From Gammaproteobacteria bacterium HGW-Gammaproteobacteria-15 (GTDB taxonomy: Bacteria > Pseudomonadota > Gammaproteobacteria > Enterobacterales > Alteromonadaceae): a stretch of DNA of 64,000 bases. The stretch lies in contig PGZF01000003.1 in NCBI GenBank assembly GCA_002840125.1, positions 620,001 to 684,000 of the forward strand. Reading direction: 5' to 3'. Made by a program: the position numbers and the translations under genes. This document shows, one piece after another, positions 1 through 64,000 of the stretch. Below the pieces are notes generated by a model, which had not been told where the DNA came from, ran no database searches, and saw nothing but the letters and a program-made list of their open reading frames with translations. Within the stretch, counting starts at the first letter, position 1; every line of letters begins with the position of its first letter.

Positions 1-2
1 CT

Positions 3-1364
3 AATATCAGTGGTGACTTATTCGAGTTATCTTCGGGTATAGTTGCAGTGGCGTTTGGGGCATCGTTCCAGCAAGATTCTATTGTGGATACGCCGGGGGC
101 TGTAACGCTGGCAGATAATGCATGGGGTTCGTCAGGGGCAGGTATCACAGCAGGTAAATCTAATACCAGAGCGATATTTGGTGAGGTCCATGTACCTATA
201 GTGCGAGATGTTATGCTTATGGAGTCTCTGGATTTGACGATGTCCGCACGTTACACCGATGTTTCTACTTATGGCAGTGATACAACTTACAAAATAGGTA
301 TCAACTGGATGATTGGGGGAGGGTTAAGGTTAAGAGCATCCCGGGGAACGTCCTTCCGCTCGCCAGCATTGTACGAATTGTATCTCAATAATCAGACAAC
401 TTTTGCATCTCAACGTAGCATAGATCCGTGTATTCGGTGGGGACAAGGTCTTGAGAATGGCACGACTAATGCTTTGGTTGCTGCTAACTGTGAGGCTGAT
501 GGGTTGCCGGCAGATTTCGCTGGCGGGGCTTCGAGTGCAACAGTAACAACCGCTGGTGGCTTGGGTGAATTAAAAGCTGAAACATCAGTAGCAAAAACTA
601 TCGGTTTAGTCTGGACTCCTGCCACTACGACGTTTAGTGCGTCCGTTGACTATTTTAATATTGCTATAAGCGATGAGGTTACGTTGTTGACTGCCGCAGA
701 AGTTATTCGTGGCTGCTACGATTCTGAGATATTTGGTTCTGAACCACTATGCGATAGATTCTCCCGGAGTTCAGTAGATAATCGTATTGAGGCAATTGAC
801 CGTAAATATCTAAATATTGCCGATCAGAAAAACCGTGGTGTAGATATTATGTTGAACTATAGTATCGATTCGCCGGTAGGTGAGTTTCAGATTCGCTATG
901 AACATACTGTGCAGCTGGAAGCCGAAAGTCAATTGTTTCCAACCAGTAAGCCTGAAGATGATGTTGGGTTGTTAGGTAGCCCTAAACATGTAGCTAACCT
1001 GAAATTGGGGCTTAATTACGACGACTGGAGTTTTAATTGGTTAGTCCGGTATGTTGGCTCAGGTGATAACTACACTGATTATGGTAACGGAACCTACAGA
1101 GACACTGCGGTTATCCGAGGAGAAACTGTAAAAGTTGTAGCGCATGCTGATGCTTATACATATCATACGTTTTCAACAACAAAAATATTTGGCGATACCG
1201 GTCTTACTGGTACGCTTGGGGTGAGTAATATTTTTGATAAAGCTCCTCCGCAAGTAACGACTTTAGGAGCTGTTGACTTAGATGTAATAGGTAACTCAGC
1301 CTTCTATTCCCAGTATGATTGGATAGGTAGACGAGTTTTCCTAAATTTGTCTTACGCTTTTTAA
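3..1364 (+). CDS. TonB-dependent receptor, C-terminal part (5' end outside window)
   Basis: The reading frame is open from base 3, so the gene starts before the window; the ATG at 48 is internal. The 454 visible residues are the beta-barrel half of an outer-membrane TonB-dependent receptor: alternating strands, a segment reading RASRGTSFRSPALYELY as in the conserved barrel motif (S-x-F-R-x-P), a late VSNIFDKAPP box, and a C-terminal aromatic residue (LNLSYAF) typical of BAM-assembled porins. The plug domain is not visible, so the substrate cannot be read. A strong terminator follows directly, and a sulfotransferase-like gene lies 120 bases further on the same strand. Family assignment is secure; ligand unknown. 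Confidence 0.9.
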   Translation, partial: NISGDLFELSSGIVAVAFGASFQQDSIVDTPGAVTLADNAWGSSGAGITAGKSNTRAIFGEVHVPIVRDVMLMESLDLTMSARYTDVSTYGSDTTYKIGINWMIGGGLRLRASRGTSFRSPALYELYLNNQTTFASQRSIDPCIRWGQGLENGTTNALVAANCEADGLPADFAGGASSATVTTAGGLGELKAETSVAKTIGLVWTPATTTFSASVDYFNIAISDEVTLLTAAEVIRGCYDSEIFGSEPLCDRFSRSSVDNRIEAIDRKYLNIADQKNRGVDIMLNYSIDSPVGEFQIRYEHTVQLEAESQLFPTSKPEDDVGLLGSPKHVANLKLGLNYDDWSFNWLVRYVGSGDNYTDYGNGTYRDTAVIRGETVKVVAHADAYTYHTFSTTKIFGDTGLTGTLGVSNIFDKAPPQVTTLGAVDLDVIGNSAFYSQYDWIGRRVFLNLSYAF

Positions 1365-1381
1365 ATTTTAATAAAATTAAT

Positions 1382-1405
1382 GCCGGCGCAAGCCGGCTTT
1401 TTTTT
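1382..1405 (+). terminator. Rho-independent terminator of the TonB receptor gene
   Basis: A GCCGGC-GCAA-GCCGGC hairpin is followed by eight T residues, 17 bases after the receptor stop codon. Confidence 0.9.
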
Positions 1406-1484
1406 AACAAAATATCAATGCAATGTATTTTGAATACTGCAGTATTGGTTATAGTTTTATCTATAAGATGATGTGGGGGCAACT

Positions 1485-2273
1485 ATGCCAAAAGTGATTC
1501 TGAAACAAGATAATTTAAATGAACTGAATGCTAATTACGTGCAGCACGCCTTACTTCGACCCGTATTACTGAACTCAGTACCAAAATGTGGAACTCATTT
1601 GATTAAAAACATTTTCCGTATGTTTGTTCCCGTGTCTCAGCAGTACCACAAAGCATTTATTCAGTTACCTATATTGAAAAATAATTTGTCAGCGTTTAAT
1701 CAGCAAATTCCCCATCTTAGTTGGGGGCATTTACTTTTCTCTGATGAATCAGCAATCGCCTTGCAAGATGTTAAGCATATTATCGTGGTAAGGGACCCTT
1801 ATGATTGGGTGCTAGCCAGAGCGCGATTTTTTTTGTCAGACAGTTTTCAGGGATCCATGGAGCATTTAAAAAACGGTCGGGTTTCGATCACTGAAATACT
1901 TAATATGATGATTTTTGGGGTTTATCAAAAAGCACCAACACTACAAGAAATCTATACGCATAATGCAATTGCATGGTTGGGAACTGGTATTAAGCTGGTC
2001 CGCTATGAAGATATTGTGAAAAATTTGAAAAACATAGATAAAAATGAAGCCGAGATATTTTTTACTGATTTACTATCGGTGCTAGGATTTGATGAATTGC
2101 CTGCTGATTGGCGAGCCAGAGTGCTTACCGGTGCCGACAGAAAACAAAGCGGTACTTTTAGAGAAAATTTGTCTGGTAGTGTAATTGATTTGCCAGAGAC
2201 CTTACCTGATATGCAGAAGCAACTTGTGGAGTATGCAGCTCCCGGCTTAAGGTCGCTACTCGGTTATTATTAG
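1485..2273 (+). CDS. Sulfotransferase-like protein
   Basis: The protein has 262 residues. Residues 30-42 (NSVPKCGTHLIKN) match the 5'-phosphosulfate loop (PKxGTxxL) of PAPS-dependent sulfotransferases. Residues 100-120 (HIIVVRDPYDWV...) match the 3'-phosphate-binding strand (RDPxD), although the usual Ser about eight residues after the Arg is Ala here. I prefer the ATG at 1485 because GTGGGGGC just upstream serves as ribosome binding site; a GTG at 1473 would add four residues. The gene follows a TonB-dependent receptor after its terminator, so it may be transcribed separately. The acceptor is unknown. The sequence is more AT-rich than the housekeeping genes downstream, in keeping with accessory status. 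Confidence 0.72.
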   Translation: MPKVILKQDNLNELNANYVQHALLRPVLLNSVPKCGTHLIKNIFRMFVPVSQQYHKAFIQLPILKNNLSAFNQQIPHLSWGHLLFSDESAIALQDVKHIIVVRDPYDWVLARARFFLSDSFQGSMEHLKNGRVSITEILNMMIFGVYQKAPTLQEIYTHNAIAWLGTGIKLVRYEDIVKNLKNIDKNEAEIFFTDLLSVLGFDELPADWRARVLTGADRKQSGTFRENLSGSVIDLPETLPDMQKQLVEYAAPGLRSLLGYY

Positions 2274-2337
2274 CATGAGTGGCTAAGGTATTGTTTTATT
2301 TATGATATTCCTATTATTTGTAGTGTCGCTTACTATC

Positions 2338-2363
2338 GCAGGGAATAATGTATTATTCTCTGC
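2338..2363. promoter_or_regulatory. Near-perfect 26-base inverted repeat upstream of the RiPP operon
   Basis: GCAGGGAATAAT and ATTATTCTCTGC are inverted copies with one G/T wobble, separated by two bases. The repeat is centred about 95 bases before the hvfA start and is not followed by a T run. It reads better as an operator or 5' leader stem than as the terminator of the sulfotransferase gene. The regulator is unknown. Confidence 0.45.
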
Positions 2364-2446
2364 AAGCGTAAAATTTATTTGCTGAAATAAAATGGTCCTA
2401 TGCTTGGTCTTTTACTTTGCAATCAACAACCACAACAGGTGCAAAT

Positions 2447-2851
2447 ATGAAAACAATGAAACAATCAAATGTCGCTATGGCTGTAGGTGCTTTAGTTTTT
2501 GGCTCACTGGCTACGGTAGCTACTACTGCAAATGCCAACCCGTTTACGGCGATGGAGCTGGCGTCCGGCTATGAAATGGTCGCTGCAGAGGGTAAATGCG
2601 GCGAAGGCAAGTGTGGTGAAGATAAAGCTGAAAAAGCCAAGGATAAAACCAAAGCCAAAGAGGGCAAGTGTGGCGAGGGTAAATGCGGCGAAGATAAAAT
2701 GAAGGACAAAGCCGATAAAGCCAAAGAGGGCAAGTGTGGCGAAGGCAAGTGCGGTGCTGATAAAGCCAAAGAGGCAAAAGACAAGGCCAAAAAAGAAGGC
2801 AAGTGTGGTGAGGGGAAATGCGGCGAAGGCAAATGCGGCGGTAGTGTTTAA
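2447..2851 (+). CDS. hvfA: HvfA/bufferin-type RiPP precursor with nine EGKCG motifs
   Basis: The product is a 134-residue exported peptide precursor. Residues 1-30 form a Sec signal peptide ending TTANA. A short linker follows, then nine EGKCG motifs arranged as three doublets and one triplet, separated by Lys/Asp/Ala-rich spacers (KAKDK type). In the HvfA and bufferin families, Cys in EGKCG motifs is converted by an MNIO enzyme and a partner into an oxazolone-thioamide or thiooxazole, giving a copper-binding periplasmic peptide. Here the two maturation genes follow directly. Nine motifs is more than the four I recall for Haemophilus HvfA. I chose the ATG at 2447 because it opens the signal peptide; an upstream GTG-type start at 2417 would spoil it. 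The protein has no Cys outside the motifs. Confidence 0.88.
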   Translation: MKTMKQSNVAMAVGALVFGSLATVATTANANPFTAMELASGYEMVAAEGKCGEGKCGEDKAEKAKDKTKAKEGKCGEGKCGEDKMKDKADKAKEGKCGEGKCGADKAKEAKDKAKKEGKCGEGKCGEGKCGGSV

Positions 2852-2863
2852 TTCAGCTGGTTG

Positions 2864-2915
2864 AGGCCTGCATCGTTGTACTACTTCGTTGTATTGATGT
2901 GCAGGCCTTTGTTTT
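2864..2915 (+). terminator. Attenuator-like hairpin between precursor and maturase genes
   Basis: AGGCCTGCA and TGCAGGCCT are perfect inverted copies around a 27-base loop that can pair further near the stem. The stem is followed by TTTGTTTTA. The hairpin lies between hvfA and hvfB in one operon, so a partial terminator that keeps precursor mRNA in excess over enzyme mRNA is likely. Confidence 0.65.
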
Positions 2916-2930
2916 ACAGGAGCCAGGTAT

Positions 2931-3785
2931 ATGACCACGATGACACAGCTTCCCGTATCTGGGACGGGGCTTGGCCTGCGCCGTGAAATGCTGGATGAAC
3001 TGATCACTGCCAAGCCGGCAGAGATTGATTTTTTTGAGGTGGCACCGGAAAACTGGATCCCGTTTGGTGGCAAGCTGCAAAAGAAGTTTCAGCAGCTAAC
3101 TGAGCAGCATCGTTTTATTTGCCACGGCTTGTCACTGTCGATTGGCAGCTCGGCACCTCTGGACGTGGTATTTGTGAAGCAGGTAAAGCAGTTTTTACGC
3201 CAGCACAATATCAGCTTATACAGTGAACACTTAAGTTACTGCTCCGGCAATGGCCACTTGTACGATTTAATGCCTATTCCCTTTACTGACGAAGCTGTAG
3301 GCTATGTAGCCAGACGGATACGGCAGGTGCAGGATATACTGGAGCAGCCATTAATTCTGGAGAACGTATCTTATTACGCTGCACCCGGCCAACAGATGCC
3401 TGAAGCAGATTTTACCAGGGCGGTATTGCAGGAAGCTGACTGTCAGTTATTGCTGGATGTGAACAATATTTATGTTAATTCAGTTAATCATGGCTACAGC
3501 GCTAGTGAGTTTTTGCGGGCTATGCCGTCTGAACGTATAGCTTATTACCATATAGCTGGCCATTTTAAAGAAGCGGAAGATTTGCTGGTAGATACTCATG
3601 GCGCTGCAGTGATAGACCCCGTTTGGCAATTGCTGCAACAGGCATATCAGTATCATGGTGTTAAACCTACACTGCTGGAGCGTGATTTTAATATTCCGCA
3701 GCTAAGTGTGTTAAGTGAGGAGCTGCAGCAAATTAAAGCGTTACAGCAGCTCGCTTTGGCAGATAATCTGATATTAAGGGCCTGA
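2931..3785 (+). CDS. hvfB: MNIO (DUF692) RiPP maturase, HvfB/BufB family
   Basis: The protein has 284 residues, normal for DUF692 multinuclear non-haem iron oxidases, which fold as a TIM barrel and modify Cys residues of precursor peptides. The expected metal ligands are visible in order: His65 (HGLSLSIG), His100 (SEHLSY), Glu144-Asn145 (LENVSYY), Asp176 and Asn178 (LLLDVNN), His207 and His211 (HIAGH), Asp221 and His223 (VDTHG), and Glu250 (LLERD). AGGAG lies eight bases before the ATG. The gene is 79 bases after hvfA and three bases before hvfC. No signal peptide is present, so the enzyme acts in the cytoplasm before the precursor is exported. The family is secure; the exact Cys chemistry is inferred. 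Confidence 0.9.
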   Translation: MTTMTQLPVSGTGLGLRREMLDELITAKPAEIDFFEVAPENWIPFGGKLQKKFQQLTEQHRFICHGLSLSIGSSAPLDVVFVKQVKQFLRQHNISLYSEHLSYCSGNGHLYDLMPIPFTDEAVGYVARRIRQVQDILEQPLILENVSYYAAPGQQMPEADFTRAVLQEADCQLLLDVNNIYVNSVNHGYSASEFLRAMPSERIAYYHIAGHFKEAEDLLVDTHGAAVIDPVWQLLQQAYQYHGVKPTLLERDFNIPQLSVLSEELQQIKALQQLALADNLILRA

Positions 3786-3788
3786 CAG

Positions 3789-4553
3789 ATGCAGTTTCAG
3801 CAAGTTCAGCAGGCTTTTATCGCCCATATTAAAGATCCTGAGCATCAGAGTGCCCCGGCGGGTATTGAAGATCGGCGCATGGCGATATACCGCGAGCTGT
3901 TTTTTAATAATGTGGAAGGTTTTATCGCCAGTGCATTTCCTGTGCTGAAATCACTATATAAAGACGCTGACTGGCAGGCACTGGTGCGGCAATTCTTTAT
4001 ACAGTATCAGTGCTCCAGCCCTTATTTTCTGCATATTGCTGAACATTTCCTGCATTATTTGCAGCAAGATTACGTTACTACTGAGTATGATCCGGTGTTT
4101 ATGCTTGAACTGGCTCACTATGAATGGACTGAACTTTATCTGGCGACAAAGCAGTTACCGTACGCTGAAACGCCGCTGAGCACTGAGCAAATCACACTGG
4201 CGCCGCTGTATTTGTCATCGCTTGCAATGGTGTTGGCTTATCCTTACAGAGTACATCAAATCAGTACTGCTTATCAGCCCGAGGCGCCAGGCGAAGTGCA
4301 GTATTATCTGTTGTACCGTAATGCTACAGATGAAGTAAAATTTGTGCTTATTAATCAGCTTACTGCGGCTTTACTGCAGACATTGCAGCAATCAGCAGGC
4401 AGTACTCTGGCAGCTTTAGTGCAGCAATTACTGCCGCTCCTGCCACAGTTTAGTGCGCAGCAGTTAATGCAGGGCGCCACAGCTTTATTACAGGACTTTG
4501 CCGCAAAAGGTGTGCTGGTGTCTTTTCAAACACAGCAAAATTCATTACCATAA
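3789..4553 (+). CDS. hvfC: HvfC/BufC-type RiPP maturation partner (DUF2063)
   Basis: The protein has 254 residues. Its N-terminal half (residues 1-95) has the DUF2063 pattern, with RRMAIYRELFFNNVEGFI followed by FPVLKSL. In related operons this protein forms a complex with the MNIO enzyme and presents the precursor leader through an RRE-like C-terminal domain. It starts three bases after the hvfB stop, so the two are translationally coupled. The protein is rich in Gln and Leu and has no membrane segment. No DoxX-type fourth gene follows, although several described operons have one; a very small membrane ORF sits there instead. Confidence 0.88.
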   Translation: MQFQQVQQAFIAHIKDPEHQSAPAGIEDRRMAIYRELFFNNVEGFIASAFPVLKSLYKDADWQALVRQFFIQYQCSSPYFLHIAEHFLHYLQQDYVTTEYDPVFMLELAHYEWTELYLATKQLPYAETPLSTEQITLAPLYLSSLAMVLAYPYRVHQISTAYQPEAPGEVQYYLLYRNATDEVKFVLINQLTAALLQTLQQSAGSTLAALVQQLLPLLPQFSAQQLMQGATALLQDFAAKGVLVSFQTQQNSLP

Positions 4554-4590
4554 CTGCCCTTAAATTCGCTGATTACAGAAGAGTAGTGCA

Positions 4591-4710
4591 ATGGCAGACG
4601 AAAAGTTTAAAGAGTCGTTTAACCTGTGGCAGTTTCTTGCCCTGGTTGCAGTGTTTGTGTCTTTACTGTGTTTGGCACCAATAGTGCGTTGGTTTCAGAT
4701 TCTGGCATAA
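4591..4710 (+). CDS. Small single-pass membrane peptide, 39 aa
   Basis: An ATG at 4591 preceded by AGAAGAG opens a 39-codon frame. The first 12 residues are charged (MADEKFKESFNL), followed by a clear hydrophobic helix (FLALVAVFVSLLCLAPIV) and a short basic tail. It lies 37 bases after hvfC and just before the terminator that closes the operon, so it is probably co-transcribed. I do not recognise a family. Its place corresponds to that of the membrane protein (DoxX-type) found in other bufferin operons, but it is far too short to be one. Conservation has not been checked. Confidence 0.5.
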   Translation: MADEKFKESFNLWQFLALVAVFVSLLCLAPIVRWFQILA

Positions 4711-4729
4711 TGCACCAGCATAGTTGAAG

Positions 4730-4751
4730 GCCGCCTGAGGGCGGCTTTTTT
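4730..4751 (+). terminator. Terminator of the hvf operon
   Basis: A GCCGCC-TGAG-GGCGGC hairpin is followed by six T residues. Confidence 0.92.
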
Positions 4752-4787
4752 GTCCCGGCAGGGGCGCTTAATAAAAGGTTTTCTGAC

Positions 4788-5336
4788 ATGGACAAACAGG
4801 CATTAGAGCTTGAATTAAAACAGGTTATTAAAACAGTTGTTGATTATCCAAAGCCGGGCATAGTATTTCGCGATGTGACCAGCCTGATGCAGGATGGCCC
4901 GAGTTTCAAAAAAGTCATCGACGCTTTCTGTTATTTTTATGCTGATAAGGGCATTACCAAAATTGTTGGTACCGAGTCACGCGGCTTTATTTTCGGTGCG
5001 CCGCTGGCTTATGCCATGGGTATTTCTTTTGTGCCGGTGCGTAAACCAGGTAAGCTGCCACGTCAGCGCATTTCGCAAAGCTACCAGCTGGAATATGGTG
5101 AAGATGCGTTAGAGCTGCATGCTGATGCTATAGCTGCAGGTGATAAAGTGCTATTGGTTGACGATTTGCTGGCTACCGGCGGTACTATTGATGCCACAGC
5201 TAAGTTGGTACGCCAGCTGGGCGGTATAGTGGATGACGCTGCTTTTGTTATTGCACTGCCCGAACTTGGTGGCGTTAAACGCTTGCAGCAAGCCGGATTA
5301 AATATCCTTAGTCTGGTTGAGTATAGTGGCGAATAA
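4788..5336 (+). CDS. apt: Adenine phosphoribosyltransferase
   Basis: The enzyme makes AMP from adenine and PRPP in purine salvage. It has 182 residues, the usual size. Visible motifs are the N-terminal [16 protein letters not shown] segment, the TESRGFIF loop, and the PRPP-binding signature [16 protein letters not shown] near residues 120-136. It lies immediately upstream of dnaX, an arrangement shared with E. coli. The cytoplasmic location fits the absence of a signal peptide. Confidence 0.97.
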
Positions 5337-5384
5337 GTTTAGTCTGTCAAAGATCCCAATTACCACAAGACATCAGCAACCGTT

Positions 5385-7487
5385 ATGAGTTATCAGGTAT
5401 TAGCACGCAAGTGGCGTCCACAACATTTTGCCCAGTTAGTTGGGCAGGAACATGTTAAAAGCGCCCTGGGTAATGCCCTGAATAATAACCGGTTGCATCA
5501 TGCTTATTTGTTTACCGGCACCCGTGGTGTCGGTAAAACCACCATAGCGCGCATTTTCGCTAAAAGCTTAAATTGCGAGCAGGGTATTACTGCTACGCCC
5601 TGTGGCCAGTGCTCGGCCTGCCTGGAAATCGACGCCGGCAACTTTGTTGATTTGCTGGAAATAGATGCCGCATCGCGTACCAAAGTAGAAGATACCCGCG
5701 ATCTGCTCGACAATGTGCAATATGCTCCCAGCCGTGGCCGCTTTAAAGTCTATCTGATCGATGAAGTGCATATGCTGTCAAAGCATAGCTTTAATGCACT
5801 GCTAAAAACGCTGGAAGAGCCGCCTCCGCATGTTAAATTCCTGCTGGCCACCACTGATCCGCAAAAATTGCCGGTTACTGTTTTATCGCGTTGTCTGCAG
5901 TTTAATTTACTGGCATTAAGCCCGTTGCAAATTGAGCAGCATCTGGCGTTTGTGCTGGGTGAAGAACAGATCCCCTTTGAGCAAAGCGCGTTAACATTGC
6001 TGGCACGGGCCGCCAAAGGTAGCCTGCGTGATTCGTTAAGCCTTACTGATCAGGCTATTGCGCAAAGTAATGCCAATATAACCCTTGCTACTGTGCGTAC
6101 TATGCTGGGGTTTCTGGATCAAAGCTGGGCGCAGCAGTTATTGCAGGCAATTCTGGCGCAGGATGCTGCGCAGTTGCAAATTCAATTGGCCGCCCTGGTG
6201 CAACAGCAGAGTAACTTCAGCCAGGTGTTGGACGATATGCTGTCTATATTACATCTTACAGCGTTAAGTCAGTTCAGCCGCACTGCTGCCAGCTTTTCGC
6301 CACAGCAAGCATTTGTACAACAACTGGCTGACACCTTAGCGCCTGCACAGATTCAGCTTTATTATCAGTTACTTATTAGCGGTAAAAAAGAGCTGCCTTA
6401 TGCGCCAGATGCGTTAACCGGGCTGGAAATGGCGCTATTGCGTGCTATGGCATTTGTACCAGAGACGCAAAGCAAAGGCGTAGCACCTGCGAAAACCGCT
6501 ACGATAATGCCAGTTGCCGCACCGGCAGAACCAACGCAGAAAATTGAGCCGCAGCCTGTGGCTGAAGTAGTAAAAGACACGGGCAGCTATTCGGCTACAC
6601 CATCAGAAGCACTTACAGAAGCGATAACACCAACAGAAGCGGTAACACCGTCAGCACCAAATACAGTTGCTGGTATAGCAGGTATTGATCCTGTTACCGC
6701 TCGTATTATGGCGCGCCGCGGCGTAGCGGTAACTGCAGCGCCTGAAACAAAAAAGTCTGAGCGCCAGCAGGCGCCATTGCAACCAGCGTCTGATGCCAAG
6801 GTTGAGGTAAAAACCGCAGCAGTTCAGCAGCCGGAGCCTGTAAAAGCTGCCACGCCGACAATATCTCCTCTGCCAGAATTGCACACCGCAGCGGCTGTTA
6901 CCCCGACAGCTTCGTCGCCGACGGGTAATGACAACTATGACGAGCCTGATGACGCTGATATACGTCACTATGATGCGGCAGCAACAGACGCATTGTGGCA
7001 ACAGTACGAGCAGGATGCGCAGCAACAGCACGATGTTACTGTAGCGCCACCGGCACTGGAGAATTTTGATGGCAGTATTAATGAGCAGAATTTCTCGGTT
7101 CGTTTTGCCGCTCAGGTAGATGCCTGGGCCGCACGGGTTGAAACGCTGGATACCGGTGGCTTAAGCCGGCTGTTTTTACTCAATGCTGCTATGCAGTTGG
7201 CTGGCAATAAGCTTATGTTAACGGTGGCGCAAAGCCAGCAACATCTGGATAGCCCGGGTTTTCGTACTAAGCTGCAACAGGTTTTGCAGCAAAGTTTTAA
7301 TCAGCCGCTGAGCATTGAAATTACTTATCAGAGTGAAGTGGCTCAAAGCCCGTTATCGATTCAGCAAAAAATTGTGCAGGAACGCTTTGGTTACGTTAGC
7401 CGCCTGCTGCATGAAGATGACAAGGTACAACAACTGCAACAGCTGTTTGACGCACAGTTGTTACCCGATACTATAGTGGTCAATTAG
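5385..7487 (+). CDS. dnaX: DNA polymerase III subunit tau (and gamma by frameshift)
   Basis: This is the clamp-loader ATPase of 700 residues. The AAA+ module has Walker A GTRGVGKTT near residues 45-53, a four-Cys zinc site (CEQ...CGQCSAC) near residues 64-79, and the Walker B/DExx stretch YLIDEVHML. A Pro/Ala/Thr-rich linker separates this from the C-terminal tau domains that contact DnaB and the polymerase. A slippery heptamer at 6749-6755 should yield a shorter gamma product of about 458 residues. ybaB and recR follow, as in E. coli. Confidence 0.97.
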   Translation: MSYQVLARKWRPQHFAQLVGQEHVKSALGNALNNNRLHHAYLFTGTRGVGKTTIARIFAKSLNCEQGITATPCGQCSACLEIDAGNFVDLLEIDAASRTKVEDTRDLLDNVQYAPSRGRFKVYLIDEVHMLSKHSFNALLKTLEEPPPHVKFLLATTDPQKLPVTVLSRCLQFNLLALSPLQIEQHLAFVLGEEQIPFEQSALTLLARAAKGSLRDSLSLTDQAIAQSNANITLATVRTMLGFLDQSWAQQLLQAILAQDAAQLQIQLAALVQQQSNFSQVLDDMLSILHLTALSQFSRTAASFSPQQAFVQQLADTLAPAQIQLYYQLLISGKKELPYAPDALTGLEMALLRAMAFVPETQSKGVAPAKTATIMPVAAPAEPTQKIEPQPVAEVVKDTGSYSATPSEALTEAITPTEAVTPSAPNTVAGIAGIDPVTARIMARRGVAVTAAPETKKSERQQAPLQPASDAKVEVKTAAVQQPEPVKAATPTISPLPELHTAAAVTPTASSPTGNDNYDEPDDADIRHYDAAATDALWQQYEQDAQQQHDVTVAPPALENFDGSINEQNFSVRFAAQVDAWAARVETLDTGGLSRLFLLNAAMQLAGNKLMLTVAQSQQHLDSPGFRTKLQQVLQQSFNQPLSIEITYQSEVAQSPLSIQQKIVQERFGYVSRLLHEDDKVQQLQQLFDAQLLPDTIVVN
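6749..6774 (+). promoter_or_regulatory. dnaX: Programmed -1 frameshift site for the gamma subunit
   Basis: The heptamer A-AAA-AAG is in the correct phase (codons 456-457 are AAA AAG). After slipping back one base the ribosome reads GTC and then the stop TGA at 6758. Five bases after the heptamer a GCGCC-AGCA-GGCGC hairpin starts. The layout copies that of E. coli dnaX, which uses the same heptamer, a stop two codons on and a hairpin. I did not find a clear upstream Shine-Dalgarno-like stimulator. Confidence 0.82.
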
Positions 7488-7614
7488 CGGTTTTACCGGT
7501 GCGCCAACCGCGCACAACTTGTAATTCGGCGGCGAAGTTATTATCTTGTCGCCGGTAAAGGTCAGTGTCCGATACACTGCTAACTCAATTCAATTTTACA
7601 ACAGGTACTACATT

Positions 7615-7941
7615 ATGTTTAAAGGCGGTATGGGCAACATCATGAAGCAGGCGCAAGCCATGCAGGAAAAAATGCAGAAAATGCAGGCTGAAGTTGCAGC
7701 AATGGAAGTAACCGGTGAAGCCGGTGCCGGTCTGGTTAAAGTAACCATGCTGGGCAACCATAATGTGCGCCGTGTCAGTATTGACGACAGCCTGATGCAG
7801 GATGACAAAGACATGCTGGAAGACTTAATTGCCGCTGCAATTAACGATGCCGTGCGTCGCGTTGAAGAAACCAGCAAAGAAAAAATGGCTTCAGTTACCG
7901 GTGGCCTGCAGTTGCCGCCTGGTATGAAAATGCCATTCTGA
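7615..7941 (+). CDS. ybaB: Nucleoid-associated protein YbaB/EbfC
   Basis: The product is a small DNA-binding dimer of 108 residues. The [20 protein letters not shown] start and a long N-terminal helix rich in Met and Gln are typical, as is the C-terminal [12 protein letters not shown] chose the ATG at 7615, which opens the conserved MFKGG sequence; an earlier in-frame start at 7546 would add an unrelated tail. The stop codon overlaps the recR start (TGATG), indicating coupling. Confidence 0.95.
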
Positions 7942-8543
7942 TGAGCCGCTATACCCCGCTGGTGCAGCAACTGATCGATGCACTGCGCATTTTGCCCGGA
8001 GTAGGGCCAAAGTCTGCGCAGCGTATGGCGTTTTCGTTGCTGGAGCGCAACCGTGAAGCAGGTTTGCAGTTAGGCGCTGCATTAAGCGCAGCCATGACGA
8101 AGGTAGGGCATTGCCAGCAATGCCGCACCTTTTGTGAAACCGCGTTATGCCACATCTGCACCGATCCGGCCCGGGCGCTGGATGGCATTATTTGTGTGGT
8201 GGGCTCTGCGGCTGACCAACTGGCAATAGAACAAACCGGCCAGTTTAAAGGCCGCTATTTTGTGTTACAGGGCTATTTATCACCTTTGGATGGCATCGGC
8301 CCGCAGGATTTGGGCCTGGATAAACTTAGCGCTTTGTTAACAGCTGGCGGTATTACAGAGCTTATTCTGGCAACCAACCCCACAGTTGAAGGCGATGCCA
8401 CAGCGTTCTATATTGCTGAGCTGTGCCACAAGCATCAGGTAAATGTATCACGCATTGCTCAGGGTATTCCGGTTGGCGGTGAGTTGGAATTTGTTGACGG
8501 TACTACGCTGTCACATGCTTTTAGTGGCCGTAAAGTATTTTAA
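7941..8543 (+). CDS. recR: Recombination protein RecR
   Basis: RecR works with RecF and RecO to load RecA on gapped DNA. The protein has 200 residues. It carries the helix-hairpin-helix [13 protein letters not shown] at about residues 17-29, the four-Cys zinc finger [16 protein letters not shown] at about residues 57-72, and a Toprim domain including [10 protein letters not shown]. The start codon overlaps the ybaB stop by one base, giving the familiar ybaB-recR unit. Confidence 0.97.
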
Positions 8544-8558
8544 TCTGTTATAACCCTG

Positions 8559-8586
8559 CTTGAAATCCGGTTAATTCTCCCCATAT
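8559..8586 (+). promoter_or_regulatory. Heat-shock (sigma-32 type) promoter of htpG
   Basis: CTTGAAA at 8559-8565 and CCCCATAT at 8579-8586 are separated by 13 bases. Both boxes match the sigma-32 consensus almost exactly. The promoter is 74 bases before the htpG start. Confidence 0.85.
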
Positions 8587-8659
8587 TAGTTGTCAGTGTC
8601 TGGCTGCCGGTGCAGCCTGCGTTATAACTGTCAAAATTTGATGTTCGAGGATAACCACA

Positions 8660-10594
8660 ATGAGTGATACCACAGCCACTTCAACCGGCCAAAAGCAAAC
8701 CCACGGCTTTCAGGCAGAAGTGAAACAGCTATTACAGCTGATGATCCATTCACTGTATTCCAATAAGGAAATTTTCCTGCGTGAGCTGGTGTCAAACGCC
8801 TCTGACGCTGCTGATAAACTGCGTTTTCTCGCCCTGTCTGATGGCAGCCTGTACGGCGATGACGGCGAATTGCGTGTGCGCATCAGCCTGGACGAAAAAG
8901 CCCGTACCTTAACTGTCAGTGACAATGGTATAGGTATGACCCAGGATGAGGTAATCAGCCATCTGGGTACTATTGCCAAATCCGGCACCAAAGAGTTTTT
9001 CTCACAATTATCCGGCGATCAGGGTAAAGATTCCAAGTTAATTGGCCAGTTTGGTGTGGGGTTTTATTCTGCTTTTATTGTAGCGGATAAAGTGACTGTG
9101 CGTACCCGTAAAGCCGGTGCAGCTGCCAGTGAAGCCATTGAATGGGAATCGGCCGGTGAGGGCGATTACAGCATTACGCCTATCAGCAAAGAAACACGCG
9201 GTACCGATATTGTGCTGCACCTGCGTGAAGGTGAGGATGAGTTCTTAAGCCGCTGGAAAGTTGAGAGTATCGTTACCAAATATTCTGACCATATTAGTAT
9301 TCCGGTTGAATTATGGCAGGAAGAACAGCCAGAACGTGATGGTGCCGAGGGCGAGAAAATTGCTGCTGTGCCGGGCCACTGGCAGGCTGTAAACAAAGCT
9401 ACTGCTTTATGGACACGCGACAAATCAGATATTAAAGATGAAGAGTATCAGGAGTTTTACAAGCATATTTCGCATGACTGGAACGAGCCGTTAAGCTGGA
9501 GCCATAATAAGGTTGAAGGTAATAATAATTACACCAGCCTGTTATATGTGCCGAAAAAAGCGCCGTTTGATATGTGGAACCGCGATGCGCGCCATGGCCT
9601 GAAACTGTATGTACAGCGCGTGTTTATTATGGATGACGCCGAGCAGTTTATGCCCAGCTACCTGCGTTTTATCAAAGGCGTGTTGGATTCAAGCGACTTA
9701 CCGCTGAATGTGTCACGTGAAATTCTGCAAGACACCAAAGTGACGCAGGCACTGCGTAAAGGTTGTAGCAGCCGGGCATTGAAAATGCTGGAAAAACTGA
9801 GCAAAGATGCTGAGCAATATCAGGCATTCTGGTCGGAGTTTGGTCAGGTGCTGAAAGAGGGCCCCGCTGAAGATATGGCCAACAAAGAACAGATTGCGGC
9901 TCTGCTGCGCTTTGCCTCTACCCATAATGAAAACAGCGAACAAAATGTCGCGCTGGCGGATTATGTCAGCCGGATGAAAGAAGGTCAGGACGAGATTTAT
10001 TATATCGTCGCTGACAGCTTTGCTGCTGCCAAGCACAGCCCGCACTTAGAAGTATTACGCCAAAAAGGCCTGGAAGTACTGCTGTTATCAGACCGTATCG
10101 ATGAGTGGCTGGTACAGCACCTGACAGAATTTGGCGGTAAAAAGCTGCGTTCAGTTGCCAAAGGTGGCCTGGATTTATCCAAGCTGGATGATGAGCAAAC
10201 CAAACAGGCACAGCAAGAAGCCGAAAAAGCCTTTGCTGACGTGCTGGGCCGCTTTAAAACAGCTCTGGGTGAGCAGGTTAAAGATGTTAAAGTCAGCCAT
10301 CGTTTAACCCAAAGCCCGGCCTGTGTGGTTACTGATGAGTTTGACATGAGCACGCAGATGATCAAGTTAATGGAATCAGTTGGCCAGAAAGTGCCGGAAG
10401 TGAAGCCGATTTTTGAGCTTAACCCGGAGCACCAACTGGTGAAACGTATTGCTGATGAGCAAGACGAAGACCGCTTTAAACAATGGGCTGAAGTATTGCT
10501 GGATCAGGCGCTACTGGCCGAGCGTGGTAATTTAAAAGATCCTGCTGCTTTTGTTGCCAGGCTGAATACACTGCTACTATCTTTGGCGAAGTAA
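8660..10594 (+). CDS. htpG: Chaperone HtpG (Hsp90)
   Basis: This is a cytoplasmic ATP-dependent chaperone of 644 residues. The GHKL ATP site is complete: [17 protein letters not shown] near residue 40, DNGIGMT near residue 94, and [11 protein letters not shown] near residue 130. The middle domain includes [11 protein letters not shown] and [11 protein letters not shown]. Expression should be heat-induced because a near-consensus sigma-32 promoter lies upstream. A hairpin without a T run follows the stop codon. Confidence 0.98.
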
Positions 10595-10603
10595 CAGTAA
10601 ATG

Positions 10604-10634
10604 CCTTTGCTGCGGTCACAGGCTGCAGCAAAGG
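10604..10634 (+). terminator. Hairpin after htpG
   Basis: CCTTTGCTGC and GCAGCAAAGG are perfect inverted copies around an 11-base loop. The T run is poor, so termination strength is uncertain. Confidence 0.5.
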
Positions 10635-10734
10635 TGCTTATCAGCAAACATAGTTTCTTCCGCTTTTATCCTATCTATATTTTAATCTGCTTCTATACTT
10701 TCAATAGCTTACCGTTACCGGCAAGGAGCAGAGG

Positions 10735-12666
10735 ATGTTTAATTTCTGGCGTAACATGGGTTTTGGTGCCCGGCTTACCACAATTATGGTCAGCTTACTG
10801 TTAGTGTCTATTCTGGTGTTAACCAGCCTGGTATTTGTTGAATACCGTAACTCGCAAACCCGGGCCGTGGTAAATACCTTACAGACCACCAGCGAGCTTA
10901 ATGCTGAGGCTTTTACAGACTGGCTATTAGTGCGCCAGGACGAAATGCGGTATCTGGCCAACCTGCCACAGAGCAAAGAGTTACAACTGGATGATATCAG
11001 CGCACTAATGCTGCAGTTGGCTCAGGCACAAGGTTATTACGATACTATCTTTCTGGTATCGCCCGCAGGCAGAGGTATGGCAGGCGTAAGCTTTGCCAAC
11101 GGCCAGGCCCGGCTGCTTAGCAGCACTGAAGCAAATGATTTTAATGTGGCAGACCGTGACTGGTTTAAACAAGCCGTTAGTGGCAGTGACGCTTTCTCGC
11201 AACCGATAGTATCGCGGGCTACGGGTAACCGTATCAGTACTATTGCTATTCCTGTGCGGCATAATAATCAGATTGTTGCGGTAATGCGTGGCGCAGTGCA
11301 GCTAAGCACGGTGTTTAGCAAAGTGAATGAATTAAGCCGCAACGATTATACCGAGATTTATCTGCTGGACGCTGAGGGCAAGGCCATTACACCTGCAGCC
11401 TCAATCCGTGATACTGAGCAGGCACTGCAAACAGTAGCGGCTGATGCTATACGGCAAAAACAAAGCAATGTGGGCCAGTATAATAATGCCGCCGGAACCG
11501 CAGTAATCGGCAGTTATAGTTATATTCCGATGCTGGGCTGGGGCCTGGTACTGGAAAGTCGTGAAAAGGAAGCATTGAGCGAAGTACAGGAAATGCTCTG
11601 GACACTGGTGCTTATTTCATCGGTAGTGCTGATTATTGCTGTGGTGGTATGCATCAGCCTGGTACGTAGTATTACCCGTACTTTGGGCGGAGAGCCTGAT
11701 TATACCGCCAGGATTGTACATAAGGTTGCCAATGGCGATCTTACCGCAGATGTGCAGCTAAAAGCCGGTGACAGCTCAAGCTTACTGGCTTCGATAAATC
11801 TGATGCAGCAGAATTTGCGCACTATGTTGCTGCAAATCCGGGATTATTCTGATCAGGTTGCGGCGGCTGCCACCGAGTTATCGCAAATTAATGAACAAAC
11901 TCAGCGCGGCATAGAGTTGCAAAATACCGAAATCAGCAGCTCAGCAGTGGCAATGAACCAGATGACCGCCTCGCTGGAGGAGGTATCACGCAATACACAA
12001 CAGGCAGCGGGTGCGGCTGATGCGGCAGAAAAAGAAACTCAGCAGGGGCAGAGTGTAGTTAGCCAAACTGTACAGGATTTGTCGTTGTTATCACAAGAGG
12101 TAAGCCGGGCAGCTGATATTATTAACCACCTGAAACAAGACAGCGATCGCATCGGCAGTATCTTGCAGGTGATTGAAAGCATAGCCGAGCAAACCAACCT
12201 GCTGGCGTTAAATGCCGCTATTGAAGCGGCGCGGGCAGGTGAAACCGGCCGCGGTTTTGCTGTGGTAGCTGATGAAGTACGCACGCTGGCCAGCCGCACC
12301 AAAGACTCTACTACTGAAATACAGCAAATGATTGAAAAACTGCAGCGCGGTACTGATAACGCCGTTCAGGCCACTAACAAAAGCGAGCTGGCAACCCGTA
12401 AAACTGCCGAGCAGGCCGGTAAGGCTGGCGAGGCATTAACCTGTATCAGCAGCGCCGTATCGCTGATTAATGACACCGCACAACAAATTGCCAGTGCAAC
12501 CGAGCAGCAAACTACAGTGTCGCGCGATCTGAATAAGAATTTGCACCGCATAAGCGATGTTGCTTACCAAACGGCTGATAATGTTACGCAGTCAACGCAA
12601 GCCAGTGAATCACTGGCAGACTTAGCAGAGCAGCTAAAAGGATTAGTGGCGCAGTTCCGGGTATAG
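10735..12666 (+). CDS. Methyl-accepting chemotaxis protein
   Basis: The protein has 643 residues. A transmembrane helix at about residues 12-33 is followed by a periplasmic dCache-type sensor (residues 35-280, with DRDWFKQA and the [12 protein letters not shown] segment), a second helix near residues 285-310, a HAMP region and a long cytoplasmic coiled coil. The signalling tip reads [20 protein letters not shown] and is perfectly conserved. The sensor's ligand cannot be read; dCache receptors often bind amino acids or small organic acids. It is a single gene with its own upstream space. The AGGAG-like RBS (AAGGAGCAGAGG) lies just before the ATG. Confidence 0.95.
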
Positions 12667-12797
12667 CACATTACAACTTTAGTCGATATAACCGCTGCTT
12701 ATCTGGCAGAAAAACTGCTATTTTCTGAAGTTTGAGCAGAAAAAACACAGAGAGAGCTGTCTTTACACAGCTGTACGACTAAAAGCCAATGAAATAG

Positions 12798-13550
<753 letters not shown>

Positions 13551-13563
13551 TACCGCTGATAGC

Positions 13564-13592
13564 AAAAAGCCCTGATTAATCAGGGCTTTTTT
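13564..13592. terminator. Bidirectional terminator between adk and the Hsp20 gene
   Basis: AAAAAGCCCTGATT is followed at once by its inverted copy AATCAGGGCTTTTT. A and T runs on both flanks allow termination in both directions, for adk on the plus strand and the convergent hsp20 gene on the minus strand. Confidence 0.93.
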
Positions 13593-13613
13593 GTGCCGGT
13601 AGCAAGGCTGCAG

Positions 13614-14081
13614 TTAAGCAACTTTTTCGGCATTGAGTAATTGCGTAGGCGTTTGTGCAGTACTGCCACCAATGCTGATTTTGCGTGGTTTTAAGGCTTC
13701 AGGTACTTCACGCACCAGCTCTATATGCAGCAGACCATTGGCCATATGGGCGCCGGTAACTTTGATATAGTCAGATAACTGAAATTTTCGCTCAAAATTA
13801 CGCTCTGCTATGCCCTGATGCACAAAGCGGCGGCCATCGTCTTTACCGGCTTTCTGGCCTTTTACCAGCAAGGTATTATGTTCAGTTTCAATGCTGAGTT
13901 CCTGCTCGTCAAAGCCGGCAACTGCCATGGTAATACGGTACTGATCTTCGCCGGTAACTTCGATATTGTAAGGTGGATAAGCGGGCTGCTTTTCATTGCG
14001 GGCAGCGGCGTCCATCAGATTAGCCAGATGATCAAAACCAATAAATGAGCGGTAAAACGGAGTTAAATCAATATTTGTCAT
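13614..14081 (-). CDS. Small heat-shock protein, Hsp20/IbpA family
   Basis: The protein has 155 residues. The N-terminal stretch (LTPFYRSFIGFDHLANLMD) matches IbpA-type proteins. The alpha-crystallin core runs from about residue 38 to 125 and includes YRITMAVAGFDEQELSI and GIAERNFERKFQL. IbpA-like proteins hold unfolding clients for the DnaK/ClpB machinery. I start at the ATG 14081, which follows GAGGAATTGGTT; a TTG six bases upstream is less likely. A sigma-32-type promoter precedes it. Confidence 0.95.
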   Translation of the reverse strand: MTNIDLTPFYRSFIGFDHLANLMDAAARNEKQPAYPPYNIEVTGEDQYRITMAVAGFDEQELSIETEHNTLLVKGQKAGKDDGRRFVHQGIAERNFERKFQLSDYIKVTGAHMANGLLHIELVREVPEALKPRKISIGGSTAQTPTQLLNAEKVA

Positions 14082-14196
14082 AACCAATTCCTCATTAGCA
14101 AACAGGTGTTGTATTGCCCTTCGGTTGAACGGGCGTTAACTTAACCAGCACAGCGGCTGGTTGTTCTCAGGTGCCGTATCCGGCCACCTGACCTGT

Positions 14197-14224
14197 TAAT
14201 AAGGTCGGTCAGTAAAATTTCAAG
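14197..14224 (-). promoter_or_regulatory. Heat-shock (sigma-32 type) promoter of the Hsp20 gene
   Basis: On the minus strand CTTGAAA (14224-14218) and CCTTATTA (14204-14197) are 13 bases apart, the same spacing as at htpG. The -10 box is weaker than at htpG. Confidence 0.65.
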
Positions 14225-14228
14225 TTTC

Positions 14229-14256
14229 GGGCCGGACATTTTTTTATTGCCGGCCC
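14229..14256. terminator. GC-rich hairpin downstream of tpx
   Basis: GGGCCGG and CCGGCCC flank a 14-base loop that contains seven T residues. The hairpin lies between the tpx stop and the hsp20 promoter. There is no classical U tract after the stem, so its strength as a terminator is uncertain. Confidence 0.45.
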
Positions 14257-14267
14257 AGAGGTCGCTG

Positions 14268-14888
14268 TCAGCTTTTGCTTATTACCTGCTGCAGGGCATT
14301 TAACGCTGCGTCATAATCAGGTTCTTTGGCCAGTTCATCTACCATTTGCTGGTATACCAATTTGCCTTCGTTATCAATAATAAGCACGGTACGTGTCAAC
14401 AGGCCCATGTCTTTAATCAGCAAGCCGTAATTACTACCAAAATCCCGCCATACCGCATCAGACAATACTATTAGCTTGTCAATTTGCTCTTGCTGGCAAT
14501 AACGCTTTTGCGCAAAAGGCAGGTCGGTACTGATAGTCAGCATAACAACATCTTCAGGCAGCTTAGCCACCTCGGTGTTAAAGCGTTTAGTTTGCAGTGA
14601 GCAAATGCCGGTATCCACACTGGGTACTACGCTTATCAGTACCGTTTTGCCTTTAAAGTCTTTCAGCTCTGTTTGCTTAAAACCGGCGTCAACCACTTTA
14701 AAGGCAGGGGCTTTTTTTCCTACTTCGGCTTTTTTACCCAGTAAGACAATCTGTTGTTCTCCGGCTTTAACTTTGCTCAGGCGTTCTGGTAGCCTTTCCT
14801 GCAGATCTACCGCTCCAGCCAGAGTGCTTAAACTGAGTAAGCAACCTGCTATGACAAATTTGCGGCAGGTAAAAGATAATGCAGACAT
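14268..14888 (-). CDS. tpx: Thiol peroxidase Tpx with an export signal
   Basis: This peroxiredoxin reduces hydroperoxides and has 206 residues. The peroxidatic Cys96 lies in VDTGICSLQTKRFN and the resolving Cys131 in FAQKRYCQQEQ, matching the Tpx subfamily. Unlike cytoplasmic E. coli Tpx, residues 1-26 form a signal peptide (basic start, hydrophobic IAGCLLSLSTLAGA), so the enzyme should act in the periplasm. AGGAGC lies upstream of the ATG at 14888; longer in-frame starts would disrupt the signal. The gene is divergent from the REC-CheC gene, with a palindrome between them. Confidence 0.9.
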   Translation of the reverse strand: MSALSFTCRKFVIAGCLLSLSTLAGAVDLQERLPERLSKVKAGEQQIVLLGKKAEVGKKAPAFKVVDAGFKQTELKDFKGKTVLISVVPSVDTGICSLQTKRFNTEVAKLPEDVVMLTISTDLPFAQKRYCQQEQIDKLIVLSDAVWRDFGSNYGLLIKDMGLLTRTVLIIDNEGKLVYQQMVDELAKEPDYDAALNALQQVISKS

Positions 14889-14972
14889 GATATAGCTCCT
14901 GTTAAGATAGTTGGTGTAATAGTAATCAGCTGGAACACAACATATTTTTCGTGCCTGACGCACGAACCGAGT

Positions 14973-14992
14973 ATTTCAGTCTAGACTGAAAT
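14973..14992. promoter_or_regulatory. Perfect 20-base palindrome between tpx and the REC-CheC gene
   Basis: ATTTCAGTCT is followed directly by its inverted copy AGACTGAAAT. The palindrome sits 85 bases upstream of tpx and 25 bases before the REC-CheC start at 15018. It is a good candidate for the binding site of a dimeric regulator of either gene. Confidence 0.5.
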
Positions 14993-15017
14993 GAAGCCTG
15001 TACGAAGTGAGAAACCG

Positions 15018-16034
15018 ATGACCACTGCGGTATTAATTTGTGACGACTCTAATCTGGCTCGTAAACAATTAGCCAGAATACTACCACAAGAGTGGCAAGC
15101 GAACTTATTTTTTGCCGGTCATGGCGCTGAAGCCCTGGATACCTTGCAGCAACACCGTATTGACTGGTTTTTCCTTGATTTAAACATGCCGGTGATGGAT
15201 GGCTACGAAGTGCTGGCTGAGCTGAAAAAACGCCAGTTGAATGTCAGGGTTGTTGTGGTGTCTGGTGATGTTCAGCCTGAAGCATTTGAACGGGTAAAAA
15301 GCCTGGGCGCTCTCGACTTTATCCGCAAACCGGTAGACGCTGAGAAGATCCGGCAGCTGATGCAGCAACATGCTATTGCTCATACTGTACCTGCAGAAAC
15401 CAGCAGCAAGAAAAAAGCAGGCCCGGTTACTGCAGAGCTTAGTGCTGAAATGCGCGACGTGTTGCAAGAGCTGACTAACGTGGCAATGGGGCAAGCAGGT
15501 AATTTACTGGCGCGGTTATTAAATGTATTTGTAAAACTGCCTATCCCGAATGTGAATTTAATTGAAGTCAGTGAATTACATATGGCTCTGGCTTCAGTAG
15601 AGCAGGAGTCTTCTACTTCTGCTGTGTGTCAGGGGTTTATCGGTGGCGGTGTGTCGGGAGAGGCGCTGCTTATTCTGAATGACTCCAGCTTTAAAGATAT
15701 TGCCCGGTTAATGAATTACCATGGTGCCTTGACAGTAAAAGTTGAGTTGGAATTGCTGATGGATATTGCCAACATTCTGATCGGCGCCGTACTCAAAGGA
15801 TTAGCAGAACAAATTGATATGAGCTTCAGCCAGGGCCACCCGGTAGTACTGGGGCAGCATGCACCGGTTAGCGAGTTGATCAGAGCCAATGCCAAGCGCT
15901 GGCGTAAAACTTTGGCCATAGAAGTAAGTTATGGTATTGAAAACTATAATATCAGTTGCGATTTATTATTACTTTTTACGGAGGACAGCCTGAAAACCCT
16001 GAATTATAAAGTTGCTTTCTTGCTGGAGGAGTAG
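15018..16034 (+). CDS. Response regulator with CheC-like phosphatase domain
   Basis: The protein has about 338 residues. Residues 1-120 form a receiver domain with the acidic pair in CDDSN, the phospho-acceptor Asp in FFLDLNMPVMDG, and the Lys of FIRKPVD. After a Lys/Thr-rich linker, residues 145-335 resemble a CheC/CheX fold. The first CheC helix has the DxxLxExxN pattern (RDVLQELTNVAMGQAGN); the second (ELLMDIANILIG) carries Asp in the Glu position. Such proteins can dephosphorylate CheY-P-like partners. I prefer the ATG at 15018; the ATG at 14991 is inside a palindrome. The downstream diguanylate cyclase overlaps or abuts the stop, so the two are probably one signalling unit. Confidence 0.82.
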   Translation: MTTAVLICDDSNLARKQLARILPQEWQANLFFAGHGAEALDTLQQHRIDWFFLDLNMPVMDGYEVLAELKKRQLNVRVVVVSGDVQPEAFERVKSLGALDFIRKPVDAEKIRQLMQQHAIAHTVPAETSSKKKAGPVTAELSAEMRDVLQELTNVAMGQAGNLLARLLNVFVKLPIPNVNLIEVSELHMALASVEQESSTSAVCQGFIGGGVSGEALLILNDSSFKDIARLMNYHGALTVKVELELLMDIANILIGAVLKGLAEQIDMSFSQGHPVVLGQHAPVSELIRANAKRWRKTLAIEVSYGIENYNISCDLLLLFTEDSLKTLNYKVAFLLEE

Positions 16035-16036
16035 TG

Positions 16037-17002
16037 ATGTCAGAAACATCGATTGAAGTATCTGAGATCCATTGGCTGATGGATATGTTCCAGACAGTTG
16101 ATGTCGGACTTGTCGTGCTAAATTGCGACTATCGTATTCAGGTGTGGAATGGTTTTATGGAAAACCATAGTGGTTTAACACCACGCCAGGTGCGGGACAG
16201 TTACCTGTTTGACTTATTCTCTGAAATTGATGAAGACTGGTTACGGCGTAAATGTGATCCGGTTATCCTGTTGAAAAACCGGGCATTTACGATTTGGGAG
16301 CAGCGACCTTATATATTTAAATTTCGTAATTACCGGCCCATTACCGGTAGTGCTGAATATATGTATCAGAACTGTACTATTTTTCCGCTGTCAGACACCC
16401 GTGGCCAGGTAACACACCTGTGTTTTATTATTTATGATGTCACTGATGTGGCAGTAAGCCGCATAGAGTTAGAGTCGATGAACGGCCGTTTACAGCAACT
16501 GTCAAAAACCGATTACCTCACCCAGCTATTTAACCGTGGTCACTGGGAAGAAAGCCTGAACCAGGAATATAAACGCTTGCAGCGTTACCCACACCAAAGC
16601 ACTTTGCTGATGTGCGACATTGATCATTTTAAACGTGTTAATGACACTTACGGCCATTCTGCCGGCGATTTAGTGATCCAGCAAATTGCTGATGCGGTGC
16701 GTAAAAACCTCAGAGCTACTGATATCGCCGGCCGCTACGGTGGCGAAGAATATGCCATTTTGTTAGTAGAAACTAATCTGGAGCAGGCTGCTCACCTGGC
16801 GGAAAGGTTGCGTAAATCAGTTGAGCAGCTGTCGATTAAATACAACAGCCAGATATTAAAAGTAACGCTTAGTATCGGTTTGGCTGAGCACAACAAAGAC
16901 ATGGTAAATTACCGGCAATGGCTGGAAGCGGCAGATAAAGCGCTGTACCGGTCTAAGGCAAACGGGCGTAACAAAGTTACCTGTTACAGCCCGTTAGACT
17001 AA
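16037..17002 (+). CDS. PAS-GGDEF diguanylate cyclase
   Basis: The protein has 321 residues. Residues 8-130 form a PAS-type sensor domain (VGLVVLNCDYRIQVWNGFM). A short coiled linker leads to the GGDEF domain (residues 160-318) with the active-site variant GGEEY (RYGGEEYAILLVE) and the substrate segment DIDHFKRVND. GGEE boxes are catalytically competent, so it should make cyclic di-GMP. No RxxD inhibitory site is evident directly before the box (ATDIAGRYGGEE). GGAGGAG lies six bases before the ATG. The gene follows the REC-CheC gene by two bases. Confidence 0.9.
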   Translation: MSETSIEVSEIHWLMDMFQTVDVGLVVLNCDYRIQVWNGFMENHSGLTPRQVRDSYLFDLFSEIDEDWLRRKCDPVILLKNRAFTIWEQRPYIFKFRNYRPITGSAEYMYQNCTIFPLSDTRGQVTHLCFIIYDVTDVAVSRIELESMNGRLQQLSKTDYLTQLFNRGHWEESLNQEYKRLQRYPHQSTLLMCDIDHFKRVNDTYGHSAGDLVIQQIADAVRKNLRATDIAGRYGGEEYAILLVETNLEQAAHLAERLRKSVEQLSIKYNSQILKVTLSIGLAEHNKDMVNYRQWLEAADKALYRSKANGRNKVTCYSPLD

Positions 17003-17005
17003 CAC

Positions 17006-18532
17006 TCAGGCCCCCAGCAGGGCCGGTTCCGGGCAGCTGTGCAGTAGCTCTGTGCTGCCATCAGAGTTTTGTTGTTCCAGATAAACGGTAAAACCCCATA
17101 AACGGTGCAAGTGCTTAAGTACATGCGTCATACTGCCCGCCAACGGAATACGGCTTTGTGGTACATAATGTAATGTCAGTGAGCGGTCGCCGTTTAAGTC
17201 GACATTATGCACCTGTATGTTCGGTTCTATCTGGCTCAGATTATATTGCTGCGATAACATGTGGCGTATGCGCTGATAACCCTCTGCATTATGAATAGCG
17301 GCCACTTCTAAACTGCCTTCCTCGTCATCGTCGACAATGGCAAATAAGTGAAAATCGCGGATCACCTTAGGTGACAGATACTGGCTGATAAAGCTCTCGT
17401 CTTTAAAATTTTGCATAGCAAAGTGCAGTGTTTCCAGCCAGTTACTGCCCGCGATATCCGGAAACCACTCTTTATCTTCGGCGGTAGGCGTCTCACAAAT
17501 GCGGCGGATATCAGTAAACATGGCAAAACCCAGCGCATAAGGGTTAATGCCGGAGTAATATTTGCTGTTGTATTCCGGCTGCGCCACCACATTGGTATGG
17601 CTGTGCAGAACCTCCAGCATAAAGCGATCGCTGACTTTCCCCTCATCATACAGGTGCTGCAAAATAGTGTAATGCCAAAACGTGGCCCAGCCTTCGTTCA
17701 TCACTTGCGTTTGTTTTTGCGGATAAAAATACTGCGAAATTTTACGTACTATCCGCACAATCTCACGCTGCCAGGGTTTTAGCAGGGGAGCATTTTTTTC
17801 AATAAAGTAGAGAATATTTTCCTGCGGCTCTGACGGAAAGCGGCTTTTGTGCTGCGTTGCACTGGCAGCTTTTACCGGTATAGTGCGCCATAAATCATTT
17901 ACCTGAGACTGCAGATAGGTTTCGCGCTCATGCTGGCGTTTTTGTTCTTCGTCCAGGGAGATTTGTTGCGGCCTTTTATAGCGGTCAACGCCATAGTTCA
18001 TTAGCGCATGGCAGGAGTCGAGCATATCTTCAACTTCGCTGATGCCGTATTTTTCTTCACACTGACTGATATAGTTTTTGGCAAACACTAAGTAATCGAT
18101 AATAGAGCCGGCGTCGGTCCAGGTTTTAAACAGGTAATTATTTTTAAAAAAAGAGTTATGGCCGTAACTGGCATGGGCCATTACCAGCGCCTGCATAGTA
18201 ATAGTATTTTCTTCCATCAGGTAGGCAATGCAGGGGTTGGAGTTGATAACAATTTCATAGGCCAGGCCCATATAACCGCGTTTATAGTTTTGCTCGGTCT
18301 GGATAAATTTCTTACCATAAGACCAGTGATGATAACCCAGCGGCATACCAACACTGGAGTAGGCATCCATCATTTGCTCTGCGGTAATCACTTCAATCTG
18401 GTTGGGGTAAGTATCAAGCTGATAGTACGCTGCAACGCGGGCGATTTCCTGATGATAGGCATCCAGCAGATCGAAGGTCCAGTCCGGGCCGTCTGGTAAA
18501 CAAGTGTTTATTTTCGTTTTTGCTTTGGCCAT
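17006..18532 (-). CDS. ycgB: SpoVR family protein (YcgB)
   Basis: The protein has 508 residues, typical for the SpoVR/YcgB family, whose biochemical function is still unsettled. It carries the family's His/Glu-rich stretches (VMAHASYGHNSFFKNNY, MNEGWATFWHY). It is the last gene of the prkA-yeaH-ycgB set, which in enterobacteria responds to starvation and stationary phase. GTGAGG precedes the ATG. It faces the diguanylate cyclase gene with only three bases between the stop codons, so readthrough in either direction is possible. Confidence 0.93.
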   Translation of the reverse strand: MAKAKTKINTCLPDGPDWTFDLLDAYHQEIARVAAYYQLDTYPNQIEVITAEQMMDAYSSVGMPLGYHHWSYGKKFIQTEQNYKRGYMGLAYEIVINSNPCIAYLMEENTITMQALVMAHASYGHNSFFKNNYLFKTWTDAGSIIDYLVFAKNYISQCEEKYGISEVEDMLDSCHALMNYGVDRYKRPQQISLDEEQKRQHERETYLQSQVNDLWRTIPVKAASATQHKSRFPSEPQENILYFIEKNAPLLKPWQREIVRIVRKISQYFYPQKQTQVMNEGWATFWHYTILQHLYDEGKVSDRFMLEVLHSHTNVVAQPEYNSKYYSGINPYALGFAMFTDIRRICETPTAEDKEWFPDIAGSNWLETLHFAMQNFKDESFISQYLSPKVIRDFHLFAIVDDDEEGSLEVAAIHNAEGYQRIRHMLSQQYNLSQIEPNIQVHNVDLNGDRSLTLHYVPQSRIPLAGSMTHVLKHLHRLWGFTVYLEQQNSDGSTELLHSCPEPALLGA

Positions 18533-18560
18533 AAAAACCTCACTGCAAAGTCAATTGCGC

Positions 18561-19829
18561 TTAAGCGGCTTGCTTCTTAAACAGCTCGCGAAACACCGGG
18601 TAAATATCACTGACTTCTTTAATATGCTGAATGGCAAAGTTGTCATGCACCGGTAGCAGCTTTTCATATTCCTGCCACAGGCTTTGGTGAGCTCTGGGCG
18701 TAATTTCAATGTAAGCATAATAGCGCAGTAGTGGTAGTAACTTATTCGCCAGCAGCTCTGCGCAGGGAGCGCTGTCGTCAGTCCAGTTATCGCCATCGGA
18801 TGCCTGGGCTGCGTATATATTCCATTCCACCGGGTTGTAGCGCTCCTGCACTATGTCATACATCAGCTTTACCGCGCTGGACACTATAGTGCCGCCGGTT
18901 TCCTGTGAATAAAAGAACTCCTGTTCATCCACTTCTTTGGCCTGGGTATGATGGCGGATATACACCACCTCGACATTTTTGTAGCTGCGGCTTAAAAACA
19001 GATACAGCAGTATATAAAAACGTTTCGCCATATCTTTGGTGGCCTGATCCATAGAACCTGACACATCCATCAGACAAAACATCACTGCTTTGCTGGTTGG
19101 CTCTGGCCGTTTTTGAAAATTACGAAAGCGTAAATCAAAGCTGTCGATAAAAGGCACAGCAGCAATGCGCAGTTTTAGTGTGTCAATATCGTCAATGATA
19201 CTGCGCAGCAACTGCTGATCCGGCACCGGTTCGCGCTCCAGCGCGCTAAGTTGCTGCTCCAGTTCACGCAGCCGGGCTTTTTTATCGGCTGTCATAGCAA
19301 CACGCCGGGCCAGAGAACCCCGTAACGAGCGCACTATGTCAATATTGCTTGGCACACCTTCAGAGCGGTAACCGGCCCGTACATTTTTATATTGCACCAG
19401 TTTATCTAACTGGTTTTTTCTCAGGTTGGGCAGTTCTAAATCCTCAAACAACAGATCCAGATACTCATCTTTGGAGATAGAAAACACAAAATCATCTGTG
19501 CCCTCACCGTCGTTAGCCGGATCTCCTGAACCACTGCCCGAGCCAGCACCACCTTGGGGCCGTTTAATACGATCACCCGGGCTGAACTGATCGTTGCCCG
19601 GATGCACTATTTGCCTGCGGCCGCCTTTACCCTGATGAAAAAACGGCTCAGTAATGTCTTTACTGGGAATAGTGACACTTTCACCGCTGCTAATGTCGGT
19701 AACACTGCGTTTGCTGATGGCGTCCGACACTGCTTTTTTAATTTGTTGCTTGTAGCGGCGAATAAAGCGCTGGCGGTTTACCGCGCTTTTATTCTTACCA
19801 TTCAGCCGTCTGTCTATAAAGTGCGCCAT
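18561..19829 (-). CDS. yeaH: YeaH/YhbH family protein (DUF444)
   Basis: The protein has 422 residues with the DUF444 layout. A basic N-terminus (residues 1-60) is followed by a Gly/Ser-rich linker containing [12 protein letters not shown], and a C-terminal von Willebrand A-like domain with the MIDAS-type DVSGSM motif. It belongs to the PrkA operon and is thought to work with the kinase, perhaps as an adaptor. GGAGGTAGT precedes the ATG. Spacing to its neighbours is 17 and 28 bases. Confidence 0.94.
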
Positions 19830-19846
19830 ACTACCTCCGGCTTACG

Positions 19847-21769
19847 TTACTGCGATTTACGTACGCGCAGATACCACTCTGACAACAACCTTACCTGCTT
19901 ACGGGTATAGCCTTTTTCCATCATCCGGTTGACAAAATCATCGTGTTTTTTCTGATCATCGGTTGAAGTTTTGGCATTAAACGAAATTACCGGCAGCAAC
20001 TCTTCTGTGCTGGAGAACATTTTCTTCTCTATCACTGTGCGCAGCTTCTCGTAGCTGGTCCAGGTTGGGTTTTTGCCATTGTTTTTCGCTTTGGCTCTAA
20101 GCACAAAGTTAACTATTTCATTGCGGAAATCTTTCGGGTTACTGATGCCGGCAGGTTTTTCGATCTTTTCCAGCTCTGCGTTCAGTGCTGAGCGGTCAAA
20201 TAACTGGCCGGTTTCCGGATCACGGTATTCCTGATCCTGGATCCAGAAATCAGCATAAATCACGTAGCGATCAAAGATATTCTGCCCGTACTCAGAATAG
20301 GACTCTAAATACGCGGTTTGAATTTCTTTACCGATAAATTCAATATATTTAGGGATCAAATAGCCTTTTAAATGCTCCAGATACCGCTCTGCCACATCGG
20401 CAGGGAATTGCTCACGTTCTATCTGCTGTTCCAGTACATAAAACAGGTGTACCGGGTTGGCGGCCACTTCGGTGCTGTCGAAGTTAAATACCCGCGATAA
20501 AATTTTAAAAGCAAAACGGGTCGATAAGCCTGTCATGCCTTCATCGACGCCGGCGTAGTCGCGGTACTCCTGATACGATTTTGCCTTAGGATCGGTGTCT
20601 TTTAAGCTTTCACCGTCGTAAACGCGCATTTTGGAGTAAATGCTGGAGTTATCGGGGGTTTTCAACCGGGACAACACGGCAAACTGTGCCAGGGAGCTTA
20701 AGGTGCCCGGTGCACAAGGTGCAGTATTCAGCTCGCTGTGTTCCAATAGCTTCTGGTATATCCGCTTCTCTTCACTAACCCGCAGGCAGTAAGGTACTTT
20801 TACAATGTAAACCCGATCAAGAAAGGCTTCATTGTTCTTGTTATTACGAAAGGTTTGCCACTCAGATTCATTGCTGTGTGCCAGTATAATGCCGTCAAAC
20901 GGCAAAGCCGCTAAGCCTTCGGTACCATTGTAGTTACCTTCCTGCGTTGCTGTCAGTAAAGGGTGCAGCACCTTAATCGGCGCTTTGAACATCTCAACAA
21001 ATTCCATCAGGCCCTGATTAGCGCGGCAAAGTGCACCAGAGTAGCTATAAGCATCGGGGTCATTCTGGGCGAAGTGTTCCAACTGGCGGATATCCACTTT
21101 ACCTACCAGTGAAGCAATATCCTGATTGTTTTCATCGCCTGGCTCGGTTTTGGCAATGGCCAGCTGATCCAATATAGACGGGTATTTTTTCACCACCTTA
21201 AACTGGCTGATATCGCCGTTATACTCGTGTAGCCGTTTGCTGGCCCAGGGCGACATAATATTGCGCAGGTAGCGTTTAGGGATACCGTATTCCTGCTGCA
21301 GAATATTGCCATCTTCGTTAACGTCGAACAGGCACAGCGGATGGTCGTATACCGGTGAGCCTTTTAAGTAATAAATCGGAATTTGCTGCATTAAATGTTT
21401 CAGCTTTTCGGCCAGTGACGACTTACCGCCGCCCACCGGGCCAAGTAAATACAGAATTTGTTTGCGCTCTTCCAGCCCTTGCGCCGAGTGCTTCAGGTAA
21501 GACACAATTTGTTCGATAGCATCTTCCATACCATAAAATTCGGAAAATGCCGGATAGCGTGCTATTACCCGGTTGGAGAACAGCCTGCTTAACTGTGGGT
21601 CTTGCGCAGTATCGGTCAGTTCGGGTTTACCTATAGCCAGCAATAAACGCTCTGCTGCACTGGCGTAACAGCTTTTGTCGTTTTTGCATAACGCCAGGAA
21701 TTCCTGGATGCTATATTCTTCTTCTTTCGCAGCTTCGTAGCGTGATTTATAGTGCTCGAAAATACTCAT
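19847..21769 (-). CDS. prkA: PrkA-type AAA+ serine protein kinase (YeaG)
   Basis: The protein has 640 residues. An N-terminal AAA+ module has Walker A GPVGGGKSS at residues 110-118, and a C-terminal kinase-like domain follows. YeaG/PrkA phosphorylates proteins during nutrient stress. I start at the ATG 21769, six bases after GGAGGTG; a GTG two codons earlier overlaps that site. It is the first gene of the three-gene operon prkA-yeaH-ycgB. The upstream 228 bases contain no gene except the convergent sodB terminator, so the operon promoter must lie there. Confidence 0.95.
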   Translation of the reverse strand: MSIFEHYKSRYEAAKEEEYSIQEFLALCKNDKSCYASAAERLLLAIGKPELTDTAQDPQLSRLFSNRVIARYPAFSEFYGMEDAIEQIVSYLKHSAQGLEERKQILYLLGPVGGGKSSLAEKLKHLMQQIPIYYLKGSPVYDHPLCLFDVNEDGNILQQEYGIPKRYLRNIMSPWASKRLHEYNGDISQFKVVKKYPSILDQLAIAKTEPGDENNQDIASLVGKVDIRQLEHFAQNDPDAYSYSGALCRANQGLMEFVEMFKAPIKVLHPLLTATQEGNYNGTEGLAALPFDGIILAHSNESEWQTFRNNKNNEAFLDRVYIVKVPYCLRVSEEKRIYQKLLEHSELNTAPCAPGTLSSLAQFAVLSRLKTPDNSSIYSKMRVYDGESLKDTDPKAKSYQEYRDYAGVDEGMTGLSTRFAFKILSRVFNFDSTEVAANPVHLFYVLEQQIEREQFPADVAERYLEHLKGYLIPKYIEFIGKEIQTAYLESYSEYGQNIFDRYVIYADFWIQDQEYRDPETGQLFDRSALNAELEKIEKPAGISNPKDFRNEIVNFVLRAKAKNNGKNPTWTSYEKLRTVIEKKMFSSTEELLPVISFNAKTSTDDQKKHDDFVNRMMEKGYTRKQVRLLSEWYLRVRKSQ

Positions 21770-21954
21770 ATGCACCTCCAGCTTTTAAACATCGGAAAAG
21801 GGTGGCAGCCAAGCTGTTATCTTAAGGTTAGACAGTAAAGCGGATTCCCGCCTGACTAATTGACAGAAAAATCTATAAATTTCTTCAGGCTATAGTGGCT
21901 GAGGGCAAAATGGTTTAAATGGCATACTGCGGGGAAATGTAAAGCTTGGTGGAC

Positions 21955-21978
21955 AAAAAACCCGGCATAAGCCGGGTT
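21955..21978 (-). terminator. Terminator of sodB
   Basis: On the minus strand AACCCGGC-TTAT-GCCGGGTT is followed by a T run (the six A residues at 21955-21960 on the plus strand). Confidence 0.9.
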
Positions 21979-21997
21979 CATTTAATACAGCTAAGTC

Positions 21998-22582
21998 TTA
22001 CTTAGCAAAGTTTTCGCTGGCGAATTTCCAGTTAACCAGTGCCCAGAATGCATCCAGATAAGTAGGGCGGGCATTACGGTAGTCAATGTAGTATGCGTGT
22101 TCCCACAAATCTACAGTCATTACCGGCGTTACGCTGGTATCGGTTAAAGGCGTGGCGGCATTGCTGGTGTTAACAATATCCAGGCTGCCATCGGCTTTTT
22201 TCACTAACCAGGTCCAGCTTGAACCAAAGTTGTTCACGGCTTTGTCGTTAAATGCGGTTTTAAATGCAGCAAAAGAGCCCCATTTAGCATTGATAGCATC
22301 GGCTAAAGCACCTGTTGGCTCGCCGCCACCGTTTGGTGATAAGCAGTGCCAGTAGAAAGTGTGGTTCCATACCTGAGCGGCGTTATTGAAAATGCCACCT
22401 TCTGAGGTACGCACGATATCTTCCAGAGATTTACCGGCAAAGGGGGTGCCTTCAATCAAACCATTTAGTTTTACCACGTAGGTATTGTGGTGCTTGCCGT
22501 AATGGTATTCCAGAGTTTCTGCGGAAATGTGTGGCGCTAAAGCGTCTTTTGCATAAGGTAATGCTGGTAATTCAAAGGCCAT
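21998..22582 (-). CDS. sodB: Superoxide dismutase [Fe]
   Basis: The enzyme dismutates superoxide in the cytoplasm and has 194 residues. The N-terminal [10 protein letters not shown] and [11 protein letters not shown] segments (His27 as metal ligand), [17 protein letters not shown], and the C-terminal [16 protein letters not shown] (Asp and His ligands) place it in the Fe/Mn family. The overall pattern, including [11 protein letters not shown], fits the iron type. It is a single-gene transcript with its own strong terminator. Confidence 0.97.
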
Positions 22583-22821
22583 TGTCGTTCTCCGTTGGCG
22601 TTGTTTATGATGTCTGCATGGCGTAGACTACAAAACCTGACTAAAATACTCAAGTTTTACAGTATTGATTATTGGCTGATCCAGTGTAGTCGGATGTGAT
22701 AATCAGCGCTTAAGGTTGTAGCACCAGAGGTGGGGATTTTTTCTCAGATCTCAAGTGCCAGTTACGACAGAACAGCGTAAAATGTCTGCCAGTCTGAAAA
22801 TGCTCATGTTGTGAGGTGTTA

Positions 22822-23163
22822 ATGGAAACGTTAGATAAAATTAAGCAGCAAATTGCTGAGAACCCAATTCTGTTATTTATGAAAGGCTCGCCTAAATTCC
22901 CAAGTTGTGGCTTTTCGGCGCAGGCTTCACAGGCGCTGATTGCCTGTGGCGAACAATTTGCTTTTGTAGATATTTTGCAAAACCCGGATATCCGTGCTGA
23001 ATTACCCAAATATGCCAACTGGCCTACTTTTCCCCAGCTGTGGGTAGACGGTGAACTGGTTGGTGGTTGTGATATCGTGCTGGAAATGTTTCAGCGTGGT
23101 GAGCTGCAGCCATTGATCAAAGAAACTGCTGCTAAATACAAAACCGATACCGCCGCAGAGTAA
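22822..23163 (+). CDS. grxD: Monothiol glutaredoxin Grx4
   Basis: The protein has 113 residues. The monothiol active site CGFS is at residues 29-32 (SPKFPSCGFSAQ), and the glutathione-binding segment WPTFPQLWVDGELVGGCDI is present. Grx4 proteins carry and deliver [2Fe-2S] clusters. I start at the ATG 22822 after GAGGTG. A 12-bp perfect hairpin terminator follows. Confidence 0.96.
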   Translation: METLDKIKQQIAENPILLFMKGSPKFPSCGFSAQASQALIACGEQFAFVDILQNPDIRAELPKYANWPTFPQLWVDGELVGGCDIVLEMFQRGELQPLIKETAAKYKTDTAAE

Positions 23164-23180
23164 ACTCTTGCTGTGGTAAA

Positions 23181-23212
23181 TATAAAGGCCGCTTCTTATT
23201 GCGGCCTTTATA
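23181..23212 (+). terminator. Terminator of grxD
   Basis: TATAAAGGCCGC and GCGGCCTTTATA are perfect inverted copies around an eight-base loop. Confidence 0.85.
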
Positions 23213-23250
23213 TTTTGGTGGCTATGCTGCGCGTTTATATTGCGCGTATT

Positions 23251-23919
23251 TTACACCGGTTCACTGGTGTCTTCGCGGGTTTCTTCCACTGCCTGCGCCA
23301 GCGGCCAGCCGCCAAGTTGTTTCCAGCTGTTAACAATATAACAAAATAGCTCAGCAGTGCGCTCCGTATCATACAAAGCGCTGTGGGCTTCTTTGTTATT
23401 AAATTCAATACCTGCAGCCTGGCAGGCTTTGGCAAGTACAGTTTGCCCCAGCGCTAATGCCGATAAACTGGTGGTGTCAAATGACACAAACGCATGAAAA
23501 GGCGAGCGTTTAAAGTTAAGCCGTTCCACTGCGGCGTTAAAAAAGCTCTGATCAAAGGCGGCGTTATGCGCCACGATAACACTGCGCTGGCAGTCGGCGT
23601 CTTTTTGCGCTTTGCGTACTGCTTTACATATTTCCGTAATGGCTTCGCGCTCTGGCACTGCGCCACGCAGTGGGTTAAAGGGATCTATACCGTTAAATGC
23701 CAATGAACTGGCATCCAGATTTGCCCCCTCGAAGGGCTCAACGTGAAAGTGCAGTGTGTGTAGCGGAACTAAATTGCCGTCATCGTCCATATCCAGCAAG
23801 GTGGCGGCTATTTCCAGTAAAGCATCTGTTTTTGCATTAAAGCCTGCGGTTTCCACGTCGATAACTACAGGGTAGTAACCGCGGAAGCGCTGCGCCAGCT
23901 GTGATCTTGGTTGTGTCAT
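23251..23919 (-). CDS. rnt: Ribonuclease T
   Basis: This DEDDh 3'-5' exoribonuclease has 222 residues and trims tRNA and other stable RNA ends. The four acidic residues and the His are in [10 protein letters not shown] (Asp, Glu), [12 protein letters not shown] (Asp) and [14 protein letters not shown] (His, Asp). It is encoded between grxD (convergent) and motY (divergent). Confidence 0.96.
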
Positions 23920-24052
23920 AACATCGCCAATTTACCAATCAGCGGCTATTATGCCAAAGAATTGCGTCAGCGTCTTGTTGCGGCATAGTGTTTGCTTAAC
24001 ATAAAACCAAATTGCCATAAATTGCTTACCGACAGTGGTGGAAAGCCAGAAA

Positions 24053-24922
24053 ATGCGAACTTTATTAATGATCAGCAGCCTGTTGTGCAGTGCCAGTGTG
24101 TTGGCGCAGCCACAGTTGCGTCAATATTCTGCCAGTATTGAGCAATCAGTCTGGCAATTAAGTAAAAACACCCCGTTGGAGTGTCAGCTGCAGCATGAAA
24201 TTCCGCAGTTTGGCCAGGCGGTATTTCGCAGTGTAGCCAGTAAAGGGCTGAACCTGGATTTTGAATTACAAATGTTACGCCTGCCCGACAACTATGGCTT
24301 AGCTGAGGTGCTGTCAGTGCCGCCGGCCTGGCGTCCTGGCACCCCTGCTAAAGCGGTGGCCAGCATGAAGCTGTTAAAGCAATACAATGGCGATCTGCCG
24401 AAAAAAACGGCCTGGACCTTACTGACGGAACTGGAGCAGGGCTTTAGCCCGACATTTTACTTCAGCGACTGGTACAGCCCTTACGACAAAGTGGTGGCGG
24501 CGATGAACCCGGTGCAGTTTCCGGCAAATTACCATCAGTTTAATCAGTGTGTGTCGCGTTTACTGCCGTATGGCTTTGATGATATTGCTTTTACTGTACT
24601 GCGCTATGAAAGCGGTGGCGACCAGTTAACCCGGGAGTCTGAGCGCAGGCTGGCGCAGATAGCTGAATACCTGAAATATGATCAGGATATCGACCTTGTA
24701 GAAATTCAGGGCTACACCGACAGTTATGGCGGGCGCTGGATGAACGAGCAGTTATCGGTAAAGCGGGCTGAGAAAGTAAAAAGCTTTTTTGTTGCAGCCG
24801 GGCTAAGTGCAGAGAAAGTTCAGGTAGAAGGTTTTGGTGAACGGCGCCACGTAGCGCCAAACGATACTGCCTTAGAACGTAAACAAAACCGCAGGGTCGT
24901 GTTGCAGCTGACTAAGCCTTAA
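24053..24922 (+). CDS. motY: Flagellar T-ring protein MotY-like, OmpA-type
   Basis: The protein has 289 residues. A signal peptide spans residues 1-19 (SLLCSASVLAQ). The N-terminal domain resembles MotY of polar sodium-driven flagella (RQYSASIEQSVWQLSKNTPLECQ). The C-terminal OmpA-like peptidoglycan-binding domain reads IQGYTDSYGGRWMNEQLSVKRAEKV. MotY helps anchor stator units in Vibrio-type motors. I chose the ATG at 24053, with GGAAAG upstream. It is divergent from rnt. Confidence 0.87.
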   Translation: MRTLLMISSLLCSASVLAQPQLRQYSASIEQSVWQLSKNTPLECQLQHEIPQFGQAVFRSVASKGLNLDFELQMLRLPDNYGLAEVLSVPPAWRPGTPAKAVASMKLLKQYNGDLPKKTAWTLLTELEQGFSPTFYFSDWYSPYDKVVAAMNPVQFPANYHQFNQCVSRLLPYGFDDIAFTVLRYESGGDQLTRESERRLAQIAEYLKYDQDIDLVEIQGYTDSYGGRWMNEQLSVKRAEKVKSFFVAAGLSAEKVQVEGFGERRHVAPNDTALERKQNRRVVLQLTKP

Positions 24923-24927
24923 CCGGC

Positions 24928-25254
24928 TTAGTTTTGCACCATAACATCAACCTGACGCCAGTTATCGCGGCTTGAGATCAGCACCCGTACCTGGTTGCCA
25001 TTGAGGGTAAAATATAAATGTTCGCGGCCATACCGGCTTTGTACTGAATTGGGCTGGCCCAGTTGCTGGATATAAAAATCGCGTAGTGTGGCTTCGCTTT
25101 GCTGGCTAAAGTAACTGAGTACCGCAGGAAATTTATTATCAAGCCGGGCAAATTCACGCGCATCTTCCGGCAGCGGGATCTGGTAAAAATCTTTAGCGGC
25201 AACGCTCTGCCCGTAACTGAATAACGCCAGACATAATAAAACGGCTATCCGCAT
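24928..25254 (-). CDS. Exported protein of unknown function, 108 aa
   Basis: I do not recognise a family. Residues 1-20 form a signal peptide (MRIAVLLCLALFSYGQSVAA). The mature 88 residues have alternating polar and aromatic positions and the stretch GREHLYFTLNGNQVRVLIS, which suggests a small beta-sandwich or beta-grasp. Its stop codon lies five bases from that of convergent motY. It is probably periplasmic. Confidence 0.7.
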   Translation of the reverse strand: MRIAVLLCLALFSYGQSVAAKDFYQIPLPEDAREFARLDNKFPAVLSYFSQQSEATLRDFYIQQLGQPNSVQSRYGREHLYFTLNGNQVRVLISSRDNWRQVDVMVQN

Positions 25255-25302
25255 TTTTTGCCCTTACTTTTATTTATTATTCTGCGCTACCTTAGCAAAC
25301 TT

Positions 25303-27183
25303 TTATTGCTCTTGCCCAGCAACTTGAAAACGGTTAGCGGCCAGCCGATTACACAGCTGTTGTGTTAACGGTAGCGGTTCAGCACAAATCTGACAGGCCA
25401 GCAGCTCGGCCAACAGTGGCGACAGCATAATGCCTCTGGCGCCCATAGCACCTATCAGGTACAGGTTTTGCTGCTCAGCCAAGGGGCCAACCAAGGGCAG
25501 ATGATCCGGCACGGTAGCCCGAAATGCCGCAGTGGCGTCTGTTACTTCAGCCTCTGCAAACCAGGCGGGTTGCTGCAACTCTTGCTGCACCAGTGCCAGG
25601 TTTTCGCTGTTGTCCTGCGCGCTGATAAAGGCTTCTGTTGCGTTACGATCAAAGGTAGCGCCAACACTGTGCAGGTTTTGCCACTGCGGCGTAATATACC
25701 CTTTGTGACACAACACCGTTTTAAGTGGCGCCATTGCACTGGCTTGCACATAGCTGACCTGGCCGCGGATTTTATTCAGCGGCAACTGTGCCGTTGGGGC
25801 AAATTCTGCCAGTTTGCTACCACAGGCTAATACTAAAACTGCTGAGTGTAATTCTCCGGCCGCAGTATCTACATGCCATCCGCTATGATGTTGCTTTATC
25901 GCCCGTACTTTACAATCAGGGCTAAAGCGAAATAACTTTTGCTGCTGTAAGTATTGCAGCGCCTGCAGACAAAACTGCTGCGGGCTTAGCCAGCCGGCCA
26001 GCGGCAAGTAAATGCCGCTGTGGGGCAGTTCAAGCCCGGCAATGGCAGAGGCTTCACTGGCATTGACAGCCTGTACCAGTTCAGCTGGCCACAGTGCTTT
26101 ATCCATCAGTTTTTGCTGGCGCTGTTGTAGCAGCGTATTGCTGGCCAGATGCAGCAAGCCACACCAGTCCATGGCAAAACTCAGCCCTTGTTGTTGCCAG
26201 TGCTGATAAAAGCGCCGGGCAAACAAAAAGGCCTGAGCGTGTAACTGGCTGTCATCGGTGAGGTTGGCATGCAGGTTAGGATATACCGCGCCCTGGCGGT
26301 TTTGTGACGCCTGGCGCGCCACCCTGTCATCTTCGCAAATAAGATGCACGGCCACACCGCGCTGAGTCAGTGCCAAAGCTGTACAAAGCGATGCTATACC
26401 GCCGCCTATAATAGTAACTTTATCATTTAACAGTGTAGGCGTTGCTAAAGGTGTAGCGGTATCCGTTGCCATGATGGCGGTCAGCATTTCACGCTTGCGG
26501 CCAAAGCCTTTAATTTTACTGACAGTAAAGCCAGCCTGTTGCAGGCCACGCTTTACCAGCCCGGCAGAGGTAAAGGTAGCTACTGTGCTGCCATTGCCAC
26601 TTAGCCGGGCCAGGCCGGTAAACAGCTGCTGCTGCCACATATCCGGGTTTTTGCTGGGGGCAAAACCATCAAGGTAAATTGCATCTGCTGTGGCATTAAG
26701 CTGTGGCAGCAGGGTATTTACATCGCCAAACCATAAATCCAGTATTACGCTGCCATTATCAAAGCTAAGCCGGTGACAACCGCCAATACACAGCGGATAA
26801 GCGTGCAGCAGTTGCTGGCACTGCGGTTTAAGCTCGGTGTGTACTGCCAGTGTCTGGGTTAAATCGGCAAGGCTTAACGGGAATTTTTCAAAACTACTGA
26901 AATACAGGCGTTGGCAGGCGGCGTCTGGAAACTGCTGGCGGTATTGACGAAAGCGCAGCCAGCTCAGCAGAAAGTTAGCGCCTGTGCCAAAACCGGTTTC
27001 AATAATATGGAAGGCGGGCTCTGAATGTGTGAGCCAGCGCTGAGGTAAGCCATTTTGCTGTAAAAATACGTAATCGGTTTCGGCCATACCACCGTCATTG
27101 GAAAAATAGACATCATCAAAATCTGACGCCACAGGCGTGCCTTGTTCATTAAAATGTATTTTGGCGTGTGTAAGCTGAGACAT
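25303..27183 (-). CDS. mnmC: Bifunctional tRNA wobble uridine enzyme MnmC
   Basis: The protein has 626 residues. The N-terminal part (residues 1-240) is the methyltransferase that makes mnm5s2U34, with VIETGFGTGANFLLSW as SAM site and DAIYLDGFAPSKNPDMW. The C-terminal part is the FAD-dependent oxidoreductase that removes the carboxymethyl group (VTIIGGGIASLCTALAL as FAD site; LIGAMGARGIMLSPLLAELL near the end). I place the start at the ATG 27183 (MSQLTHAKIHFN); an upstream GTG extension is unlikely. The gene is divergent from fabB, as in E. coli. Confidence 0.95.
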   Translation of the reverse strand: MSQLTHAKIHFNEQGTPVASDFDDVYFSNDGGMAETDYVFLQQNGLPQRWLTHSEPAFHIIETGFGTGANFLLSWLRFRQYRQQFPDAACQRLYFSSFEKFPLSLADLTQTLAVHTELKPQCQQLLHAYPLCIGGCHRLSFDNGSVILDLWFGDVNTLLPQLNATADAIYLDGFAPSKNPDMWQQQLFTGLARLSGNGSTVATFTSAGLVKRGLQQAGFTVSKIKGFGRKREMLTAIMATDTATPLATPTLLNDKVTIIGGGIASLCTALALTQRGVAVHLICEDDRVARQASQNRQGAVYPNLHANLTDDSQLHAQAFLFARRFYQHWQQQGLSFAMDWCGLLHLASNTLLQQRQQKLMDKALWPAELVQAVNASEASAIAGLELPHSGIYLPLAGWLSPQQFCLQALQYLQQQKLFRFSPDCKVRAIKQHHSGWHVDTAAGELHSAVLVLACGSKLAEFAPTAQLPLNKIRGQVSYVQASAMAPLKTVLCHKGYITPQWQNLHSVGATFDRNATEAFISAQDNSENLALVQQELQQPAWFAEAEVTDATAAFRATVPDHLPLVGPLAEQQNLYLIGAMGARGIMLSPLLAELLACQICAEPLPLTQQLCNRLAANRFQVAGQEQ

Positions 27184-27247
27184 AGAAGGCGGGTCCACCA
27201 CAATATTCGGCTTGTAGTTTACCCTAAGCTATCGCAAAATTGAAAAC

Positions 27248-27265
27248 AGAGTACAAGTGTGCGCT
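27248..27265. promoter_or_regulatory. Candidate FabR operator upstream of fabB
   Basis: AGAGTACAAGTGTGCGCT closely resembles the imperfect palindrome bound by the fatty-acid repressor FabR in E. coli fabB and fabA promoters (AGCGTACA..TGT.CGCT as I recall it). It lies 92 bases before the fabB start, in the shared mnmC-fabB intergenic region. Confidence 0.5.
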
Positions 27266-27356
27266 GAAAGCTGACCACTTTGCAGAACAAAGTCCGTACA
27301 ATAGCGCACAGTATTATTTTAACCTTGCCGGCAATTGGCTGGTCGATGGAGAAAGC

Positions 27357-28571
27357 ATGAAAAGAGCGGTAATCACAGGTATTGGTATTGTGTCCAGTAT
27401 TGGTAATAACAAAGACGAAGTGCTGGCCTCGTTACAGGCCGGGCGCTCAGGCATTACCCGATCAGAAGAATTTGCTGAGCTGGGCCTGCGCTCACAGGTA
27501 TGGGGTAATATCAAACTGGAACCCAGTGAACTGATTGACCGTAAAGCTATGCGCTTTATGGGTGATGCTGCAGCCTATGCTTATCTTGCTATGCAAGAGG
27601 CCATGACAGACGCCGGTTTTACCGAAGAGCAAATTTCAAGCCCGCGTATTGGCTTAGTGGCGGGCTCTGGCGGCGCGTCATCTAAAGTACAGGTAGAAGC
27701 GGCTGATATTCTGCGTGAAAAAGGCGTAAAGCGGGTTGGCCCTTATGCGGTGCCAAAAACCATGTCCAGTACTTGTTCAGCCTGTCTGGCAACACCGTTT
27801 AAAATTAAAGGTGTTAACTATTCTATCAGCTCGGCCTGTGCCACCAGTGCGCACTGTATTGGCCATGCGGTAGAGTTGATCCAGCTGGGCAAGCAGGACG
27901 TGGTATTTGCCGGTGGCGGTGAGGAAGTACACTGGACGCTGGCAATGGAATTTGATGCGATGGGCGCGCTGTCTACCAAGTACAACGACTCCCCAGAGCT
28001 GGCATCGCGCACTTATGATGCGAACCGCGATGGTTTTGTCATCAGCGGTGGCGGTGGCATGGTAGTGGTTGAAGAGCTGGAGCATGCCTTAGCCCGTGGT
28101 GCCACTATTTATGCTGAAGTAGTAGGTTATGGCGCAACGTCTGACGGCTATGACATGGTAGCGCCAAGTGGTGAAGGCGCCGTGCGTTGTATGCAAATGG
28201 CGATGCAAAATGTCACGGCTCAGGTAGATTACGTTAATACGCATGGTACCAGCACGCCGGTAGGTGATGTGAAAGAGCTGGGCGCTATCCAGGAAGTATT
28301 TGCCGGTAAATCACCAGCTATCAGTGCGACTAAAGCGATGACCGGCCATGCGCTGGGTGCTGCAGGCGTGCATGAAGCAATATATTCACTGCTGATGATG
28401 AAACACAGCTTTATCGCGCCTTCAATTAATATCGGCGAGCTGGATGAAGCCGCGCAGGGGCTGAATATTGTTACTAAAGCCACCCCGGCTGAGCTTAATA
28501 CCGTGATGTCGAACAGCTTTGGTTTTGGTGGTACTAATGCCACTTTAGTGATGCAAAAGTATCGTAGTTAG
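27357..28571 (+). CDS. fabB: Beta-ketoacyl-ACP synthase I
   Basis: This elongating condensing enzyme of fatty-acid synthesis is needed for unsaturated fatty acids. It has 404 residues from the ATG at 27357 ([16 protein letters not shown]), with GGAGAAAGC upstream. The catalytic triad is visible: Cys161 in [10 protein letters not shown], His296 in [12 protein letters not shown] and His331 in [10 protein letters not shown]; the numbering is two less than in E. coli. A frame extension upstream to 27240 covers the regulatory region and is not coding. Confidence 0.97.
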
Positions 28572-28594
28572 TAGCCACGGCTGCCAATACAGAT

Positions 28595-28627
28595 AAAAAA
28601 ACGGGCGCTTAATACGCCCGTTTTTTT
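28595..28627. terminator. Bidirectional terminator after fabB
   Basis: ACGGGCG and CGCCCGT flank a seven-base loop, with seven A residues before and seven T residues after. It serves fabB on the plus strand and the convergent small gene on the minus strand. Confidence 0.93.
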
Positions 28628-28641
28628 ATGCCTTGCTGTTT

Positions 28642-28836
28642 TTATGCTTCCGTATCATCCAGATCCCAGTCATCCAGTAACTGGCGTAAACGTTTTTGCT
28701 CCAGCAGATCATCTATGCGCCGCCGGGCTTCCAGCTTTTGTTTTGCTTTTTGATCTTTTGACGATACATCTTTGACGATCTCAACCTCATCTGTTAAGTC
28801 ATCCAGTTCAAAATCGTTGCTTTCTACCTGTGACAT
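28642..28836 (-). CDS. Small acidic coiled protein, PA3496-like
   Basis: The 64-residue protein has an acidic N-terminus (NDFELDDLTDEVEIV) and a basic helical C-terminal half (ARRRIDDLLEQKRLRQLL) ending DDWDLDD. This matches the pattern I recall for the PA3496 family, described as putative envelope integrity proteins. No signal peptide or membrane segment is seen. The function is unknown. Confidence 0.65.
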   Translation of the reverse strand: MSQVESNDFELDDLTDEVEIVKDVSSKDQKAKQKLEARRRIDDLLEQKRLRQLLDDWDLDDTEA

Positions 28837-28923
28837 AAGCGCACCTCAGATTTTTTTTGCTTATTTACCGAGATTTACCGGTTTTAAACAGTGAATTATT
28901 TTTTTACAGACGATAAAAATTTT

Positions 28924-29964
28924 TCAAATAACAGTTTCAGCTTCACTCAGCAGTGGCCGGAACACCTGCTTGCGTGGTGATAACTGGGTTTTGCTGTTTA
29001 CCATATGCTCAATAAAATCAATAACTTTCTCTTGCAGGCGCACGCTATTTAACCGGTTAATCCGGGCAATGCCGCCAGGGCTCATTACATTTACTTCAAT
29101 CAATTTGCCGTTAATTACGTCTATGCCGGCAAAAAATAAACCGTCGCGGGCAAGTTTAGGGCCTATATGAGCACACAAGCGCTTCTCCTGTTCGGTTAGC
29201 TGATGCTTAACCACAGTGCCGCCGGCATGCACGTTAGAGCGCACATCATCAACCGGTGGAATACGACGCATGGCACCGATAGGTTTACCGTTTAGCATTA
29301 AAATACGGATATCGCCCAGTTCAGCGCCTTCAACATATTCCTGCAAAATAACGTAGTTGCCGCGCTCGGTATCGCCAATATAAAAATCCAGTAACGAGCG
29401 GGCGCTTTGCGCGGCAGATTTTTCCAGCAAAATAACGCCTTTGCCACCGTAGCCGTTCAGTGGTTTTAAAATCATTTTATCGTTGGGTGACTCTGCCAGC
29501 ACCCGCGCCAGATAATCCTTGTTTTTTGACACATGTGTAACCGGAATAAACTCGTTGTCCGGGTCGTGTAAGGACGCGGTGTACATCTTGTTGTTGGCAA
29601 TACGCACACCATCTAAATCATTCATAATAAAGGTGTCTTCGCGCACCGAGTCCAAAAAGTTGAGTACTATCGGGTCCAGCGGCGGGTTTAACCGGATAAA
29701 AATGGCATCAAAAGCCGCCAATGGCAGCTTTTGCTGATTAAACTGCGCGTTACGGTAAAAGCTGGCAATGTTGCTGGACACTTTCTGGCCTTTAACAAAC
29801 ACTTTGCAAAACGCCTGGGCGATGCTATCCCGCACCGTTAAGTTAGTCGCATGGGTAATGGCTACAGTATGGCCGCGGCTGACCGCTTCGTGGATCATCC
29901 GAATAGTACTGTCGCCTTCGGGATAAACTTTGTCCCACGGGTACATTAAAAAACAAATGCGCAT
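28924..29964 (-). CDS. ATP-grasp ligase, glutathione synthetase-like
   Basis: The protein has 346 residues from the ATG at 29964 (MRICFLMYPWDKVYPEGDST), with AAGGATC upstream; a longer start would add an unlikely membrane-like tail. The pre-ATP-grasp domain is followed by an ATP-grasp core with LKPLNGYGGKGVILLEK, VILQEYVEGAELGDIRILMLNG and the metal-binding end FAGIDVINGKLIEVNVMSPGG. These match prokaryotic glutathione synthetases (gamma-Glu-Cys + Gly), but it is longer than E. coli GshB and may belong to a sister group. The product of the divergent gene downstream of its promoter is a glutathione-peroxidase-like protein, which suits a thiol role. Confidence 0.78.
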   Translation of the reverse strand: MRICFLMYPWDKVYPEGDSTIRMIHEAVSRGHTVAITHATNLTVRDSIAQAFCKVFVKGQKVSSNIASFYRNAQFNQQKLPLAAFDAIFIRLNPPLDPIVLNFLDSVREDTFIMNDLDGVRIANNKMYTASLHDPDNEFIPVTHVSKNKDYLARVLAESPNDKMILKPLNGYGGKGVILLEKSAAQSARSLLDFYIGDTERGNYVILQEYVEGAELGDIRILMLNGKPIGAMRRIPPVDDVRSNVHAGGTVVKHQLTEQEKRLCAHIGPKLARDGLFFAGIDVINGKLIEVNVMSPGGIARINRLNSVRLQEKVIDFIEHMVNSKTQLSPRKQVFRPLLSEAETVI

Positions 29965-30146
29965 AGCGATCCTTGAGTAAGCAGTTCTGGCTAAGCATAC
30001 GAGAGCCGCCAAAAAAAGGAAGCGGATGATAGCGGATAGCAAAAAAAACACACGTGAATTTTTATCGTTTTGGGCAAACAGATCGGCTTTAGGTTATGCT
30101 GCGTAACAGTTGTTGGCCTTAAGTGCGAACCCTACAGGAGATGAAA

Positions 30147-30731
30147 ATGAAAACATTACTAAGCGCCGTAGCCTTAGCTTGCGGTTTACTGGCTATGCCG
30201 GCAATGGCTAACCAGTGTGGTGAAATTCTCGGCCATTCTATGCAGCAGTTAAATACGCGTGAGAGCGTAGATTTATGCGACAGCTACAAAGGCAAAACCC
30301 TGCTGGTGGTGAATACGGCCAGTAAATGTGGTTTTACCAAACAGTTTGAAGGCCTTGAGGCTTTACATCAAAAGTATCAGGACAAAGGTTTAGTGATACT
30401 GGGGTTTCCGTCGGACAGCTTTATGCAGGAATATGACGATGCCGAAAAAACGGCTGAGGTGTGTTACTTAACCTACGGTGTGAAATTTCCGATGTTTGCC
30501 AGCTCTAAGGTAAAAGGCGACGACGCTAACCCGGTATTTAAAGCTTTAATTGCCAAAACCGGGGAAGCACCAAGCTGGAATTTTAATAAGTATCTGGTAA
30601 GCAGCGACGAGCAAACAGTAAAACATTTTGGCAGCCGCACCGCACCGGACGATAAAGCTTTTATCGCTGAACTGGAGAAAATGCTGGCCGCAAATGCCGG
30701 TGCAGAAGCAACGGTAAAAGCTGGCGAGTAA
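30147..30731 (+). CDS. Exported glutathione peroxidase-family protein
   Basis: The protein has 194 residues. Residues 1-22 form a signal peptide (LACGLLAMPAMA), so it acts in the periplasm, unlike typical BtuE-type enzymes. The catalytic Cys is in VNTASKCGFTKQFEGLE, and the Trp/Asn box reads PSWNFNKYLV. The box that usually reads FPCNQFGGQEP is FPSDSFMQEYDD here, so the usual Gln may be missing or displaced. An extra Cys pair (Cys24 region and Cys44 region, QCGE and LCDS) is present in the mature N-terminus. I prefer the ATG at 30147, six bases after AGGAG. Confidence 0.82.
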   Translation: MKTLLSAVALACGLLAMPAMANQCGEILGHSMQQLNTRESVDLCDSYKGKTLLVVNTASKCGFTKQFEGLEALHQKYQDKGLVILGFPSDSFMQEYDDAEKTAEVCYLTYGVKFPMFASSKVKGDDANPVFKALIAKTGEAPSWNFNKYLVSSDEQTVKHFGSRTAPDDKAFIAELEKMLAANAGAEATVKAGE

Positions 30732-30946
30732 TCGCTTCGCTGAACTAGTCAACTGCGGCTGGAACCTCGATTTGGTCATCACAGAGTGTCTGAGCGAACG
30801 CGCAAGCGGTAGCGAAAAACTTGTCAGGAACAAGTTTGAACAGCTTTAGCTGGCCCGATTAGGGTGTAGGGCAGGATGCCCGACATAGTTGCTGTGATGA
30901 GCCAAGGCGAGTGTTGCAGCGCAAGCAGTTGACGATTGAGTTAACC

Positions 30947-31429
30947 TTAATTTCCCGCCTTCTGGCTCAACTCAAACGCCGTATCTACAGTAGTGGGTTT
31001 TGCCTCTGCTGCACTGCGGGCTAATACATCACAACGCTCGTTCTCCGGGTGGCCGGCATGGCCTTTTACCCAGTGCCAGTTAACTTTGTGGGCTGAGGCG
31101 GCAGCATCCAGCCGTTGCCATAAATCCTGATTTTTCACCGGCTGCTTCTGGCTGGTTTTCCAGTTATTACGCTTCCAGCCGGCCAGCCATTGGGTAATAC
31201 CTAAGCGCACATACTGGCTGTCGGTGGTTAACTCCACATCGCAGCTGTCTTTTAAATTCTCCAGCGCAACAATAGCGGCTAACAGTTCCATACGGTTATT
31301 CGTGGTGAGTTTATAGCCGCCGCTTAACTCTTTGCGATGCTGTTTATAGATCAGCACAGCACCGTAGCCGCCCGGGCCGGGGTTACCCAGGCAGGAGCCG
31401 TCGGTATAGATCGCAACTGTTTTGCGCAT
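30947..31429 (-). CDS. rnhA: Ribonuclease HI
   Basis: This enzyme cuts RNA in RNA-DNA hybrids and has 160 residues. The catalytic acidic residues appear in [28 protein letters not shown] and [11 protein letters not shown] use the ATG at 31429 with GAGGAAAGG upstream. It is divergent from dnaQ with 65 bases between start codons, the same arrangement as in E. coli. Confidence 0.97.
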
Positions 31430-31494
31430 AAAGCCTTTCCTCAAACCAAAACGGCGTATAATCTAACCCAAATGCTGTAAAAAACGAAACTGCC

Positions 31495-32196
31495 ATGGCT
31501 AAAAGACAAATTATTCTCGACACTGAAACTACTGGTCTAAACCCCAAAGACGGCCACCGCATTATTGAAATAGGTTGCGTAGAGCTGATAAACCGGCGTT
31601 TTACCGGCAATAATTTTCATGTTTACATTAACCCCGAGCGGATTATTGACGCTGAAGCGGTTGCCGTTCACGGTATTACCAACGAGCGGTTAAAACATGA
31701 ACCCAAATTTCGTGATATCGCCAGAAACTTTTATGACTATATTCATGGTGCCGAGCTGGTGATCCATAACGCCGCGTTTGACGTCGGCTTTATTAATCAC
31801 GAGTTTTCCATGCTGCATCCGCAACTGGCACCGGTTGGCGACTATTGCGCCATTCTGGATACCTTATTAATGGCGCGGGAACTGCATCCAGGCCAAAAGA
31901 ACAACCTCGATGCACTGTGCCGCCGTTATGATATTAATAACAGCCACCGTACACTGCACGGCGCTTTATTGGATGCTGAAATTTTAGCGGATGTTTATCT
32001 GCTGATGACCGGCGGCCAGGTAAGTTTAAACCTGGCAAACGAGCAAGACGGCACAGACGGCGACGGTGGCCCGGTGGCAATACAGCGTAGTGGCCGGTTA
32101 AAGGTGCTGCAGGCAACTGCAGAGGAACTGGCCGCGCATGAAAGCCGGCTGGATCTGGTACAGAAAAAAGGAGGCAGTTGCCTGTGGCGAAACTGA
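31495..32196 (+). CDS. dnaQ: DNA polymerase III epsilon subunit (proofreading exonuclease)
   Basis: The protein has 233 residues. The DEDDh exonuclease motifs are ILDTETTGL (Asp, Glu), VIHNAAFDVGFIN (Asp) and HRTLHGALLDAEILADVY (His, Asp). The C-terminal tail binds the alpha subunit. It is divergent from rnhA and overlaps the start of the next gene by about 13 bases. Confidence 0.97.
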   Translation: MAKRQIILDTETTGLNPKDGHRIIEIGCVELINRRFTGNNFHVYINPERIIDAEAVAVHGITNERLKHEPKFRDIARNFYDYIHGAELVIHNAAFDVGFINHEFSMLHPQLAPVGDYCAILDTLLMARELHPGQKNNLDALCRRYDINNSHRTLHGALLDAEILADVYLLMTGGQVSLNLANEQDGTDGDGGPVAIQRSGRLKVLQATAEELAAHESRLDLVQKKGGSCLWRN

Positions 32197-33641
32197 TAGC
32201 AGCATTAGGTTTATTGCTTTGCAGCCTCCCACTTAGCGCCATGCAAGACGCGCCGCCTGGTACTGCGGCTGCGGTAACAGAAGTCACAGAGGCTGTTGAT
32301 GAGAAAACCCTGCATGAAAGTGGTTTTACACTGTTAAGTGATTTACCTACAAAAAACCAGATTTCGCTGTTTGATAACCGTTTTCGTATTGATGATAAAG
32401 TCGACGAAATTACCCTGCTGTTGTTTCGCCGGCGTGGCTCGGCGTCGGTAGTGCTGGTAAAGCCGGATGGCAGCAAAATTCATTTTAATACCGCTGAAGC
32501 CCAACAGGTCCGTTGGCATGACGCCAGCAGTTACGATTTAATTCAGATTAAAAACCCGATGCCAGGCCCATGGCAGGCCATTGGCCGCCTGCTGCCTGAA
32601 AGCCGTATTATGTTGCTAAGCGACATTCAGCTAAACGTAGAGCCGTTACCTGCCAACCTGATGGTAGGTGAAACCGTTAAGATCACCGCACGTTTAACAA
32701 ATGGCGATCAGCCTATTACAGCGAAAGATTTTAACGAAGTGCTGGCGCTGGAAGTGATCTTTGTCAGCACCAATAATGCTGACTACGACAACTTTGGCCG
32801 TGGCGTGGTGCAGGTAGCGCAATTTCGTGATGACGGTAAAGGCTATGATGAGCGCTCCCGTGACGGCATTTTTACCGGCGAGTTTCAGCTAAAATTTGTG
32901 GCCGGTGAATGGACGCCTAAATATATAGTGCGCACACCTTTATATACCCGTGAAGTAGAGCAGGCACCCGTGGTTTTAAAGCCCGCGCCAATAGTTGCAG
33001 ATATTACCGCCGCGGCTGCGCTGGCTGACGACAAACCTCAGCAGCAGGCTAAACCGCACCAGGTGTTGTTTCGGGTAACCGACAATAGTGTGAATGCCGC
33101 CTCGGTGTTGCTGCAGGGCAGAGTACGTTATCCCAGTGGCGAGATAGAGTCGTTTGCGCTGAATGAGCCTGGCACCTCACCGCGTGAGCTTAAACTGCAT
33201 AACCGTGGCCATGGCAGCTACATTTTAGAGGTGGCGGCTTTTGGCGAGATGCAAGATGGCCGCGAATTTATGCTTAATCTGCCTGAAGTAAGTTTTGTAG
33301 TTAACCGGCCGGTATTAGACGCACCGGTACTGGCAGATTTGCCGCAAAAAGTTAAAGATGAAATTGCCGCCGAGCAAGCCGAACCTGTACCTGAGTTTCC
33401 CTGGGGCTTAGTTATTGGCGCTAACTTGTTTATCCTGTTTGGTGGTGGTTTTGCTATCTGGTTTGTTATGACAGACAAGAAATTAGCCGATTTACAGTTC
33501 TGGCGTAAAAAAGCCGAAAAGGCAGCGCCGGTTGCGGCAACGGCAGAAAAAAATAAGCCTGCAGCAGATAAAAACAGCACCAATGCGCAAAAAAACAACG
33601 ATATGGATGACATTCTGGATCTGACCTTGCCGGATGATTAA
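32184..33641 (+). CDS. TIGR03503-type membrane-anchored protein
   Basis: The protein has about 485 residues. A signal peptide spans residues 1-20. A large extracytoplasmic beta-rich region follows, with a transmembrane helix near residue 410 (WGLVIGANLFILFGGGFAIW) and a charged cytoplasmic tail rich in Ala/Lys/Glu ending DDILDLTLPDD. The pattern (SGFTLLSDLPTKNQISLFDN) matches the TIGR03503 family of Shewanella and Alteromonas relatives, whose function is unknown. I choose the GTG at 32184, ten bases after AAGGAGG; a TTG at 32178 is the alternative. It overlaps dnaQ, suggesting co-expression. Confidence 0.75.
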   Translation: MAKLIAALGLLLCSLPLSAMQDAPPGTAAAVTEVTEAVDEKTLHESGFTLLSDLPTKNQISLFDNRFRIDDKVDEITLLLFRRRGSASVVLVKPDGSKIHFNTAEAQQVRWHDASSYDLIQIKNPMPGPWQAIGRLLPESRIMLLSDIQLNVEPLPANLMVGETVKITARLTNGDQPITAKDFNEVLALEVIFVSTNNADYDNFGRGVVQVAQFRDDGKGYDERSRDGIFTGEFQLKFVAGEWTPKYIVRTPLYTREVEQAPVVLKPAPIVADITAAAALADDKPQQQAKPHQVLFRVTDNSVNAASVLLQGRVRYPSGEIESFALNEPGTSPRELKLHNRGHGSYILEVAAFGEMQDGREFMLNLPEVSFVVNRPVLDAPVLADLPQKVKDEIAAEQAEPVPEFPWGLVIGANLFILFGGGFAIWFVMTDKKLADLQFWRKKAEKAAPVAATAEKNKPAADKNSTNAQKNNDMDDILDLTLPDD

Positions 33642-33668
33642 GGATTAGGCAAAAGCGGCAAAAAAGGT

Positions 33669-33697
33669 GTTGACGGCCTTTCGGCTAATCCGTATCA
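33669..33697 (+). promoter_or_regulatory. Promoter of the tRNA-Asp cluster
   Basis: TTGACG at 33669-33674 and TATCAT at 33692-33697 are 17 bases apart. A GC-rich discriminator (CCCGCCGC) follows, as expected for a stable-RNA promoter under stringent control. The first tRNA starts about 50 bases downstream. Confidence 0.78.
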
Positions 33698-33749
33698 TTC
33701 CCGCCGCACTGCAGGATACCCAAACGAAATTCTGCAGGGCAATTGGTGC

Positions 33750-33826
33750 GGAGCGGTAGTTCAGTCGGTTAGAATACCGGCCTGTCACGCCGGGGGTCGC
33801 GGGTTCGAGTCCCGTCCGCTCCGCCA
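33750..33826 (+). tRNA. tRNA-Asp (GTC), copy 1
   Basis: The 77-base gene folds into a full cloverleaf. Acceptor stem GGAGCGG pairs with CCGCTCC, the anticodon loop carries GTC (CCTGTCACG), the T arm has GGGTTCGAGTCCC, and CCA is encoded. Confidence 0.97.
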
Positions 33827-33846
33827 ATTTATGTAAAGCTTACGTC

Positions 33847-33923
33847 GGAGCGGTAGTTCAGTCGGTTAGAATACCGGCCTGTCACGCCGGGGGTCGCGGG
33901 TTCGAGTCCCGTCCGCTCCGCCA
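33847..33923 (+). tRNA. tRNA-Asp (GTC), copy 2
   Basis: It is identical in sequence to copy 1, including encoded CCA. The 20-base spacer to copy 1 suggests a single processed transcript. Confidence 0.97.
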
Positions 33924-33951
33924 CTACGCCTTACACTGCTTGTCTGATTTC

Positions 33952-34028
33952 GGAGCGGTAGTTCAGTCGGTTAGAATACCGGCCTGTCACGCCGGGGGTC
34001 GCGGGTTCGAGTCCCGTCCGCTCCGCCA
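33952..34028 (+). tRNA. tRNA-Asp (GTC), copy 3
   Basis: It is identical in sequence to copy 1, with encoded CCA and a 28-base spacer from copy 2. Confidence 0.97.
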
Positions 34029-34082
34029 ATTCAGAAAGCCACCGAAAGGTAAAAGCCAAAGAGCGTAAGCTCACTCCAGCGC

Positions 34083-34159
34083 GGAGCGGTAGTTCAGTCG
34101 GTTAGAATACCGGCCTGTCACGCCGGGGGTCGCGGGTTCGAGTCCCGTCCGCTCCGCCA
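34083..34159 (+). tRNA. tRNA-Asp (GTC), copy 4
   Basis: It is identical in sequence to copy 1, with encoded CCA. It is the last intact copy; degraded copies follow. Confidence 0.97.
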
Positions 34160-34176
34160 TTTTACTTCCATAGTTT

Positions 34177-34410
34177 TTGTCAGCACTGAGCGGTAGTTCA
34201 GTCGGTTACTCTCTGTTACGAGCTTAGCCGGCCTGTCACGCCACAAGCCTTGTCAGCACTGAGCGGTAGTTCAGTCGGTTACTCTCTGTTACGAGCTTAG
34301 CCGGCCTGTCACGCCACAAGCCACAATGTTCGCGGGTTCGAGTCCCGGCAGCGAAGCCATTTTACTTCCATAGTTTTTGTCAGCACTGAGCGGTAGTTCA
34401 GTCGGTTACT
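34177..34410 (+). repeat. Degenerate tRNA-Asp-derived repeats (three copies)
   Basis: Three partial copies start with GAGCGGTAGTTCAGTCGGTTA (bases 2-21 of the tRNA) at 34188, 34261 and 34388. In the first two, the anticodon arm is replaced by a 19-base insert (CTCTCTGTTACGAGCTTAG) before CCGGCCTGTCACGCC. They form a 73-base tandem repeat led by TTGTCAGCACT. Only the second copy reaches a T arm (GCGGGTTCGAGTCCCGG) and ends AAGCCA, but its ends cannot pair as an acceptor stem. The third stops after the D arm. The leader CCATTTTACTTCCATAG..TCAGCACT occurs before the first and third. These are not functional tRNAs. Confidence 0.85.
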
Positions 34411-34439
34411 CTTTGAAAATCACTTTGCAATTATAGTTC

Positions 34440-35711
34440 TCACCACGAAAGACGGGCGATGATACGCGCTTCATCAGCGAGCAGCGAAAACGACCAGCCA
34501 TTGCGCTCACACAGCCGTTGTACAATACCCAGCCCCAAACCATAGCCATTAGAAGCCGCCCTGGCAGGCGTGCGCCGTTCATCAGCATCACTGCTCAGTT
34601 GATTGGTGACTAACAGCTCGTGCTGTTTGATGCGAATGGTGATTGGTCCGTGCCCGTCGAGGGTGTGCTCAAAGGCATTACGCACCAGATTATTGACCGC
34701 GATAGAAAAAGCCTGCGGATGACCGTAGACTTCGGGATTTGCCACTTTGTCGATATCAATATCGACGAACTTGCGGCTTAGCAGATAGCGCTGCTGTTCT
34801 ATTGCCTTGTTAACCAGCGGCAACACGAAAAACTGCTCGTTATACAGGCCGTCGTCGGTTTCGCGGGCGAGACACAAGAACATTTCAATGGTGGTTTTCA
34901 TGTCGAGCGTCGCACGCCTTACCCGATCCAGCGCCTTCCTATCGGTTGCTGACAGCTCGCTGTGTTCCAGCAGCTCAAGCGCGCCGGTTATTACCGTGAT
35001 TGGCGTACGTAACTCATGGCTGGCTGAATCAGTAAAATAGCGCTCTCTGGCAATAAAGGCGCTGATCCGCTCAAGGGTCTTCTCTATGGTTTCAGCCAGC
35101 ACACCCACTTCATCAGCGCCGAAGCGGCCAGACTCTATGCGTTTATGATCATCCATCGACAGATGTTCCAGATCGATGTCGGCAACCACTTTGGCCAGTT
35201 GCAGGACAGGGGCGACAGCTCTGCGCATCACCAGCACGCCCAGCCCGAAACCAACAGCACCGAGTGTTCCCACCACACCGGTAATAACCAGCAGCCACCA
35301 CCAATCCTCTGATGATGCAGCCTCAATCCCGGCAACGTCGAACACCACAAAGGCGTAGCGCTGTGCATTGCCGGTAGCCGGCCTTTCATTGTCAGTAGCC
35401 AGCTCTTGATTGTCGGTAGCTAGTACCGCAACATGCAACTCTTCGGCTTCGAATTCGTACAGTCCTACCGTGGGGTTAGTTTGTGCCCACGCCCTGAGTG
35501 ATTCCGGCAGGCTGGCAATGTTATCGTATCCGCGAAGGTTCACCGGCATAACGGGATAGCTTTCGGCAGCTTGCTGCAGCTGATGCATCAGCACACGGTC
35601 TTCACTCAACCTGATCGCCGCGAAGAAGGCAAAGCCCCAGGCCACGCTGAGTACAGCCACACAGATCGCAAAGGCAAAGGCGACACGCTTACGTAAACTA
35701 TGGCGGTACAT
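34440..35711 (-). CDS. Sensor histidine kinase
   Basis: The protein has 423 residues. Two transmembrane helices (about residues 10-32 and 137-162) flank a periplasmic sensor that contains three degenerate seven-residue repeats (LATDNQE, LATDNER, PATGNAQ). A HAMP-like linker leads to the H box (SASHELRTPITVITG), N box (NNLVRNAFEHT) and G box (GYGLGLGIVQRL). The start overlaps the stop of the response regulator gene by one base, so they form a two-component pair. The gene ends 30 bases from the tRNA-derived repeats. Confidence 0.94.
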   Translation of the reverse strand: MYRHSLRKRVAFAFAICVAVLSVAWGFAFFAAIRLSEDRVLMHQLQQAAESYPVMPVNLRGYDNIASLPESLRAWAQTNPTVGLYEFEAEELHVAVLATDNQELATDNERPATGNAQRYAFVVFDVAGIEAASSEDWWWLLVITGVVGTLGAVGFGLGVLVMRRAVAPVLQLAKVVADIDLEHLSMDDHKRIESGRFGADEVGVLAETIEKTLERISAFIARERYFTDSASHELRTPITVITGALELLEHSELSATDRKALDRVRRATLDMKTTIEMFLCLARETDDGLYNEQFFVLPLVNKAIEQQRYLLSRKFVDIDIDKVANPEVYGHPQAFSIAVNNLVRNAFEHTLDGHGPITIRIKQHELLVTNQLSSDADERRTPARAASNGYGLGLGIVQRLCERNGWSFSLLADEARIIARLSW

Positions 35712-36430
35712 TAGTGACTGTCCTCTGCAATACTCGCCTCTGCAATCCGGTAGCCGATGCGGTGCACCGTATGGATTAACGGGCTATCAAACGGCCTGTC
35801 GATGGCCTGGCGCAGCTTGTAAAGGTGTGAGCGCAGTGCATCGCCATCGGGGGGCTCGTCTGCCCACAACAAGGTTTCAAGAGTATCACGAGCCACAACA
35901 GACGGCGCTTGTTCCATCAGGCGTTGCAGGAGTCTGATACCGGCAGGGGTCAGATCGATGCGCCTTCCGGCGCGATGCACTTGCAGTGTAGACTTGTTCA
36001 GCGTCAGATCGCCCACAGTTAACAGGTTGTCGGGTCTGCCGTGACTACGTTTGTACAGCGCCTGCAGCCTTGCATGCAGCTCTTGTAATGCGAATGGCTT
36101 AACCAGGTAGTCATCGGCTCCCGCCGCAAACCCTTTCAGTTTATCGTCAAGCTTGTCTCTGGCCGTTAGCATAAGTACGGGTGTTGCTATTTCGGCATCC
36201 GTTCGCAGCCTTTGGCAGAAACTTAAGCCATCCATCCCCGGCAGCATCAGGTCCAGCACAATAACGTCGAACGGATGCGTCAACGCCAGGTGCATCGCGC
36301 TGATACCGTCATAGGCAAAATCCACAACATAGCTATGCTTTTCAAGATACGCAGCAATGTTCTCGCAAATGTCGCGGTTGTCTTCAACAATCAACACTCT
36401 AACCGGCACGGCACCAAGCGCGTGAACCAT
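35711..36430 (-). CDS. OmpR/PhoB-type response regulator
   Basis: The protein has 239 residues. The receiver domain has VEDNRD, the phosphorylated Asp in VIVLDLMLPGMDG, and YLVKPF. The C-terminal winged helix reads DLTPAGIRLLQRLM and VHRIGYRI. It is paired with the overlapping histidine kinase. The TonB receptor gene upstream in the same direction is a likely target or operon partner, but the repeat-filled gap of about 100 bases leaves room for a promoter. Confidence 0.95.
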   Translation of the reverse strand: MVHALGAVPVRVLIVEDNRDICENIAAYLEKHSYVVDFAYDGISAMHLALTHPFDVIVLDLMLPGMDGLSFCQRLRTDAEIATPVLMLTARDKLDDKLKGFAAGADDYLVKPFALQELHARLQALYKRSHGRPDNLLTVGDLTLNKSTLQVHRAGRRIDLTPAGIRLLQRLMEQAPSVVARDTLETLLWADEPPDGDALRSHLYKLRQAIDRPFDSPLIHTVHRIGYRIAEASIAEDSH

Positions 36431-36457
36431 ATGCTGCTCCCTCTTACCTGTTTTTAT

Positions 36458-36541
36458 CCGGCCCGATATACCCGGCCCAATTTACCATGGCCGATATATC
36501 AGGCGCGATCTACCATGTCCGATTTACCATGCACTTACCAT
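36458..36541. repeat. Short degenerate tandem repeats between TonB receptor and response regulator
   Basis: About six units of 13-18 bases related to CCGATTTACCATG follow one another (for example CCCAATTTACCATG, GCGATCTACCATG, CCGATTTACCATG, CACTTACCATG). The last unit includes the stop codon of the TonB receptor gene. They look like slipped duplications of the gene's 3' end. Confidence 0.6.
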
Positions 36542-38946
36542 GCATAATCCAGTCGCAGACCAATCAGCGGCTCTGCTTCGCTATCATCCTTCACCAGTAC
36601 GCCGCGGCGGTAGTCAAACTCGGTATCATCGCTCGACGACGCTGCCGTTACGTTGATGACATCCAAAAAAGCGGTGACATCGATCGGGCCAAACGCGCGT
36701 CTATAGTCAACGCGAACGTTCAACAAGGCGGAACTGTCTTTGCGACCGACATTGCGCTCTGTGATCTCTTTCGAGTAGCGTAGCGGTTGGCCCGGCCCCA
36801 ATACGTCAGCGTGAATAATAAAGTTGTCATCTGGCCGGCCGGAAAGGTATTTGTAGCGCCCGGCAACCTTCCAGCGGTCGCTGATTTCCCAGGTCAGGCC
36901 CAGCGTGGCGACATGCTTGCGGCTGAATTCAGCGGCTACGTCACCGCGCCCGTCTTTGCGATCGACCACGGCATCGTTGTAAGAGTAGGTTGCGCTGGCG
37001 TAAAGACCTTCGAAGATCATACCGTTAACCACTATATCAACGCCATACGAGCTGCCATCGCCAATATTGGCAAAGGTACCGCTTGCCCGATCCAGGTCTA
37101 CCACCAGGTTGTCGAGGTTTTGATAGTAGGCCTCGGTTAATACCGACCAATTACTGTGCGGGAAATACTTAAAACCGACACTGCTATGGGTAATTTTTTC
37201 GGTTTTAAGGTTGTTTGACGTGTTAGAAGCAAGGTGTAAAAACCGCGGTGACTGATGAAACAGCCCTGCAGTGGCAAAATATCTGACCTTTTTACCCGGC
37301 CGCCAGTTAATGCTGAACCTGGGCGAGGCGAAGCTTTCGTCGGCAAAACCATCGCGTTCCAGCCGTAAGCCGGTGCCAAAATCCCACTCGCCGCGCTGAA
37401 AAACCTGTTCTACGTAGCCGGCATAGCTGGTTTCTTTCTGATTTAGTGCAGAGTTGATATTGTCGGGAGTCAGCACAATAAAACGCTGTTCGGGGTCTTG
37501 CCTGAAATCATCTTCGTCGTAAACAAAGCGGATCCAATCGCCATCTAACACAGTGTTATAGTCCAGTTTAATTTGCGTTACCTGCACACCGGCACTGAAT
37601 AACCCCCATTGATTTATTGTCTCAAAATCGCTGCGCCAGCCGATCTCCGTTTCAGCTTCACCAATGGTAATAATGTTTTCCCGCACCGGAAAATCAGCCG
37701 CGGGTGAGCCCTCTGGTACCAGATCAGGAAAGGCTTCACCCTCTGAACTCACCTTGTCGCTTTTGCGGTAGTAAAGCTTGTTAGTCCAGACAGCTGTCTC
37801 GCCAACTAATGATCGCAATGTCAGGCCATACAAGTCACTATCTTGTTCAGAATATTGCAGCGCAGCATCTTCGAAATTGGGCGACTCAAAAACGTGCGTC
37901 ACGTCGCGGATATAGTCCTCGTGGGTATCTATCAGTAGAATTTCCAAGGTGTTGTTCTGGTTGATGGGTATCACCGACTTTACGATGATGTCCCTTAACA
38001 CCGGCTCACCAATGTCCAGCTCTTCGATGGTTTCAAACAACTTGCCGAAATCCAGCCGCCGGGCAGAAACCAGCATTGTTGCGTCTTGTGTAATACCTGC
38101 AGGGCCGTCGTAACCCACTTCATAACCGGCAAGGTCGTAGCGCAAACTGGCTGACGGGCTTGGATTGCCATCGGCGACGTCCAGTTTCAGTAGCGATGCT
38201 GCGCGGCCACCATAAGCCGCCCCCCAGCCACCCGGTGAGAAGTCGGCACCGCTGATCACATTCGGTGCGAAAATCGAAAAACGGCCGCCACCACCAACAT
38301 CTTCCTCTTCACCCAGTGTCGCATCAAAGTGCACCGCCTTATCAAACGGGAAGTCATCAACGAATAACAAATTATCTCTCGGGCCACGGCCGCGTACACT
38401 AAAGCTGGCGAATTCACTGGCAGATGCCAGGCCAGGTAAACCGTCTAAGGAGAGCAGCGGATCTGCGCCACCGCCTACAGCGCTTCGCAACGTTTCTCTG
38501 TCGAGATAGGTGCTGGAACCTGACGCAAAGGTATTAGTTTGCTGTCCCCGAACCGCCACTTTCTCAATTTCCACTTCGCTAAGTTTGAATTCAATTCTGA
38601 TATTTTTGCGCGTAATCACCCGTACGCTTGGCTCATACACTGCAGCGAAGCCGCTTTTAGCCAGGTTCACCGAGTAAAGACCGGGGTCGAGCTGCTCTAT
38701 GACAATACGACCTTGTTCGTCGGTTTCTAAAGTTTGCGTGAAATTGCTTTCCCGTTTCGTCAGCGTGAGCTGCACGCTCGGGAGTGGCCTGTCAGTGTTC
38801 TGATTTTTAACGACGACAGTCAGCGCACCGGGTGCCTCTGCTGCATTGGCAAAAATCGGAACGCCAACAAGGGGCAAGCCAAGCAGCAGCGCCCACAATT
38901 TCAACCTTAGTCTCAACCACGATACCTTTATTAATTGCCTGCTCAT
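36535..38946 (-). CDS. TonB-dependent receptor with carboxypeptidase-regulatory-like domain
   Basis: The protein has 803 residues. A signal peptide (to about residue 36, ending FANAAEA) is followed by a carboxypeptidase D regulatory-like beta-sandwich at residues 40-125 (LTVVVKNQNTDRPLPSVQL, GRIVIEQLDPGLYSVNL). Then come a plug domain with FSVRGRGPRDNLLFVDDFP and a 22-strand barrel ending LRLDYAW. This architecture is common in receptors for large substrates such as glycans, peptides or their fragments. It lies upstream of the two-component pair on the same strand, which may sense the same substrate. Confidence 0.9.
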   Translation of the reverse strand: MSRQLIKVSWLRLRLKLWALLLGLPLVGVPIFANAAEAPGALTVVVKNQNTDRPLPSVQLTLTKRESNFTQTLETDEQGRIVIEQLDPGLYSVNLAKSGFAAVYEPSVRVITRKNIRIEFKLSEVEIEKVAVRGQQTNTFASGSSTYLDRETLRSAVGGGADPLLSLDGLPGLASASEFASFSVRGRGPRDNLLFVDDFPFDKAVHFDATLGEEEDVGGGGRFSIFAPNVISGADFSPGGWGAAYGGRAASLLKLDVADGNPSPSASLRYDLAGYEVGYDGPAGITQDATMLVSARRLDFGKLFETIEELDIGEPVLRDIIVKSVIPINQNNTLEILLIDTHEDYIRDVTHVFESPNFEDAALQYSEQDSDLYGLTLRSLVGETAVWTNKLYYRKSDKVSSEGEAFPDLVPEGSPAADFPVRENIITIGEAETEIGWRSDFETINQWGLFSAGVQVTQIKLDYNTVLDGDWIRFVYDEDDFRQDPEQRFIVLTPDNINSALNQKETSYAGYVEQVFQRGEWDFGTGLRLERDGFADESFASPRFSINWRPGKKVRYFATAGLFHQSPRFLHLASNTSNNLKTEKITHSSVGFKYFPHSNWSVLTEAYYQNLDNLVVDLDRASGTFANIGDGSSYGVDIVVNGMIFEGLYASATYSYNDAVVDRKDGRGDVAAEFSRKHVATLGLTWEISDRWKVAGRYKYLSGRPDDNFIIHADVLGPGQPLRYSKEITERNVGRKDSSALLNVRVDYRRAFGPIDVTAFLDVINVTAASSSDDTEFDYRRGVLVKDDSEAEPLIGLRLDYAW

Positions 38947-39065
38947 ATTGTTATTCCTCCAACTATCAGCCGAATTTATTTGATGAAGCGTTGCGAGGTT
39001 AGCAAAGCAATTGTGACTAAAACGTCGCTGAAATGTGCAAGCGGTTTAATTTGTTCCGTGCTAAG

Positions 39066-39130
39066 CATAAAACCGGCCGGAGTAAATAAGCCGGATCGAG
39101 CACAGCAACAGCGGTTGGATAACTCAAACC
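39066..39130. repeat. Dispersed repeat copy A: relic of a toxin-antitoxin 5' region
   Basis: This segment is a diverged copy of 48555-48618, the upstream region and start codon of the antitoxin gene there. The similarity runs on into the coding part: the minus strand from 39068 reads MLSTEQIKPL, close to MITTEQIKQL of the intact antitoxin, before it degenerates. The shared core is AGCAACAGCGGTTGGATAAC. Confidence 0.6.
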
Positions 39131-39172
39131 AGCAGCCGGACAGCTATCTGCAAGCAGGGCTGTAACAATACG

Positions 39173-39928
39173 TTATGGGACAGCAGCCAGCCAGGCGGCA
39201 ATTTGGCTGGCCGCCAGTTCACTATTGTGGCTGCCGGTATAGCTTTTTAGCCTGGCAACGCCGGGGGCAAACGCCTGATACAGCGCCTCGCTGTGGGCAC
39301 GGCCGATGATTTCATCCTGCTTTGCCAGCAGGATCAGCGTGGGGCTGGTAATGGCCGGTGCATAAGCAACTGATGTGTAAGTGTCCTTTAACAGCCACTT
39401 AACCGGAAATAGCGGAAACTGCCGCCGGGCCAGCGCGCTCAGGCTGTCAAACGGGGTGATTAACACCAGTTGTGCTACTTTACGCTGCGCCGCCAGTTGC
39501 ACCGCTACGCCAGAACCCAGGCTGCGCCCCAGCACGGTAATATCACTATGTTTACTCTGTAGCTGGTCAAACAGCGCCAGCGCGTCCGCGACCAGTGCCT
39601 GCTCGGAAGGGCTGCCGGAACTACCGCCATAACCGCGATAGTGCATAAGATAAATAGCATGATTGGGAAACGCCGCCGCAAACTGCGGCAAAGCCACACT
39701 AACATCCTCGGCATTGCCGCCAAAGTACAGCAGCGCCTGCGCACCGTCGCGCGCTTTACGGCTTACCACTACAGTGGCATTGGCTTGCTGCAAAATCAGT
39801 GGATCGGTTGGTGGCAATTGTGCCGGCACGGGGAAATAAATTAACTGTCGCTGCAGCAAATATAACAATAAGCACAGCAGGCCATAGCCCGCCAGCACAT
39901 AGCCTGCAAGAGTAAACAGCATACGCAT
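39173..39928 (-). CDS. Alpha/beta hydrolase
   Basis: The protein has 251 residues. A hydrophobic N-terminal helix (residues 4-25) suggests a membrane anchor or uncleaved signal. The hydrolase fold has the oxyanion segment LLYFGGNAEDVSVALP, the nucleophile elbow LGRSLGSGVA (Ser), an Asp in LLAKQDEIIGRAHSE and a His in YTGSHNSEL. This pattern matches the family of bem46-like or YfhR-like serine hydrolases. The substrate is unknown. Confidence 0.85.
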   Translation of the reverse strand: MRMLFTLAGYVLAGYGLLCLLLYLLQRQLIYFPVPAQLPPTDPLILQQANATVVVSRKARDGAQALLYFGGNAEDVSVALPQFAAAFPNHAIYLMHYRGYGGSSGSPSEQALVADALALFDQLQSKHSDITVLGRSLGSGVAVQLAAQRKVAQLVLITPFDSLSALARRQFPLFPVKWLLKDTYTSVAYAPAITSPTLILLAKQDEIIGRAHSEALYQAFAPGVARLKSYTGSHNSELAASQIAAWLAAVP

Positions 39929-40107
39929 GGTCTATCCGGCAGTAGGTGAAAGGGTGTAAAGCAGCTTAGCGGATAGCGGGACTAAAGCAAATGGCACTAT
40001 TCTCAGCTGCGCTTAATGAGCCAGGCCGCCATTTATCAGCAACAGCGGTTAATCTATTTCAATTAACACTTCATTGCGTCTGAGCATCGGCAGGGTAAGC
40101 ATTACTC

Positions 40108-41094
40108 TCAAAGCTGATTAACATTAACCACTATACGCCCGCGCACCTGGCCGTCTAGTAAAAGCTGGGCGGTATCACACACCTGCGCTAAACCTATCTC
40201 GGTAGCCACCTGTTGCAGCGTGTTGCTGTCTAACACCTTCGCCAATCTAGCCCAGGCTTCGACGCGGTCTTTAAGCGGGCGCATCACGCTGTCGATACCG
40301 GCCAGGGTGATACCGCGCAAGATAAACGGCGCTACGGTACCTGGTAAATCCATACCTTGGGCCAGGCCACAAGCGGCAACAATGCCGCCGTATTTGGTGC
40401 TGGCACAGGCATTGACCAAAGTATGGCTGCCCACTGAGTCAATTACACCGGCCCAACGCTCTTTGGCCAGCGGTCGGCCGGGTTCTGAAAGTGTATGGCG
40501 GTCAATAATCTCGCTGGCGCCAAGAGCTTTAAGGTACTCAGCTTCTTCAATTCTGCCTGTGGCGGCGACAACGCTGTAGCCCAGCTTAGCCAGTATCGCT
40601 ATAGCATAGCTGCCAACTCCACCATTGGCGCCGGTAACCAGTATCTCGCCCGAGTCCGGCACAACGCTATGTTTCTCTAATGCCATCACACACAGCATAG
40701 CGGTGTAGCCCGCGGTACCAATCGCCATCGCCTGTTTAGCCGACAACCCCTTGGGCAGCGCAATTAACCAGTCACTGTTAAGTTGCGCCTGTTGCGCCAG
40801 GCCGCCACAGTGCGCTTCGCCGACACCAAAGCCGTTTAGCAGTACTTCGTCACCGGGGGTAAACTTGCCTGAGGCACAGCTGATTACCGTGCCGGCCAAA
40901 TCAATGCCCGGGATCATAGGGAATTTGCGCACTACCGGCGATTTACCCGTAATGGCCAGCGCATCTTTATAATTCAGTGTGCTGTAGGCCACTTTAATCA
41001 GCGTGTCGCCGTCCATCAGCACGGCATCGTCTAAATCTTTCAGCGCGGCACGATAACCGCTCTCGTCTTTTTCAATTAATACGCCTTTAAACAT
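40108..41094 (-). CDS. acuI: Acrylyl-CoA reductase AcuI / YhdH-type oxidoreductase
   Basis: This zinc-independent medium-chain reductase has 328 residues. The family signature STLNYKDALAITGKSPVVRKFPMIPGIDLAG (seen at residues 38-68) and the NADPH-binding VTGANGGVGSYAIAILAKLGY are present. AcuI/YhdH proteins reduce acrylyl-CoA, which detoxifies acrylate formed from DMSP or 3-hydroxypropionate. A TetR regulator lies upstream and an operator matching its own promoter lies just before this gene, giving local control. Confidence 0.88.
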   Translation of the reverse strand: MFKGVLIEKDESGYRAALKDLDDAVLMDGDTLIKVAYSTLNYKDALAITGKSPVVRKFPMIPGIDLAGTVISCASGKFTPGDEVLLNGFGVGEAHCGGLAQQAQLNSDWLIALPKGLSAKQAMAIGTAGYTAMLCVMALEKHSVVPDSGEILVTGANGGVGSYAIAILAKLGYSVVAATGRIEEAEYLKALGASEIIDRHTLSEPGRPLAKERWAGVIDSVGSHTLVNACASTKYGGIVAACGLAQGMDLPGTVAPFILRGITLAGIDSVMRPLKDRVEAWARLAKVLDSNTLQQVATEIGLAQVCDTAQLLLDGQVRGRIVVNVNQL

Positions 41095-41104
41095 ATCGCC
41101 TCCT

Positions 41105-41125
41105 AAATAGACCAGTTGTCTATTT
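41105..41125. promoter_or_regulatory. TetR-type operator in front of acuI
   Basis: AAATAGAC-CAGTT-GTCTATTT is a perfect inverted repeat with a five-base spacer. The same ATAGAC-N5-GTCTAT pattern occurs in front of the TetR gene at 41781, which identifies both as its likely operators. Confidence 0.82.
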
Positions 41126-41138
41126 ATTAATAAAAAAA

Positions 41139-41771
41139 TTAGCCGGCTAAGCCCTGCATAAACCGTTCTGCATAGCTATCTAGCGGCTGCGTGCTTTGCT
41201 CCAGCCGTGAACGGCTTACTGCGCCTTCCCAGCCAATCCAGAAAAACTCGGCTAACGCGTCGCAATCAGCCGCTGGCGCTAATTCACCGGCCAGTTGTGC
41301 TTCGCGCAGGCAAGCAGCAATACGCTGCTGCCAGCTTTTAAAGATTGCTATCAGCACCGGGCGAAAACTTTCTGGTAATACATCAACTTCCTGGCCTAAG
41401 TTGCCAACCAAACAACCGCGTTTAAACTGATGCCGGGCGATGCCATACTTGGCATCTTCGATAAAGTTGCGCATACGCTGTAGCGGGGGAACGCAGCTAT
41501 CCAGCAAGCAGCTATCCAGCTTGCTGGCAAAGTAGTTGGCGTAACTATCAAGCACGGCATGGCCAAAGGCTTCTTTACTTTTAAAGTAAAAATAAAACGA
41601 GCCTTTAGGCACTCCGACGTTTTTCAGAATTTTGTCCAAGCCCGAGGCGGTAAAACCGATTTCGGTTAAATGCTCAAGCCCGCTTCTAATCAGCTCGGCG
41701 CGGATATCCCGCTGTTGTGCAGCTAATTTGGGCGGTCTGCCTCTGCGAGGTGTTGTATGCAATGTTGTCAT
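41139..41771 (-). CDS. TetR family regulator of acuI
   Basis: The protein has 210 residues from the ATG at 41771 (MTTLHTTPRRGRPPKLAAQQ). The basic leader is followed by the helix-turn-helix GFTASGLDKILKNVGVPKGSFYFYFKSKEAFG. The C-terminal ligand domain includes GCLVGNLGQEV, typical of the group that contains AcuR and NemR-like regulators. Two matching palindromes, one at its own promoter and one in front of acuI, suggest that it represses both genes. AcuR in Rhodobacter responds to acrylate; the same ligand is likely but not shown here. Confidence 0.86.
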   Translation of the reverse strand: MTTLHTTPRRGRPPKLAAQQRDIRAELIRSGLEHLTEIGFTASGLDKILKNVGVPKGSFYFYFKSKEAFGHAVLDSYANYFASKLDSCLLDSCVPPLQRMRNFIEDAKYGIARHQFKRGCLVGNLGQEVDVLPESFRPVLIAIFKSWQQRIAACLREAQLAGELAPAADCDALAEFFWIGWEGAVSRSRLEQSTQPLDSYAERFMQGLAG

Positions 41772-41780
41772 GCAAAAATA

Positions 41781-41797
41781 ATAGACCGAGTGTCTAT
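41781..41797. promoter_or_regulatory. TetR-type operator in front of the TetR gene
   Basis: ATAGAC-CGAGT-GTCTAT lies ten bases upstream of the TetR start codon and shares both half-sites and spacing with the site before acuI. Confidence 0.8.
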
Positions 41798-41906
41798 GGA
41801 AATACATTAGACAAAGGTCGATGCTGTTTTGGGGTTGATATACCAAGCAGGTGTTATGAGGCAAAAGGCAAGCTTACCCTGAGCTTTCTTCTGTCGGCCA
41901 TAACCT

Positions 41907-41954
41907 CAGGAATTACCACCTGATGCGCGATGCGTTACTAGATATGTCGGCTTA
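41907..41954 (+). pseudogene. Relic of a DUF6500-like gene start
   Basis: CAGGAATTACCACCTGATGCGCGATGC is nearly the same as the segment around the start of the small gene at 49081. The frame reads MRDALLDMSA and then stops at TAG, against [10 protein letters not shown] in the intact gene. It looks like a leftover of a lost duplicate. Confidence 0.5.
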
Positions 41955-42057
41955 GCAGGCTCTGGTTCACTACAGCAGCTGTAAACTGGTTGCGTCATCG
42001 CAACCGGCTGCAGCTTCGATCCCCGGCAGCTATTAATAAGCTATCAGTTGGACAATT

Positions 42058-42681
42058 TCAGAGGGCTTTACCAGAAGCATTTTCGCGACGAGCGAAGCGA
42101 ATACTTACCAGGCCTAGTGCCAGTAAGATTATTGTTGAAGGCGCGGGAACTTTATCGACATCTGGTGTTGCTAAGTTAATCACCAAGTTATTTACGACGT
42201 AGCCGCCGCAAACGCTAAATTCACAGTGGTAGTTCGACGTAAAACGGTAAACTTCATTAGCAAGAAATGTTATCGGCGAAACAAATGAATTTGTGCCATT
42301 AGTTGACCCCTGAAAAAGATTGGAAATAGATACGCCATTTCCGACAAGCGTCACCCCAAGATCTTCTTCGTCAGTAAAGAAAAGCCGGTCATATTCACTC
42401 CAAACAACGTCTTGGTTGAACATCACATCAAAGGAGAGAGTGGTAGCAGAAGATCCGATAAAAAGGCCACGTTCGAAATACCAGAAACCTGCTCCATCAG
42501 CTTCGTTAACGGGATTAAAAAAGTCAGCAGTAAATGCCCCCTCGTCTAAAGAATAACTGAAACTGGTTGTACGATGAATGGATGAGTCAAACACTATAAT
42601 GGCTGCATTGATGCTACGTGAGGTAAAAGCTAATAAGAACGTAATGGTTAAAACAGCAAGATTGAGATTTTTCATAAGCAA
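42058..42681 (-). CDS. PEP-CTERM sorting-domain protein
   Basis: The protein has 207 residues. A signal peptide covers residues 1-27 (LAVLTITFLLAFTSRSINA). The mature part is beta-rich with two Cys in YHCEFSVCGGY. The C-terminus has the PEP-CTERM tripartite signal: VPAPSTIILLALGLVSI followed by RFARRE. Exosortase would cut there and attach the protein to the envelope or exopolysaccharide. No exosortase gene is present in this window. The base composition is more AT-rich than in the flanking acuI genes. Confidence 0.82.
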   Translation of the reverse strand: MLMKNLNLAVLTITFLLAFTSRSINAAIIVFDSSIHRTTSFSYSLDEGAFTADFFNPVNEADGAGFWYFERGLFIGSSATTLSFDVMFNQDVVWSEYDRLFFTDEEDLGVTLVGNGVSISNLFQGSTNGTNSFVSPITFLANEVYRFTSNYHCEFSVCGGYVVNNLVINLATPDVDKVPAPSTIILLALGLVSIRFARRENASGKAL

Positions 42682-43154
42682 AAACCTAATTGTTTTTAAA
42701 AAATGGCAATTGTTAATATGCAGTTATCTTGCCATCAAGTTAAGTTATTGATAATTAATTAGTCTTTGTATTTTAATTTGCGAAATTTTATCAACTGTAA
42801 AAAAATATGACAGTCTGTAGGGTGCAAGAATGCGTGATTGGGGGAGTGCCACTGCTTTTAAGCCGATAAACAATGGCTGACGTGATAGTAAAAGCTTTTA
42901 TCCCACAGCTCCAAGTTACCATGTAAAGAGCCAATCAAGCGTAAGTCAACATGTCAAATTTTCTCTGGCGGTGCTCGTTGCTGCAATGTCTACTCGGAGT
43001 AAATAAGCTGCCTGAAGCGCAGCAACAGCGGTTAGATAACTCAAACCACCAGATGCTTAGTCGCGATCAAAATGCTATCCGTGGTTGCGGGTTGCGCAAC
43101 TCGAGTCTAGAATGTTCATGTCTCTGATAAAGACCGCGAACAAGGAGGTGACTA
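42682..43154. other. Intergenic stretch without a recognisable gene
   Basis: This 473-base stretch is AT-rich in its left half. It contains copy B of the dispersed repeat (42995-43047) and, near its right end, a self-complementary GTTGCGCAAC segment. I see no open frame with a ribosome binding site and no RNA gene. It seems to be decayed accessory DNA. Confidence 0.6.
42995..43047. repeat. Dispersed repeat copy B
   Basis: CGGAGTAAATAAG..CTG..GCAGCAACAGCGGTTAGATAACTCAAACC aligns with copies at 39066 and 48555 in the part upstream of the antitoxin start. The antitoxin start itself is not preserved here. Confidence 0.6.
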
Positions 43155-43433
43155 TTGCGGGTAGTTGTTAAACCGGGAAAGGAAGCAAGTACAGCGGCAG
43201 CTATCAATAGTCTGTCCGCGCTTGCGCGGGAGGAAGTAACAGACGTCATTGATATTCTTGTTAATGCGATATCACTGCAGGAAGCCAAAGAGGTCTTGCT
43301 GGGCAATATGGTGATAGAGGGCAACAGGTTCAGTGTGTCGATAAAGGAAAATTTTCAGTTTGTGGTAGCGGGTTTGCTGGGTGAAAGCGAGGGTGAAGAC
43401 ATGCTGATGATAGAAGTTATTCGCTATGGCTAA
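43155..43433 (+). CDS. Unknown 92-aa protein upstream of a HigA-like gene
   Basis: I do not recognise a family. A TTG start follows a near-perfect Shine-Dalgarno (AAGGAGGTG, four bases away). The protein has a helical first half (SLSALAREEVTDVIDILV) and a C-terminal part that reads like a beta hairpin (RFSVSIKENFQFVVAGLL, DMLMIEVIRYG). It lies 66 bases before a HigA-like antitoxin gene, the place where a toxin gene usually sits, but I see no RelE/HigB signature. A new or diverged toxin is possible; equally it may be an unrelated small gene. Confidence 0.5.
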   Translation: MRVVVKPGKEASTAAAINSLSALAREEVTDVIDILVNAISLQEAKEVLLGNMVIEGNRFSVSIKENFQFVVAGLLGESEGEDMLMIEVIRYG

Positions 43434-43499
43434 GCTATGTCTGCATAAGGTTCGCCGTGTAATTTCAACGCGCGATTCAACGTTAAGGTAATAGATGAA

Positions 43500-43814
43500 A
43501 TGACAAACAATACGGAATTGCTAAGCAGTGAAAACCTGCGCGAGATGGGCCTGATTGGCCCGCCAAAAGCCGCCGGCGCACATTTTAAACGCTATCTGCA
43601 GCGTAAAAACCTGACAGCAGCCGATGCAGCCCGTGATCTGAATGTGGCTAAATCTACCATTACCCGTTTTATCAACGGCGAAAGTGAGTTAAGCATTGAT
43701 CTGGCAACCAAGATAAAGCGGGTTTATAACGCGCCGGTAGAGGTGTTTTTTAAAATTGATGCCCAGTACAAAGCCTATGTTGTGGCGCAGAATATCGCCA
43801 AATCAGTGGCGTAA
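43500..43814 (+). CDS. HigA-like antitoxin / XRE-type HTH regulator
   Basis: The protein has 104 residues. The helix-turn-helix spans residues 38-75 (LTAADAARDLNVAKSTITRFINGE, LSIDLATKIKRVY). The layout fits HigA-type antitoxins, in which the DNA-binding domain follows a short N-terminal tail. No HigB gene is recognisable beside it. The next antitoxin-like gene lies about 40 bases downstream. Confidence 0.75.
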   Translation: MTNNTELLSSENLREMGLIGPPKAAGAHFKRYLQRKNLTAADAARDLNVAKSTITRFINGESELSIDLATKIKRVYNAPVEVFFKIDAQYKAYVVAQNIAKSVA

Positions 43815-43852
43815 GCTGCTGTAGTCAAACGATATGGGCAGAGGTGTAGGTT

Positions 43853-44151
43853 ATGGCTATTAAAACCACGCATTGGGACAGGCAGAGCATTTAAAAACTG
43901 ATGAAGATATTCAGCTATATCTTGAAGCCTGCATTGAAGAAGCGGGTGATGATCCGGCGTTTATTGTGCATGCGTTAGAGGTAATTGCCAAAGCAAAAAA
44001 CATGAGCCAGCTAGCACGCGATACCGGCATCAGCCGCGAAGGCTTGTATAAAGCCTTTTCACCGGACGGTAACCCAACTTTTGCCACTGTCGCCAAAGTA
44101 GCCAAAGCACTGGGGCTGCAGATTACGGTGCAAACTATTAATCAAGCTTAA
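43853..44151 (+). pseudogene. HI1420-type addiction-module antidote, frameshifted near the N-terminus
   Basis: The C-terminal 90 residues, in frame from 43876, are a clear HI1420-family antidote: AEHLKTDEDIQLYLEACIEE, a helix-turn-helix at MSQLARDTGISREGLYKAF and a GNPTFATVAKVAKALGL end. The expected N-terminus (MAIKTTHWD) is encoded at 43853 in another frame, behind a good ribosome binding site. The frames would join if one base were added after GACAG at about 43883. No HI1419-type toxin gene is present. A TTG start at 43873 could still make a nearly complete protein, so the break may be tolerated, or it may be a sequencing error. Confidence 0.7.
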
Positions 44152-44284
44152 GCTGGTTATGTTTACCTGGACAGCCGGGGATCAATATCAGCAAAAGGCT
44201 TTGCCGATTTAAATAATTCACGGTGTTAAAGTTTCAGGTAAAAGTGATAGATTTCTCGGGGTTTGTCTGACAATGTAAAGTTTA

Positions 44285-44474
44285 GGCTGGAAAAAAGAAA
44301 GAGCTGCCCTCGAAATATTCAGATAAGGTGTAGCAGAGTCTCAACATCAGGTGTGTGAGTACTAGACTCTCGATTAAACCCTCATATATCCTTGCGAGAT
44401 ATTGTTTTGATCTAACGAAAACGCAATATTATGCTTGAGTAATATTGACTCTACTACTACTGCATAATAGTAGC
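44285..44474 (-). ncRNA. Candidate DRT3-type ncRNA with a CACACAC template loop
   Basis: Directly after the drt3b-like stop codon the minus strand can fold into four successive hairpins. These are CTACTA/TAGTAG (44473-44454), CAATATTA/TAATATTG (44447-44424, perfect eight bp, eight-base loop), ATATC/GATAT (near 44404-44388) and AGAGTCT/AGACTCT (44370-44335, perfect seven bp). The 22-base loop of the last contains CACACAC (44357-44351). A U-rich run (TTTCTTTTTT, 44300-44291) may end the RNA. No ORF fills the region. DRT type 3 systems are reported to need an ncRNA whose ACACAC stretch templates poly(GT); that match is the basis of this call. The ends are estimates. Confidence 0.55.
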
Positions 44475-46547
44475 TTAGTAAACAGGGTTCAACTCTTTTC
44501 TAAGTAGTAGGCTATATAAATCAGCTCCTGACCATTTTACAAACCAATAGGTTTTGGATAGAACGGCATCTAGCCTTTCGTCTTCTGGTTTAGAATTATT
44601 ATCATCGACAAAGCTATTACCATATAGCTTTCTAAAAACAATTTCCTTTAGTCTTCTTGATATGTATGGGCAGGTAGATAAGTCTAATGCCAAGTGTAAA
44701 ATTTCAGATTCTCTAGATAGATCACTCAGAGCTAACTTGTTAATGCATTCCTCCTCGATTTTAATAATAATATCGGAATATATTTCGTTATTCTTACAGT
44801 AATAGAGAATAGAGACTATATCGAAGTAAGACATAGAATGAGATTTGTCGACTAATTTATTTAATAAAGAGCTACTTATCGAGTAATTGTTAGAAAATTC
44901 ATTTGTTGCAAGTAGTATGTTTAGCTTTTCTAAAGTTACGAATCCTTCACGATAACTGTCTTTGTTATCCATTGCTAGATTTCTAACTACGTCATTCATT
45001 AGCATAGTACGAATGAAAGGGGAGTGTTCTGGCATTGAAATTTCTAAAAATCTATCAATCTCAATAATTGATTGCGCAATTTTGTTTGAAGAACTTAGTG
45101 AAGGTTTTACACTGTAAAAGAAAAGCATCAAACTTAATAGTGTCTCAAACAAATCTCTAAGCAACAATTTTCCGTCCTTTATAGCGGTTTTATCCCCATT
45201 TTTCTCTTTGAATTTTAATGAGTTTAAGAATCTTTCATAGCTATAAATTAGGCTACTAACACGTTTGTTGAATACGGATATTAAGTAAGACGATGCTAAG
45301 GAGTAGTCTTGGCTCTCATCCTTGCAAACCTTCTTAACCTTATCAATCATAGAGTTCTTTAATCTATCTTTTCTGAAAATTTTTCTTGGTATTAATATTT
45401 TATTCTTATTTTCATATCTGGATTCGAAGACGTTATCATCAAAATTTTTTAAAATTTCGGCTAAAACAACTACAACTGATGATTTCTCTGTGAGGAGCGG
45501 TCTTGAATACTTCTGTAACTTCTGAGACGATAAATATAAATTATACTTATTTATTGAGTCACTTACAGCATTGTAAACAGCTTGTTGATCCTCAATGGAT
45601 TTCGAGAAGATCATATAGTCATCAACATAACGAATTATTTCATAGTCTACTGCATGCTTAAGGTTGAGCTTTTCTAGTAATAGTCGCTCAATATCTACAT
45701 CAATTTTTTGGAATATTATTTCAGCAAATATCCTGCTGAACTCAGAACCAATGCAAATTCCATTTGTTTCATTATTGTTTGTTCTTTGCATCAGAGTGTC
45801 TATAGTTTGACAAAACTGGTTTGAGCTTTTTACGTGTGATTTTATAAACTCTTTATCTTTTGCTGCCCAGGAAATAGAGTGGGAGTAGATGCTGTCAAAG
45901 CAATTAGATATGTCTAAGAGCCACATATGACTGAATTTTTTTTCTAGCTCAATGAATCTTTCTGAGTTGTATATTTTATATAAGCGCGTCTTTCCCTTGT
46001 AAGTGAAAAATGATGATGCGGATCTTTTGTATAGCTCAGAATCCAGCGTGTCTACGTCTATCGACTTATAGTCTTTGATGTCAATGCTTCTCTTGCTGGT
46101 TTTTAGAGTAAAAGAATTAGCAACTTTAACTGGCGCCCTTATCGAAAATTTACTTTTGCTGCAAAGGTAATTAATTTCACTGCTAAATTGTTTATACAAC
46201 TCCGAAATATTAATTTGAGCGCGTGGGTGAAGCAATGATAATGTCCTAAGGCTGCTTTCATTTTTGATTATTTTGTATTTGAAAGGTGAGGAGGCCATTT
46301 TCTTTTTTTTCATAGATTCGTCAGTTTTTTTTGTGTCGTCTAGTGACGGATCAATGTGGTTTTTAAATATTTCGAAAACGTACCTATCAATAAGTTTATC
46401 TGAGTTTCTTTTTGCTCTGTGAGAGTTTATATATAGACCTTCATTGCTAAATATTAATGGGACATCAGAAGGGGCCGTGTCAGTTAGTAAAGCCCTTAAG
46501 TAATCCTTTTTATCTAACTTTATCTGATATCTTTTTATTATTTCCAT
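44475..46547 (-). CDS. drt3b: Reverse transcriptase, Drt3b-like (UG8 group)
   Basis: The protein has 690 residues. The RT core lies at about residues 95-340: motif A has Asp212 in WLLDISNCFDSI, motif B reads NGICIGSEFSRIFAEII (262-278), and motif C is an intact YVDD at 307-310 (RYVDDYMIFSKS). A long helical C-terminal half (residues 370-690) has no recognisable catalytic motif, as in many 'unknown group' RTs. It overlaps the upstream RT by ten bases. The gene is very AT-rich (about 28-35% GC in sampled lines, against about 53% in gltB), which indicates transfer. The length and pairing fit Drt3b; a group II intron or retron RT is unlikely because no maturase domain or msr/msd neighbour is seen. 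Confidence 0.8.
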   Translation of the reverse strand: MEIIKRYQIKLDKKDYLRALLTDTAPSDVPLIFSNEGLYINSHRAKRNSDKLIDRYVFEIFKNHIDPSLDDTKKTDESMKKKKMASSPFKYKIIKNESSLRTLSLLHPRAQINISELYKQFSSEINYLCSKSKFSIRAPVKVANSFTLKTSKRSIDIKDYKSIDVDTLDSELYKRSASSFFTYKGKTRLYKIYNSERFIELEKKFSHMWLLDISNCFDSIYSHSISWAAKDKEFIKSHVKSSNQFCQTIDTLMQRTNNNETNGICIGSEFSRIFAEIIFQKIDVDIERLLLEKLNLKHAVDYEIIRYVDDYMIFSKSIEDQQAVYNAVSDSINKYNLYLSSQKLQKYSRPLLTEKSSVVVVLAEILKNFDDNVFESRYENKNKILIPRKIFRKDRLKNSMIDKVKKVCKDESQDYSLASSYLISVFNKRVSSLIYSYERFLNSLKFKEKNGDKTAIKDGKLLLRDLFETLLSLMLFFYSVKPSLSSSNKIAQSIIEIDRFLEISMPEHSPFIRTMLMNDVVRNLAMDNKDSYREGFVTLEKLNILLATNEFSNNYSISSSLLNKLVDKSHSMSYFDIVSILYYCKNNEIYSDIIIKIEEECINKLALSDLSRESEILHLALDLSTCPYISRRLKEIVFRKLYGNSFVDDNNSKPEDERLDAVLSKTYWFVKWSGADLYSLLLRKELNPVY

Positions 46548-47815
46548 ATTCTAACTATTTCCTTTAGCTGGTTCGGGCTGAATTTTTTATATACCCTTTC
46601 TCCGAATCCTTTTCTGAATGATGAGTTCAGTAATGATCTTCTATCCTCCATGGTAAGCGATTTGAAATCGTTATTTTTGAATAGTGAATCGTATTTCATT
46701 ACAAAGTTGCTTAGTGTTTCATCAAGTTCAATAAGAGATTCGGATTCTTCGCTTATTAAGTTGTAGTTATAATAAATTCCAGTTGGGATAGAGTGGCCAG
46801 TTGATTTTTGCACTAAGTCCCTATTGGATGTAAGGAATTTAATTCTAGACTTGAGTATTTCGATCTTTCCAGTCTTACCATAGTGAATTAGCGCCTTTGA
46901 GATCTTGGTTTTAATTGATTTTATCTTATTTTTCGCAATATTTATTTTAACCTCTCTAAACATTGCTAGATTTATATTTTTGTTTTTAGTTTTATCTAAT
47001 TTGGTGTCTATTACGTTGAATTCGTATCCAAGATAGTCAAATTTTGCCACAATTGTTCCTGACGGATTTTGTGAGGAAGCGGTTCTTAGCTTTACATCGC
47101 ATATCTGCTTTTTGTTGTAGTTGAAATTTATCCCTTTTGGTAGCATCGCTTCAGCATCTTTATAAAATTTTTTATTGCACTCTAGCCCGTTTGTTATGAT
47201 TATAATGTCATCTACGTATCGAGAATAATATATTATTCTTTCATCTTGAAGTAACTTATCATCAAAATCTTCTAGAACTAATTCCGCTAATGTAGAGGAA
47301 AATTCGATACCTCTAGGTACGAAGTTTTTGAAGTTAGCTAAATATGAAATGACTAAATTTTTTGTGTGAATTGAAATTTCGCTTTTTCTATCTAGAGCTT
47401 CTTTTACTGTGCTTTGTTGTATTGATTCAAAAAATGACTTTATATCTATCTTATATATTCTATATGGAGTTCCTTCCGATAGATGTCCTTTTATTTCTCG
47501 GCATATTATCGCTCTATTGTTCTGCTTTCTGGATAGCGAGCTTCTAATGTTTGACGCGCATCTTCTTAAAACAAGCTTTTCCTCTAATGATGTCGAGAAA
47601 AATGTTGGTTTATTTTTATTCTTATCCTTTTCGCTGATGTAAAATGAAGAGTATTTAATTCCATGTTCGAAATTGTTGTTGGCTATTTCTAGTGCTTTAT
47701 CAACAAGTGAATCTCTATATATATCTGCTGAAAGTTGCTTGTCGTTAAAGAAGTCGTCGGGGCAAATGCATCTCTTAAGTGCGGATGCACTGAAAGCTTG
47801 ATTATGTGGTGGCAT
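46538..47815 (-). CDS. drt3a: Reverse transcriptase, Drt3a-like (UG3 group)
   Basis: The protein has 425 residues from the ATG at 47815, which follows AAGGAAGG; an upstream start at 47878 would add 21 residues without a good ribosome site. RT motifs are complete: Asp124 in YKIDIKSFFESI (motif A), PRGIEFSSTLAELVLEDFD (motif B, 167-185), and YVDD at 200-203 (YSRYVDDIIIITNG), followed by FDYLGYEF (motif D/E region). It is the first gene of a two-RT operon, overlaps the second RT by ten bases, and shares its low GC content. The pair matches DRT type 3, an anti-phage system in which both RTs are needed. The UG3 label is inferred from gene order and size. Confidence 0.8.
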   Translation of the reverse strand: MPPHNQAFSASALKRCICPDDFFNDKQLSADIYRDSLVDKALEIANNNFEHGIKYSSFYISEKDKNKNKPTFFSTSLEEKLVLRRCASNIRSSLSRKQNNRAIICREIKGHLSEGTPYRIYKIDIKSFFESIQQSTVKEALDRKSEISIHTKNLVISYLANFKNFVPRGIEFSSTLAELVLEDFDDKLLQDERIIYYSRYVDDIIIITNGLECNKKFYKDAEAMLPKGINFNYNKKQICDVKLRTASSQNPSGTIVAKFDYLGYEFNVIDTKLDKTKNKNINLAMFREVKINIAKNKIKSIKTKISKALIHYGKTGKIEILKSRIKFLTSNRDLVQKSTGHSIPTGIYYNYNLISEESESLIELDETLSNFVMKYDSLFKNNDFKSLTMEDRRSLLNSSFRKGFGERVYKKFSPNQLKEIVRIWK

Positions 47816-48042
47816 GCCCTTCCTTAAACACTGAGGCTTTAATGATATAAATAAATTAATTGAACTTGAAAAGAACAAGACGAATTTTTAAAGAATACAC
47901 ATGTATATCGCGAAGTCAACAATTGTGTACGACGCTAACATAAGTATTTAGACATTCCCTTACTCAGTCACTCGAGTACGCAGAAACTTGCGTGTTAGTG
48001 CGTGTTAGGGTCAGGTCTTGCCTTTTGACTGACAACTAAGCG

Positions 48043-48339
48043 CTAGGACTCCAGGCTTTTAGCTGTCTTTGCGGGCTTAGCCCGCATATCTAATACTCGC
48101 CACACTACCGCTTCATCGGGCTTTGGCATTTTGTAATAAATTGCATAAGGAAAACGATGTGCCAGCATTCGGTAATAGCCAAAAACCTGCTGGTGAATAC
48201 CGGCGTAAATAACTAAAGAATCAATATCACTAAAGATGGCGTCTAGGAAGTAGTCACCAAGATGCTCTCCTTGCTGTTGATAGAACAAACGGCCATTTTC
48301 CAGATCGTTTATCGCAGCAGTGAGAACCTTAATTTTCAT
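48043..48339 (-). CDS. RelE/ParE family toxin
   Basis: The protein has 98 residues with a ParE-type pattern: VLTAAINDLENGRLFYQQQGEHLGDYF at the N-terminus, then FGYYRMLAHRFPYAIYYK and VVWRVLDMRAKP at the end. The start overlaps the antitoxin stop by four bases (ATGA). Members of this family act on gyrase (ParE) or on ribosome-bound mRNA (RelE); the sequence does not decide which. Confidence 0.87.
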   Translation of the reverse strand: MKIKVLTAAINDLENGRLFYQQQGEHLGDYFLDAIFSDIDSLVIYAGIHQQVFGYYRMLAHRFPYAIYYKMPKPDEAVVWRVLDMRAKPAKTAKSLES

Positions 48340-48557
48340 CGGAATTTATTACGTAAACTGTTTTTCGCCAGCTCCCAGTCGTGCGTTACCTCATCACCTT
48401 CTCTAACCGCATTTTCTGTTTGCTGCAACGCATGCTGATGCCAGGCAGGGGAGGCTAGTTTATCGGCACCTTCGGTAGTGAGTTCTTGCCACAAGGTTTC
48501 CATCACCTGCAGTTTTTCGGCGGTGGAAAGCTGTTTGATTTGTTCTGTGGTAATCAT
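48336..48557 (-). CDS. Addiction-module antitoxin (Unstab_antitox type)
   Basis: The 73-residue protein begins MITTEQIKQLSTAEKLQVMETLWQEL, the pattern of the PF09720 'putative addiction module component' family, which pairs with ParE-type toxins. The toxin gene follows with a four-base overlap. Sequence just upstream of the start (48555-48618) recurs in two degraded copies at 39066 and 42995, so related modules once existed nearby. Confidence 0.87.
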   Translation of the reverse strand: MITTEQIKQLSTAEKLQVMETLWQELTTEGADKLASPAWHQHALQQTENAVREGDEVTHDWELAKNSLRNKFR

Positions 48558-48618
48558 AAAACTGGCCGTATTAAATAACCTGACTGGAGCATAGCAACAG
48601 CGGTTGGATAACTCAAAC
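48555..48618. repeat. Dispersed repeat copy C: antitoxin start and upstream region
   Basis: This is the intact context of the repeat family. It covers the antitoxin start codon and about 60 bases upstream, including AGCAACAGCGGTTGGATAAC. Within it GGTT..AACC half-sites could be part of an autoregulatory operator. Confidence 0.6.
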
Positions 48619-48686
48619 TAGCTGTTTTATATGTCTGCTGTGTGGCATATTCCAGAGTATGGATAACCTGCCAGAGATAGTTAAAA

Positions 48687-49061
48687 GTGCATAGCGACAC
48701 CATTAAACAGCAGTTAATTGAGCTGGAACAGCTACTGGTGCAGCCTGCAACGCGGTTATCTGCCGAGCTACTGAACCGCTATATAGCCGATGATTTTTAT
48801 GAAATCGCCGCTACCGGCCGCTGTTTTGGTAAAGCTGACGTACTTAAGCGCCTGCCGACAGAACAACCGCCGGTTGTTACTCAGCAAGATTTTGACTGCC
48901 GGGTTTTGGCCGATGGACTGGCGCAGCTGACTTACCGCGCCACGATACAGCGCGCAGAAAACGATAGCCCCAGCTACTCAGTGCGAAGTTCAATCTACCG
49001 TTTTGACGGTGAACACTGGCAGATGGTTTTTCACCAAGGCACCGCTTGTAATCCATTTTAA
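48687..49061 (+). CDS. NTF2-like / DUF4440-type protein
   Basis: The protein has 124 residues. The pattern LNRYIADDFYEIAATGRCFGKADVLKRL, the central RVLADGLAQLTYRATIQR and the end SSIYRFDGEHWQMVFHQGT fits small SnoaL/NTF2-fold proteins with a cone-shaped pocket. No catalytic role can be given. It starts with GTG and is followed after 19 bases by another small gene on the same strand. Confidence 0.72.
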   Translation: MHSDTIKQQLIELEQLLVQPATRLSAELLNRYIADDFYEIAATGRCFGKADVLKRLPTEQPPVVTQQDFDCRVLADGLAQLTYRATIQRAENDSPSYSVRSSIYRFDGEHWQMVFHQGTACNPF

Positions 49062-49080
49062 CCGCAGGAATTACCGCACT

Positions 49081-49299
49081 ATGCGCGATGCATTAAGACA
49101 AAAAATTATTGCTGTTTGTGACAAAAAGATCCTCGCCAAAGGCGAGACAGTCGGCGTGTCGTTTTACGCCTTTTTCGCCAATAAAAACGACGACCCGGTG
49201 CTATTAATGGAAGCAGCAACCTGGTGGATCCAAACCCACCGGCTGGATCATTTTGAAAAAGCGCTGAAGATAAAGCAGTTGGTTACAGCAGGGCTTTAG
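49081..49299 (+). CDS. Small conserved-looking protein, DUF6500-like
   Basis: The protein has 72 residues and reads [17 protein letters not shown] at the start, [20 protein letters not shown] in the middle and [18 protein letters not shown] near the end. I recall this pattern from the DUF6500 family; its function is unknown. The ATG at 49081 is chosen because a degraded copy at 41922 begins at the same codon. It overlaps the convergent rraA-like gene by 17 bases. Confidence 0.6.
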
Positions 49300-49765
49300 C
49301 TGCCACCAACACGCCATTATTGTCGGCATAAACAAACTGGCCGGGGATAAAATCTACTCCGGCAAACGTCACCGTTAAGTTGATATCGCCCAGATCGCGC
49401 TTATCGGTTTTCATCGGGTGAATACCCAGCGCTTGTACACCAAGCGGCGTTTGGCGTATCTCGTCGATATCGCGAATACAGCCGTTGATAATAATACCTT
49501 CCCAACCGTTGGCGGCTGCTTGTTCGGCCAGCATATCGCCCAGTAGCGCATGGCGTTTAGAGCCACCACCGTCTACCACTAACACCTTGCCCTGGCCCGG
49601 TGTGGTTACCAGCTGCTTTACCTTGGAGTTATCTTCAAAGCATTTCACGGTAACAATTTGCCCGCCAAAGGCGGTTTTGCCACCGTAGTTGGTGAAGATA
49701 GGCTCAGCGACGCGAATATAAGCCGCATGGGCGTCGCATAAATCGGGTAGGGTGAATGGCGGCAT
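49283..49765 (-). CDS. rraA: RraA family protein (HMG/CHA aldolase-like)
   Basis: The protein has 160 residues. The pattern [19 protein letters not shown], the pocket residues in [24 protein letters not shown] and the [18 protein letters not shown] end match the RraA group. Members either inhibit RNase E or act as 4-hydroxy-4-methyl-2-oxoglutarate aldolases. The GDxxAxxA...GCxRD metal-binding pattern of the aldolases is present, so both remain possible. Confidence 0.88.
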
Positions 49766-50034
49766 AACGAACTCCTTGTTGTTGGAACCTCAACCGGAAA
49801 CGATAAAGCGAGATTAGGCTTACCCTAAGCTGACCGTTGAAGCCCCGGACGGGCTGAGACGAGCCCCCAGGGATGGGTTTACGGCGTGTCGGCGTGGGTA
49901 AGCCGGTTCGAGTATTTAGCCTCAACCGGCAGTTTAATCTCGCTTACAAAGTTATCAGCTACGGATGGTAAGAGCTGGTTCGGGCCTTTCCCCTAATCTC
50001 GCTTATTCTGTCCGCTGCTGCAGATGGCACAAGC
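49766..50034. other. Intergenic stretch between rraA and gltD
   Basis: No gene is visible. A short sequence, TAATCTCGCTTA, occurs twice on this strand (near 49933 and 49994) and once in inverted and slightly changed form (near 49806). Possible remnants of repeats, but without coding frame or RNA signature. Confidence 0.4.
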
Positions 50035-50060
50035 AACAGCAGGTTGCTACACCTGCTGTT
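50035..50060 (-). terminator. Hairpin after gltD
   Basis: AACAGCAGGT and ACCTGCTGTT are perfect inverted copies around a six-base loop, 13 bases past the gltD stop. There is no strong T run. Confidence 0.55.
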
Positions 50061-50073
50061 TATACTTCCTGGC

Positions 50074-51495
<1,422 letters not shown>

Positions 51496-54400
51496 CTACA
51501 TCGCCTGAACCCGCAGCTCGGCTGACGAGCGTGCGCGGTGTCCCAGCAAGGTGTTTACATCGCTGGTTTTTGGTTTAACCAGCTTAAATTGGCTTAAGTA
51601 GCGGTTAAAGTCGTTTAAGATCTTCTGCGCTTTTTCGCTGCCGGTTTCTTCTACATGCTGGTGCAGCAAGCTGCGCAGGTGCTCTTGCAGTATCGGTGTG
51701 CTAACCTCTAACGCCTCTACCAGCTCGGGGTTTAACCTAAGCTCTAAATCGTTTTGCTCATCCAAAAGGTAAGCAAAGCCGCCTGTCATACCGGCACCAA
51801 AGTTCACCCCGGTACAGCCCAATACCACAACCACGCCGCCGGTCATATATTCGCAGCAGTTATCGCCGGTGCCTTCAACCACAGCTAAAGCGCCCGAATT
51901 TCGCACAGCAAAACGCTCGCCGACCTGGCCGGCTGCATATAACCGGCCGCCGGTGGCGCCGTACAGGCAGGTATTACCGGCAATGGTAAAGCCGTTTTTA
52001 GCAAAGCTGGCGCCCTTGGCAGGGAAAATTGCTAACTGGCCGCCGGTCATACCTTTACCTACGTAATCGTTGGCATCGCCCTGCAGTGACATATGCAGGC
52101 CACCGGCATTCCATACGCCGAAGCTTTGGCCGGCGGTGCCGGTAAAGCGGATACGGATAGGATCAGTTGCCATGCCCTGATTACCATGCTGGCGGGCAAT
52201 AAAGCCTGACAACGCCGCGCCGACAGAGCGGTCGGTATTGCGGATGCTCAGGTTTAACTGGCCACCGCTTTTATGCAGTACCATTTGCTCGCAGCGTTTT
52301 ACCAGTTCCTGGTTTAACTTGCCTTCGTCAAACGGTGTATTGTTTTGCACACAAAACAGCGCCTTGTCAGATTTCACGCCGCTGGCTTGCAATATCGGCG
52401 TTAAATCTAAGCGGGCTTGTTTCTGCGTTTCACTGTCTTTCATCGCCAGTAAATCGGTGCGGCCAATCAGTTGCGTTAGCTCAGTAACACCCAGCTGTGC
52501 CATCAGTTCGCGCACTTCAAAAGCTAAAAACTTAAAGTAGTTCATCACCATTTCCGGCAAGCCGGTAAAGTGATCGCGCCGCAGTGTCACATCCTGGGTG
52601 GCTACACCGGTAGCGCAGTTGTTTAAATGGCAAATACGCAGGAATTTACAGCCCAGCGCCACCATAGGGCCGGTGCCAAAACCAAAGCTCTCGGCACCTA
52701 AAATGGCGGCTTTAATCACGTCGAGGCCGGTTTTTAAGCCACCATCTACCTGCAGCCGTACGCGGTCGCGCAGGCCGTTTTCCACTAAGGCCTGGTGCAC
52801 TTCGGCTAAGCCTAACTCCCACGGGCTACCGGCATATTTTACCGAAGTAAGCGGGCTGGCACCGGTGCCGCCGTCATAACCGGATACGGTAATCAGATCA
52901 GCATAGGCTTTGGCCACGCCGGCGGCGATGGTACCAATGCCTGGCTCTGATACCAGTTTTACTGAGATCAGCGCCTGCGGATTCACCTGCTTTAAATCGA
53001 AAATCAGCTGGGCTAAGTCTTCAATCGAGTAAATATCGTGGTGCGGTGGTGGCGATATCAGCGTTACGCCAGGCACCGAGTAGCGCAGCCGGGCAATTTC
53101 GGCAGTCACTTTTTCACCGGGTAACTGGCCACCTTCGCCGGGCTTAGCGCCCTGGGCCACTTTAATCTGGATCACTTCAGCGTTAACTAAATAATGCGGC
53201 GTAACACCAAAGCGGCCGGAGGCGACTTGCTTAATTTTGGAGTTTTTCTCGGTGCCAAAGCGGCGCGGATCTTCACCGCCTTCGCCCGAGTTTGAGCGCC
53301 CGCCGAGGCGGTTCATTGCAATAGCCAACGCTTCATGCGCTTCCGGGCTTAGGGCGCCGATAGACATCGCTGCGCTGTCAAAGCGCGGGTACAGTGCCTG
53401 CTCGCTTTCTACCTGCTCCAGCGGCACTGGCGTGGCATCATTGAGCTTAAATAAGTCGCGCAAATGTGCCACCGGGCGCTGGTTTACAATACTGCTATAC
53501 TGCTGATAATCCTCATACTTGCCAGAGCGCACGGCTTTTTGCAGTGTTTGCACTACATCCGGGTTGTAAGCGTGGTATTCGCCATCATGCACATATTTTA
53601 ATAAGCCACCGTGGTTTAGCGGCTTACGTTTTAACCAGGCTATTTTGGCCAGTTGCTGTACGTCTTGTTCAAAGTCGGTAAAGCCGGCACCGCCCAAACG
53701 TGAAGGGATATCGGCAAAACACAGCTGCATTACCGTTTTATCAATGCCGACGGCTTCAAACAGGTTAGAGCAGCGATAGCTGGCCACTGTTGAAATGCCC
53801 ATTTTCGACATAATTTTGTACAGGCCTTTATTAATGCCTTTACGGTAATTCAGCACTGCCTGGCGCGCGGTAAGGTTAATTACACCTTTTTCTACCAGTT
53901 GCTCTACGGTTTCATAGGCTAAAAATGGATAGATGCCAGTAGCACCTAAGCCAATCAGCACGGCAAAATGGTGCGAGTCACGCGCTGAGGCGGTTTCAAC
54001 AATAATGTTGGAGTCACAACGCAGCTGAGCATTTACCAAGGCATGCTGCACCGCACCCACCGCCATAGCCGCGGGAATGGGTAACTTGCCTTGCTCAATG
54101 CGCCGGTCGGTCAGCATTACCAGCACCACGTTGTTATCGCGCACAGCAGTGATGACATTGTCACACAGCTGCTGTACCGCTTGCTCAAGGTTAACGGTCG
54201 CCGGGTCGAAGTTCAGCGAAAAAATCTGATGCTTGTAGTACTTTTCATCGGCTTGTTTTAGCTGCTTTAAGTCGGAGTACATCATTACCGGCGATTCAAA
54301 CTGAATACGCCTGGCGTAACCGGCTGTTTCTTTAAATACGTTGTGCTCGCGGCCGATACTGGTGGCCAGCGACATTACGTGCGATTCACGCAGCGGATCG

Positions 54401-55956
54401 ATCGGCGGGTTAGTGACCTGAGCAAACTGCTGACGGAAGTAATCAAATAAAGTGCGTGGCTTGCGCGATAATACCGCCATCGGCGTGTCATCGCCCATCG
54501 AGCCCACCGCTTCCTGGCCGTCTTTGGCCAGTACTGTCATTACCTGATCAATTTCTTCATAGCTGTAGTTAAACAGCTTGTGGTACACCAGCATGTCGTC
54601 ATCTGAAAATACCCGCTTACCGATTAAATCGGTTTCGTATTTCTCGTACGGTACCAGCCGCTGCACGTTGGCGTTTAACCAGTCACGGTAGGTGTGGCGC
54701 GCCATTAAGTCGTTGTCTATTTCGTTAGAGCGCCAGATTTTGCCGGTAGTGGTATCTACCGCCAGCATTTCGCCCGGGCCAACGCGGCCTTTTTCTACCA
54801 CTTCATCCGGGGTGTAATCCCAGATACCAACTTCAGAGGCCAGCGTAATCAGCTTATCGCGGGTAATAACAAAGCGGGCAGGGCGCAGGCCGTTACGGTC
54901 GAGGTTACAGGCTACATGCTGACCATTGGTCATTACGATGCCGGCCGGGCCGTCCCACGGCTCCATATGCATGGAGTTAAATTCGTAAAACGCCTTTAAG
55001 TTGTCATCCATTACGCGGTTGCCCTGCCAGGCTGGTGGTACTAACAAACGCATAGCACGGAATAGATCCATACCGCCGGCTAATAACAGCTCGAGCATAT
55101 TGTCCAGCGAGCTGGAATCGGAGCCGCTTTGGCTGACAAAGGGCGCGGCATCATGTAAATCACTTAACAGCGGTGAGGCAAATTTATACTGCCGTGCCCG
55201 TGCCCACTGGCGGTTACCGGTAATAGTATTAATTTCACCATTATGGGCTAAAAAGCGAAACGGCTGCGCCAGTTGCCAGCGCGGCATGGTATTGGTGGAA
55301 AAGCGCTGGTGGAACACGCAAATGGCGGTTTCCATGCGGATATCAGCTAAGTCGAGATAATAGCGCGGCAAATCGGCCGGCATCATCAGGCCTTTAAATA
55401 CGGTAACCAGCGACGAAAAACTGGGGATATAAAAATCGGCATCGTCGCTTAATTGTTTTTCAATGCGGCGGCGCAGCATATACAGGCGGCGTTCTAAGTC
55501 GTGATCGCCCCAGCCGTGCGGCGCATTAACAATAACCTGCTCTATACCCGGCATAGAGCTAAGCGCTAACGGGCCCAGCACGCTGCTGTCTACCGGCACT
55601 GTGCGCCAGGCCACTAAGGTCAGGGTTTCGCGGGCAATTTCCTGCTCAATAATTTTTTTCGCTAAGGCAGCTTTTACCGGGTCCTGGCTGAAAAAAATCA
55701 TACCGACGCCGTATTTCTTTGCCAGATTCCAGCCATTTTCTTCGGCTATAGCGCGAAAGAAACTGTCCGGTTTTTGCATTAATAAACCACAACCATCACC
55801 TGTTTTACCGTCGGCAGATATACCGCCGCGGTGCTGCATACGGTCAAGGCCGTTTATTGCGGTTCTGACGATCCGGTGGCTGGCCGCGCCTTCCAGATGT
55901 GCGATCAGACCGAAGCCACAGTTCTCTCTTGCCTGACTGTGCTGATACAACGCCAT
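51496..55956 (-). CDS. gltB: Glutamate synthase large subunit
   Basis: This subunit converts glutamine and 2-oxoglutarate to two glutamates. It has 1486 residues from the ATG at 55956, with GGAGG upstream. A 12-residue propeptide precedes the Ntn-type nucleophile Cys13 (ARENCGFGLIAHL). The central and FMN-binding synthase domains include ISVKLVSEPGIGTIAAGVAK and TVSGYDGGTGASP, and CKFLRICHLNNCATG binds the [3Fe-4S] cluster. The C-terminal beta-helix domain is complete. Confidence 0.98.
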   Translation of the reverse strand: MALYQHSQARENCGFGLIAHLEGAASHRIVRTAINGLDRMQHRGGISADGKTGDGCGLLMQKPDSFFRAIAEENGWNLAKKYGVGMIFFSQDPVKAALAKKIIEQEIARETLTLVAWRTVPVDSSVLGPLALSSMPGIEQVIVNAPHGWGDHDLERRLYMLRRRIEKQLSDDADFYIPSFSSLVTVFKGLMMPADLPRYYLDLADIRMETAICVFHQRFSTNTMPRWQLAQPFRFLAHNGEINTITGNRQWARARQYKFASPLLSDLHDAAPFVSQSGSDSSSLDNMLELLLAGGMDLFRAMRLLVPPAWQGNRVMDDNLKAFYEFNSMHMEPWDGPAGIVMTNGQHVACNLDRNGLRPARFVITRDKLITLASEVGIWDYTPDEVVEKGRVGPGEMLAVDTTTGKIWRSNEIDNDLMARHTYRDWLNANVQRLVPYEKYETDLIGKRVFSDDDMLVYHKLFNYSYEEIDQVMTVLAKDGQEAVGSMGDDTPMAVLSRKPRTLFDYFRQQFAQVTNPPIDPLRESHVMSLATSIGREHNVFKETAGYARRIQFESPVMMYSDLKQLKQADEKYYKHQIFSLNFDPATVNLEQAVQQLCDNVITAVRDNNVVLVMLTDRRIEQGKLPIPAAMAVGAVQHALVNAQLRCDSNIIVETASARDSHHFAVLIGLGATGIYPFLAYETVEQLVEKGVINLTARQAVLNYRKGINKGLYKIMSKMGISTVASYRCSNLFEAVGIDKTVMQLCFADIPSRLGGAGFTDFEQDVQQLAKIAWLKRKPLNHGGLLKYVHDGEYHAYNPDVVQTLQKAVRSGKYEDYQQYSSIVNQRPVAHLRDLFKLNDATPVPLEQVESEQALYPRFDSAAMSIGALSPEAHEALAIAMNRLGGRSNSGEGGEDPRRFGTEKNSKIKQVASGRFGVTPHYLVNAEVIQIKVAQGAKPGEGGQLPGEKVTAEIARLRYSVPGVTLISPPPHHDIYSIEDLAQLIFDLKQVNPQALISVKLVSEPGIGTIAAGVAKAYADLITVSGYDGGTGASPLTSVKYAGSPWELGLAEVHQALVENGLRDRVRLQVDGGLKTGLDVIKAAILGAESFGFGTGPMVALGCKFLRICHLNNCATGVATQDVTLRRDHFTGLPEMVMNYFKFLAFEVRELMAQLGVTELTQLIGRTDLLAMKDSETQKQARLDLTPILQASGVKSDKALFCVQNNTPFDEGKLNQELVKRCEQMVLHKSGGQLNLSIRNTDRSVGAALSGFIARQHGNQGMATDPIRIRFTGTAGQSFGVWNAGGLHMSLQGDANDYVGKGMTGGQLAIFPAKGASFAKNGFTIAGNTCLYGATGGRLYAAGQVGERFAVRNSGALAVVEGTGDNCCEYMTGGVVVVLGCTGVNFGAGMTGGFAYLLDEQNDLELRLNPELVEALEVSTPILQEHLRSLLHQHVEETGSEKAQKILNDFNRYLSQFKLVKPKTSDVNTLLGHRARSSAELRVQAM

Positions 55957-56280
55957 GACTAACCTCCACACTTGTCCTGATATTTAAATAAATATTTATT
56001 ATTTTTGAATTATTATTCTAATTTTTGGTTTTTGCTGCTGCTGAAAGAAAATAACGGTTACTCTTTCAGAGGTCAATGCGTTGTAGTGTTTTTGCTCTAG
56101 AAATGTTTAGCCATCTAAACGTTTAAAGAGTTGACAGGTATACCGCGAAATCTGGCTAATTGCAAGTTAACTTTGTAGTGCATTGCTGGCAACTCGGCGC
56201 AGAAAGTAACGTTATAAAACTGAAAATTAATTACATGAATTGGCGATATTTTTGCCAATTATACCTGCAGCAGCAATAAA
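55957..56280 (-). promoter_or_regulatory. gltBD leader and promoter region
   Basis: On the minus strand TTGACC (56076-56071) and TATTTT (56053-56048) are 17 bases apart and make a plausible sigma-70 promoter. Upstream of it GTTTAG-CCAT-CTAAAC (56105-56120) is a perfect inverted repeat that overlaps AAACGTTT (56117-56124), a possible operator. The roughly 90-base 5' leader is very AT-rich. No gene is seen. Confidence 0.45.
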
Positions 56281-56302
56281 AAAAGCTGCCGCAGCAGCTT
56301 TT
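56281..56302. terminator. Terminator of iadA
   Basis: AAAAGCTGC-CGCA-GCAGCTTTT forms a nine-bp stem with a four-base loop, flanked by A residues on one side and T residues on the other. It closes the minus-strand iadA transcript and separates it from gltBD. Confidence 0.88.
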
Positions 56303-56360
56303 TAGCTTAGGTAGCTATGGCTAAAGGCGCCATATTTATGCGAATTTGTCTTATTTGCTT

Positions 56361-57566
56361 TTAGCGCTCAAAGGTGCCCTTTACCAGTGCATTTCCTTGC
56401 TGAACTAAAATCTGGCCTTTGGCAATTACAGTATCAATCTGCAGATTATCACGGCGCAACAGCACCACATCGGCATCCAGGTTTGCTGCTATGCGGCCCT
56501 TGCGTGTTAACCTCAATATTGCTGCCGGCGCCGCGGTAATGCTACAGATAGCATCGGCTATGTTGACCTTATGCTGCGTGATCGCCTCTCTGGCCGATTG
56601 ATACAGGCTTTGTACTGTACCTACCTGCAAGCCGAGTAAGTCGCCGTCGTCATTGTATATCGGCAGGCTGGCATTGCCATCTGAGCTTAGCGTCAGCTGT
56701 ATCGGCTTAATACCAAACGCCAGCGCTTCTGCCAGCGCAGCCGCTGCGGCCACTTCTCCATGCTTTAAATCAAACTCGGTGGTGCTGGTGGTAAAGTCAA
56801 TTACACCGCCTTTAGTGGCAAACTCTAACCCGGCTTCAAACACCCGCCGGTTGCGGTTCATATGGGTGGGGTAAAACTGTCTCAGCTTTAACTCGGTGCC
56901 GGCCACGGCCTGATAAACCGGCTGTAAAATACGCTCGCCGGCGCCGATATGTACACTGACAATTCCGCTTTTGCCAGAGAGCATTCCGCCAACCCGGGCC
57001 GCGGCAGCGACTTTACGGATTTCATCAGTGGTGGGCTGCGATGAGCGGTGATCGCTGATAGCAATTTCGCCGACACCGATAAACTTGTCGATCAAAATTA
57101 AATCATCAGTAATATTGCCGGTAAGGGTGCGACAGGGTATTTCGTACGAGCCGGTATGGCAGTAAGTAGTAATACCTTCACTATCCAGCGCATGGGCTTT
57201 GGCCAACAGATTAGTTAAGGTGCGGGTGGTAGCGTCGGTACCTAAGACACCAATAGCGGTAGTAACACCGCCCAGGGTAGCATCCGTTAATTGCATTTCC
57301 GGGGTGCGGGTAGCAAAACCGCCTTCGCCGCCGCCGCCGATAAAATGCACTAAAGAGTCAACAAAACCGGGCGTTAAATAGAAATCGCTGGCGTCAATTA
57401 CCGTAACCGGCAGGTTGCTACCGGCCAGGTTAAAGTCTTTGCCCACAGCCGCGATAACGCCGCCGGCTATCACTACGTCGGTTTTGCCCAATGGCTGTGG
57501 CGAGAGCACTTCGGCATTTTTTATCAGTATGATTGCGTGCACATTTGCGTTCAAAACATGTTTCAA
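56361..57566 (-). CDS. iadA: Isoaspartyl dipeptidase
   Basis: This amidohydrolase cleaves beta-aspartyl dipeptides and has 401 residues. GGGGEGG (Glu81), TGSYEIP (Tyr141), SDHRSS, the His in PTHMNRN and the Asp in LSSDGNASLP match IadA. Two metal-site positions differ from E. coli as I recall it: the HxH motif after PGFVD is Leu72-Val-His74, so the first His is missing, and the position of the carboxylated Lys appears to be Glu167 (GVGEIAIS). A Glu there has been reported in a Colwellia enzyme; the Leu is more surprising. The start is a TTG with GAGG upstream. In this cluster its likely substrate is beta-Asp-Arg from cyanophycin. Confidence 0.9.
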   Translation of the reverse strand: MKHVLNANVHAIILIKNAEVLSPQPLGKTDVVIAGGVIAAVGKDFNLAGSNLPVTVIDASDFYLTPGFVDSLVHFIGGGGEGGFATRTPEMQLTDATLGGVTTAIGVLGTDATTRTLTNLLAKAHALDSEGITTYCHTGSYEIPCRTLTGNITDDLILIDKFIGVGEIAISDHRSSQPTTDEIRKVAAAARVGGMLSGKSGIVSVHIGAGERILQPVYQAVAGTELKLRQFYPTHMNRNRRVFEAGLEFATKGGVIDFTTSTTEFDLKHGEVAAAAALAEALAFGIKPIQLTLSSDGNASLPIYNDDGDLLGLQVGTVQSLYQSAREAITQHKVNIADAICSITAAPAAILRLTRKGRIAANLDADVVLLRRDNLQIDTVIAKGQILVQQGNALVKGTFER

Positions 57567-57596
57567 AATAATAACCTCAAAGTAGCCGCACTGCGG

Positions 57597-59081
57597 CTAT
57601 TGATAACCTATGGCCACGGCCAGAAACATAAAAGCGCTGGCTAAAGCGAAGAGCCATAGTTGTAATTTCCAGACAAAGCGAAACCATAGTGTCCAGTCAA
57701 GCCGTACCACACCCAAACAGCCGATTAAGGCCGCCGATGTAGGAATAATGCAGTTGGTTAAGCCATCACCCAGTTGAAAAGCCAATACCGCAATCTGGCG
57801 CGAAAATCCGACTAAATCGGCCAGTGGTGCAATCAGTGGCATAGTCAGCGCGGCCTGGCCGGAGCCGGAGGCAACAAAGAAGTTAATCACCGACTGGATA
57901 ATCAACATTAACCAGGCGGATAAAAAAGCCGGCAAATCGCCAAGTAGCTGGCCACTGTAATACAGCAGGGTGTTTAATACCGAGGGTGATTCGGGGTTAT
58001 CGCCACCGAGCAATAACACTATGCCTTTGGCCATACCCACGATAAGCGCTGCGGGTAATAACTCAGCTGCACCCTGTTTAAAACCATCGGCGGCTTCGTT
58101 CATGCTCAGGCGTTTACCCAGTACGGCAATTACGGCAATCACAATACCAATAGTAAAAAACTGGCTGGCAATTTCCGGAATATAGTATTGGTGCGTTGTT
58201 ACGCCCCAGATAATCCAGATCAGGCCGGCACAAAATGCCAGCAGTATTACGGAATCCAGCCGGGTGTAGCTGCTTTTGGCATCAGTGCTTAGCTGTGCCC
58301 TGAGCTTTTGATCCGTAGCATAGCTTAACGACAGCTCTGGCCTGGCTTTCACCTTAGCGGCATAGCGCATAGTAAAAACAATACCAAACAGCGTAAATAC
58401 CGCCCACATGCCAATGCGCAAATCACTGCCGGACAGTAACGGAATTTCTGCAATGCCCTGGGCAATAGCCACATTAAACGGGTTCATCCAGGAGGTAGCA
58501 AAACCAATTTGCGTAGCAACATAAGTAACCAGTACCGTGGTAATGGCGTCATAGCCCAATGCCAGCATCAGCGGTAGCAGTACGATACAAAAGGCGATGG
58601 CTTCTTCGCCCATACCAAAAACGGCGCCGCCTAATGAAAACAGGCCAAACATCAGCGGAATAAATAAAAACTCCATGCGTTTGGTTTTGTCTATCAGCGC
58701 CAGAATGCCGTTATGTATAGCGCCGGTTTTCATAATAATGCCAAAGGCACCGCCGGTAAGCAGAATAAAGGCTATAACACCAACGGCGGAGCCCCATTTA
58801 TTGCCCGACACCAGGCCTTCAAAGGCATAGTTAAAAAAGCCAATGCCGCCACCCTCCGCAAACAATGGCACCCCTTGTTGGCTGTCGCTGGCGAAGCTGA
58901 AACTGTCGGGATCTATTTTGCCCTTCAGCTTGGCGGCGCCTTCGGCCACTGGTGCGGGTTCAAGTAGTATAAAAGAGCCAGCCGGTACCAGGTGCGATGC
59001 GATAGCGGCAAATATCATCACAAAAAACAGGATGACAAAAGCATCAGGCATCGATGCTGGCTTTTTATTTGTTAAAGTCAT
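57597..59081 (-). CDS. YfcC/DcuC-family inner-membrane carrier
   Basis: The protein has 494 residues and about 12 hydrophobic helices. The pattern MPDAFVILFFVMIFAAIASH at the start, FGMGEEAIAFCIVLLPLM, and FVASGSGQAALTMPLIAPLAD near the end match the YfcC family (DcuC-like fold), some members of which carry basic amino acids or dipeptides. It lies 30 bases before iadA on the same strand and after a TonB receptor, so uptake of Asp-Arg dipeptide or of arginine/aspartate is likely. The true substrate is not determined by sequence. Confidence 0.87.
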   Translation of the reverse strand: MTLTNKKPASMPDAFVILFFVMIFAAIASHLVPAGSFILLEPAPVAEGAAKLKGKIDPDSFSFASDSQQGVPLFAEGGGIGFFNYAFEGLVSGNKWGSAVGVIAFILLTGGAFGIIMKTGAIHNGILALIDKTKRMEFLFIPLMFGLFSLGGAVFGMGEEAIAFCIVLLPLMLALGYDAITTVLVTYVATQIGFATSWMNPFNVAIAQGIAEIPLLSGSDLRIGMWAVFTLFGIVFTMRYAAKVKARPELSLSYATDQKLRAQLSTDAKSSYTRLDSVILLAFCAGLIWIIWGVTTHQYYIPEIASQFFTIGIVIAVIAVLGKRLSMNEAADGFKQGAAELLPAALIVGMAKGIVLLLGGDNPESPSVLNTLLYYSGQLLGDLPAFLSAWLMLIIQSVINFFVASGSGQAALTMPLIAPLADLVGFSRQIAVLAFQLGDGLTNCIIPTSAALIGCLGVVRLDWTLWFRFVWKLQLWLFALASAFMFLAVAIGYQ

Positions 59082-59103
59082 AACTTAACCTATATCAAGC
59101 GTG

Positions 59104-59130
59104 AAAAAAGGGAGAGCGAACTCTCCCTTT
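59104..59130 (-). terminator. Terminator of the cyanophycin-locus TonB receptor
   Basis: On the minus strand AAAGGGAGAG-TTCG-CTCTCCCTTT is a ten-bp stem with a stable UUCG loop, followed by T residues. Confidence 0.93.
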
Positions 59131-59141
59131 GCTACGAGAGC

Positions 59142-62075
59142 TTAAAAAAAGTAACTAAAAGATAGTTTATAGTTGCGGCCAAAAGCGTTGTGGTTAATTG
59201 AATCAAAACCGCGCGCTGAGCCGTAAACAGCCGGCGGGTCGCGGTCTAGCAGGTTATCAACAGTAAAGTTAATACTGGCATTTTCAAAATCGTAGCCTAT
59301 GTTGGCGCGTAATGTGGTCCAGGCTGCAACTTCACGCTCACCATTTTCATCTAACAAACCCAAATCATTTAACTCATTAATATTGCGACGTCTGAGTCTG
59401 CTGATGTCGTCTTTGTAAGATGAGGTGTAAAGCGCCGTTAGCCCTAAATAAAGTGCTTCACCGCTCCAGGAAATACGCGCACTGGCGATGTTTTCAGGGT
59501 AACGGAAAGTACCAATTAGCGACTCGATTTCATTAGAGCCGGCTTTATTACGGTCAAAACTAACATAATGCGTCCAGTCTGCATTTAAGCCTAAGCGCCC
59601 GCCCATAAAATCCAGGGTGTGTGAAAAGCGGAAATCTATACCTTTAACATCTTGTTGGCCAACATTTTCTAACTGGATTACATGGTCGCGTAGCAATGGC
59701 AATTCATCAAAACGAGGCGCATCGAAGTCTACCCAGGCCGCGAGTATTTGCTGCATATTTGCGCCATCATCTTCTACGGTGAGGCCTGCTTGATCTGTTA
59801 CCAAACACAAGTCCGGGTTATAAGCGATACCCGTTGCACCTTCCGGCACCAGGCCGCAATGGCGCACGGATGCGTCTGTTGCTGTTCTTGCTAACATGGC
59901 TGTCAGATCAGTGTCTACCAGCTTTTTATGACTAAACTGCCAATAATCCACCGTTAAGGTTGTATCCTGAGTTGGGCTCCAGGCAAAACCTACACTAAGT
60001 GACTCTGAGGTTTCAGCTTGCAAATCCGGGTTGCCCAGCTCCAGCACGTTGGGACGGCGAACATCGCCGAAACCCTCACAGTAAAGATCTGAAACAGTTT
60101 GATTTGCACTGCAATCATAGGTGGCTGTGGTGGTTCTTAGTTTTACACCCGCTTGCGTCAGTGATGGTGCTCTGAAAGAGGTAGCCCATGAGCCACGAAC
60201 AGCTAAGCTGTCCAGCGGACGCCAGGTAAGGCCCACTTTAGGGTTAAAGGTGCTGCCAAAATCGTCGTAATAGTCGTAACGACCAGCCAGTTGCAGTTCA
60301 ACGGTGCTGCTTAACGGCGCATAAACCTCGGCATAGGCGGCAGCCTGGGTTCTGTCAGCGGCTGATAAGCTGGAGCCAAAGCCGAAGACGTCAACCAGAT
60401 AACGGTTTTCTGGCCGAGCTCTGGCGTTTAACGATGGCGTGTCAGTGATTTTTTCTTTGCGTGCTTCTACGCCAAATGCTGCGCGGATAATGTCATCATT
60501 AAACTCCATCAAGTCGCCGCTAAAACGCAGATCCCAGCCGAAAACGGTACTCTTACCATCGCGGGTTGGTACTTCTTGCGCATTTGATAGCAAGGCGTCA
60601 TTAGCAGCATCATTTTGCAGCAGAGGGTTAAAAGCGGTCAGCAAGTTGCCTGCAGAACAAGTTAAGCCATTGTCCGGATCAAAGTCGGCGATAGCGCCGT
60701 TGCTACACAACTCACCATGCACCAGGGCGCTATATTTATAGCGGTTGTAAATGCCAGCTATGGCTTTTTGTTTAGATTGCGATTGTGACAGCAGGATTGC
60801 CGTTTCCCACTGCCAGTCAGCCACGTCTCCGGCAATGGAGCTGGTTAGACGGAACGAATCTGTTTTGTTTTCTATGGTACGGGGCTCATTAAAGCGGGCA
60901 CTGTACTGGAACCCCCATAAGCGTTGGCCTGCGACAGTGTTAAACGGGTCTATCCACAGTTCGTCATATAAAAAGTCTATATAGTCAGATGGGTAAATAT
61001 CCAACGCGGTTTCCGGAATCCAGGCACCGTGATCCGGATTTATTTGCTCCACCTGTTCTATGGGTGCCGGCGAGGAAATCGCGGTAGATTTTGTTGTGCT
61101 GTAGAAAAAGTCGGTATTCCAAACTAAGCCGTTTATATCTTTGGTAAAAATAAACCCGGCAGATTGGCTTTCAAACGGGCTTTCCAGTTGGTCGTCCTGA
61201 TTCGCGTAGTAAGCACAAATTTCTTCACCAAACTCGGTAGTGACTAACGGGCTGGCACAAGTTGGGTTGCCAATTTCATCACCGTTGCGTGCTGAATAGA
61301 AGTTTATATTGGCGCCGTCACGCAATTTGGGCAGGTAAGAGTAGTTACTTTGCAAAGCCGGCTGTGCGGTAAAAGCCCTGTCTGATGCCATATAGCCTTT
61401 GCGATCGAAAAGGTCGGCAAACAAGGTTAAATTGCCACCGGCAAAGTTGGTACCAAATAGCAGGTTAGCATTAACTTTCGCATCATTTGATGATGCCGTG
61501 CTGTTTGCATAAGACAGTGTAACTTCGGCCCCCTCGTAGTCTTTTTTCAGAATATAGTTTATTACACCGGCCACTGCATCAGCGCCATAAATAGCCGAGG
61601 CGCCGGTAGCCAGAATTTCAACGCGCTCAATTGCCGCCAGCGGGATACTGTTTACATCAACAAAGTTTTGCGTGCCGGCAGCAAAAGACGATGCTGCAAC
61701 TCTGCGTCCGTTAATCAGCGTCAACGTAGAAGAAGGGCCTAAACCCCGCAAAGAGGCGGCAGCTTGACCGGCCGGTGTGGAGGTCGACGTTGCGCCACTT
61801 TCTGAAGTAGAAAAAGTGCCGGTACCACCGCGAACCTGACCTAAGTCTTTAAGCAGTTCATATACTGAGCTGGCGCCGGAGTTCTTAATGTCTTCGGCCG
61901 AAATGACCGTAAGGGGTTGCGTACCCTCTAAATCTACACCACGAATGCGTGAGCCTGTGATTTCGATTTTTTCAATTTTCTGTTCTTCTTTTGCTACTTC
62001 GTCAGCAGCGAAAACCAGTGGAGTTGCGAAAAAGCTGCCGGCAACAGCCAGCGCTAAAGGAGATAGTTTGCGCAT
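59142..62075 (-). CDS. TonB-dependent receptor of the cyanophycin-type locus
   Basis: The protein has 977 residues. The signal peptide ends at FAADE (about residue 23). A TonB box-like segment (KIEKIEITGSRIRG) opens the plug domain, which includes LINGRRVA and VDVNSIPLAAIERVEILATGASAIYGADAVAGVINYI. The barrel ends with YKLSFSYFF. The size and the ITGSRI pattern are typical of receptors for large peptides or polymers in Alteromonadales and Xanthomonads. It is divergent from an exported cyanophycinase, so fragments of that polymer are the likely ligand. Confidence 0.93.
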   Translation of the reverse strand: MRKLSPLALAVAGSFFATPLVFAADEVAKEEQKIEKIEITGSRIRGVDLEGTQPLTVISAEDIKNSGASSVYELLKDLGQVRGGTGTFSTSESGATSTSTPAGQAAASLRGLGPSSTLTLINGRRVAASSFAAGTQNFVDVNSIPLAAIERVEILATGASAIYGADAVAGVINYILKKDYEGAEVTLSYANSTASSNDAKVNANLLFGTNFAGGNLTLFADLFDRKGYMASDRAFTAQPALQSNYSYLPKLRDGANINFYSARNGDEIGNPTCASPLVTTEFGEEICAYYANQDDQLESPFESQSAGFIFTKDINGLVWNTDFFYSTTKSTAISSPAPIEQVEQINPDHGAWIPETALDIYPSDYIDFLYDELWIDPFNTVAGQRLWGFQYSARFNEPRTIENKTDSFRLTSSIAGDVADWQWETAILLSQSQSKQKAIAGIYNRYKYSALVHGELCSNGAIADFDPDNGLTCSAGNLLTAFNPLLQNDAANDALLSNAQEVPTRDGKSTVFGWDLRFSGDLMEFNDDIIRAAFGVEARKEKITDTPSLNARARPENRYLVDVFGFGSSLSAADRTQAAAYAEVYAPLSSTVELQLAGRYDYYDDFGSTFNPKVGLTWRPLDSLAVRGSWATSFRAPSLTQAGVKLRTTTATYDCSANQTVSDLYCEGFGDVRRPNVLELGNPDLQAETSESLSVGFAWSPTQDTTLTVDYWQFSHKKLVDTDLTAMLARTATDASVRHCGLVPEGATGIAYNPDLCLVTDQAGLTVEDDGANMQQILAAWVDFDAPRFDELPLLRDHVIQLENVGQQDVKGIDFRFSHTLDFMGGRLGLNADWTHYVSFDRNKAGSNEIESLIGTFRYPENIASARISWSGEALYLGLTALYTSSYKDDISRLRRRNINELNDLGLLDENGEREVAAWTTLRANIGYDFENASINFTVDNLLDRDPPAVYGSARGFDSINHNAFGRNYKLSFSYFF

Positions 62076-62442
62076 AGATACACCTGTCTTAACATGGCAC
62101 AGCCTTCGGTATGGTCCGAATTGGTGTGCTTATAATTATTTATGTTAGTTGTTGTGGTGCAGGAATAGAGACCTGCCAGACACGGTTTAGTGTCTGACGT
62201 GTGTCTACTCGTTAAACCACTCCGACAGGTAGTAGGACGAGTAGTGATATAAGCTAAGCGCGAAGGCTTTTTTTAACATATCGCTACCAAAATGATGTGT
62301 GATCAGTTAAACAACAGCAATAGAATTACTGCTAATTGGCAAAGAAGTCAATACAGGATAATCTATGCGGTATTAATTTTTTGGTACCTATCTGTGGTCG
62401 TGGTAGTTGTATACTTCTGCGCTTAAAATAAGAAAGAGAATA
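62076..62442. promoter_or_regulatory. Shared divergent promoter region with palindromes
   Basis: This 367-base region separates the TonB receptor and cyanophycinase starts. CAGACAC-GGTTTA-GTGTCTG (62177-62196) is a perfect operator-like inverted repeat, with a further GTGTCT half-site at 62201. CTACTCGT (62205-62212) and ACGAGTAG (62237-62244) are a second inverted pair, 24 bases apart. Either could bind a regulator common to both transcripts. No gene is seen. Confidence 0.45.
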
Positions 62443-64000
62443 ATGAGATCACTGAGCTTTTATATTGCTGCCAGCCTGTTGGCTTGTTCTGTTTCTGCTG
62501 CAACCACGGGGGCCAGTAAAAAATTTCCCGATTACTCTTTGGTGTTAGTTGGCGGTGGCTTGCAAAGTTGTAGCTCTGTAAATACCCGGGGTTGCTCGGC
62601 GCCAGATGTATTTTCTGCTGCAGCGAAGTCGGCGGATGTATTTAGCGTATCGACAGCACATCTGAACAATATTGCCGGTGACAGTTTTTGGAACCCGGAG
62701 CGCGCAATAGAACAACAACAAACGCTGGCATTGCTGGAGTTTGTTCGTAGCAGAATAAACAACGAACAAGTGTCTGAGCGTGAACTGCTAAGGTTGTGGC
62801 GCTCGGCAGAAATAGAAATTGACGGTATCTGGGTATCCGGAAAAGAAAACTATAGCCAACTGAGTGATCGCGAGCGCAACTTTGTACTTGATCAGCTGCA
62901 GGTAATGGCTACAGCGCAAGATAACACTACTCGGCGGCGTACAGCGCAAAGGCAAAAAGAATATGCCAATCTGGCACAAACCAGCGATGCATTTTCAATA
63001 GAGCTGTATCGGAAAATCGTTGAGTTAGCTCAGCAGGTAGCAGGGCCTGCGCGAAAGCCCCGTTTGTTAGTGGTTACCGCTTCGAGCCGTGATCCATTTG
63101 CAGCGGTCGATTTTTACACTAATTTATTTACAGAAGCCGGTGCAGATGTCAGGTGGTTACCCATTAACGCCGCCTATCAGGCTGCCCAACAAAAACGCGT
63201 GGACAATAAACCATCATGCGCGCAATTACCGCAATATCTGGCGGCTTATCATGGTACTTATCAGCGCGAGCGGGTTTATCCTGATTTGATGCAACAGCTG
63301 AGGGAGTTTTGTCAGCAAGGCACTGCAGCAGCTGTTGAGCAGATCCGCCGGGCAGACGCTATTTTTATTAATGGTGGTGATCAAAGCCTGACATTGCAGG
63401 CCCTCAGGTTGGAAGATGGCAGTGTATCGGCTGAACTAAAGCAAATACAATCAATGCTAGATACGGGCCAGATTATTGTTGCCGGCACCAGTGCTGGTAC
63501 TGCTGTGATGTCAGGAGGCTCATATCAGGGCCGTATAACGCCGATGATTAGCAATGGCGACAGCTATAATGCTATGCGTTTCGGCGCTTTTGATTTGCCA
63601 GCACCACAACCTGGCTGCGACAAAGATCAAAGTTGTAGTAATGGTCTGGCAGAAAATCATCTTACTTTTACCTCAACTGGCGGTCTTGGCTTGTTTTCAT
63701 GGGGGGTACTGGATACACATTTTTCTGAACGTGGCCGCCAGGGGCGTTTAATTCGTTTACTGAATGATACGCAAACCCGTTTTGGCTTTGGGATTGATGA
63801 AGCTACGGCAATGCTGGTTGGCTTTAGCAATACAGACAGCGAGCCAGAAGTGAAAATGTCTGTGTTAGGGGCGGCTGGAGTGTATGTAGTTGATACGCAA
63901 GGTATGCAAAATGCAGGCGAGGGTAGTGCAACAGTAATTAAGCAAGTTAACACACATTACCTGACCCGCGGCGATGCGATGGAGATAAAAGACGGTGTGT
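62443..64000 (+). CDS. Exported cyanophycinase (3' end outside window)
   Basis: The 519 visible residues continue past the window edge. A signal sequence covers residues 1-20 (SLLACSVSA; LLAC could also be a lipobox with Cys15). The S51-type serine peptidase motifs are present: NGGDQS at 310-315, the nucleophile Ser350 in AGTSAGTAVMSGG, and DTHFSERGRQGRLIRLL from residue 424, which is characteristic of cyanophycinases. The family cuts cyanophycin to beta-Asp-Arg dipeptides. The long insert between residues 75 and 190 lies before the core and is not familiar to me. The gene is divergent from the TonB receptor. Confidence 0.88.
   Translation, partial: MRSLSFYIAASLLACSVSAATTGASKKFPDYSLVLVGGGLQSCSSVNTRGCSAPDVFSAAAKSADVFSVSTAHLNNIAGDSFWNPERAIEQQQTLALLEFVRSRINNEQVSERELLRLWRSAEIEIDGIWVSGKENYSQLSDRERNFVLDQLQVMATAQDNTTRRRTAQRQKEYANLAQTSDAFSIELYRKIVELAQQVAGPARKPRLLVVTASSRDPFAAVDFYTNLFTEAGADVRWLPINAAYQAAQQKRVDNKPSCAQLPQYLAAYHGTYQRERVYPDLMQQLREFCQQGTAAAVEQIRRADAIFINGGDQSLTLQALRLEDGSVSAELKQIQSMLDTGQIIVAGTSAGTAVMSGGSYQGRITPMISNGDSYNAMRFGAFDLPAPQPGCDKDQSCSNGLAENHLTFTSTGGLGLFSWGVLDTHFSERGRQGRLIRLLNDTQTRFGFGIDEATAMLVGFSNTDSEPEVKMSVLGAAGVYVVDTQGMQNAGEGSATVIKQVNTHYLTRGDAMEIKDGV

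Follow-up and report, generated by a model that had tools for sequence, protein, structure and literature searches.

This locus raises the question of whether two adjacent reverse transcriptase (RT) genes, located in a low-G+C block of the 64,000-nucleotide stretch analyzed here (the window), make up a DRT type 3 (DRT3) system, whether such a system is complete, and which DNA product it would be expected to synthesize.

Two RT genes and their family

46538..47815, minus strand: drt3a (UG3, Class 2 RT), 425 aa from the ATG at 47815, with motif A D124 and YVDD at residues 200-203
44475..46547, minus strand: drt3b (UG8, Class 1 RT), 690 aa, with YVDD at residues 307-310 and a helical-repeat C-terminal half

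Read from a TTG codon, the drt3a ORF spans 46538-47878 of the minus strand (446 aa). The preliminary description of this DNA had reported two neighboring, overlapping RT genes of 425 and 690 aa on the same strand, and the ORFs, an overlap of 10 nt and the Pfam RVT_1 matches (E values of 1.5e-11 for Drt3a and 1.5e-13 for Drt3b) agree with it. The intact YVDD boxes that it mentioned are present in both proteins, and the motif A Asp is invariant in both alignments, as D124 in 21 aligned rows of Drt3a and as D212 in 22 of Drt3b. The block of low G+C content was likewise recovered, with 32.6% in drt3a and 32.4% in drt3b vs. 48.0% for the whole window, and values below 36% were found only in the 1-kb segments starting at 44251-47001 (step of 250).

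Family placement was carried out by profile scores. NCBIfam model NF041747 matched Drt3a with 337.6 bits (equivalog cut-off, 200) and NF041748 matched Drt3b with 619.6 bits (equivalog cut-off, 350). In the PADLOC collection, the Drt3a protein scored 388.5 bits for Drt3a (PDLC02175, E value of 1.1e-116) vs. 73.7 for the best non-Drt3a family, while the Drt3b protein scored 643.5 bits for Drt3b vs. 128.3 for the best non-Drt3b family. Additionally, solved DRT3 homologues were matched over nearly the full length of both proteins: PDB 9z6y_A by Drt3a (E value of 1.9e-57, residues 25-446 of the 446-aa ORF), and 9z6y_H (E value of 4.9e-103) and 26cz_A (8.3e-69, phmmer) by Drt3b, of which residues 5-690 were covered. 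These cut-offs, margins and matches bear out the earlier proposal of a diverged DRT3. Loss of the gene pairing in close homologues, named beforehand as an argument against that proposal, was not seen, and drt3a lies immediately upstream of drt3b in all 23 loci examined. The locus is a fresh example of a known system and not a new system type.

Placement with retrons, group II introns or Abi RTs had been named as a second counterargument, and the two genes could accordingly be read as some other two-RT arrangement with neighbors of those kinds. Models of the three groups did give weak matches, but these were far below the Drt3 models and, where curated cut-offs exist, far below them as well. 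The group II intron RT/maturase model TIGR04416 gave 55.1 and 35.9 bits (cut-off, 300); the best retron model for Drt3a reached 53.9 bits in PADLOC and 47.8 bits in NCBIfam (cut-off, 235); and, for Drt3b in PADLOC, AbiP2 and AbiK gave 119.5 and 73.7 bits vs. the 643.5 bits indicated above. At gathering scores, Rfam returned four tRNAs and nothing else. The Drt3 profiles, the matches to solved structures and the ncRNA covariance model R1 in effect refute this reading, whose probability we consider negligible.

The ncRNA downstream of drt3b

44324..44461, minus strand: DRT3 ncRNA of about 138 nt, directly 3' of drt3b, from covariance model R1
44351..44356, minus strand: ACACAC template of Drt3a, part of a 17-nt string at 44340-44356
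44440..44457, minus strand: 5' strand of the closing stem P1 (11 + 7 nt), from the fold with the template held unpaired
44330..44349, minus strand: 3' strand of P1 (7 + 11 nt, with a 2-nt bulge), from the same fold

The ncRNA expected of a DRT3 system was located on the minus strand by R1, which was built from the loci of Catenovulum (L001), Psychrosphaera (L002) and L017, the window sequence being left out, and which matched the window with 53.7 bits (E value of 2.5e-11). The preliminary description named an ncRNA as part of DRT3 without placing it; its interval began at 44285, 190 nt beyond the drt3b stop, and for this reason happens to take in the ncRNA. Among the 23 sources, R1 gave E values below 0.001 in the window, in an Escherichia coli locus (L043), in L049 and in its own three members. 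L020 was not listed in spite of carrying the 17-nt string, and nothing below an E value of 0.4 was found in the remaining 16 sources. The string is identical in the E. coli locus. An AC-alternating run of at least 6 nt occurs within 200 nt downstream in 21 of the 23 loci vs. 194 of 4554 overlapping 200-nt background windows (binomial P of 4e-27, kinship ignored), and one of at least 5 nt in 23/23 loci vs. 714/4554.

When seven downstream regions were aligned with MAFFT, the ncRNA strands were misplaced, the E. coli and L020 sequences being misaligned by eye; therefore, strand swapping and the three-sequence covariance model were used in place of covariation counts. The window's own P1 strands paired at −21.3 kcal/mol, whereas strands exchanged among loci averaged −14.5 kcal/mol. 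It must be noted that the unconstrained minimum-energy fold of the ncRNA (−38.7 kcal/mol) lacks P1, which appears only when the template is held unpaired (−38.0 kcal/mol). When the swap test was applied to the 23 loci with base shuffles, five were unsupportive with the stretches chosen (L022, L047, L048, L015, and L050, ranked 19, 26, 17, 7, and 8 of 45, respectively, with 74-141 of 200 shuffles as low). Support was weak in the Vibrio plasmid L044 (rank 11 of 45; 49/200 shuffles), the E. coli locus (rank 9; 13/200), L016 (rank 8; 10/200) and L017 (rank 4; 28/200). The stability of the whole ncRNA fold was unremarkable (z of −1.16; 30 of 200 shuffles reached the same stability), and a hairpin immediately 5' of the template was unsupported in the window, where 174 of 200 shuffles were at least as stable. 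Neither promoter-like sites (11 vs. 15.1 in shuffles) nor terminators (0 vs. 1.9) exceeded chance.

Functional residues of Drt3b and the expected product

Drt3b residues of the window and their EcoDRT3b counterparts: D28 (E22), R101 (R71), D212 (D182), F217 (F187), R272 (R241), Y690 (Y666)

The templating Arg that forms the dC gate (R272), the stacking Arg (R101) and Y690 are invariant in the 22 aligned Drt3b proteins, Y690 being the last residue of the protein and the counterpart of the C-terminal Tyr used in protein priming. The long C-terminal half, in which no familiar domain had at first been recognized, corresponds instead to the helical-repeat domain of Class 1 defence RTs. In a Foldseek search with the Drt3b model (library to 2026-04-08), ranks 1-16 were occupied by DRT4 (UG15), DRT6, AbiK and Abi-P2 (E values of 1.5e-14 to 1.8e-10; TM by target of 0.50-0.72). 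No DRT3 entry was present in the best 50 of 910 matches, and thus this result speaks to Class 1 relatives only.

Judging from these sequence features, the locus very probably encodes a complete DRT3 system, probably an active one, composed of Drt3a, Drt3b and the downstream ncRNA. Following the model reported for the E. coli system (PMC13174585), Drt3a would copy ACACAC repeatedly into poly(dTdG), while Drt3b would use its own C-terminal Tyr as the primer for DNA synthesis, alternating dC and dA without a nucleic-acid template. The poly(GT) and poly(AC) strands would then anneal, and RecBCD would clear the duplex until the phage blocks this enzyme, at which point the build-up of duplex would lead to abortive infection. 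RecB, which the model needs, was matched over the cut-off in the host genome. The locus might also be what is left of a DRT3 that was acquired horizontally and has since lost its function, and decay is indeed seen among its relatives, drt3a being split in the Catenovulum locus and drt3b in L023. In the window, however, neither frame is interrupted, the residues examined for catalysis and priming are kept (with Glu replaced by Asp at the gate), and the ncRNA has both its template and its closing stem, so that we consider an inactive remnant very unlikely.

The dA gate is the position at which the window protein has Asp28 and EcoDRT3b has Glu22. Counting the window, Asp is found in 7 of the 23 loci (the window, Catenovulum L001, Psychrosphaera L002, E. 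coli 504838 L043, L017, L020 and the Vibrio plasmid L044) and Glu in the remaining 16. The preceding residue is small (S/N/G/T) in six of the seven Asp types, 14 of the 16 Glu types have an aromatic one there, and the gate label clusters on the tree of Drt3b homologues (2 changes vs. a shuffled mean of 6.1). Taken together, an Asp gate after a small residue could mean that the Drt3b of the window makes an altered product, for instance dC-rich DNA instead of strict poly(AC). The E22D change in EcoDRT3b lowered its activity, which would fit; yet partial synthesis was kept, the product was still poly(dCdA), and Asp is described at the gate of a substantial fraction of DRT3 homologues (PMC13174585). 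Moreover, the clustering may reflect kinship alone, and AC runs of 6 nt or longer are present in the ncRNA region of 7/7 Asp-type loci, so the partner strand should remain poly(GT). An altered product is thus improbable, and the Asp28-gated Drt3b is still expected to yield poly(AC), because the RNA template that would have to be matched is unchanged.

More tentatively, the seven Asp-gated loci could represent a lineage in which the protein template has been naturally re-tuned to a nucleotide stringency of its own, the change of gate having been accompanied, in six of the seven, by replacement of the aromatic residue just before it with a small one. We regard this as rather unlikely; if true, comparing the Asp- and Glu-gated lineages would reveal the way in which amino acids determine the sequence of a DNA. 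In any case, all three parts of this diverged and apparently intact DRT3 have been located, and its natural Asp-gate variant offers a testing ground for the published claims on protein-templated DNA synthesis.

Chromosomal site and comparison with known systems

44310..48007, no strand: apparent exchanged defence cassette, 32.8% G+C, with both edges common to a sister species (G019)

Between the same two edges, G019 carries PARIS-like AriA/AriB genes, and another sister species (G010) has DUF4297-HerA in the syntenic interval; these are the two of five syntenic sister-species loci with other defence genes in the interval. Three species of one genus thus have DRT3, PARIS-like and DUF4297-HerA genes in one interval, which makes a fair case of defence-system exchange. 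The repeats at the edges were considered as possible integron attC sites, but no attC consensus was recognizable by eye. No paper describing a site of this type emerged from a literature search in which the genus name was guessed. Scanning viral contigs did not turn up any relative, nor did any phage record reach 80% coverage of Drt3b.

The nearest relatives found were the DRT3 loci of Catenovulum maritimum and Psychrosphaera sp. B3R10, whose Drt3b proteins are 57% identical to that of the window, have the Asp gate and group with it on the Drt3b tree with a support of 100/100. They share the 17-nt template region except at one base, and differ in their hosts and, in Catenovulum, in the split drt3a. 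On the basis of the structural model, the window Drt3b would have an RT plus helical-repeat fold similar to those of DRT4, DRT6, AbiK and Abi-P2, from which it differs in that the Drt3b profile gives at least five times their bits. AbiK and Abi-P2 are single-protein systems. DRT4 and DRT6 are described in the same way.

The Drt3a and Drt3b proteins of PDB 9Z6Y/9Z6Z are homologous to those of the window over nearly their full length and keep the Arg gate, whereas their dA gate is Glu (PYETP) instead of Asp (PSDVP). These entries probably represent the 6:6:6 complex reported by Deng et al. (2026), as described in two reviews (PMC13314766, PMC13213688); the Glu26 and Arg253 named in the reviews coincide with E26 and R253 of the aligned 9z6y_H row. 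Finally, EcoDRT3 (Wang et al., 2026; PMC13174585; PDB 26CZ) shares with the window the order drt3a-drt3b-ncRNA, the ACACAC template, the RT plus alpha-Rep architecture and, in Drt3b, the counterparts of R241, R71, D182, F187, YVDD and Y666, but its sequence kinship is distant and its gate is Glu22 where the window has Asp28.

The two reverse transcriptase genes and their relatives

The window carries a type 3 defence-associated reverse transcriptase (DRT3) system, a new member of an already known kind, and its three parts, Drt3a (UG3), Drt3b (UG8) and the ncRNA, were all located. The two genes, which overlap by 10 nt, are as follows:

46538-47815, minus strand: drt3a, 425 aa from ATG, or 446 aa with an upstream TTG start
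44475-46547, minus strand: drt3b, 690 aa

Both proteins matched RVT_1. With PADLOC, Drt3a scored 388.5 bits (E 1.1e-116) against 73.7 bits for the best non-Drt3a family, and Drt3b 643.5 bits (E 1.1e-193) against 128.3 bits for the best non-Drt3b family, while the NCBIfam equivalogs gave 337.6 for Drt3a (cut-off 200) and 619.6 for Drt3b (cut-off 350). In addition, the solved DRT3 chain 9z6y_A aligned with residues 25-446 of the 446-aa Drt3a ORF (E 1.9e-57), and chains 9z6y_H and 26cz_A with residues 5-690 and 6-690 of Drt3b (E 4.9e-103 and 8.3e-69, respectively). The G+C content was 32-33% in the two genes versus 48.0% in the whole window, in which 1-kb windows below 36% started at 44251-47001 only. 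The pair is the expected arrangement, since about 97% of UG3 RTs adjoin a UG8 RT (PMC8934634).

The pairing on which the preliminary description relied was kept in the homologues, with drt3a directly upstream of drt3b in all 23 loci compared. These were the window and 22 others: three from a search of genome contigs; L005, from the same genus; ten from the order (394 genomes, 11 over the family cut-off, minus the window's own); one from the class (369 genomes) and one from the phylum (398 genomes), own genome excluded; one E. coli genome out of 47 with a match among 5426; and five plasmids, out of six records with one place covering at least 80% of the query. The sixth record, an E. coli plasmid matched in two pieces, was left out. 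Identity of the window proteins to the 22 loci was 26-57% for Drt3b and 23-49% for Drt3a; Drt3b was over the cut-off in two of the 31 genomes of the genus, the window's own and one 28% identical. Two genes were divided between two frames, drt3a of L001 (Catenovulum maritimum, 4749-6010) and drt3b of L023 (genome G333).

The ncRNA and its template

In the E. coli system (EcoDRT3), PMC13174585 places the ncRNA downstream of drt3b, with ACACAC in a loop as the template of Drt3a. The window holds:

44324-44461, minus strand: ncRNA, by a covariance model made without the window (53.7 bits, E 2.5e-11)
44351-44356, minus strand: ACACAC, a sequence match

The model, built only from L001, L002 (Psychrosphaera sp. 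B3R10) and L017 and searched over 23 sources, also found E. coli L043 (4e-4) and L049 (9e-4). The ACACAC 6-mer alone is ordinary, with 22 occurrences in the window versus 26.1 in shuffles. In 21 of the 23 loci, A and C alternate over 6 nt or more within 200 nt downstream of drt3b. The background for this is 194 of 4554 overlapping windows of 200 nt, which gives a binomial P of 4e-27 if kinship is ignored. Alternation over 5 nt or more was present in 23/23 (background 714/4554). Downstream of the L005 DRT3, only the 5-nt CACAC was seen. The sequence ACACACCTGAYGYTGAG occurs in six of 50 loci: L004 (the window's own genome), L001, L002, L017, L020 and L043.

When the template was kept unpaired during folding, the window ncRNA formed an 18-pair closing stem, P1 (44440-44457 with 44330-44349). 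Pairing of its two native strands came to -21.3 kcal/mol and ranked 4 of 45 in a test that exchanged strands between loci (mean of the swaps -14.5), and 1 of 200 base shuffles was as stable; native strands paired better than the mean swap in 21/23 loci. The window's whole ncRNA fold was unremarkable (z -1.16), P1 was absent from its unconstrained minimum fold (-38.7 kcal/mol), and the fold test gave no support for a template-adjacent hairpin there.

The probable protein template, Asp gate and C-terminal half of Drt3b

For EcoDRT3b, PMC13174585 names E22 as dA gate, R241 as dC switch, R71, D182/F187, YVDD and the priming tyrosine Y666. These residues were placed on the window protein through the 26cz alignment by hand count (Y666 = chain position 774), the counterparts being D28, R272, R101, D212/F217, YVDD 307-310 and the terminal Y690; Glu26 and Arg253, named in PMC13213688, occupy the same alignment columns when placed by way of 9z6y_H. 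R101, R272 and Y690 were invariant in the 22 aligned Drt3b proteins (split L023 left out).

The gate residue was Asp in seven of the 23 loci and Glu in 16. Six Asp rows grouped together in the Drt3b tree of 22 rows (support 97/99) with L044, a Vibrio plasmid, outside; the label needs two changes on this tree, and the Asp gate may have one origin. According to PMC13174585, a substantial fraction of homologues have an Asp gate, and E22D of EcoDRT3b partly kept poly(dCdA) synthesis. AC runs 6 nt or longer were present in all seven Asp-type loci, which argues that their product would still be poly(AC). Immediately before the gate (window residues 27-28 and equivalents), the residue was small in 6/7 Asp types and aromatic in 14/16 Glu types, a covariation that could be attributable to kinship alone.

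In an AlphaFold2 model of Drt3b (16 sequences, mean pLDDT 80.3, pTM 0.84), helices and strands are mixed as far as about residue 390, after which the chain is nearly all helical. Among the matches listed by Foldseek against the PDB, Class 1 defence RTs (UG15/DRT4, AbiK, DRT6 and Abi-P2) held ranks 1-16 (E 1.5e-14 to 1.8e-10). The earlier view that this C-terminal half has no familiar domain thus did not hold, and the modelled fold agrees with the alpha-Rep domain that PMC13174585 describes in DRT3b.

Chromosomal site and proposed mechanism

The cassette is flanked by:

41139-41771: TetR-type gene
49286-49765: RraA gene

In five of the 30 sister species searched, these two genes are close together on a single contig. 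One of them, G019, shares with the window 43428-44135 (94% identity), 44197-44309 (76%) and 48008-48627 (94%), and between the latter two edges it has a PARIS-like pair (5562-7842 in locus coordinates; AriA-like E 4.1e-31, AriB-like E 9.8e-10; 36-37% GC). Because G019 has the same edges with PARIS-like genes between them, 44310-48007 (approximately) is probably DRT3 cargo exchanged as a unit, as judged from this one relative. The syntenic interval of G010, with edges that differ from the window's, encodes DUF4297 (E 1.8e-159) and HerA (E 6.9e-282) at 2844-5779 (locus coordinates). The other three (L051, L053, L055) have other genes there, and no clear known defence system was found among those scanned: two of L051 and one of L053 were without match, and one of two of L055 had partial matches only (best capP, E 2.4e-17).

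Short edge elements (44192-44309 and 48007-48036, the right one including GGGTCAGGTCTTGCC) recur in syntenic loci, with several copies within L053, and may be recombination or REP-like sites; a search of the host genome at E 0.01 gave no second match to the left one. Toxin-antitoxin-like small genes lie on both sides (43500-44151 and 48043-48557): an HTH gene, an HI1420-type antidote and a ParE-like protein (22.5 bits, just below the Pfam cut-off of 23) with an addiction-module partner. At 33750-34159 there are four tRNA-Asp genes in tandem, all sharing one anticodon. The DRT3 of L005 (genome G007), from another species of the genus, is very different (Drt3b 28% identical to the window's) and lies on a contig other than that with the RraA gene.

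Two features give the window DRT3 its value, its Asp gate and the site of exchange. Another study of DRT3, Deng et al. (2026), is cited here through PMC13314766 and PMC13213688. By homology with EcoDRT3 (PMC13174585), the most likely mechanism is that Drt3a would copy poly(dTdG) from the ncRNA and that Drt3b, primed by Y690, would use side chains as its template for poly(dCdA). RecBCD, whose RecB was over the cut-off in the host genome, would keep the poly(dTdG)/poly(dCdA) duplex down, and phage inhibitors of RecBCD would release it, leading to abortive infection as proposed from the E. coli system.
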